Shown: positions 1 to 64,000 of the stretch, piece after piece
Layout of the letters: each line of letters begins with the position of its first letter
Position numbering within the stretch: the first letter of the stretch is position 1
NCBI GenBank assembly: GCA_009779925.1
Contig: WRAZ01000004.1
Span: 1 to 64,000 of the forward strand
Origin: Chitinivibrionia bacterium
Lineage (GTDB): Bacteria > Fibrobacterota > Chitinivibrionia > Chitinivibrionales > Chitinivibrionaceae
Length of the DNA stretch: 64,000 bases
Direction of reading: 5' to 3'
Notes under the pieces: generated by a model
The model's input: the letters and a program-made list of their open reading frames with translations, nothing else
Database searches by the model: none
What the model was told of the DNA's origin: nothing
Made by a program: the position numbers and the translations under genes

Positions 1-812
1 ACAAAGGCGTCTGTCATCCCGTAGATGTATGAAATTACGAAATACCAGAAAAACATTGTTCGCCGCTGAGCCGCATTTCTGTGATTACTGCGCCAACGGT
101 CAACTCTTTCGCCTGTCGGAAGTAAGGAAAAACTTTCGTCTTCGCTCAAATCTCGTGGAAATTGTTGCGCTTTGTGCATCAAATGCTGAAAACGAATTCC
201 GCCGAAAACAAACGACGTCTGGGTTGCAAAAACAAGCCCTGCCTTAAACCATTCGCCGTTGTAAAACTGCCCCGCGCCTGTAAATGGAATTGCCGACAAA
301 GCCATAGCGCGCCTCGGGTCGGGATTTTGCGCGCCTTGCATATTGGCAGCCGCGCCGAACGCGTCCAGCAAATTCCAAATTCCGACCGCGCCAAACATAA
401 ATGTTGCGTTGTGGTATCGGGCTTTTTCAAATAAATTATCGTATTGGGCAAGCGCGACCCTGTTTGCCAAAAGCATTGTATCGCGAGCAAAAGCGATTGT
501 GTCTTCCTGCTGAATTCCGCGCGTTCGACGGTTGGCAAGCGTATCCTGAAGCGCGTAAATTCTATGATAACTCCTGCGATAATCCACCCACGCCCGATAG
601 GCAATCCAGCCGATAATTCCTTCCGTTGACAAAAAGAAAGTCCCTCTGGCATAATTCCCCATTACCGCTTGCCCAAGCCCCGGAATAAGCGAAAGCGAGG
701 TTATCAGAAACGGGTTATGCCTATCGGAAATTTCGGGCAAGGTATCGGTTTCGGCGGCAAAACTTACCGTCAAAGCGCAAAAAAGCGTGAAGATTATCGC
801 TAATTTTTTCAA
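1..812 (-). CDS. DUF5683-family membrane protein, 3' end outside window
   Basis: Open reading frame from a TTG at 812 that leaves the window at base 1, so the C-terminus is missing. The start is chosen from a GGAG box 7 nt upstream. Residues 1-19 form a signal peptide or first membrane segment (KKLAIIFTLFCALTVSFA). Two related Gly-rich motifs follow: SLIPGLGQAVMGNYARG near residue 40 and SAIPFTGAGQFYNGEWFKAG near residue 155. Both have the GxGQxYNG-type pattern of the DUF5683 family, whose function is unknown. It lies 19 bp after aroB and is probably the last visible gene of the lpxL-aroB operon. Family assignment is by motif only. Confidence 0.72.
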   Translation of the reverse strand, partial: MKKLAIIFTLFCALTVSFAAETDTLPEISDRHNPFLITSLSLIPGLGQAVMGNYARGTFFLSTEGIIGWIAYRAWVDYRRSYHRIYALQDTLANRRTRGIQQEDTIAFARDTMLLANRVALAQYDNLFEKARYHNATFMFGAVGIWNLLDAFGAAANMQGAQNPDPRRAMALSAIPFTGAGQFYNGEWFKAGLVFATQTSFVFGGIRFQHLMHKAQQFPRDLSEDESFSLLPTGERVDRWRSNHRNAAQRRTMFFWYFVISYIYGMTDAF

Positions 813-831
813 TTTTTGCTCCGATTTTCAA

Positions 832-1929
832 TTAAAATACCCAAGAGCCAAACTCCTCGTCGAGAACGGAAATTATGTTTTTCTTATCGACATTGTTAAT
901 TATTTCGGATTTTCCGCAAGCCACGGGAAGCACAAAAACGAGCTTTCCGTCCGCCTTTTTTTTGTCCGAAAACATCGCCCTATAAATAGCGCCCGAAGCG
1001 ACTTTATGCGGAATGTTCGGTTTTTTCAGTATTTTTAGCGAAGCGCTCAAAACTTTTACGTCTTTCTTCTTCAGCAAACCCAATCTTTCGGCAAGTTTTA
1101 CTTCGCAATCTATTCCCAGAACTACCGCTTCGCCGTGCAAAAGAGTGCCGAAGCCGTAAACTTTTTCAAAAGCGTGCGCAAAGGTGTGCCCAAAATTCAG
1201 CAATGCTCTCTGCCCTGTTTCCGTTTCGTCTTTGCCTACGATTTTCGCCTTTATTTCTATGGATTTTTGGATTGCTTCCACGCACAAATCTTTGTCTCTT
1301 GCGCAGATTTTTTCAAAATGGCAATCGTTGCCCCCGGTTATAAATTCAAACATTTTTTTGCCGCCGATATATCCGTATTTTGCAATTTCGCCGCAGCCCG
1401 CCAAATATTCGCGTTCGGGCAGGGTTTCCAAAAATTTTGTGTCTATCCAAACCATTTTCGGCTGATAAAAACTGCCGATTAAATTTTTTCCGCTGCTGTG
1501 ATTTACCGCCGTTTTTCCGCCCACGCTACTGTCCACCATCGACAAAAGCGTTGTCGGCACTTGGATATAGTTTACGCCGCGCAAAAACATAGAAGCCGCA
1601 AAGCCCGCAATGTCGCCGACAACTCCGCCGCCAAACGCAATAACCGCCGCTTTTCGGTCGGGATTTTGCTTAAACATTTCGTCCATTATAAAATTGAGCG
1701 TTTTCATATTTTTGTATTTTTCGCCGTCGGGAATTACAACGACAGACGCGTCGGGCAGGTTTCGTTTCCAATCCGAAAGATGATTTTCGTAAAGTTTGGC
1801 GATTGTGTCGTTCGTTATAATTATGTATTTATTCGCAGGGCAATTACTCTTAACCGTCTCGTAAAAATTGGCGTTTTCGTTTATGAAAATCGGATAACTT
1901 CGCTTTGCCAAAGACACTTGCAACTTCAT
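832..1929 (-). CDS. aroB: 3-dehydroquinate synthase
   Basis: Second step of the shikimate pathway: converts DAHP to 3-dehydroquinate in the cytoplasm, using NAD and a divalent metal. The 365-aa length is normal for the family. Visible signatures are the NAD-binding GGGVVGDIAGF at about 100-110, VPTTLLSMVDSSVGGKT at 124-140, and GEIAKYG near 180. The metal-ligand region has FGHTFAHAFE near 250 and LHGEAV near 267. The ATG overlaps the end of the upstream acyltransferase gene by 4 bp (ATGA), so the two are probably translationally coupled. No disrupted motif is seen. Confidence 0.96.
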   Translation of the reverse strand: MKLQVSLAKRSYPIFINENANFYETVKSNCPANKYIIITNDTIAKLYENHLSDWKRNLPDASVVVIPDGEKYKNMKTLNFIMDEMFKQNPDRKAAVIAFGGGVVGDIAGFAASMFLRGVNYIQVPTTLLSMVDSSVGGKTAVNHSSGKNLIGSFYQPKMVWIDTKFLETLPEREYLAGCGEIAKYGYIGGKKMFEFITGGNDCHFEKICARDKDLCVEAIQKSIEIKAKIVGKDETETGQRALLNFGHTFAHAFEKVYGFGTLLHGEAVVLGIDCEVKLAERLGLLKKKDVKVLSASLKILKKPNIPHKVASGAIYRAMFSDKKKADGKLVFVLPVACGKSEIINNVDKKNIISVLDEEFGSWVF

Positions 1930-2873
1930 TTTTCTTCTCCTTTTTTGTAGTGTGAAACAGATAATTCAGGCGGGTAATCTTGCGGTTTTCGCTTCCATCT
2001 TTTGTGCATCCAAACCCATTGTTCGGGATATTTTTTAATGTATTCTCCGAGCCGCTCGTTATATTTTTCTAAATTCAAGATATAGGTTTCCATTTCGTTT
2101 TCGGTTTTAATTATGTCGGTTTTTTCGATATGAAAAACGTATTTATCGCCTTTTTCGCGAATTAAAAACGCCCAAATCATCGGGATTTTACATTTTATCG
2201 CCATTTTAACAGGGATAAACGGAGTCCACGCTTCTTCGCCCAAGAAATTCACAAAAACTCCTTCGTCCGTGGCGTCTTGGTCAAGCAGAATTCCAAAAAT
2301 ATAGCCTTCTTTTAAAAGTCGAAAAGCGCTCATTATTCCGCCGTTGCGGTCAAAATATTCCACGCCGTTTCTTTGGCGCATTTTTATGAAAATATCATAC
2401 ACTCTTTTGTCGAAAAGCTTTGTTCCTATCGCCATTGCCTTGTATCCGTATATTGCCAGCGCCTGCGATTTTACTTCAAACGCCGACAAATGGTTGCATA
2501 AACCTATCATACCTTTTTGAGAAGCGGAAAAAATCTCGCGCGCCGAGTTTTCGTCGTTGAAACGAACTATTTTGGAGAATTTCTCCTTTGAATATTCGGG
2601 CAATTTTATGCCGTCGAAAGCAGATTTTCCCGCATTTATAAAAACGCCGTTGATTATTTTGTTTATTTTTTTGTCGTCGTAGTCCTCAAAGACTCTTTTG
2701 AGATTTTGGCGCGCAATATTTCGCTCTTTTTTGAGGGCAAAACCCATAAGCAGTCCAATAATTGCAAAAATCCGTAATCCTAAAAAGCGCGGCGTTTTTT
2801 TTGAGACAAAAACTATCGTTAATATAACAATGTATGCTATATCGTGCCGCAGTTTTCTGAATTTTTTCGCCAT
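1926..2873 (-). CDS. Lipid A acyltransferase, LpxL/HtrB family
   Basis: Inner-membrane acyltransferase of 315 aa in the lauroyl/myristoyl lipid A acyltransferase family. It starts with a hydrophobic anchor (about residues 12-48). The catalytic HX4(D/E) motif is seen as NHLSAFE with H128 and E133. FDRNGG and GILLDQD at about 170-200 match the substrate-binding block of the family. It implies lipid A with secondary acyl chains, consistent with the LptD homologue in the window. It heads an operon with aroB. A promoter-like motif sits about 55 bp upstream and a 17-bp palindrome lies in the leader. LpxL cannot be told from LpxM or LpxP by eye. Confidence 0.85.
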   Translation of the reverse strand: MAKKFRKLRHDIAYIVILTIVFVSKKTPRFLGLRIFAIIGLLMGFALKKERNIARQNLKRVFEDYDDKKINKIINGVFINAGKSAFDGIKLPEYSKEKFSKIVRFNDENSAREIFSASQKGMIGLCNHLSAFEVKSQALAIYGYKAMAIGTKLFDKRVYDIFIKMRQRNGVEYFDRNGGIMSAFRLLKEGYIFGILLDQDATDEGVFVNFLGEEAWTPFIPVKMAIKCKIPMIWAFLIREKGDKYVFHIEKTDIIKTENEMETYILNLEKYNERLGEYIKKYPEQWVWMHKRWKRKPQDYPPELSVSHYKKGEEK

Positions 2874-2886
2874 AAACCGTCCTTTT

Positions 2887-2903
2887 TGGGCAACGGTTGC
2901 CCA
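2887..2903. repeat. Perfect 17-bp palindrome in acyltransferase leader
   Basis: TGGGCAAC-G-GTTGCCCA lies 14 bp upstream of the acyltransferase ATG (minus strand). It could be a protein operator or an RNA hairpin next to the ribosome-binding region. No second copy was noticed in the window. Confidence 0.5.
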
Positions 2904-2926
2904 CCCTTTTTTTATTAAATTCTACG

Positions 2927-2943
2927 AAAAAATACTATTTGCC
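2927..2943 (-). promoter_or_regulatory. Promoter-like motif for acyltransferase-aroB operon
   Basis: Minus strand reads GGCAAATAGTATTTTTT, a close match to the recurrent motif of this window (GCnnAAATAgTATTTTT). It lies about 55 bp upstream of the start codon and is divergent from the yebC copy 25 bp away. Confidence 0.55.
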
Positions 2944-2967
2944 AAAATAAAAATGAGTGGAGACCAT

Positions 2968-2987
2968 CGCCCAAATATTATTTTTAC
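2968..2987 (+). promoter_or_regulatory. Promoter-like motif for yebC
   Basis: CGCCCAAATATTATTTTTAC, an instance of the recurrent motif, 45 bp before the yebC ATG. Confidence 0.55.
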
Positions 2988-3031
2988 TGTGAAAAAACAG
3001 AAAATAAACCAAAATAAAAGGATTTTTTACT

Positions 3032-3742
3032 ATGGGAAGAGCGTTTGAGTTTCGTAAAGAAAGAAAAATGAAAAGATGGGGCAAGATGTCAACTGTGTTC
3101 CCGAAATTATCGAAAGCAATTACACTTGCCGCAAAAGAGGGCGTTCCCGACCCCGAAATGAACGCAAAATTGCGCGCCGCCATCCTTAACGCCAAAGCGG
3201 AAAATATGCCCAAAGACAACATCGACGCCGCAATTAAAAGAGCGCAAGGAAAAGACGCCGACAGCATTACGGAAATTACATTTGAAGGCAAGGGCGCAAA
3301 CGGCGTTCAGTATTTTATAGAATGCGCAACCGACAACAACACCCGCACGGTAGCAAATATAAAATCGTACTTCAACAAACACGGCGGACAACTTCTGCAA
3401 AACGGCGCGTTGGAATTTATGTTCAGCAGAAAAGCCGTCTTCGAAATTGAAAAACGCGCAGGTATCGACGTTGAAGCGATGGAACTGGAACTTATAGACT
3501 TCGGCTTGGAAGAATTGGAGCAAACAGACGACACAATTTACATTTACGGAGACTACACAGAATTCGGCAACCTCTCCAAAGGCTTGGAAAAACTCGGAAT
3601 TGCCCCGAAAACCGCAACTTTGCAAAGAATTTCGACCAATCCCGTAGAGCTGAGCGACGAAGAAATGGAAAAAACCGAAGTCCTGTTAGACAAAATCGAC
3701 GACGATGAAGACGTGGTGAATGTATTCACAAACATTGCGTGA
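3032..3742 (+). CDS. yebC: YebC/PmpR-family protein
   Basis: 236-aa member of the YebC/PmpR family, cytoplasmic proteins described as transcriptional regulators and, in some members, as factors relieving ribosome stalling. The N-terminus has the family signature [23 protein letters not shown] followed by [15 protein letters not shown] at about 58-72. The usual family start is WANIKH-like; here the N-terminus is [19 protein letters not shown], a known variant. The gene is monocistronic with its own promoter-like motif. Its last 17 bp overlap the convergent FAD dehydrogenase gene. Confidence 0.93.
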
Positions 3743-5309
3743 GTAGCGCTTTAGCGCACTTTACTCCGTCGATACCGCTCGAAACAATGCCGCCTGCATA
3801 CCCCGCGCCCTCGCCGCAAGGAAAAAGTCCTGCGGCGTTTTCGGATTGCAGAGTGTTGTCGTCTCGCAAAATTCGGACAGGCGACGAACTTCCCGTTTCT
3901 GCCGCGAAAATTGCCGCTTGTTCAAATGGGATTTTTCCCATTGAGCCAAGCATTTGAGGCACTGCAACTTTCAGCGTTTTTTGGACAACTTCGGGCAAAA
4001 TTCCGTTTATGTCGGTCAATTTGTATCTGTGCGGCGATAATTCGTAGTCAAAAACATTATCTTTTTCGTATAAAAACGAGGCAAGATTTTGCGCGGGTAA
4101 TGCGTAATTTCCACCGCCTTTATTGAATGTTTTCTTTTCGATATTTTCTAAAAAATCAAATGCGTTTTCAAAACTTTTCGGGCTGACGGGCACCAAAAAC
4201 GCGGCGTTTCCGAAGCGTAAATTTCGCGTAGAATAACTCATTCCGTTCGCCGACACAAGTCCTTTTTGCGCCGAGCAGGCAATAACCCGACCGCCCGGGC
4301 ACATACAAAAAGTGTAGCAAGGCAATGCTCCATCTTTCGCCTTAAATGTAAGCGAAAAAGAAGCCGCAGGAAGATTTGGAGCGTATTTTCCGTATTGAAG
4401 TCGGTTTATCAGTTCCTGCTCAAATTCTATACGAACGCCGACGGCAAACGGCTTTGGCTCTATTGCCAAGTAATTTTTCAGCGTTTTGTAGGTATCGCTA
4501 GCGGAATGTCCTATTGCCAAAATTAAATTTTTCGTCTCAAAAAAATCGTTGTTTACATAAATTCCCGCAAGTTTTTTATCGCTGATTTTTACGTCGGTTA
4601 ATTGCGAGCTAAATTTTATTTCGCCGCCCAATTCCAAGATTTCTTCGCGCACGGATTTAAGAATTTTCGCCAAAATATCCGTGCCGATATGAGCGCGAGT
4701 GTCGGTCAAAATTGATTTGTCTGCACCGTGTCTGACAAGCATTTCTAAAAAAACTTGTCGATTTTCGACGTCTTTGCTTCGCGAAGTCAATTTTCCGTCC
4801 GAAAAAAGCCCGGCGCCGCCCTCGCCGAAGAGAACATTTGAATTTTCGTCCAAAATTCCGTCGTTCCAGAACGAATTCGCCGTTTTTTGTCGCTCGGAAA
4901 TCGCTTCTCCCCTCTCGAAAATTATCGGTTTTGCGCCGTTTTTTGCCAAGATATACGCCGCTGAAATTCCCGCGGGACCAAATCCGACAACTGTGGGGCG
5001 GCTGATATTTTTTGAAATGGAAACGTTGCTGTTTTGAGACAAGGCGTGCCTTGTCTCAACTACGGTGGAGATGGCGTTTTCTATGGGGTTTACGAATTTA
5101 ATGTTTGAGGCAAGCGGATTTTTCAGTGAAATTTCGGCGGAAATTACGTTTACGGGCGGCTTTTTTCGTGCGTCGATGGATTTGCTTGTAATTTTCACGT
5201 TTTCTATTTCGTGGGGGAGAATGCTCAAAGTTCGCGCTATTTTGTTGAGCAGCGATTTTTCGGTGTGGTCGGTTGAAATTCGTATTTGTTCTATTTTGTA
5301 GGTTGGCAT
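3726..5309 (-). CDS. FAD-dependent dehydrogenase, COG2509 type
   Basis: 527-aa flavoprotein. An N-terminal alpha/beta region (1-75) precedes the FAD-binding Rossmann motif [29 protein letters not shown] at about 107-135. [19 protein letters not shown] follows near 165, the hallmark of COG2509, and the C-terminus has [20 protein letters not shown] closing the FAD site. The substrate of this family is unknown. Start ATG is chosen for agreement with the family N-terminus. The 3' end overlaps convergent yebC by 17 bp, so the two mRNAs are complementary at their ends. Confidence 0.85.
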
Positions 5310-5335
5310 AAAAAATCCTTTTTTTGCGTTTTTGT

Positions 5336-5354
5336 CGGCAAAATACTATTCGCC
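5336..5354 (-). promoter_or_regulatory. Promoter-like motif for FAD dehydrogenase
   Basis: Minus strand reads GGCGAATAGTATTTTGCC, an instance of the recurrent motif, about 30 bp before the ATG. Confidence 0.55.
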
Positions 5355-5422
5355 AACAAAAAAAAGATGAATCCGTCTATCCGTTGGCAAAATACAAAAA
5401 AAGTTTTTTCAGCTTTTTGGTT

Positions 5423-5441
5423 TGCACAAATATTATTTTTA
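5423..5441 (+). promoter_or_regulatory. Promoter-like motif for surface lipoprotein operon
   Basis: TGCACAAATATTATTTTTA, an instance of the recurrent motif, about 50 bp upstream of the lipoprotein start. Confidence 0.55.
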
Positions 5442-5492
5442 ATATGTTGAAAAACATAAAATTACATAATTTACGATAAAGGTTGCATTGCA

Positions 5493-6512
5493 ATGAGTAA
5501 AAAAATTACCGCTGTTTTGTCTCTTATTTCCGCAATGATAATATTCACTGCTTGCTCGGAACTTTTTATTAAAGAGGCGACGCTTTTGCCTGAGCAGGTC
5601 GTAAAGTTCGACGCTCAAGGCGGAACTCAGCCGTCCGACATCGTTGTAAAATACGGCGAAACAATAAATCTTCCCAACACGCAAAGGACGAATTACACAT
5701 TTCAGGGTTGGTTTAGTCAAAAAGAAAACGGTATTCGGCTCGGCGGCGTAGGCAATCGCGTAATCATATATTCCGACACCATATTTTATGCGCAATGGGT
5801 AGAAATTTCAATCGACGATCCGAACGATCCCAATGATCCCAATGATCCAAATGATCCAAATGATCCTAATGATCCAAATGATCCTAATGATCCTAATGAT
5901 CCTAATGATCCTAATGATCCGAATGATCCGAATTCCGATAGGGATGGTCTTACGCCGCAGACGGCTTGGGTGGTTTACGACGTTGCTACGTTGCAAACGG
6001 TCGGCTCCGGAACGGGCGGATGGACGCTTTCTGCGTACTATATACAAATTGCGCACATAGATTTGAGCGGAGCAGAGAATTGGATTCCGATAGGCGCAAG
6101 CGGTTCGCCTTTTGTCGGCTCGTTTGACGGCGGCGGATACTCAATAACAGGGCTTTCTGTCAATAATCCGAGCGGCGAAAATCAGGGAATGTTCGGCGTT
6201 ATAGGCGTTGGCGGCACGATAGAAAATTTGCGCCTCGAAAACGTAAATATTAACGGCAAAACTTTTGTCGGCGGTATTGCGGGGACTAATCGCGGCACGA
6301 TAGAAAGCGTTTTTGTCTCAGGCAATATAAGCGGCGACAGCGACGTCGGGGGAATTGCGGGAAATAATGAAGGTAAAATTTTGAATTCTCAGAGCCAAGC
6401 CGTCATTTTTGTCAGAGGCGCGAGAGAAGCGGTAAGCGAAAACTGGCGCGGAATAGTGGGACGAAACAGCGGAATAGTCCGGAATTCGGAAAGCAAGGCA
6501 AGTGGAAACTAA
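5493..6512 (+). CDS. Surface lipoprotein: InlB repeat, (DPN)13 linker, GLUG repeats
   Basis: 339-aa exported protein. Residues 1-20 are a lipoprotein signal with lipobox FTAC (Cys21). Residues 36-107 form one InlB-type repeat (VKFDAQGGTQPSDIVVKYGE..., ending FYAQWVE). Residues 109-147 are a DPN tripeptide repeated 13 times, which would be an extended acidic linker. Residues about 155-320 carry a GLUG-type beta-helix (GGIAGTNRGTIESVFVSGNI, then GGIAGNNEGKI). The stop directly abuts the ATG of the OmpA-family gene. Role is probably cell-surface adhesion or structure; no enzyme motif is seen. Confidence 0.82.
   Translation: MSKKITAVLSLISAMIIFTACSELFIKEATLLPEQVVKFDAQGGTQPSDIVVKYGETINLPNTQRTNYTFQGWFSQKENGIRLGGVGNRVIIYSDTIFYAQWVEISIDDPNDPNDPNDPNDPNDPNDPNDPNDPNDPNDPNDPNDPNSDRDGLTPQTAWVVYDVATLQTVGSGTGGWTLSAYYIQIAHIDLSGAENWIPIGASGSPFVGSFDGGGYSITGLSVNNPSGENQGMFGVIGVGGTIENLRLENVNINGKTFVGGIAGTNRGTIESVFVSGNISGDSDVGGIAGNNEGKILNSQSQAVIFVRGAREAVSENWRGIVGRNSGIVRNSESKASGN
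5817..5933 (+). repeat. 13 tandem 9-bp units (GATCCNAAY)
   Basis: Thirteen in-frame units of GATCCNAAT/C encode Asp-Pro-Asn. Only the fifth-to-sixth base and one third position vary. Units are a multiple of three, so slippage would change linker length without a frameshift. Confidence 0.95.
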
Positions 6513-7619
6513 ATGACTAAAAACAAAAATATTCTTTTCACGGTTTTGATTTTGATGTTGACGGTTTTTCCTGTTTTCGCGCAAAATTCAAGTATTCGCC
6601 GCGTTCCTTTGGTGTTTACAATTCGTCCAGAATTTCAATATATAGAGCGGGCGGCGCAAACTCTCGGCGGCAATGTCGGTTTGGGGCTTCTTTCTTCGGG
6701 CGGCTTTTATTTTGTTGCGGAAGCGCGCGGCGGCGAAAATTATTTAGGCGGCGACTTAAATATCGGCGGACTTATACGCTCCTCAAAAAATCCGAATGTC
6801 AAAAACGTATTAGGTGTAAGCGGCGGGTTTGAGCAAATGGACATTATTGTAAGATTACACGACAAAAGAAACGTTTTTCTTGCCGAAATTATTGAAGAGA
6901 ATTTTAGTTTCGGCGGCGTTTTTCATAAATTACTTCTCGGAAGCGACAGACGAGGTCATCATTTTGATATAACAAACAAAGTTTTGTTCGGCTACCGAAA
7001 CGAGCATACGGCTTACCGCCACGACGAGACGACAGACCGCTTTTTCGCCGAAACGGATATGCGCTTTCGAGCCGTCTATTCATTGAGCGTCGGCTATACT
7101 TTTGCAGGAAGAATTCGCAGAACAAGAACGCCTCGGCAGGACTTGAACGAAATCATTTTACCTTTGCCGACGGAGCCGCAAGAAGAGCTCGTATATTTCT
7201 TGCCCGAAATATTTGAAGAAGAAGAGCCCGAAGAAGTCGAAGAGCCCGCAATTATCGTCCAAACAGCGGAAGCGACGGTAATCAAAACCGAGGTAATTCT
7301 CTTTGAATTCGGAACGTACCGCTTAACGCAGAGTACGGAAAGAGCGCTTTTTGAAATTTTAACGACCCTGATTAAAAATCCCGAAACGACCCTCGAAATA
7401 TCGGGACATACCGACGATACGGGAAAGCGCGAAGGAAACATTTTGTTATCGCGAAACAGGGCGCTGACGATAGGGCTTTATTTTTGGAATCAGGGAATAT
7501 CGCGCGACAGATTACGTCTCAGCGCTCACGGTCCCGACCGCCCCGCGGTCGAGAATGAATGCGAAGAAAGAAGAGTCCAAAACCGTCGTGTAGAAATCCG
7601 CGTTCTGTTGCAAAATTAA
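6513..7619 (+). CDS. Barrel-domain protein with C-terminal OmpA domain
   Basis: 368-aa exported protein with signal peptide 1-24 (cut after VFPVFA). Residues about 28-210 form a domain shared with the C-terminal part of the protein at 21239-22873: IRPEF, LGVSGGF, ISFGGVF/FSFGGVFHKLLLG, FDITNKVLFG and LSVGYTF recur in the same order. The alternating pattern suggests an outer-membrane barrel. Residues about 255-368 are an OmpA/peptidoglycan-binding domain with GHTDDTGKREGN and LSRNRALTIG. Start codon follows the upstream TAA with no gap. It may anchor the lipoprotein made by the preceding gene to the cell wall (inference). Confidence 0.83.
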   Translation: MTKNKNILFTVLILMLTVFPVFAQNSSIRRVPLVFTIRPEFQYIERAAQTLGGNVGLGLLSSGGFYFVAEARGGENYLGGDLNIGGLIRSSKNPNVKNVLGVSGGFEQMDIIVRLHDKRNVFLAEIIEENFSFGGVFHKLLLGSDRRGHHFDITNKVLFGYRNEHTAYRHDETTDRFFAETDMRFRAVYSLSVGYTFAGRIRRTRTPRQDLNEIILPLPTEPQEELVYFLPEIFEEEEPEEVEEPAIIVQTAEATVIKTEVILFEFGTYRLTQSTERALFEILTTLIKNPETTLEISGHTDDTGKREGNILLSRNRALTIGLYFWNQGISRDRLRLSAHGPDRPAVENECEERRVQNRRVEIRVLLQN

Positions 7620-7691
7620 ACGTAAAGTTGTAATTTTATATAATATTTCAATCAAAAATAACTTTTACCTTGCATTTTACCGAAAACACTT

Positions 7692-7710
7692 CGCGCATTT
7701 ATTATTTTTA
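7692..7710 (+). promoter_or_regulatory. Promoter-like motif for TPR gene
   Basis: CGCGCATTTATTATTTTTA, an instance of the recurrent motif, 43 bp before the ATG. Confidence 0.5.
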
Positions 7711-7752
7711 TATTGTGAAATTGGCAATTTTGTCATTAGGAAACAAGGGAAT

Positions 7753-9684
7753 ATGAAAAAACTTAGATTATTTGTAGCGGTATTTTTGGCAATTATGTTT
7801 TTTTCTGCGGGAAGTTTTGCGCAGGGAGAAGTCCTTCATTATACATTGGGAAGAGAGTTTTTCGCAAACGCAAACTTTGACTTGGCTATGGACGCGTTTC
7901 GGCAGGTGCTGTCTTCTTTCCCTAATCACGCAGGCGCGCATTTGGGAATTGGCGACGTTAACAGAGCGCAGGGAAATCTTAGAGAAGCCGAATTAAGTTA
8001 TCGTACCGCACTAAACCTAAATCCCGGCTGGACTGAAGCGCAGTTGAGATTAGCTCAACTTTTTGAAGACTTGGGGCGAATAGACGAAGCGCTTGTAATG
8101 TGGCAAGAAGCACAAGTCGGCACAGGCGACGACCAAAGGCGAATAATCGCTCAAAGAATTGACGCGCTCATAAACCGAAGAGCGCAAGAAGCGGCAACGT
8201 TCCAACAAGCACAAGCGCCCACGGCACAACAAAGACAACAGCAACAAAGAGCGGCAACGGCTCCACGCCCCGTAGTAATTACTCCCGCGGCAAGAACGCT
8301 TATGGATTCGGCGGTCTTTTTTTATCAGCGAGGTATCAGAAGCGCAAACAACGACGACCTCAACCGCTCGCTTGAATTTATCGCAAGAGCGCGCCGCGAA
8401 AGCCCCGGTTTTCCGCTTGCCTATTATTATGCAGGACTTATACGCCGACGGTTTGGACAAAACGAAATGGCTCGTGTAAATTTTGAACGCGCAATCCCCG
8501 ATCCCGATCTGGGTTTTAACGCACACTTTTATTTGGGCAGAATTTTGGGCGATTTGGGAAGATTTCAGGAGGCAATAAACCATCTTGAGCAATACATAGA
8601 AAAAACCGATTTCGCCCCCGGTCAAGTTGAAGCGCGCAATTTAATCGAAAGATTTCGAAGAATGATAGAGGCGCAACTTCGCGAAAACCCGCCGATTGAC
8701 ATACGCGCCGTAATTCAAGCGGAAATAAGAGACGACATTAACCTTATTCCGCCGCAAGAAAATCTGAGCGAAATCGAAGTGCGGGTTGCCGATGGACTTA
8801 CTATGGCGATTGTCGATACCATCAGCGACGAGGGGCAGGAATTGCTTGTCGGAATGCGCCATTTTTACAACCGAGAATACGACCGAGCAATCGAAGTTTT
8901 TCGCAGATTTATGGAAAATCACCCAAACAGACCGTCAGCTGGCGCGGCGCTTTATAATATTGCAATGTGCTTTTTCCGCCTCAATAATTGGGACAGAGCA
9001 AGCCGCGAATTCCAAAACTATATGAGCCGTTTTCCGAGAGGAAATATGTTTGAAAGCGCGATGTTCTTTTCAGCTGTATCTCTCAGACAACAACACAGAA
9101 ATAACGACGCGCAACGAGTATTTAACGATTACATTCGACGTTTCAGAAACGGCGGCAGGTTTATAGGCAAGGCATACGAATTTTTGGGCGACATTTTAGC
9201 GGATTTAGACCAACAAGGCAAGGCGATTGAGGCATTCAGACAGGCAGACGCACTTGCGGCAAACGACGAAGACCGACTTCACGCAAGATTTAAAATGGCG
9301 GAAGCGTTTCGCAGGTTAACAAACTTTTCGGCGGCGGAAAGGGCGTATTTGTCCGTAATTGAGTTGGGAACACAAGCAAATTTAAACACGCACGTTGCAG
9401 AAGCGCATTATCGCTTGGCGGACTATTATTACAGAACAAGACGTTGGGAAGAAGCAAGAGAAATGTATGTTCGGGCGACAAGACGTTTCCCGCAACATTC
9501 CGACACGCCTTGGGGACTTTATCAGATAGCGAACGTTTTTTATCATACCAACAGATTTGCTGAGGCGATTGCCGCTTACGACGCTCTCCGAGACAGATTT
9601 CCCGATAATTTTTGGGCGAGAGAAGCGGAATTCAGGCGAAACGACGCAGTTTGGCAACACCAATACGGACGACGAGGAAATTAA
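7753..9684 (+). CDS. Exported tetratricopeptide-repeat protein
   Basis: 643-aa protein with signal peptide 1-24 (SAGSFAQ). TPR units are seen at about 28-130 (ALNLNPGWTEAQLRLAQLFEDLGRIDEAL), 185-300, and 365-635, the last set resembling outer-membrane assembly or YbgF-like repeats (GAALYNIAMCFFRLNNWDRA). A Gln/Ala/Arg-rich linker lies near 145-175. No catalytic motif is seen, so it is probably a periplasmic or outer-membrane scaffold. The next gene starts 3 bp after its stop, giving an operon with the coiled-coil protein and the kinase. Confidence 0.82.
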   Translation: MKKLRLFVAVFLAIMFFSAGSFAQGEVLHYTLGREFFANANFDLAMDAFRQVLSSFPNHAGAHLGIGDVNRAQGNLREAELSYRTALNLNPGWTEAQLRLAQLFEDLGRIDEALVMWQEAQVGTGDDQRRIIAQRIDALINRRAQEAATFQQAQAPTAQQRQQQQRAATAPRPVVITPAARTLMDSAVFFYQRGIRSANNDDLNRSLEFIARARRESPGFPLAYYYAGLIRRRFGQNEMARVNFERAIPDPDLGFNAHFYLGRILGDLGRFQEAINHLEQYIEKTDFAPGQVEARNLIERFRRMIEAQLRENPPIDIRAVIQAEIRDDINLIPPQENLSEIEVRVADGLTMAIVDTISDEGQELLVGMRHFYNREYDRAIEVFRRFMENHPNRPSAGAALYNIAMCFFRLNNWDRASREFQNYMSRFPRGNMFESAMFFSAVSLRQQHRNNDAQRVFNDYIRRFRNGGRFIGKAYEFLGDILADLDQQGKAIEAFRQADALAANDEDRLHARFKMAEAFRRLTNFSAAERAYLSVIELGTQANLNTHVAEAHYRLADYYYRTRRWEEAREMYVRATRRFPQHSDTPWGLYQIANVFYHTNRFAEAIAAYDALRDRFPDNFWAREAEFRRNDAVWQHQYGRRGN

Positions 9685-9686
9685 GT

Positions 9687-10085
9687 GTGGCTAATCTTAT
9701 TCAAACGGTGATAAAACTTACGTCTGTTTTTAATGAACAGCTCGAAATCTACAAAAAACTCACCAAATTAACCTCGTCGCTTTCGGGAGATATTGCGCGC
9801 ACAAAAGGAAATTTAAACGGACTGACCTCAAAATTTGAAGAAGAAAACAAACTTATAGAAGAAATAGCCAAACTCAAAAATTCCGCAAGTGCAGACATCG
9901 AGACGTGGCTTGCACAAAAACACAACGCCAACTTTAACGAAGCAAAAATTTTGGACGAAGCGATAAAAAACGTTCAGGAAGAAATCGTGCGCTTTTTGGA
10001 CGCCGAAAAAATTCTCAAAAAACAAATTGATTTTTACAGGACAAAAAATGAGCCAAGAGCCGACGACGCAAACGCAGCATTTTGA
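9687..10085 (+). CDS. Coiled-coil protein, possibly FlgN-like
   Basis: 132-aa protein starting at GTG 9687, preferred because GAGGAAA lies 8-14 nt upstream and the longer frame would run inside the TPR gene. Almost the whole protein is predicted helix: heptad-like Leu/Ile spacing (LIQTVIKLTSVFNEQLEIYKKL) and long charged stretches. Size, helical content and the EQLEIYKKLTKL pattern recall FlgN, the export chaperone for flagellar hook-associated proteins. The following gene is a FlrB/NtrB-type kinase. FlgN identity is a guess from layout; a generic coiled-coil protein is equally possible. Confidence 0.5.
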   Translation: MANLIQTVIKLTSVFNEQLEIYKKLTKLTSSLSGDIARTKGNLNGLTSKFEEENKLIEEIAKLKNSASADIETWLAQKHNANFNEAKILDEAIKNVQEEIVRFLDAEKILKKQIDFYRTKNEPRADDANAAF

Positions 10086-11286
10086 CGAAGACACCTTTGC
10101 CGCCCTGCAAAGCACTTTCGAAAGCGTAATGCAACGCTGCGAGCAACTGACTTCCGCTTACGGCTCAATGGAAAAGCAATTTGAAAAACTTAACGTTGAA
10201 TTAGACGAAAAAAATCAAAAATTAGAAGAAGCATACACAGTCCTGAACAGCATTTTGGGAACTATGCACAACGGCGTAATCGCAGTCGATACGGCGGGAA
10301 TAATAACGCAATTTAACGCGGCGGCAGAACGTTCTACAGGCTATTCGGCGGCAAACGCGATAGGCGCAAATTTTGCCACATTTTTCGGAGAAAAAGGTTT
10401 TTCCGACAAAAACCTGCTCGACGTTCTGCGTTCGGGAAAAGGCTACGACCGCGACGAAAAAGCGCTGTGGAACAAAGACGGCTCGCCTGTTCCCGTGGTG
10501 TATCAGAGCTCGCTTTTAAGAGACGCGAACGAAAATCTTTTGGGGGCTGTAGAAATATTTAACGACATTTCAACGCTAAAGCAGCTCGAAAGCGAAAATC
10601 AGCAAAATCGCGTTTTGGCGGCGCTCGGAGAAATGGCGGCGACCCTTGCCCACGAAATAAAAAACCCGCTCGGCGCAATGGGAACTTGGGCAAGGCTTCT
10701 CGACAAAAGTTTTGATACTACCGACAAAAGAAAACAGACAATCGAAAAAATTATCGACGCGCTTTCACGTCTAAATAAAATAGTGTCGAGTATGCTGATT
10801 TTCGGGCGACAAAGCAAGTCGGAACTCCGCACTATCGACCTCATTCCAATGCTTTCGGAATTTACGGACAGTATGGAAATCGAGGTAGTTTTCGGGAACG
10901 GAACGCAGATAGAAGTCAAAAAAAATTGGGATTTAGCGCCGATTGTCGCTCAAATTGACCCTGAAAAATTCAGGCAGGTATTACTCAACATTGCGCTGAA
11001 TGCAGTTCAGGCGATGGGTGAGACGGGAACGCTTATCGTCTCCTGCAAAAAAACAAGCCGAGGCGGCGGCAACTACGCAATTATTTCAATTTCCGACACA
11101 GGCAAGGGAATGACTGCGGAAGAATTGTCAAAAATATTCTCGCCTTTCCACACCACCAAAGAAAACGGAACGGGGCTTGGGCTTGCCATAGTAAAAAAAC
11201 TCATAGATTTCCACAACGGCGTTATTGATGTAGAAAGCGAAGTAGGCAAAGGAACGACGTTTAATATTTTCTTGCCGTTGCGGTGA
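10048..11286 (+). CDS. PAS-domain sensor histidine kinase, NtrB/FlrB type
   Basis: 412-aa cytoplasmic kinase with no membrane segment. A coiled coil (about 25-65) leads into a PAS domain (66-175, ILGTMHNGVIAVDTAG). The HisKA box ATLAHEIKNPLG places the phosphorylated His at 202. The ATPase domain has the N-box NIALNAVQAM, G1 SDTGKGM and G2 GTGLGLAIV. This layout is typical of FlrB/FleS and AtoS/NtrB kinases that partner with sigma-54 activators; no response regulator is adjacent. ATG 10048 is chosen over 10027 because of the ACAGGA just upstream. It overlaps the preceding gene by 38 bp. Confidence 0.85.
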   Translation: MSQEPTTQTQHFDEDTFAALQSTFESVMQRCEQLTSAYGSMEKQFEKLNVELDEKNQKLEEAYTVLNSILGTMHNGVIAVDTAGIITQFNAAAERSTGYSAANAIGANFATFFGEKGFSDKNLLDVLRSGKGYDRDEKALWNKDGSPVPVVYQSSLLRDANENLLGAVEIFNDISTLKQLESENQQNRVLAALGEMAATLAHEIKNPLGAMGTWARLLDKSFDTTDKRKQTIEKIIDALSRLNKIVSSMLIFGRQSKSELRTIDLIPMLSEFTDSMEIEVVFGNGTQIEVKKNWDLAPIVAQIDPEKFRQVLLNIALNAVQAMGETGTLIVSCKKTSRGGGNYAIISISDTGKGMTAEELSKIFSPFHTTKENGTGLGLAIVKKLIDFHNGVIDVESEVGKGTTFNIFLPLR

Positions 11287-11292
11287 ATAAAC

Positions 11293-11318
11293 AAAAAAGA
11301 GCGAGAAATTTCCCGCCC
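11293..11318 (-). terminator. Intrinsic terminator
   Basis: On the minus strand a GCGGGAAATTTCTCGC hairpin (one mismatch) is followed by six T. It lies 36 bp after the stop of the 195-aa gene. Confidence 0.6.
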
Positions 11319-11353
11319 TGATAAATCTTTGCAAAAACAATTTTTACACCTAC

Positions 11354-11941
11354 TCACTCTGATTTCTGTTGCCGTTGTTGTTCTTCCCAACGGTGTCTCG
11401 CTTCTCTCTGTTGTACTTGCCATTCTTCTTCTCTGTCTCGGTCTCTGGCTCGCTCCCTCATTTCTTCCTCTCGCCTCAGTTGTTCGTCAACTCCGGCTCG
11501 CTGAATTTCAACTCTCTGCGAAGGTGGCGGCGGCGGACTCGTAAGTACTTGTCGCACTCCTTCGTTTTGATTATGTGTGGCATTTCTTTGATTTGCACTT
11601 CTTATTGGAATAGTACGCCCAACCTCCCACCGCGCTCTTTGATATACTGCCGTCCTTACAACTGCAGATGGCGCCATTACACCTGCCATAACACCTGTTG
11701 CCGCACCTATTATATCGGTCGCCACACTCGCATCTGCCGCAAGTAAAATACCTGATGCAAGCCCAAACAATACCGCGCCAGCCCACAATCCGTTTTTTTC
11801 CCTTTTTAATTCTCTCAAAACGCTACTTTCTACTTCCATAGCGCTTAATTCAATGTTAGAAAAAAAACCTCCAACTGTCTGCCCACACACAACACAAGCT
11901 GCAATCAATACTGCCGCCAACACTCTAACAATTTTCCCCAT
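11354..11941 (-). CDS. Exported protein of unknown function with charged C-terminus
   Basis: 195-aa protein not recognised. Residues 1-20 are a signal peptide (VLAAVLIAACVVCGQ, possibly a lipobox). Two hydrophobic Gly/Ala segments at about 50-75 and 78-95 suggest membrane insertion. A PPPPPSQ stretch near 137 precedes a strongly charged Arg/Glu/Gln-rich coiled coil (about 150-195, RERARDRDREEEWQVQQ). The start has a good AGGAGG box. What makes it interesting is its 210-nt leader, which has the same architecture as the leader of the gene at 21239. Confidence 0.62.
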   Translation of the reverse strand: MGKIVRVLAAVLIAACVVCGQTVGGFFSNIELSAMEVESSVLRELKREKNGLWAGAVLFGLASGILLAADASVATDIIGAATGVMAGVMAPSAVVRTAVYQRARWEVGRTIPIRSANQRNATHNQNEGVRQVLTSPPPPPSQRVEIQRAGVDEQLRREEEMRERARDRDREEEWQVQQREARHRWEEQQRQQKSE

Positions 11942-12153
11942 AAAACCCTCCTAAAAAAAGTTAAAGCAAGAACAACGGGAAAGGCTGTTCCGCCAATTAT
12001 TCATTGATTTCGCGAAAAATACAGAATATGCTTATCTTTTTGATAAAAACACGACAGACAGAACAACCTAAAGACAGTTGCTTTGTCGTATTTTCCTTTC
12101 AAAAGGAATTAAAAGAAAAGCGGAGACAATCTCCACTATTCCGTATTTTTCGC
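11942..12153 (-). ncRNA. Structured leader RNA, copy 1 (pseudoknotted)
   Basis: Runs from just after a promoter-like motif to the exported-protein ATG. P1 pairs 12153-12138 with 12027-12012 (16 bp, one G-U). P2 pairs 12094-12084 with 12056-12046 (11 bp, one G-U). The P2 loop segment 12068-12057 (GGTTGTTCTGTC) can pair with 11994-11983 (GGCGGAACAGCC), 12 bp with three G-U pairs, giving a pseudoknot. The same three helices with different bases occur at 21008-21177. A terminator-like hairpin lies between the P1 and P2 5' strands. No known riboswitch family was recognised. Start base is estimated from P1. Confidence 0.7.
12111..12136 (-). terminator. Terminator-like hairpin inside leader copy 1
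   Basis: Minus strand GTGGAGA-TTG-TCTCCGC followed by TTTTCTTTT. It could end transcripts of the RhuM gene, act as an attenuator in the leader RNA, or both. Confidence 0.5.
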
Positions 12154-12157
12154 ACCC

Positions 12158-12178
12158 ATAAAATACTATTTATTTGGG
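12158..12178 (-). promoter_or_regulatory. Promoter-like motif before leader RNA copy 1
   Basis: Minus strand CCCAAATAAATAGTATTTTAT, an instance of the recurrent motif ending 5 bases before helix P1 begins. Confidence 0.5.
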
Positions 12179-12263
12179 AGCGCTACGTTGGTTTGATGGT
12201 TTTTTGTGATTTTTTCTCTTTTTACTGTTTTTTGTGGAAAATTGGAGGAATTTGTGAAAAATC

Positions 12264-13103
12264 CTAAACACTATCCAATAATTTTTCTGCTTTTATATTT
12301 ATTCTCGAAAATGCAAATAAATCTTTACCCAAATCTTTAAGCGAGGCGCCTATGTGATAAACCACGCCGTCAACTATCACAAATCGGTCGTGAAAAGTTG
12401 TCAATTTGTTGATTTTTATCGGCTCGTATTGAGAATTGTGCTTTTCTAAGTCCAGTTTCATCTGAGCGGTGATTTGTTTTGTGTAAATTTCAGCACTTAC
12501 ACCTTTGTTGCGTTTCGACAAAATAAGCAAAGATTTTTCATCTATGTAATTGTCTATCAAAATTATTGTTTTTGTCGCCGATTTTATTAAGTTTGTCGCG
12601 AATACGTAAGCGTCGAAAATTTGTCCTTGGCTGAATACGCCTTGAGTGGGGATAAGATGTGTGTTTATTTGCAGGTCTATTTCATTTACTCTACACTTCA
12701 AAGCTTCGACACTGTCTTCAATACGGTTCATTCGGTTGTTTATGGAGTAGCCTTTTAACAAATAATCTCTCAAAATTTTATTTGCCCAAATACGAAATTG
12801 TGTGCCGCGTAAAGATTTTACACGGTATCCTACAGAGATAATAGCATCGAGGTTATAATGCTTTGTACGATAATTCTTACCGTCTGCGGCAGTTGTCAAG
12901 TATTCCTTGACAACTGAATTTGGATCAAGTTCACCCTCTGCAACAGCATTATTTATGTGTAAACTTACATTTTGTTTCGTAGATTGAAACAATTCTACCA
13001 TTTGCATCTGAGTTAACCAAACAGTTTCTTCTTCTAAGCGAACATTCATTTTTAAGTTGCCGTCATTAGTTTGATAGACGATAACTTCGGAATTATCGGA
13101 CAT
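12264..13103 (-). CDS. RhuM-family protein with PLD-like C-terminus
   Basis: 279-aa protein. Residues 1-120 match the virulence RhuM family: VIVYQTNDGNLKMNVRLEEETVWLTQ, STKQNVSLHINN, KHYNLDAIISVGYRVKS and GTQFRIWANKILRDYL. The C-terminal part has HDRFVIVDGVVYHIGASLKDLGK, resembling the HKD-type end of phospholipase-D-like proteins (His then D, but no canonical HKD Lys). Function is unknown; such proteins are common in accessory and prophage regions. ATG 13103 is chosen for the GGAGAGAGAG box rather than the upstream ATG at 13145. It stands alone between leader RNA copy 1 and an ABC ATPase gene. Confidence 0.82.
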   Translation of the reverse strand: MSDNSEVIVYQTNDGNLKMNVRLEEETVWLTQMQMVELFQSTKQNVSLHINNAVAEGELDPNSVVKEYLTTAADGKNYRTKHYNLDAIISVGYRVKSLRGTQFRIWANKILRDYLLKGYSINNRMNRIEDSVEALKCRVNEIDLQINTHLIPTQGVFSQGQIFDAYVFATNLIKSATKTIILIDNYIDEKSLLILSKRNKGVSAEIYTKQITAQMKLDLEKHNSQYEPIKINKLTTFHDRFVIVDGVVYHIGASLKDLGKDLFAFSRINIKAEKLLDSV

Positions 13104-13269
13104 TCTCTCTCTCCGCTCTATAGTTTGCAATAATGTTTTCTGCATTTGTGGGTATAAAGCAACTCCTTATTTTTTTCGATAATATAATTTTTTGTTGCGG
13201 CAAAGTGGGAGAAAAATAAAAAAATTACGAAAAAACAGCCTAATTTTGCATTTTCCCCGAATACTCGTC

Positions 13270-13289
13270 CGTATATTTAGTATTTTTCC
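13270..13289 (+). promoter_or_regulatory. Promoter-like motif, almost adjacent to start codon
   Basis: CGTATATTTAGTATTTTTCC ends 6 bases before the ATG of the ABC ATPase. If this is the -10 region the mRNA is nearly leaderless, and no Shine-Dalgarno is visible. Confidence 0.5.
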
Positions 13290-13295
13290 GCTGAA

Positions 13296-14072
13296 ATGTT
13301 AGAACTAAAAAACATAACAGTCGATTTTTCGCTTAAGAATTCACCGTTCAGCGCAGAGAAACAGAGTTTACGCGCTGTCGACGGCGTATCCCTGACCATA
13401 AACGACAACGAGGTTTTGGGATTGGTCGGAGAATCAGGCTGTGGAAAAACAACTCTCGGAAAAACCGCCATTCGTTTGCTTAAACCAACATCAGGGCAAA
13501 TTATTTTGGACGGCGACGATATTACTCATTTGGGCTTTGGCGAGCTTAAAAAATACAGGCGAAAAATGCAGATAATTTTCCAAGACCCCGTAAGTTCGCT
13601 TAATCCGCGGCAAACAATTTTTGACGTTTTGGAAGAGCCGCTCAAAATTCATACAAAATTTAACGCAACAGAACGCGAGGCGGAAATAAAAAAACTTATT
13701 GATTGCGTGGGTATCGCTCAAAATGCGCTTAAACGCTATCCGCACCAGTTTTCGGGCGGGCAATGTCAGAGAATTGCTATTGCGCGCGCGCTTTCGGTAA
13801 AGCCGAAACTTATTGTGGCGGATGAGCCTGTATCTTCGCTTGACGTGTCAATTCAGGCGCAAATTATAAATCTTCTGCTTGAACTCAAAAAGGAATTCGG
13901 GCTGTCTTACTTGTTTGTTTCGCACGATTTGGCTGTCATAAATCACATTGCCGACAGAGTTGCGGTTATGTTTAAAGGAAAAATTGTGGAAGAAGGCGAT
14001 TGCACAGAAATCGTGAATAATCCGCAAAATGAATATACAAAAACATTGCTCGAAGCAGTGCCGAGGTTGTAA
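13296..14072 (+). CDS. ABC transporter ATPase, OppF/DppF type
   Basis: 258-aa ATP-binding subunit. Walker A GESGCGKT at 45-52, Q-loop FQDPVSSLNPRQT near 97, signature FSGGQCQRIAIARAL near 151, Walker B LIVADEPVSSLDVS near 172 and the H-loop SHD near 208 are all intact. The sequence is closest in pattern to the second ATPase of peptide importers. No permease gene is adjacent. Its stop overlaps the LptD ATG by one base (TAATG), so it is co-translated with an outer-membrane LPS-assembly gene, but it is not LptB-like. Partner subunits are presumably elsewhere. Confidence 0.85.
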   Translation: MLELKNITVDFSLKNSPFSAEKQSLRAVDGVSLTINDNEVLGLVGESGCGKTTLGKTAIRLLKPTSGQIILDGDDITHLGFGELKKYRRKMQIIFQDPVSSLNPRQTIFDVLEEPLKIHTKFNATEREAEIKKLIDCVGIAQNALKRYPHQFSGGQCQRIAIARALSVKPKLIVADEPVSSLDVSIQAQIINLLLELKKEFGLSYLFVSHDLAVINHIADRVAVMFKGKIVEEGDCTEIVNNPQNEYTKTLLEAVPRL

Positions 14073-16603
14073 TGGCGAAAAAAATTATACTTTTTATATT
14101 CGTAATTGCGTTTTTGGTGTTTTCGCTGACCCAACCCCTCGATTATTGGGCGGACGAGGTGGAATTTTCGGCGCGGGACAGCGTAATTACGCTTATGGGC
14201 AATTCAAAAATAGTTTACGGAAGCATAACTTTGACTGCCGATACCATAACTTATTTTACGAACACAAGAGATATGATTGCCACAGGAAATCCCGTTTTAA
14301 TAGACGGAAGCGATACGCTCAGAGGCACAACAATAAGATATAACACCCAAACAAGATTGGGACGAGTAAGGCACGGACTTTTAGCGTCAAACGAAGACGC
14401 CACGTATTTTGCTCAAGATTTAGTCCGTACCGATACGGCAATTTACGGTCATCGCTGTCTATACACAACCTGCGCCTTTCCTGAGCAACCGCACTCGCAT
14501 TTTTATGCCGAAAAAATAAGAATTATCCCCAACGACCGCGCAGTCGCCCGCCCGTTTGTTTTGGTTATCGGCGACGCTCCTATGGTGGCGCTCCCTTATT
14601 TTATTCTCCCGCTGAACCAGAACAGGCAAAGCGGTTGGCTTCCTATCAGATGGGGTGTAAATTTGAACGGACGCGGCAACGTCGATAATGTCGGATACTA
14701 TTGGGCTATAAACGATTACTTGGATTTTATGCTTGCGGGAAAAGTTGATAATTTCGAGACATTCTTAACGAAAGCCGAAACAAGGTACCACATAAAAGAC
14801 GTGTTGCGCGGACATATTTACACCGATTTTTCCATAACCGACCAATTTTTGGGACACCATAATCGATGGTCGCTTAATTTCAGCCACGACCAAAATCTGC
14901 TTCCCGACAGAAGTTTCAGGCTGACCGGAAGAGGGAGTATGGTGTCGGACAGACGCTACTTCACCGACTTTTCAGACGACACTACAAATATCTTAAACCA
15001 GAATTTGTCAAGCAATTTGGCGCTCACCAAACGCTTCGACGAAATAGGCGGACACGCGTCTCTTACGTGGAACCGCAACCAAAATTTACAGAGAGAAACG
15101 ATAGAACAAGACCTGCCTACAGTGAATTTTTCGTTGAGCAATCGCCCGCTTTTACCTTTTTTGAGCAATAATGAAAGCGATAACAACAACGCCGCCAATC
15201 AAAATAATCAAAGAATAAATCCGCTTGCCAATCTTTCGTGGAGTTATAGTTATCGGGCAAATCAACGAATTTGGGAAGGCAAATCAACGGAATTTGTGGC
15301 TGTCGATTCTATTTTTCACGAGCCGGCACAAGTGGATTTTCAAAACATACACAGAGGAATGTCGCATTCGATACCTATAAATATGCCGTTTAATATATTC
15401 AGGCATATAAGAATTACGCCGAATTTTACTGTAAATCAGGCAGTTTTCGACTCCTACATCGACACGCTAACTTTCACGGACAATATACTTGTAAGAGTAT
15501 TCGACACAATTTCGATCGACAGCATAAATAACATCGAATACGCAGGCAGAGACAAACAAATAATCGAAAACCCTCATTGGCTTTTCAGAGACACGACAAT
15601 AGTACTCGTTGCTCGCGACACAATACCGCGAGAAATACGCCGAAACGACACTATTTTCTATCGCGACCCAGCTTTCGACATAAACAAAGCGCATCAGGTC
15701 TGGTGGAATACAGGAATAACATTATCAACCGAATTGTTTGGTATTTTCCCGATAAGATTTGGGCGAATGGAGGGAATTCGGCACACTCTTTCGCCGAGCG
15801 TAGGCTATGTCTTTACCCCCGAAACCGACTTGGATGTTCGCTTTCCGTCAATCGGGATAAGTTCGCCGACAGGAACTCCGCGCAGGCAGGAAATAAGGTT
15901 TGGAATAAACAATTTCTTTGAAACAAAAATCGCAGGTCCTCCGACAGAAGACGGAGGAAGACCAACTTCGAGGAAAATAAACTTGTTAAACGCCAATATT
16001 TCGGGCTCATATAACTTTGAGGCAGACAGTCAAAAACTAAGCAATATTTCGCTTACGGCGGGTATTCCTGCGCCTCGTGTTAATTTGTCATATTCGGGTG
16101 TTTTTCATCCTTACGATATGAATAACAATCTTGACAGGCTACGCCCGCTTTCACACAGCATAAACATAACTCCGCGGCTTCCGACCCTGCGCGGCAATTT
16201 TTGGAGCGGCGATATGATAATCCACAACGGTTTTGAAGAATTCGGCTATTTGGACAATGTTTTCAAAACAAGTAGCAGGGATTGGAACATAAACATAACC
16301 CCCCGTTATACTTACTCAATGAGCCGTCCCGACATTGCCTCGGAATTTCGCCACACAAAACACTACAATATGTCCGCCGGATTTGGAACAGCGCTTTCGG
16401 AAAGATGGAGAATGAACTGGAGCGGCACGTGGAGCTTCACCGAAAACAAATTCATAAATCAGGGCGTATCAATTACGGCGGACTTGGAATGCTGGGATTT
16501 GCGCCTCGATTGGCACCCAAGCGGCGTAAACGAGGGACGGATTTTCTTTGTCGCTTCCTTAAAAAGGCACAGAGATTTGAGATGGGAACAAAGAGAGAGA
16601 TAG
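14072..16603 (+). CDS. LPS-assembly outer-membrane protein, LptD/OstA-like
   Basis: 843-aa protein with an N-terminal signal or anchor (ILFIFVIAFLVFSLTQ). Residues 25-170 form an OstA/LptA-like beta-jellyroll region (ADEVEFSARDSVITLMGNSKIVYGSITLTADTI). The remainder is a long beta-barrel with alternating aromatic strands, including GDAPMVALPYFILPLNQNRQSGWLPIRWG near 165-195, typical of LptD. Length is near that of other LptD proteins. It would insert LPS into the outer leaflet. No LptE is seen. Translation is coupled to the ABC ATPase upstream. Confidence 0.82.
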   Translation: MAKKIILFIFVIAFLVFSLTQPLDYWADEVEFSARDSVITLMGNSKIVYGSITLTADTITYFTNTRDMIATGNPVLIDGSDTLRGTTIRYNTQTRLGRVRHGLLASNEDATYFAQDLVRTDTAIYGHRCLYTTCAFPEQPHSHFYAEKIRIIPNDRAVARPFVLVIGDAPMVALPYFILPLNQNRQSGWLPIRWGVNLNGRGNVDNVGYYWAINDYLDFMLAGKVDNFETFLTKAETRYHIKDVLRGHIYTDFSITDQFLGHHNRWSLNFSHDQNLLPDRSFRLTGRGSMVSDRRYFTDFSDDTTNILNQNLSSNLALTKRFDEIGGHASLTWNRNQNLQRETIEQDLPTVNFSLSNRPLLPFLSNNESDNNNAANQNNQRINPLANLSWSYSYRANQRIWEGKSTEFVAVDSIFHEPAQVDFQNIHRGMSHSIPINMPFNIFRHIRITPNFTVNQAVFDSYIDTLTFTDNILVRVFDTISIDSINNIEYAGRDKQIIENPHWLFRDTTIVLVARDTIPREIRRNDTIFYRDPAFDINKAHQVWWNTGITLSTELFGIFPIRFGRMEGIRHTLSPSVGYVFTPETDLDVRFPSIGISSPTGTPRRQEIRFGINNFFETKIAGPPTEDGGRPTSRKINLLNANISGSYNFEADSQKLSNISLTAGIPAPRVNLSYSGVFHPYDMNNNLDRLRPLSHSINITPRLPTLRGNFWSGDMIIHNGFEEFGYLDNVFKTSSRDWNINITPRYTYSMSRPDIASEFRHTKHYNMSAGFGTALSERWRMNWSGTWSFTENKFINQGVSITADLECWDLRLDWHPSGVNEGRIFFVASLKRHRDLRWEQRER

Positions 16604-16624
16604 ATTATTTGACGTGAACGCTTG

Positions 16625-16645
16625 CGGCAAAAAGTATATTTGTGC
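16625..16645 (+). promoter_or_regulatory. Promoter-like motif for nucleotidyltransferase gene
   Basis: CGGCAAAAAGTATATTTGTGC, a variant of the recurrent motif, 19 bp before the ATG. Confidence 0.45.
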
Positions 16646-16663
16646 AAAAAAAAGGAGAAAAAT

Positions 16664-17842
16664 ATGTCTTGGACGAAAGAGCAAATCGCAAAATCGGTGT
16701 TCAATTTCGGAAATTCGGATAAACAAACGCAGGAAAAAATCGCTGAATTCTTGCAAAACAATATTTCTTTTGACGAATACTCGAGGCAGGTCGCAAAAAA
16801 AGAAAAAGCGATTGCCAATATGAAAAATGCAAAAAATTCATTGACTGGGATTGGAGTAAAGTATCCTCAACATTTGGACTTTTCGCAGGTTGCCGTGGAT
16901 TTGCAGGATATGAAAAACTGCGCTTTTCTGATAATGGCGGGCGGCGAAGGCGAGCGTTTGCGCGTTTCGCTTAAAGAAAAAGGATATTCCGACGACGATT
17001 TAAAAGATTTCACAAAGGCAACGTTTCCTATCCCGAATACCGCTTACAAATTCGGCGCGCTCGAAGTAAACCTGCGCTTAATCGCAAAAATTAACTGCGA
17101 AATTCCCGTGATACTAACAACGGGACCTGTCGGCTCGGATACTCAGATTTTAATTCCGAAAATCCTGAAAGAGAATGCAAATTTCGGCGTAAAAAACCTT
17201 GAAATTATTGCTCAAAACGAGCGTTTGCATTTGACTTCCGACAACAAAATCGTGTTTGAAAACGGAAAACCTATAACAAACCCCGACGAAACGGGCGGAC
17301 CGATTGCAAAATTAAAGGAAAGCGGAATTTTGGAAAATCTCGAAAAAAAAGGCGTTCAAAAAATTATCGTTTTGCAGGGAACTGCCGTTTATTCTAAAGA
17401 AATTTTGCCGATAATCGCGTCTGCGGGAAAGAATTTTGACGGAATGGGGATTGGAATTCAGCGCGAAAATTTTCCCGAAAAAGACCCTTACGGCACATTC
17501 GTTTTGGCAGGCGAAAACCTCAGAATTATAGAAAAAGAAGTGCGCACGCCAGATACATATAATATCAAAAACGAAAGCGGAAAATATTTGCCTTACAACA
17601 CGGGATTTTATGCGTTCGACATAAATTTACTCAAAAATATCGTTTTGCCCGACTATGCCACGCCGCCAAAAATTATTTTGAGCGAAATTGAGCCGTCGCC
17701 GAAAGTCGGATACGCCGCTACCGACATTATCGCTTTTGCGAAAAAACCTGCGGTGCTTACGATTTCGAACGATGATTTTTGCGTAATAAAAAATGCCGAC
17801 GATATAGATGTTTTGGGAGAGTTTTGTGGAAAAAAAATATGA
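16664..17842 (+). CDS. UDPGP-family sugar-1-phosphate nucleotidyltransferase
   Basis: 392-aa cytoplasmic enzyme of the UTP-dependent UDP-sugar pyrophosphorylase family. The nucleotide-binding loop is FLIMAGGEGERL at 88-99, a variant of the family LxGGxGTRLG. TKATFPIPNTAYKFGALEVNL follows near 120. The later VILTTGPVGSDTQ and GTFVLAGENLRIIE near 285 fit the same fold. Substrate (glucose-1-P or an N-acetylhexosamine-1-P) cannot be read from the sequence. ATG 16664 is chosen for AAAGGAG 8 nt upstream. The following PfkB-like gene starts inside its 3' end. Confidence 0.72.
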   Translation: MSWTKEQIAKSVFNFGNSDKQTQEKIAEFLQNNISFDEYSRQVAKKEKAIANMKNAKNSLTGIGVKYPQHLDFSQVAVDLQDMKNCAFLIMAGGEGERLRVSLKEKGYSDDDLKDFTKATFPIPNTAYKFGALEVNLRLIAKINCEIPVILTTGPVGSDTQILIPKILKENANFGVKNLEIIAQNERLHLTSDNKIVFENGKPITNPDETGGPIAKLKESGILENLEKKGVQKIIVLQGTAVYSKEILPIIASAGKNFDGMGIGIQRENFPEKDPYGTFVLAGENLRIIEKEVRTPDTYNIKNESGKYLPYNTGFYAFDINLLKNIVLPDYATPPKIILSEIEPSPKVGYAATDIIAFAKKPAVLTISNDDFCVIKNADDIDVLGEFCGKKI

Positions 17843-18770
17843 CCTGATGGTTTTTGGAGAGCCGATGATACAGTATGCCATAGAAAACGGCGACGTATCG
17901 ACGGCGGAATTGAAAAATCCGAGCGTTGGCGGCAGCGATATTTTTGTCGCGGCAACCGTTGCGGCGCACGGATTTTCGAGCGGACTATATTCGGTTATAG
18001 GCAAAGACCCTTATGAAAACCTAATCCGCAGTTCGCTCGAAAAGCACAAAATCAACATGGAATATTGTTCGTCGGCAGTCGGATTTAACGGCATCGAAAT
18101 CGTATGCGACAAAGACAACGACAGGCGCGAATTTTTCTATAATCGTCCTGCTGCATTTGAGGACGCGGACGCCGTTTGTCCGAGAGTAAACAAAGAACTC
18201 ATAGAAGACTGCAAAATGATTTACGCATCATCAGCCTTTACGCTTTCGTCGCCAAATGCAAGGTCGCTGGTTTTTGAAAGTTTCCACCACGCACACTATA
18301 ACGGAGTTTCGGTAGCATTTGACCCGAATATTCGTCTGCACAGACATCAACTGCCACAGCTTCGCGAAACAATCTGGATGCTTTTGCCGTTTATAGATAT
18401 TTTTTCGATAACAGCGGCAAGCGGTGAAATGCAGGCTATTTTCGGAAAAGAAAACCCGGTTGACGTTATGTACGATTTGCTCGAAAAAGACGTGCAGTAC
18501 GCCATTATCAGAAACGGCGGCGAAAGTGTGATTTGCGGATATAAAGACGAAAGAACGAGAAAAAACGCGCCTCCCAAATTTGTCGATGTCAATAAACTTG
18601 AAAACGGATATTTTTCGTATTCGGGCGCAGTCTTTAACGGAGCATTTTGTTCGGCGATTTTGAATGAAGCTACGCCCGCAGAAGCTGCAGAATACGCCGC
18701 TCGTTGCGCAACGCAAAAATGCCGCTTAGGCAATACTTTAGATAAATTCATTTCTGCCGGCAATAAATAA
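17826..18770 (+). CDS. PfkB-family carbohydrate kinase homologue, catalytic motif altered
   Basis: 314-aa protein starting at GTG 17826 (GGGAGAG 8 nt upstream), overlapping the previous gene by 17 bp. The ribokinase fold is recognisable: VGGSDIFVAATVAAHGF near 35, SVIGKDPYENL near 58, FDPNIR near 165 and the C-terminal helix pattern. The usual DTTGAGDAF box that carries the catalytic Asp reads YSGAVFNGAF at 265-274, with Asn271 where Asp is expected. It may be an inactive kinase with a sensing role, or an unusual active variant. Substrate unknown. Confidence 0.75.
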   Translation: MEKKYDLMVFGEPMIQYAIENGDVSTAELKNPSVGGSDIFVAATVAAHGFSSGLYSVIGKDPYENLIRSSLEKHKINMEYCSSAVGFNGIEIVCDKDNDRREFFYNRPAAFEDADAVCPRVNKELIEDCKMIYASSAFTLSSPNARSLVFESFHHAHYNGVSVAFDPNIRLHRHQLPQLRETIWMLLPFIDIFSITAASGEMQAIFGKENPVDVMYDLLEKDVQYAIIRNGGESVICGYKDERTRKNAPPKFVDVNKLENGYFSYSGAVFNGAFCSAILNEATPAEAAEYAARCATQKCRLGNTLDKFISAGNK

Positions 18771-18773
18771 AAG

Positions 18774-20903
18774 ATGTTCGCCGAAATAGTTTTTCCTATA
18801 GCTGTTGACGGTGTATTTGACTATATTGTTCCCGAAAATTTTCAGCAAAAAATAAAAGTCGGAATGAGCGTAAAAGTTCCTTTCCGAAACCAAAAAATGT
18901 ATGGGCTCGTAATCCGGCTGAAAAACAGTTCGCAAATAGAAAAATTGAAAGAAATAGAGAGCATAAGGCAAAGCGCAGGCGGAGGCGAAAGCGAATATAT
19001 TATAAAATTTTATCAGTGGATAGCCACGTTTTACCAGTGTTCTTTCGGCAAAGTATTAAAGCCCGCACTAAACAAAAATATCGTTAATAAAAACGAAAAA
19101 GAAATAACGCTTTACTATGTAAAAAATATGCCGCAAGAAGCGGGCTTTACTGCAACTCAAATAAAAGAAATGTTGAATTTAAGCGATTACGCACTCAAAA
19201 AAAAGGTAAAAACAGGCGAAATAGAAGCAAAAAAAGAAAAGGTTTACCGCGAAGCAGGCGTATCGGCTTTGGATTTTGCCGATAAAAAAATAACACTTTC
19301 GCAAGAACAGCAAAATGCAGTCCATAAAATACTGAACACGCAAGAATTTAAGCCGTTTTTACTCTTTGGAATTACAGGTAGCGGAAAAACGCACATATAC
19401 ACAGAAGTAGCAAAAAAAATACTGAGCGATGGAAAATCCGTAATAATTTTAGTCCCCGAAATTTCGCTGACTCCCCAGACAATTGCGCGCTTCGAGAGAG
19501 AATTGGGAACGGCTTGCGCGGTAATTCACAGTCGAATGTCGGCGGGAGAACGGCGCGACGCAATAGAAAGCATTATGCAAGGCGAGCGTAAATTATTGAT
19601 AGGCGTGCGAAGCGCAATTTTGGTACCGATGGACAACGTCGGACTTATTGTGGTCGATGAAGAACACGATGCGTCCTACAAACAGACCGACCCTGAGCCG
19701 CGATACAACGCCCGCGACACCGCAATTATGAGAGCAAAATTGCAAAACGCAAAAATTATTTTGGGTAGCGCAACGCCATCTTTCGAGAGTTTTTACAACT
19801 GCCAAATCGGAAAATTCGAGCGAATAGACCTGCTTAATCGACATATCGGCGCAAAACTTCCCGATGTAAAAATTGTAAATATGCTCAAAAACACAAAAGG
19901 CGGAAAAAGAGCGATAATTTCAGACGAATTGCGCGAAAATATACAAAAATGCCTTGACGAAAACAAGCAGATTATCCTCTTTTTGAACAGACGCGGTTAT
20001 TCGGTAAATCTAGTTTGCAATGGTTGCGGACAGGTAAAATTCTGCCCTCGTTGCTCGGTCGGTTTGGTGTATCACAGAAACGGCGACAAACTTTGTTGCC
20101 ACATTTGCGGACACTACGAAAACCCGAACTACAAATGTGAAAGTTGCGGAAACGAGACTGTTAAATACGATGGGTTCGGCATACAAAAAGTAGAAGACGA
20201 ACTGAAAATGCTTTTTGCCGAGGCAAAAATTTTGCGAATGGACGCCGATACCACTTCAAGCAAAAGCGGACACGCAAAAATCATTGAAGATTTTGCCGAA
20301 CGCAAATACAACATTTTGCTGGGAACACAAATGGTGGCAAAGGGTCTGGATTTCGCGGGCGTTAAACTCGTAGGCGTTTTACAAGCGGACATCGGACTGA
20401 GCGTTCCCGATTTTCGCGCAGGAGAGAAAATGTTCCAATTACTGACACAAGTTGCAGGTCGCGCAGGACGAGCGGACGACGACGGACTTGTGATAATTCA
20501 AACATTTTCGCCCGAAGAGCCGTCAATAAAATTCGCACAGAAACACGATTATACGGGCTATTTTGACGCGACAATAGACAGCCGCAAAAGAGTAGGTTTT
20601 CCGCCGTTTGTAAAAATTGCAAAAATAAAAATTACCGGCGAAACCGAAGAAAATGCTAAAAACTTTTCTAATAAAATCGCCGAGTTTTTGCATAAAAACA
20701 CCAAAGAAATAAAGATTTTAGGTCCCGTTGAATCCTCTGTCTTCAAAGTAGAAAACAGATTTAATTTTGTAATGCTAATTAAATCGCCGAGCTACAAAAC
20801 GCTTTGTGAAGCGCTTGAAATTTTACGCAAAAACCTGCCGCAAAAGAGTAAAAACGCAAATGTATCATATAAAATAGACCTTGACCCGACGAATTTGTGG
20901 TAG
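18774..20903 (+). CDS. priA: Primosomal replication restart helicase PriA
   Basis: 709-aa DNA helicase that restarts collapsed replication forks. An N-terminal DNA-binding region (1-105) is followed by helicase motif I FGITGSGKT at 198-206 and motif II VDEEHDASYKQ near 292. The zinc region has eight Cys around 417-460 (CNGCGQVKFCPRC, CCHICGHYENPNYKCESCGNE). Motifs V-VI are GTQMVAKGLDF and QVAGRAGR. It starts 4 bp after the PfkB-like gene and is normal in length and motif content. Confidence 0.97.
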   Translation: MFAEIVFPIAVDGVFDYIVPENFQQKIKVGMSVKVPFRNQKMYGLVIRLKNSSQIEKLKEIESIRQSAGGGESEYIIKFYQWIATFYQCSFGKVLKPALNKNIVNKNEKEITLYYVKNMPQEAGFTATQIKEMLNLSDYALKKKVKTGEIEAKKEKVYREAGVSALDFADKKITLSQEQQNAVHKILNTQEFKPFLLFGITGSGKTHIYTEVAKKILSDGKSVIILVPEISLTPQTIARFERELGTACAVIHSRMSAGERRDAIESIMQGERKLLIGVRSAILVPMDNVGLIVVDEEHDASYKQTDPEPRYNARDTAIMRAKLQNAKIILGSATPSFESFYNCQIGKFERIDLLNRHIGAKLPDVKIVNMLKNTKGGKRAIISDELRENIQKCLDENKQIILFLNRRGYSVNLVCNGCGQVKFCPRCSVGLVYHRNGDKLCCHICGHYENPNYKCESCGNETVKYDGFGIQKVEDELKMLFAEAKILRMDADTTSSKSGHAKIIEDFAERKYNILLGTQMVAKGLDFAGVKLVGVLQADIGLSVPDFRAGEKMFQLLTQVAGRAGRADDDGLVIIQTFSPEEPSIKFAQKHDYTGYFDATIDSRKRVGFPPFVKIAKIKITGETEENAKNFSNKIAEFLHKNTKEIKILGPVESSVFKVENRFNFVMLIKSPSYKTLCEALEILRKNLPQKSKNANVSYKIDLDPTNLW

Positions 20904-20983
20904 AGGGAACGCGATTGGCGTAATCAAAAATAGCCCTGCATAATAGAAAATTCACCAAATCCCAAATACTTCCGAAAACCACC

Positions 20984-21003
20984 GCAAACAAAATGTATTT
21001 TCC
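20984..21003 (+). promoter_or_regulatory. Promoter-like motif before leader RNA copy 2
   Basis: GCAAACAAAATGTATTTTCC, a variant of the recurrent motif ending 4 bases before helix P1. Confidence 0.5.
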
Positions 21004-21005
21004 CT

Positions 21006-21238
21006 ACGTCTGAAATACCGAGAGGTAGGATTTTTTCTGCTTTTCGTTTATGTTATTCTCTATTGATAATTAGAGAAGATGGGCTGTCCGTCTGGGCTGT
21101 TCTGTCAGCCTTCTCTAATTAAAACATAGGCGTATTCGGTATTTCAGACAAAATATATGAATTTCGGCAGAACAGCCTTTCCGCTGTTTATTGCTTGAAT
21201 TGTTTAACTTTGCCGCGAAAGCGGCGGGAAGGTTGTTT
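21006..21238 (+). ncRNA. Structured leader RNA, copy 2 (pseudoknotted)
   Basis: P1 pairs 21008-21021 with 21136-21149 (14 perfect bp, GTCTGAAATACCGA). P2 pairs 21068-21078 with 21110-21120 (11 perfect bp). The P2-loop segment 21095-21106 (GGCTGTTCTGTC) pairs with 21166-21177 (GGCAGAACAGCC), 12 bp with one G-U. All three helices match copy 1 in position but not in bases. A CCTAC/GTAGG hairpin followed by six T (21003-21034) would enclose the P1 5' strand and compete with P1. A GCCGC-GAAA-GCGGC hairpin (21212-21225) lies just before the GGAAGG box. The 335 bp between priA and the next start hold this element and no gene. Confidence 0.72.
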
Positions 21239-22873
21239 ATGACAAAAGCATTTGCGCTATACATTTTTATTGTTTGCTTATTGCCCGTTTCGATATTTGG
21301 GCGGATTGCCGAATTTGCCGAATTTACTGTGCCGCATACATACATAGCAAGCGGTGGCTACAGTTTACACGAAGCGCGAGCTGCCGCAATTGAAGAAGCG
21401 CAAGGCGATCTTTTGCGACAGTTAGGTGTTTTGGTAGAAGCACAACAAAGAATGGTGCGACGAGACGTGGACGGAATTTCGCAAGAGGATTTTATCGAAG
21501 AAGCAAAAACCTATACTCTCGGCAGAGTTCAGACGAATATTCTTCCGAATACCGAGAATTTTGCTATGAACTCCGACGGCGCAATGGTTTTTTCCGCAAC
21601 TTTCCGAATGCTTGTCGATACGGCTGATTTATTTCAGCACTTGAACAGTATTTTGGCGCAACGCCAACAAGCGCGGGCGGACAGTATTGCATTGATTGAG
21701 CGAGCAAGGGCGGATAGTATTGCGCTTATTGAACGAGTGCGCGCCGACAGTATAGCCAGAGCGCAGAGGATTTCGGAATTGGAGCAAGCGGTCATAATAA
21801 CAAGACGATCTTTAGAGCAAGAGCAAGGAAATGAAAGACGGTTAAGAATAGAGCGAGATAGATTGGAGCGCGAACTACAAGAAGCCGCAGAACAAAGAAG
21901 TTCTGCTCGACAAGCATTTGAGAACGCTCGAAATGCGCCAACCTCTCATACCGATATAGGAGCGCAAAGAACAGAAAACGAAAGACAACTCCTAAACAGG
22001 GCAAGCGAAAATTACAATAGAATATCGGCAGAATTTAGAACAGCAAATGAAAATTGGCAATCCGCAACGCGAAGAGTAGAAATTGCCCAAAATGATTTCA
22101 GTATCGCCGAAAACAATTTAAGGCAAGAAACAGGAAGAACCGTTGCCGATATACCAACACCGACTACACAAACTACAAGGCAAACGAGAAGCGTTTGGAA
22201 CGAACTCGACGCGGCAAGAGCGCAACAACAACGCCCCGAACAACGCGCCTTTGAAGACCTCGACAGAAGAAGAACAGCGGGAGAATTTGACGCACGTGCG
22301 GAATTGCAAAATTTTGCAGACCGTCATCGCCCAACAGCGCCGCCACCTGCCGAAGCGAAAACAAATAATCGTCTGTTCTTGCTTTCAATTCGTCCCGAAT
22401 TTACGATAAATAACACAGTAATGAGCGGAGGCGGCATACTCGAATTTGGACTAATTACTCAAAATGGTCTTTATTTCAGCGGTGAATTTAACGGCGGCGC
22501 AGAATTAAGTAATCACTTGCTTTATTTTAGCGGGTTAGTTAATGTAGGCGGCGCGGTTAATCAAAACGGCGTTGTAAAAAATGCTTTGGGAGTGAGCGCA
22601 GGGTATCGCAATATTCAAAATTCTTTTTGTTTTAGAATAGACGGGCGAGTTTACGATACCACAACAGGAGACAATATCAGTTTTGGCGGAGTTTTTTGGA
22701 AATTTATGTTTGGCAGAAATCACAATTTTGACATAACAAACAGATTTTTGCTCGGAACAAAAAATAACCCCGTAAGTTTCGATGTAGGAAACAATCGCTT
22801 CATTTACGAAAGCGAATTTAATGCGACTTACTTGCTGAGTATCGGCTACACTTTAACAAAATCGCGAAGATAA
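21239..22873 (+). CDS. Exported coiled-coil protein with C-terminal barrel domain
   Basis: 545-aa protein, signal peptide about 1-20. ATG 21239 is chosen for the GGAAGGT box rather than 21191, which lies in the leader RNA. Residues 25-125 resemble a LPP20/FlgT-like N-domain (SLHEARAAAIEEAQGDLLRQLG). Residues 135-300 are a coiled coil, with three near-identical RADSIALIERA units at the start. Residues about 385-545 share the barrel-like domain of the protein at 6513-7619 (LSIRPEF, ALGVSAGY, ISFGGVFWKFMFG, FDITNRFLLG, LSIGYTL). It precedes an InlB-repeat lipoprotein gene. Role unknown; probably an envelope structural protein. Confidence 0.72.
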   Translation: MTKAFALYIFIVCLLPVSIFGRIAEFAEFTVPHTYIASGGYSLHEARAAAIEEAQGDLLRQLGVLVEAQQRMVRRDVDGISQEDFIEEAKTYTLGRVQTNILPNTENFAMNSDGAMVFSATFRMLVDTADLFQHLNSILAQRQQARADSIALIERARADSIALIERVRADSIARAQRISELEQAVIITRRSLEQEQGNERRLRIERDRLERELQEAAEQRSSARQAFENARNAPTSHTDIGAQRTENERQLLNRASENYNRISAEFRTANENWQSATRRVEIAQNDFSIAENNLRQETGRTVADIPTPTTQTTRQTRSVWNELDAARAQQQRPEQRAFEDLDRRRTAGEFDARAELQNFADRHRPTAPPPAEAKTNNRLFLLSIRPEFTINNTVMSGGGILEFGLITQNGLYFSGEFNGGAELSNHLLYFSGLVNVGGAVNQNGVVKNALGVSAGYRNIQNSFCFRIDGRVYDTTTGDNISFGGVFWKFMFGRNHNFDITNRFLLGTKNNPVSFDVGNNRFIYESEFNATYLLSIGYTLTKSRR

Positions 22874-22891
22874 GAAAGGTAGGAAATTATT

Positions 22892-25051
22892 ATGAAAAAA
22901 AATTTGATTTTATTAGCGTTTTTTGCTGTTGTTTTGTTTGTGATTTCTTGCAGCGATAATTTCGGTTCAGACGGCGTAGATTTTTATCGTGTTTCTTTTG
23001 ATGTGCGAGGCGGAGTAGAGAATTTTGAAACTAAAATTGTAAAAAGTGGCGAAAATATAATTTTGCCGACATCGGTACGCGAGGGTTTCAATTTTGACGG
23101 GTGGTTTTCTAATGCTTTGGAAGGACAAAAACTTGGCGATGGCGGAGATAAATATACTATTACTCAAAGAATAACGCTTTTTGCGCAATGGACAATCAAA
23201 ACATACAATATTATATGGAACATAAACGGCGGCAGTCCAAGCCCAACGCAAACAACAATACAGCACGGCGGCAATATAAGCGCACCTGTCGCAATGACAA
23301 GAAACGGTTTTGCGTTTGGCGGGTGGTATAGAGATTCCGATTTTAACACGGCGGCAGAATTTCCGATAGAAAATATCACATCGGACGCAAGATTTTATGC
23401 AAGATGGATAGAGATTTTCACCGTTAATTTTAACGCAAACGGCGGAATTGTAAATCTTTTATCACAACCGGTAAATTCGGGAACATCTATAACTTTGCCG
23501 ATACCGACAAGAGATGGATTTGTGTTTAACGGTTGGTTTACAGCAATGACAGGCGGAACGGAAGTAAATTCACCTTTTACGGTAAACGCAAACACTACGC
23601 TTTTTGCTCGATGGACGATACAAAATTATACAATAACATTTAATTCACAAGGCGGCTCAAACGTATCTCCGATTACACGAGCAGTAGGTTCAAGTATAAC
23701 TTTACCGTCTCCAACAAGAAACGGTTTTACTTTCGATGGCTGGTTTACCGAGGCAAGCGATGGAACGCGTATAGCTTCTCCGCACACAATAACGGAAGAC
23801 ATTACCGTTTTTGCGCAATGGACAGCGATACCGACATTTACAATCACTTTTAATTCACAAGGTGGAGCAGAACACGCACCGATAACAAGAGAAGTAAATA
23901 CTAATATAAATCTGCCAAATCCTACGCGCGCCGGCTTTACTTTTAATGGTTGGTTTACAGAAGCAAGCGGTGAAACGCGCATCTTTTCACCGCATACAAT
24001 AACCGAAAACATTACTCTTTTCGCCCAATGGACAGCGATACCAACTTTTACGATTACTTTTAATTCTCAAGGTGGAACAGAATATTCGCCAATAACAAGA
24101 GAAGTAAATACAAGAATAACTTTGCCAAATCCGACACGAGACGGATATACATTTATGGGCTGGTATAGCATAGAGACAGGCGGAATAAGATACGGCGGCG
24201 GAACCGACAACTTTACCATTACCGAAGATTTAATAATGTTTGCTCAATGGGCAAAAAATTTCACAATCACCTTTAACTCGCAAGAAGGCTCTAATGTGGC
24301 TTCGATTACACGCGCTGAAAACACTTCGATAACTTTGTCTAATTCAACTCGTAGCGGATTTACATTTAACGGTTGGTTTACAGAAGCAAGCGGCGGAACG
24401 AGAGTTTCTTCACCGCATACAATAATCGAAAACATTACTCTTTTTGCGCAATGGACTATAAACTTCACTATTACATTTAACTCGCAAGGTGGAACAAATG
24501 CCGGTTCTATAACACGAGCAAGCGGAACACAAATAACATTACCTACACCGACACGAAGCGGTCATATACTCAGTGGCTGGTTTTCAACGCCATCGGGTGG
24601 AACAAGATTTGGAAGCGGCGGAAGTTTTTATACTGTCAATGGAGATATTACGATGTTCGCCCAATGGAATCCTGAACGAGATAGCAGATTGGTAAACGCT
24701 ACTGGTGAAGCGTGGGTACAAAGTGGCACTATAGAGCCTATATCTGGCAGTATCAGTAATTGGGCGCAGGGGTTTGTCTTTTTTGCGGATGGTAGATTTT
24801 TGCAAATTGCGTTTAATCGATCTGCAGGAGGCTGGGTAATTAGAAGCAGTGGTTCTTGGCGAACATTCAACAATCAAATAATACTTAGCGCTCAATTGAA
24901 TGGCGGATACTTTGGCGGTGATGTTGTTAATTACAGATGGATATCGGCAAATGTGGTTGAACTACAAGATGTTGACCAGACTATACCACTATGGGCGCGC
25001 ACTTGGAATCACACAAGAATAAAAATCCCTGGGGTTATTTTTGAGCAATAA
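22892..25051 (+). CDS. Lipoprotein with eight InlB-type repeats
   Basis: 719-aa protein with lipoprotein signal (LFVISC, Cys20). I count eight tandem Listeria-Bacteroides repeats of about 68-73 aa from about 28 to 590, each running from a (T)ITFNSQGG-like strand through GFTFNGWFTEASGGT to LFAQW. Repeats 4-8 are the most alike, so the DNA at roughly 23630-24670 is internally repetitive and could recombine. The last about 130 residues form an unrecognised domain (SGSWRTFNNQIILSAQLNGG). It probably extends from the cell surface and works with the barrel protein encoded 18 bp upstream. Confidence 0.88.
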   Translation: MKKNLILLAFFAVVLFVISCSDNFGSDGVDFYRVSFDVRGGVENFETKIVKSGENIILPTSVREGFNFDGWFSNALEGQKLGDGGDKYTITQRITLFAQWTIKTYNIIWNINGGSPSPTQTTIQHGGNISAPVAMTRNGFAFGGWYRDSDFNTAAEFPIENITSDARFYARWIEIFTVNFNANGGIVNLLSQPVNSGTSITLPIPTRDGFVFNGWFTAMTGGTEVNSPFTVNANTTLFARWTIQNYTITFNSQGGSNVSPITRAVGSSITLPSPTRNGFTFDGWFTEASDGTRIASPHTITEDITVFAQWTAIPTFTITFNSQGGAEHAPITREVNTNINLPNPTRAGFTFNGWFTEASGETRIFSPHTITENITLFAQWTAIPTFTITFNSQGGTEYSPITREVNTRITLPNPTRDGYTFMGWYSIETGGIRYGGGTDNFTITEDLIMFAQWAKNFTITFNSQEGSNVASITRAENTSITLSNSTRSGFTFNGWFTEASGGTRVSSPHTIIENITLFAQWTINFTITFNSQGGTNAGSITRASGTQITLPTPTRSGHILSGWFSTPSGGTRFGSGGSFYTVNGDITMFAQWNPERDSRLVNATGEAWVQSGTIEPISGSISNWAQGFVFFADGRFLQIAFNRSAGGWVIRSSGSWRTFNNQIILSAQLNGGYFGGDVVNYRWISANVVELQDVDQTIPLWARTWNHTRIKIPGVIFEQ

Positions 25052-25067
25052 TAACTGCGGATTGGAT

Positions 25068-25086
25068 GCACAAAACGTATTTTACC
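25068..25086 (+). promoter_or_regulatory. Promoter-like motif for M23 peptidase gene
   Basis: GCACAAAACGTATTTTACC, the CGTATTTT variant of the recurrent motif; the same variant precedes the next two transcription units. Confidence 0.55.
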
Positions 25087-25105
25087 TCAAAAACAAGGAG
25101 AAAAA

Positions 25106-25795
25106 TTGAAATCACTGCTGACAATTTGCATAATATTAACAGGAGCGTATTTTTGGTTCTCTCATATAGGCAGAATAAACGACGTGCTTGACATCGCCGA
25201 TGATATTCTTATTCAAACAAAATCGTTCTTGCAATCGCTACGGCAAGAAGCAGAACAACCGCGAACACCCGACAATAGAAGCGCACAACCAATCAATAGC
25301 GAACAAGCGGCGCAGATTGTCAGAACGCAAAGCGGCGATTTTTCTATGCCGTATCGAGGGCGCATAACTTCGCGTTTCGGAATGCGGCGCGACCCGTTTT
25401 CGGGACGGCAAAGAATGCATCGCGGCGTGGACATTAGCGGCAATACGGGCGATACGGTGCGAAGTATATTTGACGGCACTGTGCAAAGAACAGGCTACCA
25501 ACGAAACGGGGCAGGAAATTATGTAGTTGTGCGCCATAACGACGGGGTAGAAACACATTATTTTCATCTTGCCCATAAATTGGCACAGCCTAATCAACAC
25601 GTTTCAGCTGGTCAAGCGTTAGGATTGCTCGGTAATTCAGGACGTTCTACATCGCCGCATTTGCACTTTGAAATCAGACATCGCGGAGCGGCAATAAATC
25701 CCGAACAGATTATAGATTTTGCTAATGCTCGATTACGAAATTTGCCTCAAAATCAACCTGTGCAAAACGAACAAATAACCGAAAAGGAGAAATGA
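25106..25795 (+). CDS. M23-family metallopeptidase
   Basis: 229-aa exported protein starting at TTG 25106, six bases after AAGGAG. Residues 1-17 are a membrane anchor or signal. The LytM domain spans about 85-205: zinc ligands in HRGVD near 111-115 and HLHFEIRH near 188-195 are intact, so it should cleave peptidoglycan cross-links. A Pro/Gln-rich tail follows. It is likely involved in wall remodelling or division. It is followed without a gap by an endonuclease-like gene. Confidence 0.9.
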   Translation: MKSLLTICIILTGAYFWFSHIGRINDVLDIADDILIQTKSFLQSLRQEAEQPRTPDNRSAQPINSEQAAQIVRTQSGDFSMPYRGRITSRFGMRRDPFSGRQRMHRGVDISGNTGDTVRSIFDGTVQRTGYQRNGAGNYVVVRHNDGVETHYFHLAHKLAQPNQHVSAGQALGLLGNSGRSTSPHLHFEIRHRGAAINPEQIIDFANARLRNLPQNQPVQNEQITEKEK

Positions 25796-26208
25796 TGGAA
25801 TTCATTTTAAGTGTTTTCACCACATCTCAGTGGATTATAGTAATTGCTCTACTCGTCGCAGTTGCCGTATTTGTCTTCAAAATCGGAAATTGGCGGGGAC
25901 GAAAACAAGAAATCGAAAGCGAAATAAAAAAGAGAATTAACAGCCAACGAGCAACTATAAAAGGGCAAGTTTCCGAACAAATCGCGCCGTTATTGCCTAA
26001 TTTTCCTTACGATATTTCGGAATGTCGTTTTATGGGAAAGCCCATAGATTTTATTGTTTTTAAGGGAATAAGCGACAACAATATCAGCGAAATCGTTTTT
26101 GTTGAGGTAAAAAGCGGAAAAAACAAAACCTTAAATCAAAACGAAAAAACTTTGCGCGACGCCGTTAAAAATAAAAAAGTAAAATGGGTTCAGTATAATT
26201 TTGAGTGA
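25795..26208 (+). CDS. Holliday-junction-resolvase-related endonuclease (COG4741 type)
   Basis: 137-aa protein with one N-terminal membrane segment (about 8-32) and a soluble domain. QRATIKGQVSEQIAPLLPNFPYD, RFMGKPIDFIVFKG and IVFVEVKSGK follow the pattern of the predicted endonuclease family related to archaeal Holliday-junction resolvases; the D-x-E-V-K spacing fits a PD-(D/E)xK active site. Two adjacent ATGs exist (25792 and 25795). The second has better spacing to AGGAG and overlaps the peptidase stop by one base. Confidence 0.75.
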   Translation: MEFILSVFTTSQWIIVIALLVAVAVFVFKIGNWRGRKQEIESEIKKRINSQRATIKGQVSEQIAPLLPNFPYDISECRFMGKPIDFIVFKGISDNNISEIVFVEVKSGKNKTLNQNEKTLRDAVKNKKVKWVQYNFE

Positions 26209-26209
26209 T

Positions 26210-26229
26210 GGCAAAACGTATTTTATACT
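26210..26229 (+). promoter_or_regulatory. Promoter-like motif for zeta-type toxin operon
   Basis: GGCAAAACGTATTTTATACT, CGTATTTT variant of the recurrent motif, 18 bp before the ATG. Confidence 0.5.
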
Positions 26230-26246
26230 CCTAAGAAGGAGAAAAA

Positions 26247-26852
26247 ATGAATTTGGAACAAACACAGCAAAAATCGTTGTATATAATTGCCGGTTGCAAC
26301 GGAGCAGGGAAAACTACCGCAAGTTTTACCGTTCTTCCCAAAATCCTTGATTGCAAAGAATTTGTGAATGCAGACGAAATAGCCAAAGGAATATCTCCGT
26401 TTAATCCGTCGTCCGTCGCAACAACAGCAGGCAAAATTATGCTGAAACGAATAAAAGAACTCCTTGCAAAAAACGAAACATTTTCTATTGAAACAACTCT
26501 TGCCTCAAAACTCTTCACAAAAACAATAAAAACCGCGCAAGATAACGGATATTTGACAACCTTACTATTTTTCTGGCTTCAAAGCGTAGAAACCGCTAAA
26601 AACAGGGTAGCGCAAAGAGTAAAATCGGGCGGACACAATATCGAAAACGACGTAATTGAAAGAAGATACCTCGGCGGAATAAAAAATCTGTTTGAATTAT
26701 ACATTCCCATAGTGGATAAATTGTATATTTATGACAACACAGACGGAATTTCGGAGTGTATTGCTAAAAAAATGTCTAAAACAGGCGAGGTAATCGTGGT
26801 AAATCGAGAAAAACACAACCTTTTGGAGGCGTATTATGACACAAACAAATGA
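26247..26852 (+). CDS. Zeta-toxin-like P-loop kinase
   Basis: 201-aa P-loop protein. Walker A is IAGCNGAGKTT near 13-23, followed by FVNADEIAKGISPFNP, IETTLASKLF near 80 and RVAQRVKSGGHNIENDVIERRY near 125-145. These match the COG4185/zeta-toxin group of small-molecule kinases. Zeta toxins phosphorylate UDP-activated sugars; the substrate here is not known. Its 3' end overlaps a 63-aa gene by 17 bp, a toxin-antitoxin-like layout with the toxin first. Confidence 0.8.
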   Translation: MNLEQTQQKSLYIIAGCNGAGKTTASFTVLPKILDCKEFVNADEIAKGISPFNPSSVATTAGKIMLKRIKELLAKNETFSIETTLASKLFTKTIKTAQDNGYLTTLLFFWLQSVETAKNRVAQRVKSGGHNIENDVIERRYLGGIKNLFELYIPIVDKLYIYDNTDGISECIAKKMSKTGEVIVVNREKHNLLEAYYDTNK

Positions 26853-27027
26853 TATTTGTCAAGATGTTTTGCAAGAAAAAATATCTTACGGTTTAGACCT
26901 TTCGTTCAACAAATTGATTGATGAAAAAAGACGAAATGGCGAAGATTTTGTTTTTATGCGAGACGGAAAAGTCGTTTTGGTGAATGCTAACGATGTCGCC
27001 TATCGAGAAATAAAAGAGCCTGTGTAG
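26836..27027 (+). CDS. Small protein, possible antitoxin partner
   Basis: 63-aa cytoplasmic protein (LDLSFNKLIDEKRRNGEDFVFMRDGKVVLVNANDVAYREIK). It is not recognised, but its position overlapping the zeta-like toxin gene and its short beta-rich C-terminal half make it a candidate antitoxin. The start has GGAGG 8 nt upstream. No DNA-binding motif is evident. Confidence 0.6.
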   Translation: MTQTNDICQDVLQEKISYGLDLSFNKLIDEKRRNGEDFVFMRDGKVVLVNANDVAYREIKEPV

Positions 27028-27046
27028 GTCGTCTCTCTTTCTCATT

Positions 27047-27069
27047 TGCGCAAAACGTATTTTTGCGCA
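27047..27069 (+). promoter_or_regulatory. Promoter-like motif for YbhN-like gene
   Basis: GCGCAAAACGTATTTTTGCGC, CGTATTTT variant of the recurrent motif flanked by inverted TGCGCAA. Confidence 0.5.
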
Positions 27070-27087
27070 AGGAAAGGAAGCAAATCC

Positions 27088-27933
27088 ATGAAAAAGAATG
27101 AAATCATAATCCTCGCCGCCAAAATAGCCGCAACTGTTTTTTTGTTTTATTTTGTAAATAAAACCGTGAATTTTAATGAATTTCCTCAAATCGGCAATCT
27201 CGGTTTGGTGTTTTTTATTGCGGTTTCGTTCGGTTTTTTACAGCAATTTCTGCTTTTTTTACGATGGTTTTTCTCGCTCAAAGCGGCGGATATTTCTTGC
27301 AGTATAAAATCCGTTGTAAAATCGTATTTTATCGGACAGTTTTTAGGAACGGTTTCTCCTGCCCGAAGCGGCGATTTGGCAAAAATATTTTATTTGGAAA
27401 ACACTCCAAAAAAACGCGGACTTTATGCTGTTTTAATTGACGGAATTGTCGCATTAACTACGCTTTTTTTAGTAGGACTTTGGAAAAACTACCCGCAAAA
27501 CTCCCCCGATATTATTCTTATTGCAGACAAAATACTGAGCGTTGCAGGCTTTTTGGGCGTTGTTGCGACTATCGCAATTTTAATAATTTGGCGCAAGAAA
27601 AAACCATACAAAATATTGCTTGCCGCATTTTTCCAACACGTTGTTTTAGTTGTCCAAGGTGCGATTTTGTTTAGTATTTTGCTTCCGATTTCGTTTACAG
27701 AAGCGTCTTTTGCTGTTGCGAGTGCGTATTGCCTTATGCCGCTTATTCCGATTACCGTTGCGGCGATTGGCGTTAGAGAATTTTCGTTTGCGTTATTTAT
27801 TTCGGCGTTTATTTCTTATGAAAATATAGAGCAAACTGTTTTTGTAGCGTCATACATCTTGCTTCTTTGCAACAGTATTATTTTTATGTTGCCGGGGATT
27901 TACTTGTTTTATTCAAATCGCAAACCTAAATAA
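27088..27933 (+). CDS. Integral membrane protein, YbhN/UPF0104 family
   Basis: 281-aa polytopic protein with about eight hydrophobic segments. FIGQFLGTVSPARSGDLAKIFYL near 75-98 is the family hallmark, also seen in the flippase domain of lysylphosphatidylglycerol synthases. LMPLIPITVAAIGVREFSFAL near 215-236 matches the second conserved block. Function of stand-alone members is unclear, with roles proposed in lipid or lipid-linked intermediate handling. ATG 27088 is chosen for AAAGGAAG. Its end overlaps convergent tolC-like by 25 bp. Confidence 0.8.
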   Translation: MKKNEIIILAAKIAATVFLFYFVNKTVNFNEFPQIGNLGLVFFIAVSFGFLQQFLLFLRWFFSLKAADISCSIKSVVKSYFIGQFLGTVSPARSGDLAKIFYLENTPKKRGLYAVLIDGIVALTTLFLVGLWKNYPQNSPDIILIADKILSVAGFLGVVATIAILIIWRKKKPYKILLAAFFQHVVLVVQGAILFSILLPISFTEASFAVASAYCLMPLIPITVAAIGVREFSFALFISAFISYENIEQTVFVASYILLLCNSIIFMLPGIYLFYSNRKPK

Positions 27934-29192
27934 ATATCTAAAAGTTTTTGTGAAAGCATAAGCGAAAATCTCGCCTGCGTGAGTTCGGATTGCGCCAAAA
28001 GAAAATTATTCTGTTGCGAGGCGTAATCTATCGCGGTAATATTTCCGATATTTCGCATTTCATCGACTGTCTGCATATTTTCGGCTTCGGCTTCAAATCG
28101 CTCGAGGGCGGTGGCAAAACGCGACTGCGACGCTGTGATGTCCGCCACAAGTTGCTCGATTTCGGAGCGGACGTTTCGCTCTGTTCGCTCAAGCGTTATT
28201 TTGGCGCGATTAAGATTGCTTTGCGCGACTGCGACATTCGTTCTTGCAGAGCGATTGTCAATTATAGGCACCCTCAGGTTCAAACTAACATTCGGCGAAA
28301 CGCCCTCTCGTAATTGCCTGTCGCCCGAATGCGGCGTACTTGTTCTCATTCCTGTCGAAACACCCGCGCCCGCCGAAAGCGTCGGTGATTTTTGCGCTCG
28401 AGCAAGCGCAAGCGATATTTCGGCAATTTCTACCGCAACTTCCGCTGACGATATTGAGAAGAAAATATCTCTGTTATCCTCAAAAATTTGCGATGGCGAC
28501 AAACCCGAACGTGTTTCAAAATCCGTATTGGGGTGAATTATGCTGAAATCGCTTTCAAAATCTAATTCGAGCAGGCGTTTCATCTCTAAAACTGCGTTAT
28601 TAAAGCTATTTTGCGCGATTGTCAGCGAATGTTGGCTTTGTGCAAGCTGTGCTCGGCTTCGGGTTAATGCGAGTTGCGTTGCCTTGCCGATTTCCTGAAG
28701 ATTTTGCTGAAACTCCATTTGTTTTTGCGAAAGTGCAACCGCGCCTTTTGTGTTTTGCAGTATCTCCTGCGCCTGTAAAAGAGAGATGAATGCGCGAGTT
28801 ATAGAGGAAATAATGTTTTGTTTTTCCGTTTCAAGCGAGATTTCGGAGGAGGTAAGCGTTTTTTCGGCGGAAAAAAGGCGATTTCTTCTGCGACGACCAT
28901 CCAAAATTACCACGCTCGACGAAATTCCGACGCTTATGCTTGCAACCGGGTCGCGGTCATTTACAAAAGGCGTTGCGGAAACACCGCTCGATGCGCTTGC
29001 CGACAAATCAGGGAAAAAGTCTCCGTACGCACCGTATAATCTGGCGCTGTCGGCGATTAAATTTTGGATTTGCAGACGAATTGCGGCATTGTTGGCAAGC
29101 GCGTGTTCTACGCATTCTTCAAGCGTCCACTGCCGCGCGTAAACCCAAAAAGGAATAATGAAAATCCAGATGGCAAACAAATATTTATTCAT
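27909..29192 (-). CDS. TolC-family outer-membrane efflux protein
   Basis: 427-aa protein with signal peptide (IWIFIIPFWVYARQ). Two internally related halves rich in long helices, with the start LEECVEHALANNAAIRLQ and the second NVRSEIEQLVADITASQSRF and VDEMRNIGNITAIDYASQQNNFLLAQSELTQAR, are diagnostic of the TolC/OEP family. It would form the outer-membrane channel of a tripartite exporter, but no inner-membrane pump or adaptor is adjacent. The convergent neighbour overlaps its 3' end. Confidence 0.92.
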   Translation of the reverse strand: MNKYLFAIWIFIIPFWVYARQWTLEECVEHALANNAAIRLQIQNLIADSARLYGAYGDFFPDLSASASSGVSATPFVNDRDPVASISVGISSSVVILDGRRRRNRLFSAEKTLTSSEISLETEKQNIISSITRAFISLLQAQEILQNTKGAVALSQKQMEFQQNLQEIGKATQLALTRSRAQLAQSQHSLTIAQNSFNNAVLEMKRLLELDFESDFSIIHPNTDFETRSGLSPSQIFEDNRDIFFSISSAEVAVEIAEISLALARAQKSPTLSAGAGVSTGMRTSTPHSGDRQLREGVSPNVSLNLRVPIIDNRSARTNVAVAQSNLNRAKITLERTERNVRSEIEQLVADITASQSRFATALERFEAEAENMQTVDEMRNIGNITAIDYASQQNNFLLAQSELTQARFSLMLSQKLLDIYLGLRFE

Positions 29193-29314
29193 AAAAATAA
29201 AACTCTCTTTTGTAAATTTCCCTGTTTTGATATTTTCAGAACGCGGATTGTTACCGATTAACTGTTTTTCATTAAAAAAGAAAGAAAAAGGAGGAAACTC
29301 TCGTCGCTTGCTAC

Positions 29315-29335
29315 CGCCAAAATAGTATTTTTGCC
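29315..29335 (+). promoter_or_regulatory. Promoter-like motif for wecB
   Basis: CGCCAAAATAGTATTTTTGCC, one of the best matches to the recurrent motif, 30 bp before the ATG. Confidence 0.6.
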
Positions 29336-29365
29336 TTAAATTACAATTAAAAGGTAAGCAGAATT

Positions 29366-30505
29366 ATGAAAAAAATACTATTCGTTTTCGGAACACGCCC
29401 TGAAGCAGTAAAAATGGCGCCGATTATTTTGGAGTTGAAAAAGCGAAAAAACGTCGAACTTAAAATCTGCGTCAGCGGACAACACCGCGAACTGCTCGAC
29501 AGCGTGCTTGACGTTTTTGATATTAAGCCAGATTTCGACCTTAATATTATGAAACACGGACAGGATTTGTCGGATATTTCATCGCGGGTAATGCTTGGGC
29601 TCAGAGATGTATTCAAGGAATTTGCGGCAGATATTGTCGCTGTTCACGGCGACACCACAACCGCATTTGTTTCGGCTCTTGCGGCGTATTACCAAAAAAT
29701 AAAAGTTGCACATATTGAGGCGGGGCTTCGCACAAACGATATTTATTCACCGTTTCCCGAAGAGGGCAACCGAAAAATGATTGACGCCGTAAGCTCGTTC
29801 CTTTTTGCGCCAACCGAAAGGAGCAAGGCTTCATTGCTTGCGGAAAATATCGACAAAGATAAAATTTTTGTCGTCGGAAATTCGGTAGTTGACGCACTTT
29901 TGGAAATGCGAAAAAGAATAAATTCAAGCGAAAATTTGCAGGATTACATTGTCGAAAACATAGAAAAAAAGGGCTATCCTTTCGACAACGAACGAAAAAT
30001 TGTCCTTATTACCACGCACAGGCGCGAAAACATCGGCGATAACTTGGTTGAAATTTACAACGCAATAAAAATCCTTGCCGAAACACATCAAAATACTGAT
30101 TTTTTGATAACTCTGCACCCAAATCCCGTGCTTATTAAGACCATAGAACCGATAATCGGCGGCACTGCCAACATAAGAATTATGCGCGATGTCGATTATT
30201 ATTCGTTTATGTATCTGATGGAAAAATCATATATAATTATGACCGATTCGGGCGGCATACAAGAAGAAGCGCCGAGTTTCGGAGTGCCTGTTTTTATTTT
30301 ACGAAGCGCCACCGAACGCCCCGAAGGCGTTGAAAGCGGCGTTGCAAAAATACTTGGCGCCGACAAGAATTTCATTGTTTCGCAAGTATCCGCCGTCTTA
30401 TGCGACGAAAATCTGCGAAACTCAATGACTTGCGAAAAAAGTCCTTACGGCGACGGGAACACAAGCGTGCGAATTGCTGATATTCTTACAACCGACAAAC
30501 CTTAA
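29366..30505 (+). CDS. wecB: UDP-N-acetylglucosamine 2-epimerase, non-hydrolysing
   Basis: 379-aa cytoplasmic enzyme that interconverts UDP-GlcNAc and UDP-ManNAc for surface polysaccharide synthesis. FGTRPEAVKMAPI at 7-19, VHGDTTTAFVSALAAYY near 92, HIEAGLRT near 113, TTHRRENIG near 213, TDSGGIQEEAPSFG near 288 and RSATERPEGVESG near 310 are all present. Length is typical. The last 20 bp overlap convergent hisG. Confidence 0.94.
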   Translation: MKKILFVFGTRPEAVKMAPIILELKKRKNVELKICVSGQHRELLDSVLDVFDIKPDFDLNIMKHGQDLSDISSRVMLGLRDVFKEFAADIVAVHGDTTTAFVSALAAYYQKIKVAHIEAGLRTNDIYSPFPEEGNRKMIDAVSSFLFAPTERSKASLLAENIDKDKIFVVGNSVVDALLEMRKRINSSENLQDYIVENIEKKGYPFDNERKIVLITTHRRENIGDNLVEIYNAIKILAETHQNTDFLITLHPNPVLIKTIEPIIGGTANIRIMRDVDYYSFMYLMEKSYIIMTDSGGIQEEAPSFGVPVFILRSATERPEGVESGVAKILGADKNFIVSQVSAVLCDENLRNSMTCEKSPYGDGNTSVRIADILTTDKP

Positions 30506-31334
30506 TTTCGCTGACAATAATTCCTTTTGCGCCGATTTCGTGCAAGTCGTCCAAAAGTTTGTTTACGCCTTTTGACTTCGCCATTGATTTTATCGCAAAC
30601 CAGCCGTCTTGACTTAGCGGCATAACGGTCGGCGACTCAATCCCCGGAGTAAGTTTTTTTGCGGCTTCCATATTTTCCTTGAAAATGTCGTACTCTATCA
30701 TAACATATTGATTTGCGATAATCACGCTTTCGATACGCTTTACAAATATTTTTGCCGCGGGGTTATCTAATTTGCTTTTGTCGCGCGCAATAACAAGCGC
30801 CTCTGACTGCATAATCGGCTCACCAACCGTTTTAAGTCCTGCTTCTACAAGCGTTCGCCCGCTTTCTACAACGTCTGCGATAACGTCCGCAACGCCCAAT
30901 TGTATGGAAATTTCTACCGCGCCGTCAAGTTTTATTATTTGCGCTTCAAAGCCGCGTTTTTTCATATCCTGCTCTACTATTTCGGGATACGAGGTAGCAA
31001 TTCTTTTGCCGTTAAGTTGGTCGGGAGTAAGTGTGCTGTCTTTGGGAACGGCGTAAAAAAATCGCGAATTTCCGAAGTTCAGCGGCAGAATTTCTTCGTA
31101 TTTCGCCTTGCTGTCCATCGACAAATCGCGCCCTGTTATTCCTAAGTCAATAATTCCGTTGCCGATATAAACCGCTATGTCGCGCGGACGTAAAAAGTAG
31201 AAATCTATCTCGTGTTCGCTGTCGCGGACGACCAATTCTTTCCCGAAAACCTGACATTTGTAGCCCGCTCTTTTTATTATGTCAAGCGCCGTTTCGTTCA
31301 GCGCGCCTTTGTTCGGGATTGCTATTTTAAGCAT
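30486..31334 (-). CDS. hisG: ATP phosphoribosyltransferase, long form
   Basis: First enzyme of histidine biosynthesis, joining ATP and PRPP. 282 aa is the long, self-sufficient form with a C-terminal ACT-like regulatory domain (about 205-282, PTVMPLSQDGWFAIKSMA). Catalytic signatures are LRPRDIAVYIGNGIIDLGITGRDL near 48-70 and the PRPP-binding ADVIADVVESGRTLVEAGLK near 150-170. It is followed 16 bp from hisE in the operon order hisE-hisG. Feedback inhibition by His is expected from the family. Confidence 0.94.
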   Translation of the reverse strand: MLKIAIPNKGALNETALDIIKRAGYKCQVFGKELVVRDSEHEIDFYFLRPRDIAVYIGNGIIDLGITGRDLSMDSKAKYEEILPLNFGNSRFFYAVPKDSTLTPDQLNGKRIATSYPEIVEQDMKKRGFEAQIIKLDGAVEISIQLGVADVIADVVESGRTLVEAGLKTVGEPIMQSEALVIARDKSKLDNPAAKIFVKRIESVIIANQYVMIEYDIFKENMEAAKKLTPGIESPTVMPLSQDGWFAIKSMAKSKGVNKLLDDLHEIGAKGIIVSEIKVCRL

Positions 31335-31350
31335 TTTTGCCTCTCTTTTC

Positions 31351-31614
31351 TTATAAATATTTATAAATGTCGTTTAAGGTAAGCCCCTTTGCAAGCATCA
31401 TAACCTGAATATGATAAATCAACTGCGACATTTCTTCGGCGGTTTTTTCGTTTCCTTCGTATTCGCTCGCCATCCAAACTTCCGCCGCTTCTTCCACTAT
31501 CTTTTTTCCGATAAAATGAACGCCCTTATCAAACTCCTTCACAGTAGAAGAATTCGGGTCTTTTTTCTCAATTTTTTCTTTCAGTTCTTCAAACAAACTT
31601 TCAAACGTTTTCAT
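31351..31614 (-). CDS. hisE: Phosphoribosyl-ATP pyrophosphohydrolase
   Basis: 87-aa enzyme, second step of histidine biosynthesis. [19 protein letters not shown] contains the EExxE-type metal site of the MazG-like fold, and [20 protein letters not shown] completes it. ATG 31614 has AGGAG 8 nt upstream, so the longer frame to 31656 is not used. It is a stand-alone HisE, not fused to HisI. It heads the hisE-hisG operon. Confidence 0.93.
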
Positions 31615-31631
31615 TTTTGCTCCTTTTTGCA

Positions 31632-31650
31632 GGTAAAATACTATATGCGC
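31632..31650 (-). promoter_or_regulatory. Promoter-like motif for hisE-hisG
   Basis: Minus strand GCGCATATAGTATTTTACC, 18 bp before the hisE ATG. Confidence 0.55.
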
Positions 31651-31705
31651 AAACAAAAAATGGCGTTTTTACCACTTCAAAGCGATACAGCCTTTAAGTC
31701 GCCAA

Positions 31706-31837
31706 TCACGCAGGCATCAAACCGCCGCCAATGTTTATGCCGCGAACGTTTTGTCTATACTCTATTATTGAAAGCGTGCCGCCAACAAGCGCGACAAGCA
31801 AAATAGCAAAACCTAAAAAGAAAATAGCATTATCCAT
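31706..31837 (-). CDS. 43-aa membrane protein, pair 1 second member
   Basis: Short gene with one membrane helix (AIFFLGFAILLVALVGGTL) and a basic-to-Gly tail ending RGINIGGGLMPA. GAAAGGCGG gives a ribosome-binding site, and its ATG overlaps the stop of the 70-aa gene upstream by 8 bp, indicating coupling. The 40-aa protein at 34356-34478 has the same plan: one helix, a charged stretch, then KGNFIGGLATVR. The shared N-(I/F)-I-G-G-(G)-L tail and the identical context suggest homology. Function unknown. Confidence 0.6.
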   Translation of the reverse strand: MDNAIFFLGFAILLVALVGGTLSIIEYRQNVRGINIGGGLMPA

Positions 31838-32042
31838 TTTTACCGCCTTTCAGTGAAAGATAATCACACAAATAACCAAAAACCAAACTAAAAACTGCAA
31901 ACACGATAGCTGCAATAAAACCAACATCTGAAATAGCTGCAACATCACCGATTTTAAACACACCGCCAAAAACAACTATCGCAATTGAAGCCCTAAAACC
32001 GTCAAACATCAAATCCGATGTCCGTTCTGTAAAATTTTTCAA
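31830..32042 (-). CDS. 70-aa two-helix membrane protein, pair 1 first member
   Basis: Small protein with two hydrophobic segments (about 18-34 and 42-61) and a basic end (YLSLKGGKNG). It has its own promoter-like motif and a TGAGGAG box. It is coupled to the 43-aa gene. The 62-aa protein at 34168 has the same size, two helices and the same type of downstream partner. Not recognised as a known family. Confidence 0.62.
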   Translation of the reverse strand: MKNFTERTSDLMFDGFRASIAIVVFGGVFKIGDVAAISDVGFIAAIVFAVFSLVFGYLCDYLSLKGGKNG

Positions 32043-32072
32043 TTTTAACTCCTCATTTTAAGCAAACACCAA

Positions 32073-32090
32073 CAAAAATACTATTTCGCC
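32073..32090 (-). promoter_or_regulatory. Promoter-like motif for small membrane pair 1
   Basis: Minus strand GGCGAAATAGTATTTTTG, 31 bp before the ATG of the 70-aa gene. Confidence 0.6.
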
Positions 32091-32151
32091 ACTGCGCCGC
32101 ACAAAAACAAAAAACAAAAACAACAAATTTTCACTTTTTTCATTTTTCTGC

Positions 32152-32178
32152 TAAAGTTTTCAGAAAACCTGCCGATAA
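32152..32178 (+). promoter_or_regulatory. Sigma-28 (FliA) promoter of flagellin operon
   Basis: TAAAGTTT at 32152-32159, 11-nt spacer, GCCGATAA at 32171-32178: an exact match to the enterobacterial sigma-28 consensus TAAAGTTT-N11-GCCGATAA. It gives a leader of about 95 nt. Confidence 0.93.
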
Positions 32179-32281
32179 CAATGATGGGGAAGTTAAGCCC
32201 GCGCTCAAATTCTTGGGGAAGAAACGAGAGCGGGAGACTTTTAACAGGAAGTTAAAAAAACACATTAACAGGGAGGTCATT
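32179..32281 (+). promoter_or_regulatory. Flagellin leader with GGA hairpins (CsrA-like sites)
   Basis: Three GGA elements precede the start: GATGGGGAAG (32183-32192), a TTC-TTGGGGAA-GAA hairpin (32208-32223) inside a larger GCTC/GAGC stem, and a perfect TTTTAAC-AGGAA-GTTAAAA hairpin (32239-32257). The Shine-Dalgarno ACAGGGAGGT (32268-32277) itself resembles the CsrA consensus ACARGGAUGU. CsrA control of flagellin translation is known in Bacillus subtilis; here it is inferred. Confidence 0.6.
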
Positions 32282-33046
32282 ATGATTTCAAGTATCTCAA
32301 CGGCAAACAATATGTCTCAACTTTTTAGGCAACAATCGCAACAGTTATCCAATGTTATGGGGCAAGTTGCAAGCGGACGAAGATTCGCGAGACCAAGTGA
32401 TGATTTTGTAAGTTTTATGAGAATTAATCGGAGAGAATCCGATGTTTCGGGACGGCAAACTATGCAAGACGAATTGGTTATCGGAAGACAGCAAGCGCAA
32501 ATAGTAAGAGGAGTTGCTGGCGAAGCATTGGAACTTCTCGGAGAATTTAGAGGATTAATAGAGCAACGCGCAAATGTTCCAACTGCAGATAGCGCGGCAC
32601 TTAATACACGATTGAATGTTCTAGGAACGCAAATTGGCAATTTGATTACCAACAACAACAATACTGGTGGTATAGCTGATATAATGGCGACAAGAAACAT
32701 AAGTACGGGTGCAGGAGCCACACAACAAATTGCTATGACTTTCACTACTCCAACTGGAACGGCTCTTACAGATGCAACCACTTTAGCGGATGTTGATACA
32801 GCAATTGCTGCTTGGGGAACCGTATCAGCACAAGCTGGAGCATTCGACACTGTTATTGGTCGTCAAATGACGATTAACTCGAACATTATGGCAGCAAATA
32901 GAGAAGCAGCGGAAGCTATCGGCGCAGTTGATGAAATGTCAGCAATGGCTCAAATGGCTTCGCTTGCAGTTCGTCAGCAGGCGACTGTTGCTATGGCGTC
33001 TCAGGCGAATATTTCGCAGACGGCTATGCTCAGATTGTTCGCTTAA
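32282..33046 (+). CDS. Flagellin
   Basis: 254-aa filament protein. The N-terminal D0/D1 helices (MISSISTANNMSQLFRQQSQQLSNVMGQVASGRRFARPSDDF) match the flagellin pattern and the C-terminus ends SLAVRQQATVAMASQANISQTAMLRLFA. The middle part (about 110-190) is short and Thr/Ala rich, so the variable domain is small. ATG 32282 follows GGGAGGT and a perfect sigma-28 promoter. A second flagellin follows after a structured spacer. The two share little beyond the terminal helices. Confidence 0.88.
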   Translation: MISSISTANNMSQLFRQQSQQLSNVMGQVASGRRFARPSDDFVSFMRINRRESDVSGRQTMQDELVIGRQQAQIVRGVAGEALELLGEFRGLIEQRANVPTADSAALNTRLNVLGTQIGNLITNNNNTGGIADIMATRNISTGAGATQQIAMTFTTPTGTALTDATTLADVDTAIAAWGTVSAQAGAFDTVIGRQMTINSNIMAANREAAEAIGAVDEMSAMAQMASLAVRQQATVAMASQANISQTAMLRLFA

Positions 33047-33068
33047 TTTAATTAGGATTTTTTGTAAA

Positions 33069-33196
33069 GTTCGCAATGCGTTGGGGAACGTGTTGCGGAC
33101 TTAAAAGGACGAATTTTCGCGCTTGGGGAAGTGCGGGATTTCGGGTGTGCTACGCACACAAAACTGTTTTCTATCGCTAAACTTGGGGAAGTTTGC
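33069..33196 (+). promoter_or_regulatory. Intergenic hairpin array between flagellins
   Basis: Three hairpins carry the same loop TTGGGGAA. The first, 33069-33100, has a 12-bp stem with G-U pairs; the second is at 33114-33139; the third is at 33177-33196. A GTGTGC-TAC-GCACAC hairpin (33145-33159) lies between. The start of the second flagellin follows ACAAGGGAGGT. The loop match to the first flagellin leader suggests shared post-transcriptional control. Confidence 0.65.
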
Positions 33197-33222
33197 GGCA
33201 GATACACACAAGGGAGGTTATT

Positions 33223-34044
33223 ATGAATACAATTTCAGGCGGAACTACGTTCGGCAATATAGCCGCGTTCGTCCAAAATAATCACAGAGCAATGCTCGGA
33301 CAAATGAGTACCGTTGCCTCGGGACTTAATATTACACGCCCTGCGGACGGAGCGGTGGACTTCTTTCGCGGACAAACACTCGGCGCTCAAGCAAGACAGC
33401 TTGACGGAATTCGTCGGGAATTTCAACAGGCGTCAGCGCTTTTGGACGTCGCAGAAGGAAGTATGGCGGAAATTCACAACGACCTAACAAGTATGCGTGA
33501 TTTGATAAGACGATATTTCTCGACAAACATAAGCGATAACGAAAAAACACAAATCTCACAGCAAATCGAAGACCTGAAAATGCTTGTTCTGCACACGGTT
33601 GAGCATACTGTTTTCGGCGGACGACGCCTGCTCGAAGACAGTAGCGCCAATCCACTCATCAAAATAAGAAATAACCCCAACGACATCACTCAGACTTGGA
33701 CTGTTTCTTTTACAGGAAACCAAATAGTAGATATGTCGGACTTTGATTTTTCAACATTCGCAACCCGCGAAGACGCGCTTGACGCAATTAACGACAAAAT
33801 CGGACAAGCCGCAAATTTTATGGGGCATTTGGCAGGAACCCGGTTTGGTCTTAACGCGCAATACAACCTCGGCACACTAAAGCAAAACACGTCTTTGGAG
33901 CAAAAACAAAATACTTTGGGAGCAAACGATATAGACGAAATGATGAGCCTTACCCGAAGACAAATTCTGCAACAAGGAGCAGTTTCAATGCTAACCCAAG
34001 GAAACGTAATGCGCGGCAGTGTTCTGAATTTACTTAGATTTTAA
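33223..34044 (+). CDS. Second flagellin or flagellin-like filament protein
   Basis: 273-aa protein with flagellin-type ends: VQNNHRAMLGQMSTVASGLNITRPADGAVDFF at 17-48 and RRQILQQGAVSMLTQGNVMRGSVLNLLRF at the C-terminus. The middle (about 150-200) differs completely from the first flagellin. It lacks its own sigma-28 site and is likely expressed from the operon promoter through the hairpin-rich spacer. Minor filament subunit or an HAP3-like role are both possible. Confidence 0.85.
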   Translation: MNTISGGTTFGNIAAFVQNNHRAMLGQMSTVASGLNITRPADGAVDFFRGQTLGAQARQLDGIRREFQQASALLDVAEGSMAEIHNDLTSMRDLIRRYFSTNISDNEKTQISQQIEDLKMLVLHTVEHTVFGGRRLLEDSSANPLIKIRNNPNDITQTWTVSFTGNQIVDMSDFDFSTFATREDALDAINDKIGQAANFMGHLAGTRFGLNAQYNLGTLKQNTSLEQKQNTLGANDIDEMMSLTRRQILQQGAVSMLTQGNVMRGSVLNLLRF

Positions 34045-34073
34045 TGCGCCGTGCGAACACGCGCATTTTTTTT
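34043..34073 (+). terminator. Intrinsic terminator of flagellin operon
   Basis: Hairpin ATGCGCCGTG-CGAA-CACGCGCAT (one bulge) followed by eight T, starting at the stop codon of the second flagellin. Confidence 0.85.
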
Positions 34074-34127
34074 CCTATGAAAAACATTAAATTTCTGCAA
34101 AAAGAGTAGTGAATATCGCCTGACCAT

Positions 34128-34145
34128 CGCCCAAATAGTATTTTC
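34128..34145 (+). promoter_or_regulatory. Promoter-like motif for small membrane pair 2
   Basis: CGCCCAAATAGTATTTTC, 22 bp before ATG 34168. Confidence 0.6.
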
Positions 34146-34167
34146 TATGACGAGAAAGGAAAATTCT

Positions 34168-34356
34168 ATGAAATTTCATAAAGGAAGAAAAGAAGCATTA
34201 AGCAATTATTTCTTTAATATAAGCGCACTTGCTTTTGTCGGCTCAGTTATTACTGTTGCTGTTGACGGAGACGGCAGTATTTTTAATATCGGCTGGGGAT
34301 TGGCTTTAACAGCTGCTCTACTTATTATAGGATTTATTTTGAAAGGAACTGAGTAA
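34168..34356 (+). CDS. 62-aa two-helix membrane protein, pair 2 first member
   Basis: Basic N-terminus (MKFHKGRKEALSNYFF) and two hydrophobic segments (about 17-34 and 42-59). ATG 34168 follows AAGGAAAA; the in-frame ATG at 34147 would be almost on the promoter motif. Its TAA overlaps the next ATG by one base. Same plan as the 70-aa gene at 31830-32042 on the other side of the flagellins. Confidence 0.62.
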   Translation: MKFHKGRKEALSNYFFNISALAFVGSVITVAVDGDGSIFNIGWGLALTAALLIIGFILKGTE

Positions 34357-34478
34357 TGGAAATGATGATATTGGGCGGTGGAGTTATTATTACGGGACTC
34401 GCATTGCTTTTTACTTTTGGCAGAGAGAAAGAAGAGCCTAAAGGTAATTTTATTGGCGGATTGGCTACGGTGCGATAA
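34356..34478 (+). CDS. 40-aa membrane protein, pair 2 second member
   Basis: One hydrophobic helix (MILGGGVIITGLALLFTF), a charged stretch (GREKEEPKG) and the tail NFIGGLATVR. It is coupled to the 62-aa gene (TAATG). Resembles the 43-aa protein at 31706-31837 in layout and in its IGG(G)L tail. Function unknown. Confidence 0.58.
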   Translation: MEMMILGGGVIITGLALLFTFGREKEEPKGNFIGGLATVR

Positions 34479-34494
34479 AGGCAAACTTGAGGAA

Positions 34495-35742
34495 ATGAGC
34501 AAAGATACCAAAAAATACGATGTTATAATCATAGGTGCGGGACCTGCGGGGATTACGGCGGCGCTTTTTGCAAAAAAGCAAGGGCGCTCGGTTTTGCTGT
34601 TGGATAAAGACAGTTTTCCGCGCGAAAAAATTTGCGGCGACGGGCTTTCCACCCGAACATTAGTCATCCTCAAAGAATTGGGACTTTACGAAAAATTCCT
34701 CGCTGATTGCCCCGTAAACAAAATAGACGGCGTCATATTCTCTGCCCCGAACGGCACAATTCTTCCGATAAATTACAAAAATTTGGGACGAACACAAGGC
34801 GTTGAAGGCTACACTCTGAACCGCATTTATTTCGATAACTTTCTTATAAACGAAGCAAGAGAAGCAGGCATAGAAGTTTTGGAAAACTTTGAGGCAAAAA
34901 AATTTCTGCTCAATTCCAAAAATGAGGTAAGTGGTGTAATTACAAATAAAAAAGACAGTAAAAAAGATATAGATTTTGAAGCAAAAATAGTTGTTTGCGC
35001 CTGTGGAATTTTCCCGAGAATTCTAAAATCCGTAAATTATGCTCACCCAAGCGGCAAAAAGTGCGTTGTCGGAATACGCAGACACTTTAAGCAAGTGGAT
35101 TGTGTAGGAAATATGATAGAAATGCACTTCGTAAAAAGCATAGTGGAAGGATATTTCTGGATATTCCCCGAAGCAAACGACATTGCAAACGTGGGCTTCA
35201 TAATCCCCGACAAAATCAGACGAAAACGCAAAATAAATCTCGAAAAAGAACTGGAAAACATTATATCATCGCCCCGATTTTCCGACAGATTTAAGATTGC
35301 AGAACCGCTTACGGAGCCAAGCGCGGCGTATCTGAATTTGGGCGGCACAAAAGTTTTTCCTCCAAAAGGCGGACTTTTAATTATCGGCGATGCAATGGGA
35401 CTTACCGAGCATTTTACGGGCGAAGGTGTAGGCAACGCAATGTTTTCGGCACAAAAAGCGGCACAGGTAATAGAAGCGGCGTTTGAAAATGGCAATTTTG
35501 GAGCAAGAACAATGGCAATGTTTCATAAAATCTGCGTAAAACCGTTGCTTAGAGAATTTCGCGTTTCGGCAATAGTAAATAAAATGAAAAGCGTTTGGCT
35601 TCTAAATTTTGTAATCGGAATTGCCGCGCAAAACAGCGAAACAATGGAGAAAATAGCCGCCGCCGTCGCTTCACAGAAAGAACGAAAACGCTTGCTTAAC
35701 CCTATCTTTTACCTAAAACTGCTACTACGCAGAAAGAAATGA
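34495..35742 (+). CDS. Geranylgeranyl-reductase-family FAD protein
   Basis: 415-aa flavoprotein. FAD-binding DVIIIGAGPAGITAALFAKKQGRSVLLLDKD at about 8-38, FPREKICGDGLSTRTL at 40-55 (the PxxKxCGxG motif of the geranylgeranyl reductase group) and GDAMGLTEHFTGEGVGNAMFSA near 303. Members reduce isoprenoid chains or act on quinones and lipids; the substrate here is unknown. ATG 34495 is chosen for TTGAGGA. Next gene lgt starts 7 bp after its stop, and purU follows, forming an operon. Confidence 0.84.
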   Translation: MSKDTKKYDVIIIGAGPAGITAALFAKKQGRSVLLLDKDSFPREKICGDGLSTRTLVILKELGLYEKFLADCPVNKIDGVIFSAPNGTILPINYKNLGRTQGVEGYTLNRIYFDNFLINEAREAGIEVLENFEAKKFLLNSKNEVSGVITNKKDSKKDIDFEAKIVVCACGIFPRILKSVNYAHPSGKKCVVGIRRHFKQVDCVGNMIEMHFVKSIVEGYFWIFPEANDIANVGFIIPDKIRRKRKINLEKELENIISSPRFSDRFKIAEPLTEPSAAYLNLGGTKVFPPKGGLLIIGDAMGLTEHFTGEGVGNAMFSAQKAAQVIEAAFENGNFGARTMAMFHKICVKPLLREFRVSAIVNKMKSVWLLNFVIGIAAQNSETMEKIAAAVASQKERKRLLNPIFYLKLLLRRKK

Positions 35743-35749
35743 GGAAAAT

Positions 35750-36694
35750 ATGGATTTTATTACATTTTGGCAAACTCTTCCACTTAGATTAGACCCGACT
35801 TTTATTACGCTTTTCGGAGAGACAATTATTCGGTTCGGCAGTGAGCCGTCGGGCGCGGGCTTTGCTGTGCGCTATTACGGGCTTATGTATATAATGGCGT
35901 TTTTAACCGGAATTTCGCTGTTAAAATCAATGTGTCGCCGCGGTGAAGTTGCGGGTGTTCATTCAAATGAGATGGAAAATTTGTGTATGTGGGGAATTAT
36001 AGGGCTTTTGGTTGGAGCAAGGCTCGGCTTCGTTGTTTTTTATAACTGGGGGCATTTTTCGCAAAATCTAAACCAAATTTTCATTCCTTTTGCAAACGGG
36101 CAATTCATAGGGCTTGCGGGAATGTCGTACCACGGCGGGGTTATCGGCGGGCTATTATTCGGCACAATTTATATGATAATGAGAAAACTTGATTTCAGAG
36201 AATGTGTAAACGCAATATTTTTGGCAGTGCCGCTCGGACAGGGTATCGGACGTTTCGGCAACTTTATGAACGGCGAATTATACGGACGTATAACCACGTC
36301 GCCGATTGGTATGTATTTTCCCGACGACCCGACAAATTTACGCTACCCCTCGCAACTTTTTCAGATGTTCGGCGAAGGTTTCGCGCTATTTTTAATACTG
36401 CTTTTACTTCGCAAACTTTGGGCGCCGTCCAAAAAAATTATGATGCCGCTGTATTTTATAGGCTATGGAATAATCCGCTTTTTCATAGAGTTTTTCCGCG
36501 AACCCGACGCACACATCGGACTAAACGCACTTGGGCTTTCGCGCGGACAAATGTTGTGCGTGGCAATGGTAATTATCGGAGTTGTAATAATTCCGTTCTT
36601 CTTAAAAAAGACGAAAACAATTAACATCGCCAAAGTTAAGAATACATCCGATAAAAAACGCAAAGAGGGAGGCGACAGTCGCTATGAAATATAA
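35750..36694 (+). CDS. lgt: Prolipoprotein diacylglyceryl transferase
   Basis: 314-aa inner-membrane enzyme that adds diacylglycerol to the lipobox Cys of prolipoproteins. Seven-helix topology is visible. Key motifs are ARLGFVVFYNW near 91, GMSYHGGVIGGLLFG near 124 and the Lgt signature GRFGNFMNGELYGR near 165-178. It is needed for the lipoproteins predicted elsewhere in this window. Its 3' end overlaps purU by 11 bp. Confidence 0.95.
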   Translation: MDFITFWQTLPLRLDPTFITLFGETIIRFGSEPSGAGFAVRYYGLMYIMAFLTGISLLKSMCRRGEVAGVHSNEMENLCMWGIIGLLVGARLGFVVFYNWGHFSQNLNQIFIPFANGQFIGLAGMSYHGGVIGGLLFGTIYMIMRKLDFRECVNAIFLAVPLGQGIGRFGNFMNGELYGRITTSPIGMYFPDDPTNLRYPSQLFQMFGEGFALFLILLLLRKLWAPSKKIMMPLYFIGYGIIRFFIEFFREPDAHIGLNALGLSRGQMLCVAMVIIGVVIIPFFLKKTKTINIAKVKNTSDKKRKEGGDSRYEI

Positions 36695-37547
36695 GAATAC
36701 CGCAGTCCTTTTAATTTCCTGCAATGACACAGACGGAATTGTCGCCGATATTACCGCGCTTTTGGCACGCTTGGGGGCAAATATCGTCTATCTTGACCAA
36801 CATACCGACCGCGAAAATAAAAAATTCTTTATGCGGGTTGAGTGGGATTTGGAAAATTTTTCGGTAGCATTAGACGACTTCAAAACGATTTTCAAAAACG
36901 ATTCGGCGAGAAAATTTAATATGTCGTGGGAACTGCACAAATCAGCCGACAAACAAAGAATGGCAATATTCGTTTCAAAATACGCACATTGCTTTTTCGA
37001 CATAATTTCCCGTGTAAAAACGAAAGAATTTGAGGTGGATATTCCGCTCATAATAAGCAATCACGAAGATTTGCGCGAAGAAGCGGAATGCTTTGGTATC
37101 CCCTATTTTTACTTGCCTGTCAACAAAGAGAATTACGAAGAGCAAACCGAAAAGCAAATGCAAATTTTGCAGGAACACAACATTGATTTTATCGTTTTAG
37201 CGCGATATATGCAAATAATTCCACCGAAAATGATTGAGAAATATCCAAACCGCATAATCAATATTCACCATTCGTTTTTACCCGGATTTCCGGGAGCAAA
37301 GCCTTACCATCAGGCGTTTGAGCGGGGTGTGAAAATTATCGGCGCAACGGGTCATTACGTAAACGAAGAATTAGACGCGGGACCGATTATAGAACAAGAC
37401 ATTCAGCGGATAACGCACAAATATTCTGTGGATGATATGATTACCACTGGACAAGACATAGAGCGGCGCGTTCTGGCAAGAGCAGTCGGCGCGCACATAC
37501 AAAGAAAAGTATTAACCGATAAAAACCGCACAGTAGTATTTTCGTAA
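36684..37547 (+). CDS. purU: Formyltetrahydrofolate deformylase
   Basis: 287-aa cytoplasmic enzyme that hydrolyses 10-formyl-THF to THF and formate. The N-terminal ACT domain (about 6-80, LLISCNDTDGIVADITALLARLGANI) and a transformylase domain with HHSFLPGFPGAKPYHQAFERGVKIIGATGHYVNEELDAGPIIEQD near 195-240 are intact, including the Asn/His/Asp-type catalytic block. A promoter-like motif for the next gene lies inside its last 20 bp. Confidence 0.94.
   Translation: MKYKNTAVLLISCNDTDGIVADITALLARLGANIVYLDQHTDRENKKFFMRVEWDLENFSVALDDFKTIFKNDSARKFNMSWELHKSADKQRMAIFVSKYAHCFFDIISRVKTKEFEVDIPLIISNHEDLREEAECFGIPYFYLPVNKENYEEQTEKQMQILQEHNIDFIVLARYMQIIPPKMIEKYPNRIINIHHSFLPGFPGAKPYHQAFERGVKIIGATGHYVNEELDAGPIIEQDIQRITHKYSVDDMITTGQDIERRVLARAVGAHIQRKVLTDKNRTVVFS
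37527..37544 (+). promoter_or_regulatory. Promoter-like motif inside purU 3' end
   Basis: CGCACAGTAGTATTTTCG in the last codons of purU, 18 bp before the cupin ATG. The motif is maintained although it is coding. Confidence 0.5.
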
Positions 37548-37561
37548 AAAAAGGAGAAAAA

Positions 37562-37912
37562 ATGACACTTTACAAAGAAGAACGTCCTTGGGGGCATTAC
37601 GAAGTTTTGCAAGACACACAGAACTTTAAGGTAAAAAAAATACAGGTAGAAGCGGGGAAAAGACTGTCGCTTCAATCGCACGGAAAACGCGACGAACTTT
37701 GGACGATAGTCGGCGGAGAGGGCTTTATGGATTTGGATAACCTAAAACTCAACGTTCGATACGGCGACACAATTGACATCCGCAGAGGACAAAAACACAG
37801 AATTATGAACACGGGAAGCGAGCCGCTTGTTTACATAGAAGTGCAAACAGGCGAATATTTCGGCGAAGACGACATTATGCGCTATCAAGACGATTTCGGG
37901 CGGGCAGACTAA
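37562..37912 (+). CDS. Cupin-type mannose-6-phosphate isomerase-like protein
   Basis: 116-aa single cupin of the phosphomannose isomerase type II group. ERPWGHYEVL near 7-16, KKIQVEAGKRLSLQSHGKRDELWTIVGGEG near 27-56 (metal-binding His/Glu cluster) and the second motif RRGQKHRIMN near 78. The domain also occurs fused to mannose-1-P guanylyltransferases; here it stands alone. AAAGGAG gives the start. It converges on recD2, 16 bp away. Confidence 0.85.
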   Translation: MTLYKEERPWGHYEVLQDTQNFKVKKIQVEAGKRLSLQSHGKRDELWTIVGGEGFMDLDNLKLNVRYGDTIDIRRGQKHRIMNTGSEPLVYIEVQTGEYFGEDDIMRYQDDFGRAD

Positions 37913-37927
37913 CCGCTCGTGAAGTAA

Positions 37928-40123
37928 TCACTCCGCGTCGAAGCTGATTTCGTATGCGGAGGTTTCTTCTATTTTCACTTTTTTATCGATATTTTCCACT
38001 ATAAAATCACTTAAATGTGAGCGGCGTTTGTTTTGCGAAAAATTTTGCACAGCTATGGAGAGCGCCTTGTAAGTCCCCACGAAAACACAGAATTTTTTCG
38101 CGCGTGTAAGCGCAGTGTATATCAGTTTTCTTTTTAACATTGTGTAATGCAGAGTTGTTAGCGGAATAACAATCGCACTAAATTCCGAGCCTTGACTTTT
38201 GTGTATTGTTATACAATAGGCAAGCGTTAATTCCTGAGTTTCGAGCGGCTCGTATTCCACTACTTGCCCGTCGCCGAAATCGACCGCCAATCCGTCGGAA
38301 ACTTGTATTACCTCGCCTATGTCGCCGTTAAAAACTTCTTTGTCGTAGTTGTTTTTTGTTTGCATTACCTTGTCGCCGACAGCAAAACTGCGCTCGCCGA
38401 AACTCTGCAGATATTGATGCGGATTAAGTTTTTTCTGCAATTCTTTGTTTAATTCTACCGTACCAACCTCGCCTTTGTGCATTGGAGTTATTACCTGAAT
38501 ATCGTTTTTGGGGTCGTAGCCGTAAGAATTTACTAAGCGCCTGCAAACAAGGTCGATGGTAGTCTCAAATATTTCTGCAGGCGTTTCTTTTACAATAAAA
38601 AAGCAATTGTCGGTTTGCGCATTTTGAAAACTCGGGATTTTTCCGTAGCATATTTCGTGCGCCGCGGTTATTATTCTGCTGTTTTGCGCTTGCCTAAACA
38701 CTTTTTTAAGCATAACGTTTACTATTTTGCCCGAATCAATTATGCTTTCAAGCACCGCACCCGCCCCAACCGACGGCAACTGATTTATGTCGCCGACAAG
38801 AATTATGTGCGCATCACTCGGTACGGCGCGTAAAAAAGCGGTGAAAAGTCGCAAATCCACCATTGACATTTCGTCGATAATAAAAACGTCGCCCGAAAGC
38901 GGATTGCCTTCGTTTCGGGTAAATTTGCCTTTGCCCTCAATAACCTTGTACTCCAAAAGCCTGTGAATTGTCTTTGCCGCCTCGCCTATAACCTCGCTCA
39001 TTCTTTTAGCGGCGCGACCTGTCGGAGCAGACAAGACGACAGATTTCCCCTTTTCTCTGAAATAGCGAACTATCATTTTAAGGGTTGTGGTTTTTCCTGT
39101 TCCCGGTCCGCCTGTAAGCACAAACATTTTCGACAAAACCGCGCCTGCTACCGCCGATAATTGCTCGGCATTGGCTACTATGCCTTGCTTTTCGCACTCT
39201 TTTTGCGCCCACGCCACTACCTCTTTGCCGCCTTCTTTACATTCGGTTTTTTGTTCGGCTCTTTTGCGAATAAGGCGAGCGCATTCGGTTTCTATGCACC
39301 ACAAAATTTTGCTGTAAATATCGCCTTCGTATTCAATGGCTATTTTTTCGTTAATCAGGTGGTCAAGAGTAAAAAGAACTTGACTTTCGTCGCTTTTTAC
39401 CAATTCGGCGGTTTTTGCCAAAACTTCCTGTTTGGGCAAATATACGTCGCCCTCGTCTTCGGCTTTTTGCAGGGTGTGCATAATTGCGGCTCGCGTTCGA
39501 CGATAATCGTCGGTGAAGCCTATTGCCTGCGCGATTTTGTCTGCTTTCAAAAAGCCCACGCCGCGCATATCTTCAATTAAGGTGTATGGATTTTGCGAAA
39601 TCACCGCCTTTGCGTTTGCTCCGTACAATTTGTATAAGCGATACACAAAAGACATCGCAATTCCGTATGGATGCAGAAATCTTGTTAGTTCCACGAGCGC
39701 GCGTTTATCAGACCACGCTTCGATTATTTTATGCACGGTTTTTTGTGTGATTTTCGGGATTTCACTCAATCGTTCGGGGGTGTTATCCAAAATGTTTATG
39801 GTGTCTTCGCCAAAGAAGTCCACAATTCGCTCTGCGGTTTTTTCGCGAATGCCTTTTATTATCCCCGACGACAAAAGCGTTTTTATTTGCTCGGCGCCGC
39901 TTACCTTTATATACTCAAAACGCTCTACCTTAAACTGTTCGCCCCATTTGTCGTTGTATTCAAATTTCCCTGTGGCGCTGATTTTTTCGCCTGTGTGAAG
40001 CATAGAAAGCGTACCGATTAGTTTTATATGCCCCGTTTTTTCACAATGCCCGCTGACAACCGCAAACCCTGTTTCTTCGCTGCTGAAAGTTATGGAACCA
40101 ATTGTAAAGTCGATTTTTTCCAC
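37928..40123 (-). CDS. recD2: RecD2-type ATP-dependent DNA helicase
   Basis: 731-aa superfamily-1 5'-3' helicase without RecBC. N-terminal OB-fold-like and helix-hairpin-helix region (about 1-190, containing GIREKTAERIVDFFG). Walker A LTGGPGTGKTTTLKMI near 340, motif II FIIDEMSMVD near 420, GDINQLPSVGAG near 447, and the C-terminal SH3/UvrD-C part LAYCITIHKSQGSEFSAIVIPL near 645. Likely role is DNA repair or fork processing. It follows cheX by 2 bp. Confidence 0.94.
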   Translation of the reverse strand: MEKIDFTIGSITFSSEETGFAVVSGHCEKTGHIKLIGTLSMLHTGEKISATGKFEYNDKWGEQFKVERFEYIKVSGAEQIKTLLSSGIIKGIREKTAERIVDFFGEDTINILDNTPERLSEIPKITQKTVHKIIEAWSDKRALVELTRFLHPYGIAMSFVYRLYKLYGANAKAVISQNPYTLIEDMRGVGFLKADKIAQAIGFTDDYRRTRAAIMHTLQKAEDEGDVYLPKQEVLAKTAELVKSDESQVLFTLDHLINEKIAIEYEGDIYSKILWCIETECARLIRKRAEQKTECKEGGKEVVAWAQKECEKQGIVANAEQLSAVAGAVLSKMFVLTGGPGTGKTTTLKMIVRYFREKGKSVVLSAPTGRAAKRMSEVIGEAAKTIHRLLEYKVIEGKGKFTRNEGNPLSGDVFIIDEMSMVDLRLFTAFLRAVPSDAHIILVGDINQLPSVGAGAVLESIIDSGKIVNVMLKKVFRQAQNSRIITAAHEICYGKIPSFQNAQTDNCFFIVKETPAEIFETTIDLVCRRLVNSYGYDPKNDIQVITPMHKGEVGTVELNKELQKKLNPHQYLQSFGERSFAVGDKVMQTKNNYDKEVFNGDIGEVIQVSDGLAVDFGDGQVVEYEPLETQELTLAYCITIHKSQGSEFSAIVIPLTTLHYTMLKRKLIYTALTRAKKFCVFVGTYKALSIAVQNFSQNKRRSHLSDFIVENIDKKVKIEETSAYEISFDAE

Positions 40124-40125
40124 TA

Positions 40126-40584
40126 TTATTTTGTTACCAACACCACTTCCATAATAAATTTCCCGTATTTACTCTCAAATGGAACAATAATACACGGAAC
40201 TCCGCTGGGCGTTGTAATAAAGTGTTCACCTCTGATAACGCTCGGAAGCGATATTTGAAGCGCATATTCGACTAAGTCTTTTTTTGCATATCCTGCTATA
40301 ATATTTACGATTTCACCGACACCGTCCGCCAAATCGGGACTGTTTTTTTCAATCGTGCCGCCAACCATCGCCGAAATTGTTTTTATAGCGACATCGTAAG
40401 AATATGCTATAGAGATCATTCCTTGTGCTTTACCCGAAAGCCCTATCGTGGTAGATACGTCGTAGTTCGGGTACGGTTGTTTTTTAAGTGCGGGCGCGCC
40501 CGGCTTTACAGCGTCATCAAAAAGCATTCGTTTGTACGTGTCAATCGTCGCGGCGATAAACGGGTTTATAATAGCAGCATTCAC
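40126..40584 (-). CDS. cheX: CheX-like chemotaxis phosphatase
   Basis: 152-aa cytoplasmic protein. DLADGVGEIVNIIAGYAKKDL near 105-125 contains the ExxN motif (Glu and Asn in EIVN) that dephosphorylates CheY-P in the CheC/CheX/FliY group. TTIGLSGKAQGMISIAYS near 45 matches the first half. It is the only chemotaxis gene visible here and fits with the flagellins. It precedes recD2 in the same direction. Confidence 0.85.
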   Translation of the reverse strand: MNAAIINPFIAATIDTYKRMLFDDAVKPGAPALKKQPYPNYDVSTTIGLSGKAQGMISIAYSYDVAIKTISAMVGGTIEKNSPDLADGVGEIVNIIAGYAKKDLVEYALQISLPSVIRGEHFITTPSGVPCIIVPFESKYGKFIMEVVLVTK

Positions 40585-40612
40585 AATAACTCTCCTTAAA
40601 ATTCATTTCTCC

Positions 40613-40634
40613 GCACTAAAATAATATATTCTCA
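40613..40634 (-). promoter_or_regulatory. Promoter-like motif for cheX
   Basis: Minus strand GTGAGAATATATTATTTTAG, a weaker instance of the recurrent motif, 30 bp before the ATG; it overlaps the end of the cysteine desulfurase gene. Confidence 0.4.
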
Positions 40635-41783
40635 CAACGAAATTCGACTTTCGCGAATTTTTTGCACAATTTCTGACATTTCTTTCAGAAACAGATTTAT
40701 TTCTTCGATTTTTGTATCTTTACCGAGCCCCACCCGAATGGTTCTTGCCGCCTCTCTTGCGCTAAGTCCCACTGCCGTTAAAACACTGCTTGCAAACACT
40801 TTTTGAGACGAACACGCCGAACCCTTCGAAATAAAAATTCCCTTGTTATCGAGCCGAAGAACAATGATTTCATTTTCGATGTCGGGGAGCGTTATGCTCA
40901 ATGTGCCGCTCAGTGTTTTTCCTTCTTCTTGCGCACCGTTAAATTTTATTTCACCGATTGTTGCAGTTAATTTTTCTTTTAATGTTTGACGCAACGCCCA
41001 AATTTCCTTTTCTTCTTTGCCGAAGTTTGCCTTGCATTTTTCTACCGCTTCGGCAAAACCCGACGCCAAAATCTGATTACCTGTCCCCGAACGAAAGCCG
41101 CCCTCTTGACCACCGCCCATAATCAGCGGAAAAAAAGGCGTATTTTCACGCACGAACAGTCCGCCAATCCCGCGCGGTCCGTAAACCTTGTGGCTTGTGA
41201 ATGTTAAAAAGTCCGCGGCAATATCGCGCATCGAAATCGGCAATTTCCCGAACGCCTGAACTGCGTCGAAATGCAAAAGCGCGTCGTGTTTTTTTGTGAT
41301 TTCGGCAATTTTTGCAACATCTTGGATTGTGCCGATTTCGTTGTTTGCCCAAATTATGCTGACTAACGTTTGTTTGTCGCAATTTTGAGCCAAAAAATCC
41401 AAATCTGCAAAGCCCTGTTTATCTACGGGTATTCGGACAACTTCAACCTGCTTCTCGCTTAAAAAATCGGCATATTCGTCGATTGAGGGGTGCTCGACAG
41501 AAGAAATTACTAATTTTTTGAGTTTTTTGTTGGTGAGCATCTGCCACAAGACCGTGTTATTGCTTTCGGTGCCGCCGCTTGTAAAAATTATTTCGTGTTG
41601 CTTTGCCTGCAAAAAATCGGCTATTATTTCGCGGGAATTTTCGAGTAAACTTGCTGCTTTTTGCCCTGCAATATGTGAACTTGCGGGGTTTGCAAATATT
41701 TTTTGATGCGCAAGCATTTTGGCTGATACGTCTTCGTCAAGCGGAGTCGCCGCGTTGTAATCAAGATATAAATTCAAAGACAT
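40632..41783 (-). CDS. Cysteine desulfurase, NifS/IscS family
   Basis: 383-aa PLP enzyme that removes sulfur from Cys for iron-sulfur clusters or tRNA thiolation. LDYNAATPLDEDV at the start, FTSGGTESNN near 69, HFDAVQAFGK near 172, the PLP-lysine SHKVYGPRGIGGLFV near 200 and the active-site loop SKGSACSSQ near 325 with catalytic Cys. The loop type and chain length fit the NifS/IscS class. No scaffold gene (IscU) is adjacent, so the pathway cannot be specified. Confidence 0.94.
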   Translation of the reverse strand: MSLNLYLDYNAATPLDEDVSAKMLAHQKIFANPASSHIAGQKAASLLENSREIIADFLQAKQHEIIFTSGGTESNNTVLWQMLTNKKLKKLVISSVEHPSIDEYADFLSEKQVEVVRIPVDKQGFADLDFLAQNCDKQTLVSIIWANNEIGTIQDVAKIAEITKKHDALLHFDAVQAFGKLPISMRDIAADFLTFTSHKVYGPRGIGGLFVRENTPFFPLIMGGGQEGGFRSGTGNQILASGFAEAVEKCKANFGKEEKEIWALRQTLKEKLTATIGEIKFNGAQEEGKTLSGTLSITLPDIENEIIVLRLDNKGIFISKGSACSSQKVFASSVLTAVGLSAREAARTIRVGLGKDTKIEEINLFLKEMSEIVQKIRESRISL

Positions 41784-41819
41784 TTTTTGCCGTTGCCGCC
41801 TGAATTCGAGTTTTATGGG

Positions 41820-43757
41820 TTATTCGTATTTAAGATTATCGACTACCGAAAAACTGCCTGCTATTCCGAGACTGTTCGGGTCTCCGTCCGCGTTGTCGTC
41901 GGTGAAACGGAACTTTCGTATGTATTCTATGCAGTCAAAACTCGGCAACGCTTTGGAATAATACCAACCTTGAATTTCTTCGGCGCCCAGATTTTTCAGA
42001 AGGCGAATTTGCACTTCGTCCTCTACGCCCTCGGTAACAGTGCGCATTCCGAGTTCTTTTGCAAGCAAAATCAAAAATCTGAACAATTTGCGCTCATTTC
42101 GTCCGCGCATTAAGCCATCGGTAAAACTTTTGTCGATTTTAAGCTCGTCAAAACTGTATTTGTGAAGATAGTTAAGCGAAGAATAGCCCGTACCAAAGTC
42201 GTCAAGCGAAAGGTTAAAGCCCTCGTTTTTGAGCCCTTGAAGTATTGCCTGCGCACCGCTTTTCAGCATTGTTCCTTCGGTTATTTCCAAATAAACCACA
42301 GACGGGTCAACGCCAAAGTTTTTAGCCCTGTTGAGTATTTTTTCCTTAAAATTAGACTCCAACAACTGTGTTGGCGAAATGTTTATAGAAATATTTATGC
42401 TATCATTATTGCAAATTTTATGCACTTGTTTTATATGATAAAACGCCGACTCCAAAACATATTCGCCCAAAGCAAGTATGTGTCCGCTTTTTTCGGCGAT
42501 TTCTACAAATTCGTTTGGCGGTATGTAGCCGACGCTTGGGTGAGTCCAACGCGCAAGCGCTTCCATCCCTGTCACTTCTTTGTCCACAAGAGATACTTTC
42601 GGTTGATAATAAACCTGCAATTCGCCGTTGAGACAAGCTGTAAAAAGGTCTTTTTGTATTGTGGAAAGCCTGTTTTTGTCGTCAAGATATTCTCGCATAA
42701 AGAATACGTTTTTCACGTTGTTTTTGTTGGACTTGGATTTTTCAAGCGAAATTTCGGCATAACTCAAAATTTGCGGTATGTCCTCCGCCTGAGTGGGAAA
42801 ACATACTATTCCGCTCAAAAGCGACAGTGTATTACCGTCGGGCAGATTATGCAATTCAAAATATCTGTTGTCAATATCCTTTTCAAATTCTTCTAATTGC
42901 GCCGTCAGGACAAGGGCGTTTTCGGCGGTGGAAATAAAAACGAACTTACCTTTTGCAATGCGCGAGTGTGCAAAACTTTTCTGCACCAAAACCAATCTTG
43001 AGGCAACCGTTTTGAGGAACTTATCGGCGCTTGAGTTTTGAATGCTTTCACTGCCGTCGTCGCTGAATTGCTCGTTAAATTTATCGAAAGCAAATAAAAC
43101 CGTATAAAACTGTTTTCCGTTTGAAATCGCCTTTTTGAGTTCTTTTATGAAACCGTTGGCATTCAAAAGCCCTGTCTGCTCGTCGGTGTTTTTTCTGATT
43201 TCGTTGTTTAAGGAGTCTGCTTCAAAGTATTTTGAAATAACAAAGCCGCCTGCCGAAACAAATATCAGAAGAATTGCGTGAAATTTGCCTAATATTTGCG
43301 CCGAAAAATCGTTAACAGCCCAAGGGACAAAAATCGCAACCAAAGTTATCCCTGCATAAAAAAGTCCGACTTTTGACGAACATAAAAAATAACCGAGAGC
43401 TATCTGTAAAATATAATACGCTGAAAAAGCATCCCCGTACGCATTAAGTAAACAACTATTGAAAAACTTAGCGACGACAAGAGTAAAAATAGGTACAAAT
43501 AAAAACAAACACCTGAAATATCTGGCTTTGTAATAAGAGACGTAAATTCCGCCCAATGCCAAAAATATAACCGTCGCAAAGCCCAATGCATTAAATACAT
43601 ACATTTGACTAACAAGCAAAAAGCCTGTTATTGCGGCAATGAATATGATAAAACACAAAGCAATTCGAGATAAATGCAATTTAAAATTCATCAGAGGGAT
43701 TGCTTGAATTTCCTCATCATTGTCGGACACTAATTTTTTCCAAAGTTTCCTATTCAT
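41820..43757 (-). CDS. Membrane EAL phosphodiesterase with degenerate GGDEF domain
   Basis: 645-aa protein. Five or six membrane segments (about 30-190) are followed by a GGDEF-like domain (about 205-375) in which the active site reads RIAKGKFVF, so cyclase activity is not expected. The EAL domain (about 390-630) keeps YYQPKVSL, MEALARW, LEITEG and DDFGTGYSSLNYL, DELKIDKSF, so it should hydrolyse cyclic di-GMP. The degenerate GGDEF may bind GTP or c-di-GMP as a regulator. ATG 43757 is chosen for GGGGAGAGG. It probably tunes the motile-to-sessile switch. Confidence 0.88.
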   Translation of the reverse strand: MNRKLWKKLVSDNDEEIQAIPLMNFKLHLSRIALCFIIFIAAITGFLLVSQMYVFNALGFATVIFLALGGIYVSYYKARYFRCLFLFVPIFTLVVAKFFNSCLLNAYGDAFSAYYILQIALGYFLCSSKVGLFYAGITLVAIFVPWAVNDFSAQILGKFHAILLIFVSAGGFVISKYFEADSLNNEIRKNTDEQTGLLNANGFIKELKKAISNGKQFYTVLFAFDKFNEQFSDDGSESIQNSSADKFLKTVASRLVLVQKSFAHSRIAKGKFVFISTAENALVLTAQLEEFEKDIDNRYFELHNLPDGNTLSLLSGIVCFPTQAEDIPQILSYAEISLEKSKSNKNNVKNVFFMREYLDDKNRLSTIQKDLFTACLNGELQVYYQPKVSLVDKEVTGMEALARWTHPSVGYIPPNEFVEIAEKSGHILALGEYVLESAFYHIKQVHKICNNDSINISINISPTQLLESNFKEKILNRAKNFGVDPSVVYLEITEGTMLKSGAQAILQGLKNEGFNLSLDDFGTGYSSLNYLHKYSFDELKIDKSFTDGLMRGRNERKLFRFLILLAKELGMRTVTEGVEDEVQIRLLKNLGAEEIQGWYYSKALPSFDCIEYIRKFRFTDDNADGDPNSLGIAGSFSVVDNLKYE

Positions 43758-43779
43758 TCTAAAAACCTCTCCCCACACT

Positions 43780-43800
43780 TGCCAAAAATTATTTTTATTC
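43780..43800 (+). promoter_or_regulatory. Promoter-like motif for TPR gene (divergent region)
   Basis: TGCCAAAAATTATTTTTATTC on the plus strand, 66 bp before the GTG of the next gene. Confidence 0.45.
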
Positions 43801-43825
43801 CATAGAAAACATAAGCTAACAGTAT

Positions 43826-43843
43826 TCAAAATACTTTTATGCC
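43826..43843 (-). promoter_or_regulatory. Promoter-like motif for EAL gene (divergent region)
   Basis: Minus strand GGCATAAAAGTATTTTGA, lying past the divergent plus-strand motif, so the two transcripts overlap at their 5' ends. Confidence 0.45.
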
Positions 43844-43865
43844 AAACATACAAAGGGAGGTTTTT

Positions 43866-44822
43866 GTGAAAAAAAGAGTATTTTCTTTATTTTTTTCTTT
43901 TTCATTGTTCTGCACATTCGCATTCTCGGGGGAACTGCACATCGATTTGAATAATCTCGACCCTCTAACATCTGCGATTTTCAGAGGTGTGGAAGAAGCG
44001 TTCAACGTAAATGAAAAAGGGCTTGACGCTTTGCAAAGCGGCGATTTTGAAGAAGCCGAGCGCCTTTTCATACAAGCGGGCACAATAATTCCTATATATA
44101 GCGAGGCGCGAAACAACCTCGGCGTTGTTTATTTCAGTACGGGACGCGAACAAGAGGCAGCGCGAATTTGGAGAAATATCACTATGACCGACCCCGACTA
44201 TCCTCTGGCGTGGTTCAATCTGGGACTTTTCAATTTCAGAGCGGGAAACACTATGGAGGCGGAACGCTTGTTTGAAATCGCCTACTTGACAGACCCTGCA
44301 AACGAAGATATTTGGGAATTTTACGCATACATATTAGTCCTAAACAACCAAATCGAAAAAGCCATATCTATATTAGAAAGAAAAATTCCATCGCAAACAG
44401 CGTTAGAAATGCTTGAGGAAATACAGACGGCACGCGCGCAAGAAATGGCGACAGCCGAAGAACGCCGCGCTTTAACAGCAGAGGAACTCTTTAATATTGC
44501 ATTAGAATACCACTTGGCGGGAGATTTGCAAACAGCCGTCAAGCTCTACGAAGAAGTTTTGGCGAAAGACCGAAGATTTCACAGAGCTTGGAACAATCTG
44601 GGCGCGATATTCGGCTCAAGAGGCGAAATAGAAAGGGCGATTTCCGCATATAAGAATGCAACGGGAAGACGTTCCGACACAGCAGACGGCTATGTAAATC
44701 TGGTAAATATTTATTCTGCAACAGGCGATACGCGAAATGCCCGAAGATGGCTCAGACGAGGACTTAGACGGGCGCCGCAAAACGAATATCTTCTAATTTT
44801 CCAACAACAATTACAAGGATAA
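43866..44822 (+). CDS. Exported TPR protein
   Basis: 318-aa protein with signal peptide about 1-20 (LFFSFSLFCTFAFSG). GTG 43866 is chosen because AAAGGGAGG lies 6 nt upstream; ATG 43839 is further from any ribosome-binding site. TPR units at about 40-180 (EARNNLGVVYFSTGREQEAARIW) and 210-315 (HRAWNNLGAIFGSRGEIERAISAY). No enzyme motif is seen. It likely scaffolds envelope proteins. Confidence 0.82.
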   Translation: MKKRVFSLFFSFSLFCTFAFSGELHIDLNNLDPLTSAIFRGVEEAFNVNEKGLDALQSGDFEEAERLFIQAGTIIPIYSEARNNLGVVYFSTGREQEAARIWRNITMTDPDYPLAWFNLGLFNFRAGNTMEAERLFEIAYLTDPANEDIWEFYAYILVLNNQIEKAISILERKIPSQTALEMLEEIQTARAQEMATAEERRALTAEELFNIALEYHLAGDLQTAVKLYEEVLAKDRRFHRAWNNLGAIFGSRGEIERAISAYKNATGRRSDTADGYVNLVNIYSATGDTRNARRWLRRGLRRAPQNEYLLIFQQQLQG

Positions 44823-44895
44823 TTAAACAATGCGGCAATTTTACAAAGATTTGGCAAAAAATACAAAAAAACACGAAATAATCCGCAAAAGCGTT

Positions 44896-44918
44896 CTGCA
44901 TAAATTATATTCTTTGCG
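44896..44918 (+). promoter_or_regulatory. Promoter-like motif for peptide transporter operon
   Basis: CTGCATAAATTATATTCTTTG, a weak variant of the recurrent motif, about 50 bp before the substrate-binding protein ATG. Confidence 0.4.
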
Positions 44919-44963
44919 TTAATGACGGAAACTTTCAAAACTTGAAGGGAGTTATAATACAAT

Positions 44964-46877
44964 ATGAAACGACTACATCCGCTGATTTTTGCCTTAGCAA
45001 CGGCTTTGCTGATTACATCTTGCAAAACTGAAAGCGGCTCGACAGCAACAACACTGTCCGACGCGCTTGCTCAAGCGTGGAACTTTACGGAAACCGACGA
45101 CTCGGCAATGAACGAAAGAGAAGCGGCAATAGCGCGCTTACCGAGAGAAAGAACGCTCTTTTTGGTGGGCTTTCAATGGGGAACGCCTTTCTCGTTCAAT
45201 CCGCTGGGAAGCTGGCCCGACTTTCCTATTCGCCCCGAATTTAATTTGATGTACGAGCAACTGACCGTATTCAACTCAATGACCAACGAAATTGAGCCGT
45301 TAATCGGAAGAATTGACGAATCAAACAACGATTTTGTTTCGGTAATACTTAACCCCGCGGCAAGATGGAGCGACGGAAGACGCCTCACTTCGGCGGACGT
45401 TCTTTTTACCTATAATCTTAACCTTACAAATTCGGACGCGCCTTGCAGTTATATTTTAGGCGTAATAAGTCATTTGACTGTCGATACCGTAATGACAACC
45501 GTCAGAAACGAAAACGGCGACTCAATAAACGTTGTAATGGAAGAGCGCGTATTTGTTTGGGTGGACAAAGAAGACAGAAACAATCCGCTTTCGGTTTTGG
45601 ATTTGATTTCAACCGTGCCGATTTGGCCCCAACACGTTTTTGAACCGCTGTTGAGAGCCGCGGGCGGAAGAATTGCCGACGTTGTCCGCGACCCGATGAG
45701 CAGACCGCAGGTTGTAAGCGGACCCTACAACTACTTTATGCACTCAAATGAGAAAATCGTTATAAGAAGAAGAGACGATTATTGGGGTAATGACGCGCTC
45801 AGAGGCGGCAGATTGCCCGCTCCCGAATTTATTATCCACCCGATTTTCAAAGGAAACGAGCACGCCTCAACAGCTTTGAGACGGGGCGATTTGGATATTT
45901 CGTCGAACTTTATACCCAGAGTTTGGAGACACAAAACCGTGCATACTTGGTTTGACGGTCCTCCGTTCTACAAACCGGGCGCTATTCCGATGTTTATCAT
46001 AAATACGACCCAGTTCCCGCTTAATAACAAGCATTTCAGACGGGCGATGGCTTTTGCCATAAATTACGAAGACGTCAGAAATTTGGCGGTTTCGGGATAT
46101 TCGACCGAAATACAGTCGGGTTTGATTATGCCTTTTTCGGCGGAAGCGCAATTCTTCGATGAAGACGACGTTCAAAGATACGGCGCAACAAGATTTGACC
46201 CCGAAGCGGCAAAAAGAGAACTTGAACTCGGCGGTTTCACACCCGTATGGGACAGAAGAGGCAACCTCTCTCACGTTTTGGACGCAAACGGCGACACTGT
46301 TCCGCCAATCGGCATAATGTCGCCTTCGGGCTGGACGGACTTCGAGTCGGTCGTTCGGATTGCAGTTGACGGTATGCGCGCGGTCGGTATAGACGTTCGC
46401 CCCAATTTTGTGGACGCGTCGCGCTACTTTTCCGTAAAAGAAACGGGCGACTTCGATTTGCTTTTTGACACGCCTGCTTCAATGCGGTCAAAATCAACGC
46501 CTTGGGCGCGTTTTGAAGTGGTTATGAGCACCCGAAACTTCAGACCGATTGGTCAGAGAATGCAAAACAACGCAGGACGTTGGAACGACCCAAGTCTGCC
46601 GAACCACATTCCGCAAGTCGATTCGCTTCTTCAGGCAATTCCTTTAATGAATTGCGAAGCAGAACTAAAAGAAGCTTATACAAAACTGAACCGCATATTT
46701 ATGCAAGAACAGCCGACTATCCCCGTGGTTTACAGACCGGAAGAGTTTTATTCGTTTTCCACAAGATGGTGGACGAACTTTCCGACCGAGAGTAATCCTT
46801 ACGCACCGCCGAGAATGCCGGTTGCGTCTGCGGGAACGCGTATGCTTTGGGAAATTGTTCCGACAGGAGGTAGATAA
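44964..46877 (+). CDS. Peptide ABC transporter substrate-binding lipoprotein
   Basis: 637-aa lipoprotein (lipobox LITSC, Cys20) of the SBP_bac_5 family. NPAARWSDGRRLTSADVLFTYNL near 130-155 is the family signature, and GPYNYFMHSNEKIVIRRRDDYWG near 253 and FRRAMAFAINYEDVRNLAVSGYS near 355 continue the fold. It would bind oligopeptides or similar solutes in the periplasm and hand them to the permeases encoded next. Five genes with short gaps form the operon. Confidence 0.92.
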   Translation: MKRLHPLIFALATALLITSCKTESGSTATTLSDALAQAWNFTETDDSAMNEREAAIARLPRERTLFLVGFQWGTPFSFNPLGSWPDFPIRPEFNLMYEQLTVFNSMTNEIEPLIGRIDESNNDFVSVILNPAARWSDGRRLTSADVLFTYNLNLTNSDAPCSYILGVISHLTVDTVMTTVRNENGDSINVVMEERVFVWVDKEDRNNPLSVLDLISTVPIWPQHVFEPLLRAAGGRIADVVRDPMSRPQVVSGPYNYFMHSNEKIVIRRRDDYWGNDALRGGRLPAPEFIIHPIFKGNEHASTALRRGDLDISSNFIPRVWRHKTVHTWFDGPPFYKPGAIPMFIINTTQFPLNNKHFRRAMAFAINYEDVRNLAVSGYSTEIQSGLIMPFSAEAQFFDEDDVQRYGATRFDPEAAKRELELGGFTPVWDRRGNLSHVLDANGDTVPPIGIMSPSGWTDFESVVRIAVDGMRAVGIDVRPNFVDASRYFSVKETGDFDLLFDTPASMRSKSTPWARFEVVMSTRNFRPIGQRMQNNAGRWNDPSLPNHIPQVDSLLQAIPLMNCEAELKEAYTKLNRIFMQEQPTIPVVYRPEEFYSFSTRWWTNFPTESNPYAPPRMPVASAGTRMLWEIVPTGGR

Positions 46878-46880
46878 TAT

Positions 46881-48530
46881 ATGCTTAAGAATTATCCGAC
46901 GCTCAGATTTATCTTGCAGAGAGGAATTTGGTATTTCCTGACCTTTTTGGTCGCGGTAACCATAAACTTCTTTTTGCCGCGTTTCGGCGCAGACCCGATA
47001 GATTTGATAATGAGCCAACAGAGGGCGGTAGGAAGACAGGCGGAGCAGAGACGCACCGCCTATATGAAACAGTTCGGCTTGGTAGAACAAAGAAGAGTAG
47101 CCGTAACCGTTTCGGGTGAATTTTTGGTTGACGCGAATAATCAGCCGTTAAATTTGGAAACACTTGTAAGAAGCGGAGTTTTGTTTCCCGATACGCTTGC
47201 GCAATTATGGAATTCCACATTTACGATTACAAACCTTCCCGCTCTGCAAAGCGCGTTAAGGCTGATGAACGAAAAACGAGGCTTTGGTCTTCCAGGTTGG
47301 ATAGACCTTTGGGGCGGTTGTCCTGAAAGCGAACCCGACCAAGACGGAAATTTCCCTTGTTTGTCGGCAACCGGACTTGAAAACTTTATGAGAACCGAAT
47401 TAAGCGCGACCGACATTCTTTCGCTCCCCGGTATTACAATAAACAGAGGAGTTATGGTTTACACGGGCGACGCGGAAAGATTGCGCGACCAACTCGGCGG
47501 TTTTGCACTCATAAACGAGGCGTATCTTGTAAGAGACGGCGACGGCAATTTTAATCTGTATCAGTGGGACGGCGACGTTCAACAACCAAGATACATAAGA
47601 GTTTCAAGCGGTTCTAACGACGATATTATGGGAACTCTCAGTTTCTTGGCGGGAAGCGAAGTGCTTTACGAAAAACTTCCCGAAGAAGCAAACGACAAAA
47701 TTTTGTCTTCAGTAGTGCCAATTCGTCGCTCGCTGTTTGGGCAGTATATACAATATTTGGTAATGCTCTCCCGCGGAGATATGGGAACGTCCCTCATTCG
47801 CTACCCGCAATCGGTCGGCGAAATTGTAGCGAGCGCAGTTCCTTGGACTATCGCGCTTCAATTCCCCGCAATACTTTTCGGCTGGATTGTCGGAAACGTT
47901 TTGGGTGTGTTGGCGGCGTATAAACGCGGAATGTTCGACAAAATACTTTTCCCTTGCGCGCTTTTAACAAACTCTATTCCGATGTTTGCATTCGGTATGC
48001 TTTTGGTATATGTTTTTGCGGAAGGATTTGGAATTTTCCCGTCAAGCGGAGGTTATGCAATGGGAGTCATACCGAGTTTCTCCATAGCGTTTATCTCTTC
48101 GGCGGCATTCCATTACGTGCTCCCCTTCCTTTCACTTTTCCCGATTTTTGCGAGCGGTCAAGCGACAGGTATGAGAACTATGGGTATTTACGAACTTGGA
48201 ACAGGCTACGTAAAATACGCAAAAACTTTGGGTGTTTCGGAAAACAGAATTTTGATGTATATCTTCAGAAATGCAATGCTTCCTCAATTAACAGGTTTGG
48301 CTTTGGGCTTGGGAACGATGGTGGGCGGCGCGCTCATTACCGAAATGATTTTCTCATATCCCGGACTTGGCTCAACGCTTTTGAGCGCAGTGCAAAACAA
48401 CGACTACCCGCTTATTCAAGGCGGCGCGTTGCTTGTGATGATAACAGTTCTTATTGCAAACTTAATAGTGGACTTGCTCATTGGGTTCTTCGACCCGAGA
48501 GTAAAAGCCGGATTGTCGTCGGGGGTGTAA
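46881..48530 (+). CDS. Peptide ABC transporter permease with large inserted domain
   Basis: 549-aa DppB/OppB-type permease. The first membrane helix (IWYFLTFLVAVTINFFLPRFG) is followed by about 225 residues of soluble, mostly polar sequence (about 40-285, with LPGWIDLWGGCPESEPDQDGNFPC) before the normal transmembrane core. The permease motif EAA-loop region is YVKYAKTLGVSENRILMYIFRNAMLPQLTG near 440-470. Usual DppB is about 310-340 aa, so the insertion accounts for the excess. It may sit in the periplasm and contact the binding protein (inference). Confidence 0.88.
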   Translation: MLKNYPTLRFILQRGIWYFLTFLVAVTINFFLPRFGADPIDLIMSQQRAVGRQAEQRRTAYMKQFGLVEQRRVAVTVSGEFLVDANNQPLNLETLVRSGVLFPDTLAQLWNSTFTITNLPALQSALRLMNEKRGFGLPGWIDLWGGCPESEPDQDGNFPCLSATGLENFMRTELSATDILSLPGITINRGVMVYTGDAERLRDQLGGFALINEAYLVRDGDGNFNLYQWDGDVQQPRYIRVSSGSNDDIMGTLSFLAGSEVLYEKLPEEANDKILSSVVPIRRSLFGQYIQYLVMLSRGDMGTSLIRYPQSVGEIVASAVPWTIALQFPAILFGWIVGNVLGVLAAYKRGMFDKILFPCALLTNSIPMFAFGMLLVYVFAEGFGIFPSSGGYAMGVIPSFSIAFISSAAFHYVLPFLSLFPIFASGQATGMRTMGIYELGTGYVKYAKTLGVSENRILMYIFRNAMLPQLTGLALGLGTMVGGALITEMIFSYPGLGSTLLSAVQNNDYPLIQGGALLVMITVLIANLIVDLLIGFFDPRVKAGLSSGV

Positions 48531-48531
48531 A

Positions 48532-49365
48532 ATGAAACTACTTAAAAACTTACTGAAAGAGCCGGCATTTGTATTTGGCGTAGGGCTATTCTTTCTGACT
48601 ATTTTGATAGCGTTGCTCGGACCGCTTTTTGCGAGTATGGATATGGCGTCAAGGCATTTGCCATACTCTCCGCCGAGCGAAGGAATTGCATTGGGCTCCG
48701 ACCATTTGGGGCGCGATATGGTTTCTATGCTTATTGCAGGGCTTCAAAGTTCGCTGTTTGTCGGCTTTTTGGCGGGAATTATCGCAACGACAATCGGAAC
48801 ATTCTTGGGCGTTTACGCAGGATTTAAGGGCGGCTTTATCGACGACTTTATCAATATGGTGACCAACCTTTTCTTGGTAATACCGTCGTTTGTAGTGCTT
48901 CTTTTGATTTCTTCTTCACTCGAAGACGGACGTTCGTTGCAACTGATTGCGGTTATAATCGGCTTTACGATTTGGCCCTGGACTGCTCGTTCGGTGCGGG
49001 CGCAAACTTCGTCGCTGAAGAGTTCGGAGCATATAAATCTGGCAAGAGTAAACGGTGCAAATACTTTCTGCATCCTTACAAAACACATTTTGCCTTATTT
49101 GCTTTCGTACGTGTTTATGGTCTTTATCATTCAGGTCGCTTCCGGAATTTTGCAGGAAGCTTCTATAAGTATGCTCGGACTTGGACCTTACGACAGCGTG
49201 TCGCTCGGAATAATTATGAACGACGCAATGCGAAACGAAGCGTTGGGAGATGGAGCGTGGTGGGCGTTTGTTCCGGCAAGCGTACTCATTACTTCAATAG
49301 TATTTGCACTTTACGCACTTAACACTTCGATGGAAGGTGTGTTTAACCCCGCTTTACGGAAATAG
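48532..49365 (+). CDS. Peptide ABC transporter permease, DppC type
   Basis: 277-aa inner-membrane permease with about six helices. The EAA-like loop is SSEHINLARVNGANTFCILTKHILPYL near 160-185. LGSDHLGRDMVSMLIAGLQSSL near 47-68 is the DppC/OppC N-terminal hallmark. It starts one base after the previous stop (ATGA arrangement TAAAATG) and pairs with the insertion-bearing permease. Confidence 0.93.
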   Translation: MKLLKNLLKEPAFVFGVGLFFLTILIALLGPLFASMDMASRHLPYSPPSEGIALGSDHLGRDMVSMLIAGLQSSLFVGFLAGIIATTIGTFLGVYAGFKGGFIDDFINMVTNLFLVIPSFVVLLLISSSLEDGRSLQLIAVIIGFTIWPWTARSVRAQTSSLKSSEHINLARVNGANTFCILTKHILPYLLSYVFMVFIIQVASGILQEASISMLGLGPYDSVSLGIIMNDAMRNEALGDGAWWAFVPASVLITSIVFALYALNTSMEGVFNPALRK

Positions 49366-49374
49366 GAGAAAATT

Positions 49375-50349
49375 ATGCCAATATTTGAAGCAAAAAACTT
49401 ATCCCTTCACTATCTTACCCGTTTCGGCTCTAAAGTCCACGCGGCGGTAGATATTTCTTTTGAATTAAAGGAAGGCGAAATTCTTGGTATTGCAGGCGAG
49501 TCGGGCTGCGGAAAAACAACGCTTGTAAGCGGACTTTCGGGAATGTGTATCCCGCCTCTGCATTACACGTCGGGCGAACTTTTCGTAAACGGTCAGCCGC
49601 TTTTGGAACGCTCGCTCGAAGACATCCGCGAAAACGTCCTTGCGCGCGAAATTTCGATGATACCTCAAGGTGCGTACAACGCGCTTAATCCGACAAGAAA
49701 AATTAAGGATTTGGCGATGGACGTTCTCAAAAGCCACGAAAAAGGCAAAGTGAGCAAGAAAGAAATGTATCAGAGAATTCACAATCGCTTTGAACTTTTG
49801 GGGCTTGACACCGAAAAAGTGCTTAATTCTTACTCGGTAACCTTAACCCCCGGTGAAAAACAGCGCTCGGTAATAGGAATTTCGACCCTGCTTAACCCGA
49901 AAATGGTTATTGCGGACGAGCCGACTTCCGCGCTCGACGTCACAACGCAAAAGCAAGTTATCGGCGTTATTTTCGACTTGTTAGAGAAAAAAGTTTTCTC
50001 AACAATGATATTCATAACGCACGAATTACCGCTTCTTCGCCACGTTGCGGACAGAATTGCGGTAATGTACGCGGGCGAAATCGTAGAGTTGGGAACAAGC
50101 GAGCAGTTGGTATTCTCGCCGAAGCACCCATACACGCAAGCGCTTATGAGCGCAATGCTTTCGGCGGAAGAGGGCGCGAGAAAACGCAAACCCGAAGCAA
50201 TCGAAGGCGCTCCCCCAAGTCTTGCCGACAAAATTGAGGGTTGCCGTTTTGCGCCGCGTTGCAAATACGCGACCGACAGTTGCAGAAAGAATAAACAGGA
50301 AATTCGTATCGTTGATAATCGTCAAGTGAGGTGTGAATATGCCAAATAA
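49375..50349 (+). CDS. Peptide ABC transporter ATPase, DppD/OppD type
   Basis: 324-aa ATPase. Walker A GESGCGKTTLVSG near 41-53, Walker B VIADEPTSALDVT near 177, H-loop THE near 220. The usual LSGGQ signature reads LTPGEKQRSVIG, a departure from consensus in one ATPase of the pair. The Cys-rich C-terminus (EGCRFAPRCKYATDSCRKN) is the OppD-type iron-sulfur-like tail seen in this family. The last 11 bp overlap the next ATPase gene. Confidence 0.92.
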   Translation: MPIFEAKNLSLHYLTRFGSKVHAAVDISFELKEGEILGIAGESGCGKTTLVSGLSGMCIPPLHYTSGELFVNGQPLLERSLEDIRENVLAREISMIPQGAYNALNPTRKIKDLAMDVLKSHEKGKVSKKEMYQRIHNRFELLGLDTEKVLNSYSVTLTPGEKQRSVIGISTLLNPKMVIADEPTSALDVTTQKQVIGVIFDLLEKKVFSTMIFITHELPLLRHVADRIAVMYAGEIVELGTSEQLVFSPKHPYTQALMSAMLSAEEGARKRKPEAIEGAPPSLADKIEGCRFAPRCKYATDSCRKNKQEIRIVDNRQVRCEYAK

Positions 50350-51130
50350 AAATATATTTGAAGCAAAAAATCTCGTTAAGGAATTCGGGCAAGGTAAAAC
50401 GCGTAATACTGTGCTAAAAGGACTGAATTTTGAAATCGGAGACGGCGAAATTGTAACCATCGTAGGCGGTTCCGCCTGTGGAAAGTCTGTAATAGCAAAG
50501 CATCTTTTGGGATTTTTACAACCGACAAAAGGCGAATTACTTTACAAAGGTAAAAAAATAACCAATCAGCGCGACCATTGGCAAACAGTTCAGCCGATTT
50601 TCCAAGACCCGTTTTCGGCGTTCAATCAGTTTTTCTCTATTCGCTCGCAGTTAGAAGATTCGTTCAAGGTTTTATATAACAAACCAAGCAAAGCGGAAAT
50701 AAAAGACAAGGTTGACGAAGCGCTTTTGGCGGTAAACGTTATGCCGAGCGACCTTAAAGAGAAATTCCCCTTTGAACTTTCGGGCGGACAAATGCAGAGA
50801 ATGCTTCTTGCAAGAATTTTTGCCTTAAAACCGCAAGTTCTTATTGCCGACGAAGCGACTTCGATGGTGGACGCGTGCGTACGCGCAAATATTTTGGACT
50901 ATCTTATGAAACTCAAAGAAGAGTTGAATATGACCATAGTATTTATCACGCACGATATTGGTTTGGCGTATTACGTTTCCGACAGAATTTTCGTAATGCA
51001 CGACGGACAAATAGTCGAACACGGTACCCCCGACGATGTTGCGCTTAACCCCAAAAGCCCGCAGACAATACAGCTTTTGGAGGATATTCCCGATATTCAC
51101 AAAGACTGGGTAGTGCGAAAGAGAGCGTAA
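50339..51130 (+). CDS. Peptide ABC transporter ATPase, DppF/OppF type
   Basis: 263-aa ATPase with Walker A VGGSACGKSVIAKHLLG (a G-x-S-A-C-G-K-S variant), canonical signature LSGGQMQRMLLARI, Walker B LIADEATSMVDAC and H-loop THD. The canonical signature here complements the altered one in the previous ATPase, as in asymmetric heterodimeric transporters. ATG 50339 is chosen for GTGAGGTG. It ends the operon just before a strong terminator. Confidence 0.92.
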   Translation: MPNKNIFEAKNLVKEFGQGKTRNTVLKGLNFEIGDGEIVTIVGGSACGKSVIAKHLLGFLQPTKGELLYKGKKITNQRDHWQTVQPIFQDPFSAFNQFFSIRSQLEDSFKVLYNKPSKAEIKDKVDEALLAVNVMPSDLKEKFPFELSGGQMQRMLLARIFALKPQVLIADEATSMVDACVRANILDYLMKLKEELNMTIVFITHDIGLAYYVSDRIFVMHDGQIVEHGTPDDVALNPKSPQTIQLLEDIPDIHKDWVVRKRA

Positions 51131-51145
51131 TTGTTTTATATAGCA

Positions 51146-51181
51146 AACAAGGATACCCAATCAGGTATCCTTGTTTTTTTT
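51146..51181 (+). terminator. Intrinsic terminator of peptide transporter operon
   Basis: Perfect 12-bp stem AACAAGGATACC/GGTATCCTTGTT with 6-nt loop, followed by a run of T. Confidence 0.95.
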
Positions 51182-51222
51182 ATTTTCAGCTAAATTCCGC
51201 ATTCTTTTCTCCTCGAAAAAAG

Positions 51223-51282
51223 TTTCGGTTATATCCGAAATTTATGTTATTTTACAAACAAAAATCGGTTATATCCGATTTT
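51223..51282. repeat. Twin hairpins with identical TTATAT loops
   Basis: TTTCGG-TTATAT-CCGAAA (51223-51240) and AAAATCGG-TTATAT-CCGATTTT (51261-51282), 20 bp apart, upstream of moxR. Shared core TCGGTTATATCCGA. They could be a repeated operator, or a bidirectional terminator in the second case. Confidence 0.6.
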
Positions 51283-51336
51283 TTCATTAAAATGCTTTAT
51301 TTTTCGCATTTTTCAAATAATTCCCCTCTCCAGTAA

Positions 51337-51356
51337 AAACAAATATTATTTTTACC
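51337..51356 (+). promoter_or_regulatory. Promoter-like motif for moxR
   Basis: AAACAAATATTATTTTTACC, an instance of the recurrent motif, 22 bp before the ATG. Confidence 0.55.
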
Positions 51357-51378
51357 GCAAAATTAAGGAGAAAACTGT

Positions 51379-52362
51379 ATGGATATTACACAACTTAATG
51401 AACAAATTCGCGAGAAGAGCGCTTTTACAACGTTAATTCGTCAAGAAATGGCGAAGGTAATTGTCGGGCAAAAAGATATGGTGGACAAAATGCTTGTGGC
51501 TCTGCTTTCGGGCGGGCATATTTTGCTTGAAGGTCTGCCGGGACTTGCCAAAACGCTGACAATTTCTACCCTTGCAAAAATTATAGACACTGATTTCAAG
51601 AGAATTCAGTTTACACCCGATTTGCTTCCTGCGGATTTGATAGGAACATTGGTTTTCAATCAGAAAACCAGCGATTTTGTGGCGAAAAAAGGACCGATTT
51701 TTTCTAACTTTATTTTAGCGGACGAAATTAACCGCGCTCCCGCAAAGGTGCAATCCGCCCTTTTGGAAGCAATGCAGGAAAAACAAATAACCATCGGCGA
51801 CACCACGTACAAACTATCGGAGCCGTTTTTGGTTATGGCGACCCAAAACCCCATCGAACAGGAAGGGACTTATCCCCTGCCAGAGGCGCAAGTCGATAGA
51901 TTTATGCTTAAAGTTAAGGTTGATTATCCGACCCGCGAGGAAGAATTGGAGATTTTGTCTCGGATGGGCGGCGGCAATATTCCGGAGGTCTCGAAAGTTG
52001 CGACTGCGAAAGAAATAATCGGCGCGCGCGAGGCGATAAAAGAGATTTATATGGACAAAAAAGTGGAAGAATATATCGTTGATTTGGTGTTTGCGAGCCG
52101 CGAACCCGAAAAAGCGGGAATTAAGGATTTGGCGGGACTTATTGAGTATGGAGCAAGTCCGCGCGCGACTTTGGCGCTGACAAAAACCGCAAAAGCGAAC
52201 GCGTTTATTAACGGACGAGGCTACACAACGCCCGAAGACGTTAAGGCTGTCGGTTTTGATGTTTTAAGGCACAGAATTGCCCCGACTTACGAGGCGGACG
52301 CCGAAAATGTGAGCTCGGAAGATATTGTTCGCAAGATTTTTGATTCGGTCTTAGTGCCGTAA
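51379..52362 (+). CDS. MoxR-family AAA+ ATPase
   Basis: 327-aa AAA+ ATPase. Walker A LEGLPGLAKTLTISTLAK near 47-65, Walker B FILADEINRAPAKVQSALLEAMQEKQIT near 113-141, sensor-1 MATQNPIEQEGTYPLPEAQVDRFM near 152-175, all typical of MoxR. MoxR proteins usually act with DUF58 or von Willebrand-A proteins on maturation of metal or envelope proteins; no such partner is downstream, where a ribosomal operon begins after 100 bp. Two TTATAT hairpins and a promoter motif lie upstream. Confidence 0.92.
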   Translation: MDITQLNEQIREKSAFTTLIRQEMAKVIVGQKDMVDKMLVALLSGGHILLEGLPGLAKTLTISTLAKIIDTDFKRIQFTPDLLPADLIGTLVFNQKTSDFVAKKGPIFSNFILADEINRAPAKVQSALLEAMQEKQITIGDTTYKLSEPFLVMATQNPIEQEGTYPLPEAQVDRFMLKVKVDYPTREEELEILSRMGGGNIPEVSKVATAKEIIGAREAIKEIYMDKKVEEYIVDLVFASREPEKAGIKDLAGLIEYGASPRATLALTKTAKANAFINGRGYTTPEDVKAVGFDVLRHRIAPTYEADAENVSSEDIVRKIFDSVLVP

Positions 52363-52399
52363 TTTACGAATTTACAAAAATATCTTGCGCGCGGTGGTT

Positions 52400-52419
52400 G
52401 GCATATAATATTTTATGCC
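52400..52419 (+). promoter_or_regulatory. Promoter-like motif for rpsP operon
   Basis: GGCATATAATATTTTATGCC, a recurrent-motif variant that is palindromic at both ends, 42 bp before the GTG of rpsP. Confidence 0.5.
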
Positions 52420-52460
52420 GTGATTTTTGAGAAAAGTAAATAAAAATACAAGGAGTTATT

Positions 52461-52709
52461 GTGGTACGTATTCGTCTTGCACGCGGCGGAAAAAAGAAAA
52501 AGCCGTTTTACAGAATAGTCGCAGCCGACAGCCGTGCGCCTCGCGACGGTCGTTTCCTTGAGGTTTTGGGATATTACAATCCCGTTAGCGAGCCCAAGGA
52601 TTTGAAATTGAACATCGAAAGAGTGGATTATTGGGTTTCAGCGGGCGCGCAAATGTCGCAAACTGCTGAAAATTTGCGCAAAAAAGCATTGGAAGCTAAA
52701 TCGGCGTAA
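52461..52709 (+). CDS. rpsP: 30S ribosomal protein S16
   Basis: 82-aa ribosomal protein starting at GTG 52461, 7 nt after [46 protein letters not shown] is the universal S16 N-terminal block. First gene of the classic rpsP-rimM-trmD-rplS operon, seen here intact and in the usual order. Confidence 0.98.
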
Positions 52710-52716
52710 GACTGTT

Positions 52717-53247
52717 ATGCGCGTAAATTCGGACGATTTTGTAGCCGTTGCGACAATAGGCAGGCCGTTCGGGCTAAATGGCGGCGCTTCTTTGTTCGTT
52801 ATCGGAGAGACCTTGCTTGACGCCGATTTGCCGATGAAACTTTGGGTCGCAAACGTCGAAAAAGAAGCAAAAGAAATTACTCTTCTCGAAATAAGCGGCG
52901 GCGGAAGCAATCTGCGCTGTTTTTTTGAGGGAGTAGAAGACAGAGACGAAGCGGATTTGTTGAAAAACCAAACGCTTTATCTGGAAAAAGAACGCTTGCC
53001 GAAGTTAGACGACGGCGAGTATTATTTTAGGGATTTGGTCGGACTTTCGATAGAAAGCGAGACGGGCGAAGTTTTAGGCTCGGTGAAAGAAGTTTTTAAC
53101 TATCCGACAACCGACGCGTTTGATGTTAAGCTTTTAAACGGAAAAACGATAACTATTCCCTTCAATAAAGAGATTGTAAAAAAAGTGATTGTCGGCGATA
53201 AAAAAATAGTGGTGGATAGCGACAGAATAAGCGAGCTGACTTTTTAA
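52717..53247 (+). CDS. rimM: Ribosome maturation factor RimM
   Basis: 176-aa factor for 30S assembly that binds S19. VAVATIGRPFGLNGGASLFVIGET matches the RimM N-terminal domain, and the PRC-barrel part has DGEYYFRDLVGLSIESETGEVLGSVKEVFNYPTTDAFDVKL near 95-135. It ends one base into the trmD ATG. It lies between rpsP and trmD as in most bacteria. Confidence 0.96.
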   Translation: MRVNSDDFVAVATIGRPFGLNGGASLFVIGETLLDADLPMKLWVANVEKEAKEITLLEISGGGSNLRCFFEGVEDRDEADLLKNQTLYLEKERLPKLDDGEYYFRDLVGLSIESETGEVLGSVKEVFNYPTTDAFDVKLLNGKTITIPFNKEIVKKVIVGDKKIVVDSDRISELTF

Positions 53248-53951
53248 TGTTCTTTGATGTGCTGACTTTGTTTCCGAATATGTTTGACGGAATTTTGAGC
53301 GAAAGTATTTTGGCTCGCGCGATAAAAAAAGATTTGATTACAGTAAAGACCGACAACATTCGCGATTACACTACCGACAAACATAACACCGCCGACGACG
53401 AAGCTTACGGCGGAGAGCCCGGAATGGTGATGAAACCCGAACCGACCGTAGCGGCGATAAAAGCGGCTAAAGAAAGACATAACGGCAAAAATTTTCGCAT
53501 AATTTATATGTCGCCGCACGGAAAAGTTATCGACCACGAAAAGGTTGTGGAACTTTCCAAGCTTGACGGAGCGGTGATTTTGTGCGGACACTACAAGGGA
53601 ATTGACCAGCGAGTTATAGACAAGTATGTGGACGAGGAATTATCGCTTGGCGATTTTGTGCTTTCGGGCGGAGAAATTCCTGCAATGGCTTTGATAGACG
53701 CGGTAAGCCGAATGATTGGCGGAGTGTTGGGGAACGGCGCAAGCGCAGGCAAGGATTCGCATTTCGACGGACTTTTGAGCGCGCCTTGCTACACGAGACC
53801 CGAAATTTTTGAAGAAATGAGCGTGCCGAGCGTTTTGATTTCGGGAAACCACGCAAACATTGCAAAGTGGCACGAAGAGGAAGCAAAGAGAATTACCAAA
53901 GAGAGGCGAGCCGACCTTTGGCAGAAATACGAAAGTAAAAGTAAAATATAA
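53247..53951 (+). CDS. trmD: tRNA (guanine-N1)-methyltransferase
   Basis: 234-aa SPOUT methyltransferase that makes m1G37 in tRNA and prevents frameshifting. FDVLTLFPNMFDGILSESI at the start, DDEAYGGEPGMVMKPEP near 50, LCGHYKGIDQRVID near 111 and the knot region ELSLGDFVLSGGEIPAMALIDAVSRMIGGVLG near 132-165 are all intact. It shares one base with rimM. Confidence 0.97.
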   Translation: MFFDVLTLFPNMFDGILSESILARAIKKDLITVKTDNIRDYTTDKHNTADDEAYGGEPGMVMKPEPTVAAIKAAKERHNGKNFRIIYMSPHGKVIDHEKVVELSKLDGAVILCGHYKGIDQRVIDKYVDEELSLGDFVLSGGEIPAMALIDAVSRMIGGVLGNGASAGKDSHFDGLLSAPCYTRPEIFEEMSVPSVLISGNHANIAKWHEEEAKRITKERRADLWQKYESKSKI

Positions 53952-53972
53952 AAGTACCTTTGGAGGGGAAAA

Positions 53973-54500
53973 GTGGATTTAATTAAACAGATTGAAAAGG
54001 GCTACATCAGAGAAGCCGCAAAAACAAATTTTTCAGCGGGAGATACGATTACTGTAAACTACCGCATTCAAGAGGGTAGCAAAACCCGTATTCAGAAATA
54101 CACGGGCGTGGTAATTCAGAAGAAAAACGGCTCCGGTATGAGCGCAACGTTTACAGTTCGCAAAGCGTCGGCAAACAGCGTTTTTGTCGAAAGAATTTTT
54201 GCTCTCAACTCACCGCTTATTGAAGCTATTGTTGTTGAAACAAGAGGAAAAGTTCGTCGCGCGAGAATTTACTATTTGAGAGAAAGAACAGGAAAATCCG
54301 CGAGAATTAAAGAATTGAAATCCGACAAAGTTTTGGCGGCGGCAATCGCAGAAAAAGCAGAAGCGGCACCCGCGGAAAAAATAGAAACGGTTGCAACGGC
54401 GCCTGTAGTAGAAACACCGACGGTTGAAACGCCTGTCGCTGTTGCGGAAACTGAAGCAGAAGCGACAAAAACGGAAGAAAAAGCAACTACCGAAGCTTAA
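53973..54500 (+). CDS. rplS: 50S ribosomal protein L19 with C-terminal extension
   Basis: Start is GTG 53973 after GGAGGGG. Residues 1-115 are normal L19 (SAGDTITVNYRIQEGSKTRIQKYTGVVIQKKNGSG and VRRARIYYLRERTGKSARIKE). Residues about 118-175 are an added low-complexity tail rich in Ala, Glu, Thr and Val (EAAPAEKIETVATAPVVETP). Typical L19 is about 115-120 aa, so the tail adds roughly 55. Last gene of the operon, followed by a terminator. Confidence 0.96.
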   Translation: MDLIKQIEKGYIREAAKTNFSAGDTITVNYRIQEGSKTRIQKYTGVVIQKKNGSGMSATFTVRKASANSVFVERIFALNSPLIEAIVVETRGKVRRARIYYLRERTGKSARIKELKSDKVLAAAIAEKAEAAPAEKIETVATAPVVETPTVETPVAVAETEAEATKTEEKATTEA

Positions 54501-54527
54501 TTAAAAACTTGAGTTGCATAATTTTTG

Positions 54528-54566
54528 AAGAAACGTCGCGAATTTGTCGAGGCGTTTCTTTTTTCT
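54528..54566 (+). terminator. Intrinsic terminator of rpsP-rplS operon
   Basis: AAGAAACG at 54528 pairs with CGTTTCTT ending at 54560, followed by TTTTTTC. Confidence 0.85.
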
Positions 54567-54585
54567 TTTGAGAAAGGTGTTTATT

Positions 54586-55041
54586 ATGAATACAAGCGAT
54601 TATCGTCCAAATGTTTGCATAGTTGTTCAGCACCCCGAAAACGGAAAATTGCTTCTGTGCCACAGATGCGGTTTTTTGCCGGGAGAGGGTTGGCAGTTCC
54701 CGCAAGGCGGCATAAACGAAGCGTTTCCTCTTGAGCAGGAAATGCGCAGAGAACTCAAAGAAGAAGCGGGAACGGATGAAGTCGATATTATAGCGATTTC
54801 TCACGGCGAGTATTTTTACGATTTCCCCGAACACGTTTACAAAAAACGCGGCGGCTTTAAAGGGCAAAGGCAAAAATGGGTGCTTGTTCGTCTTCGCGAC
54901 GAAAAATTCGTAAATGTGCATACCTCAAAACCCGAATTTGATACTTACGAATGGGTTTCACCGAAAATTGCTCTTATGCGCACGGTCGAATTTAAGCAAA
55001 GCATATATCACCAAGCGCTTACAGAATTAAATGTTTTGTAA
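54586..55041 (+). CDS. RppH-like Nudix RNA pyrophosphohydrolase
   Basis: 151-aa Nudix hydrolase, ATG 54586 chosen for GAAAGGTG. RPNVCIVVQHPENGKLLLCHR and GEGWQFPQGGINEAFPLEQEMRRELKEEAG (complete Nudix box at about 37-60) followed by FKGQRQKWVLVRL are typical of RppH/NudH, which trim 5' triphosphates of mRNA to start decay. Location directly after the ribosomal operon is independent of it because of the terminator. Confidence 0.88.
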   Translation: MNTSDYRPNVCIVVQHPENGKLLLCHRCGFLPGEGWQFPQGGINEAFPLEQEMRRELKEEAGTDEVDIIAISHGEYFYDFPEHVYKKRGGFKGQRQKWVLVRLRDEKFVNVHTSKPEFDTYEWVSPKIALMRTVEFKQSIYHQALTELNVL

Positions 55042-55066
55042 TTTAAGTTTTGCCCGACGAAATTAA

Positions 55067-56332
55067 TTAGCGAGAGATAATATCGTCGTTGCCGATTACG
55101 CGGTTTTTTCCGTTTTTCTTGGCAATGTAAAGTCGTCTGTCAGCAATTTCGAGCATTCCTTTTAACGTTGGCGCGATTTCATAACAGCATCCGACAGAAA
55201 TCGTAAATTTAATTTTCTTATCTTCATATTTAAGCTCCGTATCTTCTACGGATTTTCTTATGCGGTTTAGTGTTGCGAGCGCGTCTTCGCCGCTTGTTCC
55301 CGAAAGAAGAATGCAAAATTCTTCGCCGCCGAAACGCGCTACCAAATCCGATTGACGAATTTGCTCTTTAACTTTACCGCATAAAGCCACGATAGTCGCG
55401 TCGCCCGCGGAATGTCCATAAGTATCATTGATAGATTTGAAATTATCTATGTCGATTATAGCCAAAGCGATAGAAATATTGCCGCGCTTGAAATTAGCAA
55501 AAATATTTTCGCTTATATCATAAAAACTGCGACGGTTAAGAGTATTTGTAAGGGAATCGAAGCGCGCCATATCCTCCATTTGAAAGTAGGAAACCACATA
55601 GCGAAGAATTGTTCTTATTCTCATCTGAAAATATTCCAACGCTCCCGATGTGGCAAATTCTTTTTTAATGCAGTCCAGCACGCCCGAATGAAGCAGTTCG
55701 AGAGCTTCGTCAGTCTGTGTATTTTCGTTTATCAGGGCGATTATCGGGAAATCCGACTTGCCGTACTCTTCTCTTTGCTTGCGTATAAAGGTAAGCGCGT
55801 CTTCATTATCGCCGCTAATAAAAATTGTTCTTATTTTTTCGTCGCGCTCAAGAATATTACTTGCCGCCGCCACGTTTGTCGCCTCAACAACGCCCACTCC
55901 CAAAGCCGCAAGGTTTCGCGCCACCAATTTTCGCACAGCGCTGTCGTCCTCTATTAAAAGCACTTTTATATGCGAAACGGACGAAATATGACGAATAAGA
56001 TTAAGAATATAAGCAATATTTTTGCCGCCGTATCCGACAACCGTATCAACCAAATTATTATACAGAAGCAAATGTTTGCCTTGGATTGGAATATGATTGG
56101 TAACAAGGATTGTGGGAATTTTTGCCAGCGGCGCATAGGTATTCATAGAAAGCCGCATTGAAAGCACGAGCGCGCGAATACTATTTGGCGACTCTGTCTT
56201 CGCCGAGCCCAACGCCTCCTCAACGCTGTCGAAACAGCACACGTCCATTTGCAAATTGTCTTTAATTGCGGTTGCCAGATTTTGTGCATTCTGCTTATCA
56301 TTTTCAATAATATATATCTTTTCTCGTATCAA
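55067..56332 (-). CDS. Response regulator with GGDEF diguanylate cyclase domain
   Basis: 421-aa protein. A first receiver-like region (about 1-115) is degenerate, and a second (about 120-235, VLLIEDDSAVRKLVARNLAALGV) keeps the Asp pair but a later Asp is replaced in FISGDNEDA. The GGDEF domain (about 255-415) has LTNTLNRRSFYD and ARFGGEEFCILL, so cyclase activity is expected. TTG 56332 with AAAGAGG is preferred to ATG 56404, which lies across the divergent promoter region. It likely opposes the EAL protein at 41.8 kb. Confidence 0.85.
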   Translation of the reverse strand: MIREKIYIIENDKQNAQNLATAIKDNLQMDVCCFDSVEEALGSAKTESPNSIRALVLSMRLSMNTYAPLAKIPTILVTNHIPIQGKHLLLYNNLVDTVVGYGGKNIAYILNLIRHISSVSHIKVLLIEDDSAVRKLVARNLAALGVGVVEATNVAAASNILERDEKIRTIFISGDNEDALTFIRKQREEYGKSDFPIIALINENTQTDEALELLHSGVLDCIKKEFATSGALEYFQMRIRTILRYVVSYFQMEDMARFDSLTNTLNRRSFYDISENIFANFKRGNISIALAIIDIDNFKSINDTYGHSAGDATIVALCGKVKEQIRQSDLVARFGGEEFCILLSGTSGEDALATLNRIRKSVEDTELKYEDKKIKFTISVGCCYEIAPTLKGMLEIADRRLYIAKKNGKNRVIGNDDIISR

Positions 56333-56380
56333 ATTTGCCTCTTTTTTAATATTTTGTAAGTAAATATAATATATTGTACA

Positions 56381-56401
56381 GTGAAATAATGTATTTTTAC
56401 A
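56381..56401 (+). promoter_or_regulatory. Promoter-like motif for LolA-like operon
   Basis: GTGAAATAATGTATTTTTACA, a variant of the recurrent motif, 21 bp before the ATG of the LolA-like gene. Confidence 0.5.
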
Positions 56402-56421
56402 CATTAATGGAGGAAAATAAT

Positions 56422-57030
56422 ATGAAACGAAGTAAAAACGCTTATATTTTTCAAAAAATCACATTGACAATCATATTCTTGTTTGGCATCACTTTTGCGC
56501 AGTCGAACTTTTTGTCGATATTGGATAAATATTTGAATTCGCCTGTAGAAATTGAATTTGAGCAGAGAACTTTTTGGCACGTTCGTGAAAGAGAATCGCG
56601 AAATCGAGGAAACATTATTTTGGGAACAAACGACAGATTTAACATAACATCGGGCAGAATGCAATTTGTCAGCGACGGAACTACGTATTGGGAATTCAAC
56701 AATCGTCAAAGACAAGTAATTGTCCGCCGAATTACGCCGAATTTGCCCCTGACAATTCCAACGCAAATTTTAAGATTACTCAGAAACGCCCGGTTAACGC
56801 AGGGAAGCGCGCCGCAATCGATTTTATGGCAAGACGACGAAACGCGCAGAAACGGATTTGAGCGAGTAGAAGTTTTTTATGACGACAACCTTATTACTCG
56901 AATAATTTTAACCGACAGTGACCAGAATGTCAGCACCTACACATTCAACAGAACAACTTTTTTGACAACAATAAACGACAACGTCTTTGTATTTGAAATT
57001 CCGAGAGGGGCGCAAGTTCATGAGGATTAA
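56422..57030 (+). CDS. LolA-like outer-membrane lipoprotein carrier
   Basis: 202-aa protein with signal peptide about 1-28. ATG 56422 has GGAGG upstream. The pattern PVEIEFEQRTFWHVRERESRNRGNIILGTNDRFNITSGRMQFVSDGTTYWEFNNRQRQVIVRR matches the half-barrel LolA fold (aggregation of Phe/Tyr strands after a FEQ start). It would carry lipoproteins across the periplasm. It leads an operon with two outer-membrane proteins; its last 11 bp overlap the next gene. Confidence 0.82.
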   Translation: MKRSKNAYIFQKITLTIIFLFGITFAQSNFLSILDKYLNSPVEIEFEQRTFWHVRERESRNRGNIILGTNDRFNITSGRMQFVSDGTTYWEFNNRQRQVIVRRITPNLPLTIPTQILRLLRNARLTQGSAPQSILWQDDETRRNGFERVEVFYDDNLITRIILTDSDQNVSTYTFNRTTFLTTINDNVFVFEIPRGAQVHED

Positions 57031-58372
57031 AAAAATTGCGGCGCTTATCTTTTTCTGCGTTTTTTTTCTTTCGGCGCGCGGACTTTTGGACAGCGAAATT
57101 TTTAATGTAGAGCTAAGCGATAACCAGATTGTAGCCGTATCTCAATCAGGAGTAAGTTGGAAAACGATAAGCGACGGGGAATGGAACAGATTGGAATGCG
57201 ACTTGCCCTTAGACCAAAGATTTCTTTTTTGGCTGTCAAACAACATCGTAATTGGCGATGGCAATCATAATTTTGCAGTCAGATTAAACGTAAAACACGG
57301 AAATACAATTTCTTTTCTGCACTCGGGAACAATCAGAGACACTATTATTTCCGGAAAAAACAATCTGCTTGGCTATAACGGATTTTTTTATGACAACAGA
57401 TTTTTCTTTGCGATTGGAGACGGCGGAGTTGCTGTTTTGGGAAATGATGGTTTTGAAATAAAACCTGCTCCCGAAAATATCTCGGTAAATTCTATAAGTA
57501 ATGATTACCAAAGCTCAAGTTTTCTTGCAGTCTCGCCCGACGGCAAAATTTGGGAATGGGGAAATCCCGAAAATTTAGGCACATTAAATTTAGCGGAAGG
57601 TGAGCAAGTGATTAAATTTGTTAAAGATTTTGACAATACCTCGATTTTGATTTTGACCACCAATCCCGCTATTTTCGGACAAGAAATGCTTTATCGTTGG
57701 AGCAGAAGCGGCGGAACTGACGCTATTTTACGCCATCGTAATATTTTGAGGGTTATAACGACGCCCGACGGTTTTATTTACACATTAGACAATAACGGAA
57801 GATTGAGTGTTTGGGACAGAAACGGCAGAAGCAACACAAGTCAACAAGAAGAAATAATTGCAAGATTAGGCAAACTGAATATTCCGCCCGACTATATTTT
57901 AAATGACATTGCCGTTTTTGGTAATAATCGTGGATATTCGTTAGCATTTGCTTCCAACCGAGGTATTTTTTATTCGCCGAACGAAATTATCAAAACGCCG
58001 TTTGAACACTTTTACAAAAACATTCCGATAAGAAGCGGTCTCAGAGAAGTTTACGCCGAACCGGGGATACTCGCCGCAAACGACAGAGAAAGAAACAGAT
58101 ACGCAACTTTTCGCTACGCATTAGACAGACCCGACCGTATCACAATCGATATTTTTAACTATAATTTGGATTTTGTAGTAAGAATTGCCGAGAATGAATT
58201 CAGGCAAGCGGCAAGCGATGGCGTACATTCTACCAACGCGCGCGTTGACAGATGGGACGGCACAGTAAACAACAACGGAGGACGGCGAGCTCCTCCCGGA
58301 GTATATTTTTTCAAGATAACGACTCAAGAAGGAAGGCAATCTGCATTCGGAAGGATAGTGGTGGCACGATGA
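57020..58372 (+). CDS. Exported protein with FlgD-like C-terminal domain
   Basis: 450-aa protein, signal peptide about 1-19. The middle (about 25-350) has repeated short strands (FLAVSPDGKIWEWGNPENL, FIYTLDNNGRLSVWDRNG) that suggest a beta-propeller of unknown function. Residues about 370-450 carry an Ig-like segment, VDRWDGTVNNNGGRRAPPGVYFFKITTQEGRQSAFGRIVV, of the FlgD/type IX sorting style. ATG 57020 lies in the 3' end of the LolA-like gene. The following gene encodes a PorV-like barrel, which in type IX secretion systems handles such C-terminal domains. Confidence 0.75.
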   Translation: MRIKKIAALIFFCVFFLSARGLLDSEIFNVELSDNQIVAVSQSGVSWKTISDGEWNRLECDLPLDQRFLFWLSNNIVIGDGNHNFAVRLNVKHGNTISFLHSGTIRDTIISGKNNLLGYNGFFYDNRFFFAIGDGGVAVLGNDGFEIKPAPENISVNSISNDYQSSSFLAVSPDGKIWEWGNPENLGTLNLAEGEQVIKFVKDFDNTSILILTTNPAIFGQEMLYRWSRSGGTDAILRHRNILRVITTPDGFIYTLDNNGRLSVWDRNGRSNTSQQEEIIARLGKLNIPPDYILNDIAVFGNNRGYSLAFASNRGIFYSPNEIIKTPFEHFYKNIPIRSGLREVYAEPGILAANDRERNRYATFRYALDRPDRITIDIFNYNLDFVVRIAENEFRQAASDGVHSTNARVDRWDGTVNNNGGRRAPPGVYFFKITTQEGRQSAFGRIVVAR

Positions 58373-59547
58373 GACAGCAATGCGATATTAAAAATTTTAG
58401 ACGCAGAATTATTTCTATCTGTGAGAATAATGCAAAATATAAAAATTGCCTGAAACACGGCTTGGCGCTTAAAAATTCTGCGTCTAAAATTTTTAACACC
58501 GCATTGCTGGTGGTTGGCGTACTTTGTGGTGTAAGTTATGCTGCGGGGCTTGGTGCTTATTCGGGTGGGTTTGAGCGCATTCCTCTGACAACTGAGGCGT
58601 GGGCGCGCGGAAATGCCGTATCGGCAAATCCCGAATACGCCGCCGCTCATATAAATCCCGCAAAATTAGGTTTTGTGCAGGGATTTCAACTTTCTTTCGG
58701 CAATACAATAAGACCGTTAGGCAGATACGAAAACTTTTTGTCGGCGGAATATAAAATTCCCGATACTCGAATTGGCGTCGGCGGCGTTTTTGCGTACAGA
58801 GGAATATCCAACCTTGACGGTTTGCGCTACGAAGGCGAAATCTATAATTCTACAAGCTTCATAAATACCACGCTCAAACTGGGTGTGGGAGCAATAATTT
58901 CAAGAAATTGGTCTATGGGTTTCTCGGCAACTTGGTTTTATTCCAGAATGCCTGTCGCATTCATCCCCGACAGCCGCGACATAAAAACAAACACAAACAG
59001 CACAATAGGCGGACTTACGCTTATGGCAAAATATCGAAACCACAGAGGCTTTACGGGCGCAATAGGTATTCGCGACATTTTTTCTTACAGTGATTGGAGC
59101 TATAAAGAAGCAGACGAGCTTTTTATTAACACGATTATGGACACAATGCCAATGCTCTTTGTAGCGGCGGCGGAATATGAATTCACGGTATTGGACACTC
59201 AAACCGTAAAAGTCAGCGCGGACTTTAACGGATATTGGATAAACTCCTTTTTTCAGCGCTACGAACACGTCGCCTTGTCGATGAATTATGGCTTTGAATG
59301 GTCGCCAAACAAAGTAATTTCGTTCAGAACGGGAATCAGAGACATCCTGCTAAACCGCAATTTCTTCGCCGACCGCCCAACTTGGCGCGACGAAAACAAC
59401 CCACGCATCGGATTTGGAGTAGGCGTAAACTTAGAAACAATCCCCAATTGGAACCTATCCAGAAAATTCGGCGTAAATTACGCAGTAGCCAACAGCGGCG
59501 CCCAAGCAGGTTTAGAACATTCCGTGGACTTGGTATTCAGGTGGTAG
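58369..59547 (+). CDS. PorV/PorQ-like outer-membrane barrel with inserted N-terminal element
   Basis: 392-aa protein. Residues 60-392 have an aromatic beta-barrel pattern (GGFERIPLTTEAWARGNAVSANPEYAAAHINPAKLGFVQG near the start of the mature part, IGVGVGVNLETIPNW and VDLVFRW at the end) like PorV/UPF0164-type barrels. The signal peptide core ALLVVGVLCGVSYAAG starts only after residue 44. Residues 3-47 are encoded by a 135-bp palindromic element (58375-58509) of 45 codons. The ATG overlaps the previous stop by 4 bp. Gene boundaries otherwise normal. Confidence 0.75.
   Translation: MRQQCDIKNFRRRIISICENNAKYKNCLKHGLALKNSASKIFNTALLVVGVLCGVSYAAGLGAYSGGFERIPLTTEAWARGNAVSANPEYAAAHINPAKLGFVQGFQLSFGNTIRPLGRYENFLSAEYKIPDTRIGVGGVFAYRGISNLDGLRYEGEIYNSTSFINTTLKLGVGAIISRNWSMGFSATWFYSRMPVAFIPDSRDIKTNTNSTIGGLTLMAKYRNHRGFTGAIGIRDIFSYSDWSYKEADELFINTIMDTMPMLFVAAAEYEFTVLDTQTVKVSADFNGYWINSFFQRYEHVALSMNYGFEWSPNKVISFRTGIRDILLNRNFFADRPTWRDENNPRIGFGVGVNLETIPNWNLSRKFGVNYAVANSGAQAGLEHSVDLVFRW
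58375..58509. repeat. In-frame palindromic element with 36-bp arms
   Basis: Left arm 58375-58410 and right arm 58474-58509 are inverted repeats matching at 34 of 36 bases (core TTAAAAATTTTAGACGCAGA). Spacer is 63 bp. The total of 135 bp equals 45 codons, and the reading frame is open whichever way the element is oriented. It sits between the start codon and the signal peptide core. It resembles in-gene palindromic elements such as those known in Rickettsia, or an invertible segment. Confidence 0.85.
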
Positions 59548-60047
59548 AACACGAAAAATATATGCAAGCGGCGTTCGACGAAGCGCAAAAAGCATTCGCT
59601 AATGACGAAGTTCCGATAGGCGCGGTTGTCGTTAGAAATGGCGAAATAATCGGGCGTGGCTTTAACAAAATAGAGCTTTTGCAAGACCCTACCGCCCACG
59701 CGGAAATTATTGCAATTCGCGAAGCGGCGACAACAATCGGAACTTGGATTTTAGACGAATGCGACCTTTATGTCAGCGTTGAGCCGTGCATTATGTGCTT
59801 GGGGGCGGTGTTTCAGTCGCGGATAAAAAGCATAATTTACGGCACAGGCAACAGCAGATTTGGCGCAATAACAGATAAGAATTACATAGAATTGGCAAAA
59901 ACAGCATATATGCGCGAACCGCAAATTATTTCCATCGGCGGTGAATACGAAGAAAAATGCCGAGATTTACTGCAAACTTTTTTTCGACAAATCAGAATTA
60001 AAAATAAAAGTGAAAAAAACGAGATTGTGAAATTCGCGGAGGAGTGA
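59541..60047 (+). CDS. tadA: tRNA adenosine deaminase
   Basis: 168-aa zinc deaminase that makes inosine at tRNA position 34. VEHEKYMQAAFDEAQKAFANDEVPIGAVVV starts the family, DPTAHAEIIAIREAA carries the HAE active site and EPCIMCLGAV the PCxxC zinc ligands. GTG 59541 is chosen because family N-termini align there; it overlaps the upstream stop by 7 bp. Normal length for TadA. Confidence 0.92.
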   Translation: MVEHEKYMQAAFDEAQKAFANDEVPIGAVVVRNGEIIGRGFNKIELLQDPTAHAEIIAIREAATTIGTWILDECDLYVSVEPCIMCLGAVFQSRIKSIIYGTGNSRFGAITDKNYIELAKTAYMREPQIISIGGEYEEKCRDLLQTFFRQIRIKNKSEKNEIVKFAEE

Positions 60048-60142
60048 AATTACTACTCCTCAAATCCGAACTTATCTTTGAATAAGAAACGTAAGATACT
60101 ATCAGCCTTTTTGTTTTTGTTTGATTTGCGTTTTTTTTTGAT

Positions 60143-60802
60143 TTACCCTTGACTTTTAGAGTGGTTTGTTTGTATATTATTTATGTTAGGGTTTGTAGAA
60201 TTGAAAAAATCCCGCAAACCGTAATCTATAAAAGGCGGCTTTGTTTCTTCCCCTCGGTGGTGACCGAGTGCCGGTTGAACAAGGTCGCTTTTTGCGTATA
60301 TTTCCATATCGCTGACAACCGCCGTTCGCACATTGTTTTGCCCGTCAATTGTTTCAGGAATAGCAAATCGTATGTAATATCCATTTGCGCCATCAGTGAA
60401 TTTGTTCACATAATGATGGTATTCCTTAAAGTTCGGGTGTTCTTTGTGTCCCGCAAATTTAATTTCAGATTCCGACCACGCTTTAATAGAAGTTTTGTAC
60501 AAATTCGGTAGATTTTTAATAATGCGCGTCATCAAATATCTGTTACTGCCGATTATCTCACCAACTCTGCCAATAGGAAAAACAACAGCGCGACCATCAA
60601 AGTGCTCTATTTCTCCGAATTCTTTTACGATATTTTTCGCCTCTGTTTTTGTCAAATCTTTTTCAACATTTATTACAATTGGATTCATATTGTTTAATTT
60701 GTTTATGATATTCAAACGCTCCGCTACTTTTTTCGGAGACATATCAAAATCTTTTATCGAGTTTATCCTTAAATCTTCACTGCTAAAATTTTTTTCAAGC
60801 AT
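60143..60802 (-). CDS. Putative PBECR-like nuclease-domain protein
   Basis: 219-aa protein, no signal or membrane segment. The block LPNLYKTSIKAWSESEIKFAGHKEHPNFKEYHHYVNKFTDGANGYYIRFAIPET (about 95-150) resembles the phage-associated barnase-EndoU-ColicinE5/RelE-like nuclease group (PBECR) found as toxin or phage polymorphic domains. Here it stands alone, without the large carrier protein usual for the family. Own promoter-like motif upstream. It opens the accessory region at the right end. Assignment is by motif feel and should be treated as tentative. Confidence 0.5.
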   Translation of the reverse strand: MLEKNFSSEDLRINSIKDFDMSPKKVAERLNIINKLNNMNPIVINVEKDLTKTEAKNIVKEFGEIEHFDGRAVVFPIGRVGEIIGSNRYLMTRIIKNLPNLYKTSIKAWSESEIKFAGHKEHPNFKEYHHYVNKFTDGANGYYIRFAIPETIDGQNNVRTAVVSDMEIYAKSDLVQPALGHHRGEETKPPFIDYGLRDFFNSTNPNINNIQTNHSKSQG

Positions 60803-60832
60803 AAAAATCCTTGTTTTTTATAATTTCGAAGA

Positions 60833-60850
60833 CGAAAATACTATTTGCGC
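60833..60850 (-). promoter_or_regulatory. Promoter-like motif for PBECR-like gene
   Basis: Minus strand GCGCAAATAGTATTTTCG, 31 bp before the ATG. Confidence 0.6.
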
Positions 60851-61061
60851 TATTTGTAAAACAAATTTAATTAAAAATACTTACTATTAATAATTCACAA
60901 TTTCCCGCAATTCTCCCCCATTTCCCCAAAGCCCGAAACTATATTAAACAGACACAAATCCCGCATTTTCTTTCACCAATTGAAAACACGCATTGATACA
61001 AAAAAATCTAAGATAAAAATCTTTGAAACTCCGCTTGTGTATTGGGGTTATAAGCGATTTT

Positions 61062-61392
61062 AAGTGTAGGAATTTAAACCAACGTTTATTTTCCTATGCT
61101 TAATATATTACAAACTTTTGCTTTTTGCACAAATTTTTTACAAATCATTTTCTTTTATGAAAACCGACAAAGTTTTAGTGTCAACTTTCAATGTTTTTGC
61201 CATTTTTCGCCTATCCAATTGTTGATTTTCAGCTCGTTTTTGGTGCAGTAATTTTCAATCTCAAACATCTGATTTTGAGTTGTTTGTTTGTCGGTACTTA
61301 CCCGAATATATCCGTAAATCATAAAAAATCCTCCTTAAAAAAATTGGGTTAAAAGTGTAGGAAAATAAACGTTGGTTTAAATTCCTACACTT
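61062..61392. mobile_element. 331-bp segment between perfect 35-bp inverted repeats
   Basis: 61062-61096 (starting AAGTGTAGGAATTTAAACC) is repeated exactly and inverted at 61358-61392. The segment contains a truncated serine recombinase gene on the minus strand. The right arm itself has AGTGTAGGAA and TTCCTACACT at its ends, so each arm is partly palindromic. It may be an invertible segment, or the remnant of an insertion element. The rest of the 61.0-61.6 kb gap shows no other gene. Confidence 0.7.
61188..61322 (-). pseudogene. Truncated serine recombinase (resolvase N-terminus)
   Basis: 44-aa ORF starting at ATG 61322 after a strong AAGGAGG. IYGYIRVSTDKQTTQNQMFEIENYC is the resolvase/invertase N-terminal block with the catalytic Ser in RVST. 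The frame stops soon after (IGEKWQKH), before the rest of the catalytic core and the DNA-binding domain. It lies inside the 35-bp inverted repeats. A frameshift or deletion is the likely reason. Confidence 0.8.
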
Positions 61393-61587
61393 TTAGGTGA
61401 AGTGAAAATATATGAGAGGTTGGAATATGGGTAAAAAAATTAAAACTAAAGTAAAGCACGAAGTCAAGGTTCAAAAGATATTTATCAAAAACTCTTTTTT
61501 GAGAGGGATTTTGTGTTGTTGTTTGGCTGTTCAAGGAATTTGGACGGTCTTTGTTTGTTTTGGTCAAAAAATGGTTTCAAATATAAA

Positions 61588-61631
61588 TTTAACTTTGCCG
61601 AGAAAATTTCGGCAGGAAGGTGGTTTCTTAT
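61588..61631 (+). promoter_or_regulatory. Hairpin next to ribosome-binding site
   Basis: TTTAACTTTGCCGAGAAAATTTCGGC followed by AGGAAGGTGG. The same arrangement (TTTAACTTTGCCG, GAAA, CGGC, GGAAGGT) precedes the start at 21239, so the two leaders share a 5' translation element. Confidence 0.6.
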
Positions 61632-62081
61632 ATGAGGCATGAAAATGTTATTGCTGTCAGTATTAACGATTCGTACAAGGGCGCGGAAAAGCATTTCGGA
61701 AAAGGAATGGTGAATATAAATGCCGTGTATGATTGCGCAAGAGCAGGTTGGGGAATTAACCTGAAAAAGCATAACCCTAACAACTTAAAATACGCAATAG
61801 CCATTTACAAGGGAAAAATCAAAGGGGTGTTTGAGATTAATAATGTTAATGGCTGGTATAATCAAATCAATTGTGTTAAACTGAATAAAGGTGATCGTAT
61901 GGAAATTCCGCCGATATGGAGACATAATATGTTTGCAGGAGGTTATCTTCTGCCGGTGCCGAATGCTTGGAATTTTAGAGGAATGAATATTACTAATAAA
62001 AGCATAGGCAAAAATATTGCAAAGAAATGGTTGAGTAATTATCGGCTTTATGGTAAAACTAGGTATATGTATTTTCCTTGA
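61632..62081 (+). CDS. Protein of unknown function, possibly PUA/ASCH-like fold
   Basis: 149-aa cytoplasmic protein, ATG 61632 after GGAAGGTGG. Not recognised with confidence. The middle reads LKYAIAIYKGKIKGVFEINNVNGWYNQINCVKLNKGDRMEIP, with the alternating hydrophobic-plus-WY pattern of PUA- or ASCH-like domains, which often bind modified nucleic acid. It lies between a recombinase remnant and the SUMF1-type gene, and 15 bp before the latter, so the two may be co-transcribed. Confidence 0.5.
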   Translation: MRHENVIAVSINDSYKGAEKHFGKGMVNINAVYDCARAGWGINLKKHNPNNLKYAIAIYKGKIKGVFEINNVNGWYNQINCVKLNKGDRMEIPPIWRHNMFAGGYLLPVPNAWNFRGMNITNKSIGKNIAKKWLSNYRLYGKTRYMYFP

Positions 62082-62096
62082 AAAGGAGTTTGACAA

Positions 62097-63362
62097 ATGA
62101 AAATTAACAACCTACTAAAACTACTGGCGATAGCACTATCCATCGCCACAAACCTATGGGCATTTGCAGGTGGCAACGGCACTGCCGCCGACCCGTTTAT
62201 AATTACGACAGCCGACCACTTAAACGCTGTGCGCAATAACTTGTCGGCACATTACAGGTTGGCAAACAACATCACCCTCACGGAAGAATGGGTGTCGATA
62301 CCTGAATTTAACGGAACATTTAACGGCGGCGGTAATACTGTAAGTGGAGTAAGAATTAACAACACCCTAAACAACCAAGCGTTTTTCAGCGTTATGAACG
62401 GAGCAGTTAAAGGCTTGTTGCTTGACGTTGATATTACGGGCGGGATTTTCGTTGCTGCATTAGCTGCGGTAAATTGGGGAACGATTGAGGAGTGCAAGGT
62501 TTCGGGGGTTGTAAAAGGCGCATTGATTGGTGGTTTGGTAGCCGAAAACAGAGGCGCTATCAGAAATTCATTTTCTCTGGTGGAGACGACAGCGCAGTTT
62601 ATCCTCGAATTTCCTGTGGTCACGTCTCTTCCTTCAAATCCTGTAGAAGGTCAAGGGGTGCGGCTTCGTGTTGAGCATAATACAATTACCGCGCGATCTA
62701 CTTATATAGATTTGGTTTATGTTGCACCCGGAGAGTTTACGCAAGGGGGAGCGCATTTCGGCGACAATAATACTCGCCCTGTCAGATTAACGCAAGGATT
62801 TTGGATTGGCAGATATCCGATAACGCAGGCGCAATGGCAGGCAATAATGGTAACTAACCCGTCAGCATTTACAGGAGCAGGTCGCGAAAATCACCCTGTA
62901 TCTAATGTAAGTTGGAACGACGTACAGCCATTTATAGCGGCAATCGGCGCGCGCCTTCCGACGGCTGCGGAGTGGGAATTTGCAGCCCGCGGCGGTAATA
63001 GGCGCGACCCTTTTGCTTGGGCAGGAAGTGATAATGTGGATGATGTTGCTTGGCATAATATGCACCCTGATCGCATTCCCAATCAGACAATGCCTATTGG
63101 GCTGTTAGCACCGAATGGTTTGGGGATTTTTGATATGAGTGGTAATGTACAGGAATGGGTTAGCGATTTGTCGATGCTTTGGACGACAACAACAACAACA
63201 GCGGTAAATCCTACGGGTGGTACTACAGGCTCTAATCGCGTGGTACGCGGCGGCAGTTGGAGCCACGGTGCTTCTCACGCCCGTGTGGCTAATCGGTCCA
63301 ACGGCAACCCCGACGACGGGAGGGTCCGCGGCTTCCGTGTTGCGTTCTCCCCCCAGTTCTAA
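62097..63362 (+). CDS. Exported GLUG + SUMF1/FGE-fold protein, probable DGR target
   Basis: 421-aa protein, signal peptide about 1-22. Residues 25-190 are GLUG-like beta-helix repeats (GGGNTVSGVRI, IGGLVAENRGAIRN). Residues about 205-421 form a formylglycine-generating-enzyme/SUMF1 fold: YVAPGEFTQGG, FWIGRYPITQAQWQAIM, PVSNVSWNDVQPFI, RLPTAAEWEFAARGG, NVQEWVSD and VVRGGSW. The end runs GGSWSHGASHARVANRSNGNPDDG, then GFRVAFSPQF, the arrangement of C-type-lectin-fold variable proteins of diversity-generating retroelements. Catalytic Cys of true FGE is not evident. Role is probably ligand binding at the surface. Confidence 0.85.
   Translation: MKINNLLKLLAIALSIATNLWAFAGGNGTAADPFIITTADHLNAVRNNLSAHYRLANNITLTEEWVSIPEFNGTFNGGGNTVSGVRINNTLNNQAFFSVMNGAVKGLLLDVDITGGIFVAALAAVNWGTIEECKVSGVVKGALIGGLVAENRGAIRNSFSLVETTAQFILEFPVVTSLPSNPVEGQGVRLRVEHNTITARSTYIDLVYVAPGEFTQGGAHFGDNNTRPVRLTQGFWIGRYPITQAQWQAIMVTNPSAFTGAGRENHPVSNVSWNDVQPFIAAIGARLPTAAEWEFAARGGNRRDPFAWAGSDNVDDVAWHNMHPDRIPNQTMPIGLLAPNGLGIFDMSGNVQEWVSDLSMLWTTTTTTAVNPTGGTTGSNRVVRGGSWSHGASHARVANRSNGNPDDGRVRGFRVAFSPQF
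63261..63329 (+). other. Candidate DGR variable region (codons 389-411)
   Basis: Between invariant GGSW and GFRV the residues Ser389, His390, Gly391, Ser393, His394, Ser401, Gly403, Gly408, Arg409, Val410 and Arg411 are spaced as in DGR variable sites. Their codons (AGC, CAC, GGT, TCT, CAC, TCC, GGC, GGG, AGG, GTC, CGC) are what random replacement of the A residues in AAC/AAT-rich template codons would yield. No template repeat or reverse transcriptase lies in this window. Confidence 0.6.
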
Positions 63363-63413
63363 CACTTGCTGTTCGGATGTTTGGCTCTTTCTTTGAGTTG
63401 AAAAAACGGCTTT

Positions 63414-63462
63414 GGCTCAGTGTTGTCGTTGTGAGCGTTAGCCACTACGACTACTCTGAGCC
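63414..63462 (+). terminator. Long hairpin downstream of candidate DGR target
   Basis: 63414-63429 pairs with 63447-63462 (14 of 16 bp; GGCTCAG with CTGAGCC at the base) and a 17-nt loop, about 50 bp after the stop codon. No T-run follows, so it is not a clear terminator. Hairpins downstream of the variable region are a known part of DGR homing. Confidence 0.55.
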
Positions 63463-63523
63463 GAGGCAGCTTCGAATGGCGATATTATGAAAAATGAGGA
63501 AAACAAAATAAAGGAGAAATAAA

Positions 63524-64000
63524 ATGGAACGAAGTAAAAACACTAATGTTTTTCAACGAAACAAACTCAAAAACGTCGTATTGTTGCTCGCAATGACAAT
63601 AACCGCCGCAACAGCATCGTCGCAATTTTCTTTCGGCGGTTTGGTCGGGACAAATTTTGGAATTATCGAAAACAGTTATTCGGCGGGAAAGGTCACCAAT
63701 ACTTCTTTTGTCGGTGGTTCAGGCGGATTAGTCGGACGAAACCAAGCGGGTATTACCACCATCGCCATCACCAATTCGTTTTTCGACAGTGAAATTACCG
63801 AACAATCCGACAATGACGGCAGAGGAATTCCGCGTACTACCGCACAAATGCGCCAACAAGCAACATTTATCGGCTGGGACTTTAACGATATTTGGGACAT
63901 TAACCCCAATATAAACAACGGTATGCCGTTTTTACGTATAAATAATAACGAAGGCGGCACATTTATCCGCCCCCGCCAACCCACCGACACCCGATACGGC
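63524..64000 (+). CDS. GLUG-repeat surface protein, 3' end outside window
   Basis: 159 codons visible from ATG 63524 (AAAGGAG upstream), no stop before the window ends. Signal peptide about 1-33 (VVLLLAMTITAATASSQ). GLUG repeats are seen as FGGLVGTNFGIIENSYSAG and GGLVGRNQAGITT, followed by the common post-GLUG sequence SFFDSEITEQSDNDGRGIPRTTAQMRQQATFIGWDFNDIWDIN. The first 12 residues (MERSKNTNVFQR) resemble the start of the LolA-like protein (MKRSKNAYIFQK), pointing to a shared leader segment. Likely a repetitive surface protein. Confidence 0.8.
   Translation, partial: MERSKNTNVFQRNKLKNVVLLLAMTITAATASSQFSFGGLVGTNFGIIENSYSAGKVTNTSFVGGSGGLVGRNQAGITTIAITNSFFDSEITEQSDNDGRGIPRTTAQMRQQATFIGWDFNDIWDINPNINNGMPFLRINNNEGGTFIRPRQPTDTRYG

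Follow-up and report, generated by a model that had tools for sequence, protein, structure and literature searches.

Is the sequence that precedes two genes in the window, the first 64,000 nucleotides of a Chitinivibrionia bacterium contig (WRAZ01000004.1), a functional RNA, and what might it do for the genes that follow it? A sequence-only reading had proposed a two-copy pseudoknotted leader RNA, lying at 11942-12153 on the minus strand and at 21006-21238 on the plus strand and adopting the same fold in both places. Both copies are present at these positions and share the fold. As a count, two failed: there are at least 60 copies of the leader in the genome from which the window comes (2.50 Mb, 88 contigs). 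Used as a DNA query against this genome, each window copy gave 28 to 30 matches. A covariance model built from an alignment of 32 leader copies found 60 copies there at E<1e-5, and a model built from 85 copies added two weak ones, C34:18092 (E 3.5e-8) and C45:11449 (E 4.8e-7).

The sole congener among the genomes searched was WRFX01, Chitinivibrionia bacterium isolate Mp193P3bin36, a termite-gut Fibrobacterota MAG; the Mp193 prefix stands for Microcerotermes parvus, a wood-feeding termite (PMC7024585). It gave 27 model matches, or 25 once two duplicated contig ends were removed, and the total is about 85 copies across two species of one genus. No convincing match was found in 166 of the 168 Fibrobacterota genomes searched, including three from the same family, and the weak matches in two genomes (per-genome E values of 0.003 and 0.009) are expected by chance given the 168 genomes searched. 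A pattern scan of 85k genomes and IMG/VR returned 58 stretches, among which only those from WRFX01 clearly fitted the model. Its three viral stretches had no model match and its other loci had E values of 0.19 or worse, leaving no additional clear member. Among the genomes searched, the family is confined to a single genus, within which it arose or was amplified. Its copies have a median pairwise identity of about 54%, and only 1 of 3,403 pairs reaches 80%.

Two places in the window genome show leaders in unusual settings. Contig C24 (10424-14465) carries four leaders on one strand within 4 kb; their upstream and downstream flanks are duplicated and gene remnants are truncated, resembling local duplication and decay of leader-gene units. 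At two contig ends (C32:131-326 and C56:8913-9127), different leaders precede identical first 29 codons, MAKNELEQITTELKICSNCDLHKNRKNVV. This could be a duplicated gene, or the contigs might represent strain variants with exchanged leaders.

The leader is about 200 nt long, and its fold comprises the long helix P1, helix P3, hairpins P2 and P4, and a 12-bp pseudoknot (Table 1). P1 is formed by TGCGAAAAATACGGAATA and TATTCTGTATTTTTCGCG in copy 1 and by GTCTGAAATACCGA and TCGGTATTTCAGAC in copy 2. The sequence-only reading had described P1, a second hairpin (P4 here) and a 12-bp pairing from its loop to a downstream strand, all of which held in both copies; it had not picked up hairpin P2 or helix P3, nor the other partners, described below, that the pseudoknot strands can take. 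Compared with shuffled sequence, the transcribed strands of the two window copies had MFE z values of -5.5 and -8.5. P1 has 13 to 22 pairs per copy (median, 18), though the 5' strands differ in 78 of 78 copies. When strands were swapped among 40 copies, a 5' strand paired best with the 3' strand of the same copy in 40/40 cases for P1, 25/40 for P4 and 10/40 for P3. Folding with pseudoknot strand A masked gave a clean P1-P2-P3 junction in 67 of 78 copies.

Covariation supports P1 and P2 overwhelmingly. Across 85 copies, double-sided changes were found in all 17 pairs of P1 and all 6 of P2, with 95% of cells paired, and none of 500 shuffles matched the alignment on any of five measures. This alignment had been fitted to P1 and P2; a MAFFT alignment (A2) agrees with it. 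In an unbiased G-test with APC over 15,701 column pairs, the top 10 pairs all belonged to P1. A structured cis-acting leader RNA is expected to show covarying structure on the transcribed strand, and this one does. Rfam 15, searched at the curated gathering threshold, gave no match in the whole window or in seven loci with further copies, and a permissive search gave only subthreshold matches. The proposal of a functional RNA of no recognized family was checked against what could have refuted it: homologues were found (about 85, in two species of one genus), covariation went far beyond chance and no Rfam family matched, so none of these checks refuted it. That the leader is a functional RNA family of one genus, outside Rfam, is in our judgment close to certain.

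P2 with its U-run was flagged as terminator-like by a terminator scan in both window copies (12114-12137 in copy 1 and 21019-21046 in copy 2). Early termination here, some 20 to 40 nt past the predicted transcription start, is conceivable.

The pseudoknot joins a P4-loop strand, A (GGYUGUUCUGYC), to a strand about 16 nt 3' of P1, B (GGCRGAACAGCC), over 12 bp; in both window copies the loop sequence GGyTGTTCTGTC is complementary to GGCrGAACAGCC 3' of P1. Across 85 copies, 98% of A:B cells are paired and the sequence is almost fixed. Of the 12 pairs, seven vary on just one side and four show a double change, as in the congener pair GGTAGGGCAGCC with GGTTGTTCTACC; most pseudoknot pairs ranked low in the unbiased covariation scan. 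Covariation had been claimed for the whole fold, and that claim held overwhelmingly for P1 and P2, whereas the pseudoknot is mostly conserved in sequence and its covariation is weaker than was implied. Its wobble cells comprise 142 G-U and 6 A-C. Because G-U so far exceeds A-C, it is the sense RNA that is under selection, not DNA or an antisense RNA. This wobble direction is the strongest support for the pseudoknot; otherwise the case for it comes mostly from complementarity that is conserved and from G-U changes on one side, with a few double changes. In A-masked folding, the enclosing hairpin P4 contained A in every one of the 78 copies, and the median gap between A and the P4 3' strand was 1.5 nt. 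We therefore infer that P4 and the pseudoknot are likely to stack coaxially.

Table 1. Leader features in the two window copies
Copy	Feature	Position	Strand	Sequence, evidence or remark
1	Covariance-model match	11961-12153	-	
1	Promoter -10-like element, TATTTT	12160-12165	-	6-7 nt before P1; position-specific consensus of ~78 copies aligned on P1 start
1	P1 5' strand	12137-12154	-	Predicted transcript 5' end
1	Inner P1, GGAA	12139-12142	-	Alternative partner, 12114-12117
1	Hairpin P2	12120-12136	-	GTGGAGATTGTCTCCGC; 6/6 pairs with double changes, 85 copies
1	Strand 3' of P2	12114-12117	-	Can extend P2 with inner P1 5' strand; 85% paired, 0/500 shuffles
1	P4 5' strand (P2 of the sequence-only reading)	12084-12094	-	Strand-swap test, own 3' strand best in 25/40
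1	A', in P4 loop	12073-12080	-	Local alternative partner (P5) of A; complementarity above shuffles, z<-1 in 43/57
1	Pseudoknot strand A, in P4 loop	12057-12068	-	GGTTGTTCTGTC; 98% of cells paired with B, 85 copies
1	P4 3' strand	12046-12056	-	Strand-swap test
1	P1 3' strand	12011-12028	-	
1	Pseudoknot strand B	11983-11994	-	GGCGGAACAGCC; near-invariant; partner A or downstream C
1	Strand C, 3' arm of H2	11966-11976	-	Followed by TTTAACTTTTTTT; H2 predicted in 55/57 window-genome copies, weak in congener
1	Downstream gene, 195 aa	11354-11941	-	Signal-peptide-like N terminus MGKIVRVLAAVLIAACVVCGQ; no Pfam match
2	Covariance-model match	21008-21199	+	
2	P1 5' strand	21008-21021	+	
2	Hairpin P2	21024-21040	+	Extension partner, 21043-21046
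2	P3 5' strand	21045-21054	+	CGTTTATGTT; 3' strand, 21123-21132
2	P4 5' strand	21068-21078	+	3' strand, 21110-21120
2	Pseudoknot strand A	21095-21106	+	GGCTGTTCTGTC
2	P1 3' strand	21136-21149	+	
2	Pseudoknot strand B	21166-21177	+	GGCAGAACAGCC
2	Strand C, GCTGTT	21183-21188	+	Alternative partner of B
2	Downstream gene, 544 aa	21239-22873	+	Signal-peptide-like N terminus; no Pfam match

Three strands (inner P1, A and B) each have two mutually exclusive partners, an arrangement newly recognized here. The alternative pairing is shown; its use as a switch is inferred. The inner P1 5' strand, XGAA, can pair with UUCX' directly 3' of P2, extending that hairpin. In this extension the double-change cells numbered 38, compared with 14 in shuffles, and the covariation score was 0.388, compared with 0.240 when shuffled, a score that 0/500 shuffles reached; it was also above slides. 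Strand A can pair with A' in its own loop to form P5, with a mean energy in the window species of -7.1, compared with -3.9 when shuffled. Strand B can pair with strand C to form hairpin H2. The mean energy of the B:C duplex in the window species was -11.5 kcal/mol, compared with -5.7 with shuffled C (z<-1 in 51/57 copies). In the congener the corresponding means were -7.6 and -5.4 kcal/mol (z<-1 in 7/21), and the median hairpin energy there was -5.8 kcal/mol, compared with -10.6 in the window species. Strand C is missing from a few copies. At least five T residues lie within the 9 nt after H2 in 37 of 57 window-species copies; a U-rich stretch often follows the downstream hairpin only in this species. 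A simple consensus terminator scan returned H2 in neither of the two window copies. Since the alternative pairings each exclude part of the closed fold, we read them as cotranscriptional strand exchange.

Two further pairings were considered and rejected. In the window species, pairing of the linker GAAT with the P1 ATTC seemed plausible, but GAAT is replaced by GATTAT in the congener, where ATTC stays the same. A pairing of the congener's downstream segment with the P1 3' end (GGTAAAAC with GTTTTACC) exceeded shuffles in only 9 of 21 copies.

The sequence-only reading had also placed the leader just after a promoter motif and before genes for exported proteins, and both points held. The TATTTT element lies 6 to 7 nt upstream of P1 in both species, so transcription probably starts at P1; this start is inferred. 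For 82 of 83 copies, a start codon follows on the same strand no more than 330 nt past B (76 with a Shine-Dalgarno-like motif), and for 69 of 83 no more than 130 nt past it; the median distance is 75 nt in the window species and 110 nt in the congener. The leader thus meets a further expectation for a structured cis-acting leader RNA, a place in the 5' untranslated region, on the same strand and beside a start codon. A crude predictor called signal-peptide-like N termini for 52 of 80 downstream genes; among genes of the window background it did so for 16 of 43 (p=0.003). Leader genes for nonexported proteins include those for DUF1016/YhcG nucleases, FRG, GIY-YIG and DUF1643 proteins, a nucleotidyltransferase, a DNA methylase and a glycosyltransferase. 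At six loci such genes are accessory or defence-like in kind (GIY-YIG, DUF1016/YhcG, FRG, DUF1643 and DNA methylase). No common pathway that would name a signal was found among the downstream genes.

Homologous genes bear the leader in both species, an example being a DUF6567 lipoprotein gene (53% identity) that was not found in five other genomes tested. The leaders of homologous genes are no more similar to each other than random leader pairs, which argues that the leader sequence is saturated while the fold has been kept. We consider it very likely that the leader acts in cis. A leader peptide was rejected by inspection: the conserved linker holds TATGAATT, but its frame and ATG vary between copies.

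How might such a leader act? In the mechanism we propose, it would form the first 200 or so nucleotides of the mRNA of the following gene and be common to about 60 genes of one genome. In the closed state, the long P1 would close a three-way junction of P1, P2 and P3-P4, and A in the P4 loop would pair over 12 bp with B just 3' of P1, probably stacked on P4. In the open state, pairing would be local: the inner P1 5' strand would extend P2, A would pair with A' and B with C. The pseudoknot would be an antiterminator, and its loss would let B:C form and halt transcription ahead of the gene. Transcription attenuation seems the most likely action because the B:C hairpin often precedes a U-rich stretch in the window species. 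Many exported and accessory proteins would be set together by a shared signal, be it a metabolite, a protein or an RNA, that acts at the junction or the P4 loop.

The fold, sense-strand selection, copy number, position and alternative partners are shown. Termination, the direction of control and the existence and nature of a signal are inferred, in the absence of expression, probing or ligand data, and a cis-acting bistable leader that controls transcription through the choice between pseudoknot and H2 is our best guess but could as readily prove wrong as right. The main weakness of attenuation is that B:C is weak in the congener, where other 3' sequences follow B. Control may work differently there, or the leader may merely stabilize the message. 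A terminator switch was rejected as a universal mechanism, since B:C is not retained in most congener copies. A bolder reading is that a single signal governs some 60 genes in a 2.5-Mb genome by strand exchange (P1/P2 extension, P5/pseudoknot and pseudoknot/H2) in a genus-restricted class of bistable leaders; we lean slightly against it.

The best surviving rival is a constitutive 5' element without a switch, a compact pseudoknotted domain that would shield the mRNA 5' end from decay or insulate the ribosome site, so that the messages for exported proteins would last long. This remains possible. In its favor, P1 stands at the predicted transcript start, its sequence is free (78/78 distinct 5' strands) yet always paired, and the 3' part varies between species while P1 to P4 and the pseudoknot stay. 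Against it, a simple stem would do, and it leaves unexplained the near-invariant 12-bp pseudoknot sequence, the conserved linker and the three alternative partner strands.

Another rival holds that the leader is cut or terminated into a family of trans-acting small RNAs, the downstream genes being incidental. The leader has its own promoter and, in the window species, a terminator-like 3' hairpin, and the conserved strand A of one copy could pair in trans with the conserved B of another. This reading is very unlikely given that the start codon of a Shine-Dalgarno-bearing gene follows B at the medians above, that homologous genes retain the leader in both species and that H2 is not conserved in the congener.

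A selfish or mobile repeat (MITE-like or a mobile promoter), spread in one genus and folding merely as an inverted repeat, is likewise very unlikely and already disfavored. It would fit the dozens of copies in a single genus, the accessory genes downstream (DUF1016, FRG, GIY-YIG and DNA methylase) and the small tandem array with duplicated flanks on C24. The leader is nevertheless not a recently mobile repeat, because identity among its copies is only about 54% and nearly all of them have the same orientation as the gene that follows; near-identical copies and gene-independent orientation, both expected of such a repeat, were not seen. The wobble is G-U rather than A-C, hence RNA rather than DNA is selected, and no transposase was found among the downstream proteins searched. 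We rejected integron-like cassettes along with mobile repeats for want of near-identical copies, the C24 array resembling local duplication. A DNA-level hairpin, inverted repeat or recombination site was rejected on the excess of sense-strand G-U over A-C.

Several known systems resemble the leader in part. An orphan riboswitch candidate, listed among weak candidates (PMC11109978), likewise has a terminator stem-loop proposed to form a pseudoknot with the preceding hairpin and so permit read-through. It is a different RNA, linked to one-carbon metabolism, whereas the present leader has a long P1, a three-way junction and a 12-bp pseudoknot and occurs in tens of copies before unrelated genes. 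Mobile or repeat candidates from the same study also have dozens of copies per genome and a long covarying stem; unlike them, the leader is consistently gene-sense, has a complex pseudoknotted fold and shows neither near-identical copies nor an associated transposase. Cyclic di-GMP riboswitches provide many leaders of one class per genome, often before genes for extracellular functions. In contrast, the present leader has no Rfam match or known ligand and numbers about 60 copies in 2.5 Mb, in one genus. The Termite-flg and Termite-leu motifs (PMC2864571; RF01729 and RF01730) are structured RNAs known only from the termite hindgut; no Rfam family, these two included, reached its gathering score on the window or the seven further-copy loci.

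What is new here is a previously unclassified leader RNA family, mostly before exported-protein genes, in one termite-gut bacterial genus. If it responds to a signal, a termite-gut bacterium uses one RNA fold, and not a protein regulator, to run much of its exported and accessory proteome, and if the bolder one-signal reading were true, this would rank among the largest single-genome cis-RNA regulons known. Because the family arose or was amplified within one genus, how a structured RNA class is born and spreads can be tested directly, and the roughly 85 divergent copies amount to an unusually rich set of natural mutants for a 12-bp pseudoknot and a branch-migrating junction.

The 3' part of the leader differs between the two species, while P1 to P4 and the pseudoknot are kept. 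In congener copies (three were taken as examples), a different recurrent hairpin-like sequence, GGCAATTAGCGCGGTGCTTTTTGTATAA and GGCAATAACAATAACGTTTTTGCATAA, lies about 60 to 110 nt past B, before the start codon. GAGCGCGGTGCTC versions of it also follow two window-species copies. One class of leaders (window positions 21209-21228 and several other window-genome copies) has a small second hairpin, TTTGCCG-loop-CGGCGGAAAGG, right at the Shine-Dalgarno sequence.

What the first reader, a model, noticed from the sequence alone, without database searches (positions are those of the whole stretch)
63237..63362. Probable target gene of a diversity-generating retroelement
The C-terminus runs RVVRGGSW, eleven variable-looking residues, then GFRVAFSP, as in CLec-fold DGR variable proteins. 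The codons at those positions look like random replacement of A in AAC/AAT codons, while the framework codons are unchanged. The gene also has GLUG repeats and a signal peptide, so it would display a diversified binding site on the surface. The cognate reverse transcriptase and template repeat are not in this window.
Basis: partly seen in the sequence, partly recalled or inferred. Interest (0 to 1): 0.72.

Follow-up and report, generated by a model that had tools for sequence, protein, structure and literature searches.

The report
Orphan hypermutation target with RNA address
The gene is a surface-type protein whose tip was once rewritten by a bacterial hypermutation system still present elsewhere in the genome; following it up suggested that such systems carry a short address that lets each RNA template find its own target gene.

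Summary
It is an FGE/C-type-lectin protein whose best PDB match is the Treponema DGR protein TvpA, and its end carries an adenine-biased footprint (16/27 A sites changed against 9/63 non-A, p 3e-5).

The genome (97.6% complete) holds an intact DGR (contig C3), a second whose reverse transcriptase is internally deleted (C49), and further VR-like genes. Neither template repeat (TR) fits the window's variable repeat (VR), and no template-compatible sequence is in the assembly. The window gene is an orphan target; present activity is not shown.

The unexpected result: in DGRs with an HRDC accessory gene, the 15-40 nt after the VR are the reverse complement of those after the TR (62 of 70 pairs, 49 of 55 loci, at the best attainable p; 4 of 76 viral pairs). 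Addresses covary (36 distinct; 91% Watson-Crick against 47% permuted) and favour the cognate TR in 13 of 13 same-genome tests. A structured RNA domain without an Rfam match follows these TRs. The window VR keeps such an address and a second hairpin. I infer RNA-addressed retrohoming; nothing was tested experimentally.

The parts
62097..63362 (+). Variable protein gene (421 aa): leader-like N-terminus (by eye), beta-rich N-terminal part with a marginal GLUG match, C-terminal FGE/C-type-lectin domain
   Evidence: ORF; PF03781 E 1.7e-40; best PDB match 2y3c TvpA E 1.8e-23; GLUG E 0.013
62709..63344 (+). FGE-sulfatase (C-type-lectin fold) domain
   Evidence: family search of the own genome
63228..63354 (+). 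Variable repeat (VR); variable codons 63261-63329
   Evidence: aligned to the TRs of C3 and C49; A-site excess
63355..63400 (+). VR 3' flank that lies where HRDC-class DGRs carry the address; ends in TTTGAGTTG; partial complement of the C49 TR flank
   Evidence: 5 of 5 exact genome matches of TTTGAGTTGAAAAA lie 3' of VRs; RC score 23 against the C49 TR flank, 19 against C3
63409..63467 (+). Second 3' element: long hairpin with apex GTGAGCGTTAGCC
   Evidence: z -5.9; the apex pattern GYGAGYGTKAGCC has 4 genome matches, all 3' of VRs

Best explanation
The window gene is an orphan target of an HRDC-class DGR. Shown: DGR protein fold, A-biased VR and two 3' target elements; elsewhere in the genome one intact HRDC DGR (C3), one with an internally deleted reverse transcriptase (C49) and a TR-less scaffold relic (C18); no template for this VR in the assembly. 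Inferred: an ancestral TR, related to but distinct from the C49 TR, was copied with random bases opposite adenines into this VR and was later lost, or lies in an assembly gap, after which the VR drifted. Inferred from the wider class: the TR RNA finds its own VR because its 3' flank base-pairs with the sense strand just 3' of the VR. That the paired strand also positions or primes cDNA synthesis is the weakest step. The TR RNA ends in a conserved structured domain.
For: Fold. A-site excess 16/27 against 9/63. Intact DGR in the genome. No TR for this VR. Target elements specific to VR ends. Complementary flanks in HRDC DGRs: 62 of 70 pairs, 49 of 55 loci; covariation; cognate TR best in 13 of 13; G.U-type mismatches 84 to 7; matching best next to the TR end. 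TR RNA domain.
Against: No strain or read data, so activity is not shown. One FGE paralogue without an address (contig C11) also shows a weak A excess (p 0.015), so that test is not fully specific. The window flank matches no TR in the assembly well. 8 of 70 pairs fail the complementarity test, and 4 of 76 viral pairs pass it. In L070 the flank test fails (RC 15). The G.U excess could come from C-to-T mutation bias (one search does not decide). In BPP-1 the stem after the VR can be changed in sequence (PMC3240598, passages), so sequence pairing is not general to DGRs.
Confidence: 0.72

Rival explanations
1. The gene is an ordinary FGE-domain paralogue that never was a DGR target; the variable C-terminus is normal divergence of a surface-protein family.
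For: The FGE family search gives 16 matches in the genome; no cognate TR is in the assembly; a paralogue without an address shows a weak A excess (p 0.015).
Against: A-site excess p 3e-5 with all changed AAY codons keeping a pyrimidine third base; two 3' elements that elsewhere in the genome occur only after VRs; closest PDB match is a DGR variable protein.
Confidence: 0.1
2. The window VR is a live target of a third DGR whose TR lies in an assembly gap or in another replicon.
For: The assembly is a draft of 88 contigs, 97.61% complete; orphan VRs sit on short contigs; they share a common flank.
Against: No second intact reverse transcriptase and no third TR RNA with a TR; framework codons of the orphan VRs differ mostly at synonymous sites (by eye), unlike repeated copying from one TR.
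Confidence: 0.2
3. The complementary flanks are not an address for homing but an antisense pair: the TR RNA binds the 3' end of the target messenger and regulates it.
For: Both transcripts would contain the complementary stretch; RNA-RNA pairing also tolerates G.U.
Against: The stretch begins exactly where TR/VR homology ends, and matching is best there; it is kept at several VRs of one TR.
Confidence: 0.15
4. The complementary flanks are a passive trace: an inverted copy of the TR flank is written at the VR by the integration reaction, without a pairing function.
For: It would explain reverse complementarity and covariation without selection.
Against: A written copy would not favour G.U-type over mirror mismatches (84 to 7), unless mutation bias explains that.
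Confidence: 0.12

Closest known systems
Treponema denticola DGR and its variable protein TvpA (PDB 2y3c; PMC4891356, passages read)
   Same: FGE-like C-type-lectin variable protein, HRDC accessory gene, remote targets and leftover targets after loss of the core
Bordetella phage BPP-1 DGR (mtd; PMC3240598, passages and section 10 read)
   Same: A-directed mutagenic retrohoming; a hairpin directly 3' of the VR is a target determinant
   Different: Avd accessory; stem sequence can vary while structure and loop matter; the flank complementarity found here is borderline in BPP-1 (p 0.003, 0.023)
Thiohalocapsa PB-PSB1 DGRs (PMC10907252, passages read)
   Same: Several DGRs per genome, some with lost reverse transcriptase, targets acted on in trans or orphaned
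   Different: Trans targets there match a TR at all non-A sites; the window VR matches none
Group II intron retrohoming (recalled, no call)
   Same: An RNA chooses its DNA target by short base pairing before reverse transcription
   Different: No ribozyme was found here; the address flanks a repeat that is replaced, not an insertion site

Membership tests
DGR target (variable protein with VR) | C-type-lectin-fold C-terminus with the variable residues in it | tested here: met
   PF03781 and 2y3c matches; by sequence only, no model was folded
DGR target (variable protein with VR) | A TR that matches the VR with mismatches confined to A | tested here: not met
   C3 and C49 TRs have 26 and 24 non-A violations in 100 nt; no TR-compatible sequence in the assembly. 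Hence 'orphan target', not 'target of a known TR'
DGR target (variable protein with VR) | Excess of changes at A sites | tested here: met
   16/27 against 9/63 at sites shared by both TRs
DGR target (variable protein with VR) | Variation at A sites within the population | not testable with these tools
   no reads or strains; the same-genus genome G029 has no match
DGR in this genome | Reverse transcriptase with the DGR motif (I/V/L)GxxxSQ (motif recalled) | tested here: met
   C3 RT reads LPIGNLVSQ and YMDD
DGR in this genome | TR next to the RT, VR/TR mismatches confined to A | tested here: met
   C3: 14 A, 0 other in 70 nt; C49: 17 A, 0 other in 70 nt
HRDC-class DGR with complementary flanks (class defined here) | HRDC accessory gene beside the RT | tested here: met
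   C3 and C49; 79 of 80 genome-contig loci
HRDC-class DGR with complementary flanks (class defined here) | VR 3' flank is the reverse complement of the TR 3' flank | tested here: inconclusive
   Met for C3 and C49; for the window the cognate TR is missing and the match to C49 is partial

The most novel reading that the evidence does not exclude
A whole class of DGRs (HRDC accessory gene; by record title in Fibrobacteria-Chitinivibrionia, Bacteroidetes, Chlorobi and some other candidate lineages) uses RNA-addressed hypermutation: beside its template the TR RNA carries a 15-40 nt guide that pairs with the sense strand just 3' of the gene to be rewritten, is held by a conserved RNA scaffold, and may position or prime the mutagenic cDNA there. 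One cell can then run several DGRs without cross-talk, and new genes can be enrolled by acquiring the address.
Probability: 0.55. Interest if true: 0.85.

Novelty: new variant of a known kind. Interest (0 to 1): 0.66.

Why it matters
How a DGR finds its target is only partly understood outside BPP-1. A guide-like address with strong covariation would make target choice testable by compensatory swaps, give a way to look for the TRs of orphan VRs, and suggest programmable targeting. The searches made found no account of it in the held library; two BPP-1 mechanism papers that I tried by DOI are not held, so earlier description cannot be excluded. The window gene itself is a modest case: an orphan target in a draft genome of the same genus as a Chitinivibrionia MAG.

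Tried and rejected
Own TR in the window: none. C3 or C49 TR acting on the window VR in recent time: rejected, 26 and 24 non-A violations. A third TR found through its RNA scaffold: the C18 hit (E 3.9e-6) looks like a near copy of the 3' part of the C49 scaffold without TR or address, so a relic, not the template. A known Rfam RNA in the flanks: none at gathering threshold in 8 loci. A palindromic hairpin as cause of the reverse-complement match: rejected for most loci, because direct scores stay at null level (median 15 against 34 for RC in the genome group). Strain variation: no data. In one search the rows C80 and C85 look out of register and are not used. Rows for L072 and for a short tandem repeat in L029 are artefacts. 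A scan of the window for one palindromic repeat found nothing. Structure prediction was not run. T. denticola, the best known HRDC DGR, could not be reached by name with the tools.

Full report
1. What is there. The ORF 62097-63362 codes for 421 residues with a hydrophobic leader (by eye) and an FGE-sulfatase domain (PF03781, E 1.7e-40). Its best match among solved structures is 2y3c, the Treponema denticola DGR variable protein (E 1.8e-23).

2. Is the adenine signature real? The genome (G000, 2.50 Mb, 88 contigs, 97.61% complete) has two template repeats. At sites where both agree, the window differs at 16 of 27 A sites and 9 of 63 non-A sites (p 3e-5), and every changed AAY codon keeps a pyrimidine third base (9 of 9 and 10 of 10). 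The same test gives p 5e-7 for paralogues on C77, C5 and C58, p 0.0011 for C76, and p 0.015 for an FGE paralogue on C11 without the address motif; the last shows that the test alone is not fully specific. Of the ten rows tested two (C80, C85) look out of register and are left out; the two cassette VRs (C3, C49) give p 1e-8 and 1e-11.

3. The DGRs of this genome. One reverse transcriptase passes the Pfam cut-off (C3). Around it lie an FGE variable protein, an HRDC accessory gene, the reverse transcriptase with LPIGNLVSQ and YMDD, and a TR. C3 VR and TR differ at 14 A positions and no other in 70 nt; those on C49 at 17 and none. The C49 cassette has variable protein, HRDC gene and TR, but its reverse transcriptase frame is 191 aa with an internal deletion (one search aligns only residues 1-132 of the query there). 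The FGE family search gives 16 matches in the genome.

4. The window VR is an orphan. Against the C3 and C49 TRs it has 26 and 24 non-A violations in 100 nt. A 57-nt pattern that admits every possible TR for 63255-63311, with up to 3 mismatches, matches only the window itself. DNA search gives related VRs on C76, C80, C77, C85, C11 and C5 but no template. Their framework codons differ mostly at synonymous sites (by eye), so they were not recently copied from one TR. A search with the TR RNA model found C49, C3 and a third hit on C18 (E 3.9e-6); the next is E 0.06. The C18 stretch looks like a near copy of the C49 scaffold without TR (by eye).

5. The unexpected finding. In C3, C49 and the same-genus genome G029 the sequence after the VR is the reverse complement of the sequence after the TR. 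To test this I gathered 80 loci from genome contigs (the best 80 of 350) and 80 from IMG/VR (the best 80 of 224) with an alignment of five reverse transcriptases, and found VR-TR pairs in 110 of 170 loci by a mechanical rule. Of 155 pairs with flanks, those whose TR lay on the minus strand were dropped for the shuffle test (2 of 5 own and order relatives, 4 of 74 genome, 0 of 76 viral; one of the dropped is L070, a real DGR with RC 15 and direct 88). With 200 dinucleotide shuffles each, RC p was at the floor (0.005) in 3 of 3, 62 of 70 and 4 of 76 pairs; direct matches in 0, 3 and 0. By locus this is 49 of 55 in the genome group and 4 of 46 in the viral group. Pairs that failed in the genome group: L077, L097, L106, L108 (one VR), L116, L135, L136, L145 (one VR). 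The viral p values are not uniform either (KS p 1.6e-4), so a weak signal may exist there.

6. Is it specific and maintained? In four genomes with two DGRs that both gave pairs, all 13 VRs score best with their own TR. Over 14 nt, 36 distinct addresses keep 90.7% Watson-Crick pairing against 47.4% when TRs are permuted (largest of 500 permutations 55%), and several columns show all four pair types (rows were first selected by RC score and position, 64 of 73). Matching is about 100% at 0-4 nt from the TR end, 96% at 5-9, then about 85%. Mismatches are of the kind that would be G.U between TR RNA and the VR sense strand in 84 cases and of the mirror kind in 7 (69 to 6 with one pair per locus; 68 of 73 pairs, 53 loci). 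C-to-T mutation bias could give the same sign; in 12 loci with several VRs there were 9 C-to-T, 1 A-to-G and 1 G-to-A changes, which does not decide it.

7. Which DGRs have it. An HRDC-like gene is found in 79 of 80 genome-contig loci, and all 49 positive loci are among them; in 78 of 80 viral loci none of the accessory queries matched. Among 11 named loci (ten fetched, and BPP-1) 9 have Avd, 1 Avd and HRDC, 1 no match; their RC p values are 0.19 or more, apart from one row of L277 (0.02) and BPP-1 (0.023; 0.003 with 3000 shuffles). L276, which has both accessory genes, does not show it, but its repeats were cut off early by an indel.

8. A structured TR RNA. The 125-165 nt after the TR align across 33 loci; the predicted structure has 17 pairs, 16 of which have at least one sequence changed on both sides. 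The covariance model R1 finds it in 32 of 35 further HRDC-group loci that were not rows of the alignment, and in 1 of 80 viral loci, weakly (E 0.008, L154, one of two viral loci with an HRDC-like gene). Rfam has no match at gathering threshold in 8 loci.

9. The window's target site. 63355-63400 ends in TTTGAGTTG; all 5 exact genome matches of TTTGAGTTGAAAAA lie just 3' of VRs (C4, C5, C49, C76, C80; 10 further matches with one mismatch include C3's VR and unrelated places). 63409-63467 folds into a long hairpin (z -5.9) with an apex motif whose 4 genome matches all lie 3' of VRs. A looser version of this second element is in 50 of 67 VR flanks and 0 of 67 TR flanks (the expression was written after looking at the sequences, so the count is descriptive). 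RC scores against the C49 TR flank are 23 (window, C76, C80, C5), 26 (C11), 19 (C77) and 18 (C85); against C3 they are 14 to 19.

10. Mechanism. Shown: A-biased VR, intact DGR in the genome, target elements, complementarity, covariation and specificity in silico. Inferred: pairing of TR RNA with the sense strand (DNA or messenger) as target recognition. More weakly inferred: the paired strand positions or primes cDNA at the TR end, which would explain why matching is best there. Not shown: activity, priming, protein contacts.

11. Known and new. Remote and leftover targets, HRDC accessory genes and hairpins after VRs are known (PMC4891356, passages; PMC3240598, passages and section 10; PMC10907252, passages). 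Of the other papers opened (passages only: PMC12875486, PMC8144416, PMC10053308, PMC6642488, PMC3521204) none mentioned complementary TR and VR flanks in what I saw. That it is not in print rests on searches in an open-access library and is weak for that reason.

Noticed in passing
L029:2987-5283 (own genome, contig C49): A DGR cassette with intact VR, HRDC gene and TR but a reverse transcriptase with an internal deletion; VR and TR differ only at A, so it was active recently or is served by the C3 enzyme.
   Followed up: partly
L287:1501-1643 (own genome, C18:34011-34153): A copy of the TR RNA scaffold without TR or address, next to a toxin-antitoxin-like gene pair: a possible DGR relic.
   Followed up: partly
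VR flanks of HRDC DGRs, e.g. L118:8867-8965: A second hairpin with a GAGGGACGA-like apex follows most VRs of this class and none of the TRs (50 of 67 and 0 of 67).
   Followed up: partly
L033 near 2066-2202 and L248 (own genome, C85 and C58): VR-like FGE genes that run on without a stop into a GLUG-type protein and lack the address motif, as if the flank had been deleted.
   Followed up: no
L028:7328-8527: The reverse transcriptase frame reads on through the TR, so its C-terminus looks like a piece of the FGE domain.
   Followed up: no
own genome, many places, e.g. C4:64115-64198 and L028:7226-7290: A repeated coding stretch (VGAG.ARP...GGQTPPL) inserted in many unrelated proteins, DNA looks palindromic.
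   Followed up: no
61062-61392: 40-nt inverted repeats (95%) around a short element with a 44-aa frame that starts like a serine recombinase (MIYGYIRVSTDKQT; likeness by eye).
   Followed up: partly
5808-5951: Tandem 9-nt repeat GATCCNAAT.
   Followed up: no
L234 (BPP-1), VR and TR 3' flanks: Borderline complementarity between the loop and right arm of the VR hairpin and the RNA just after the TR (score 23; p 0.003 and 0.023).
   Followed up: partly
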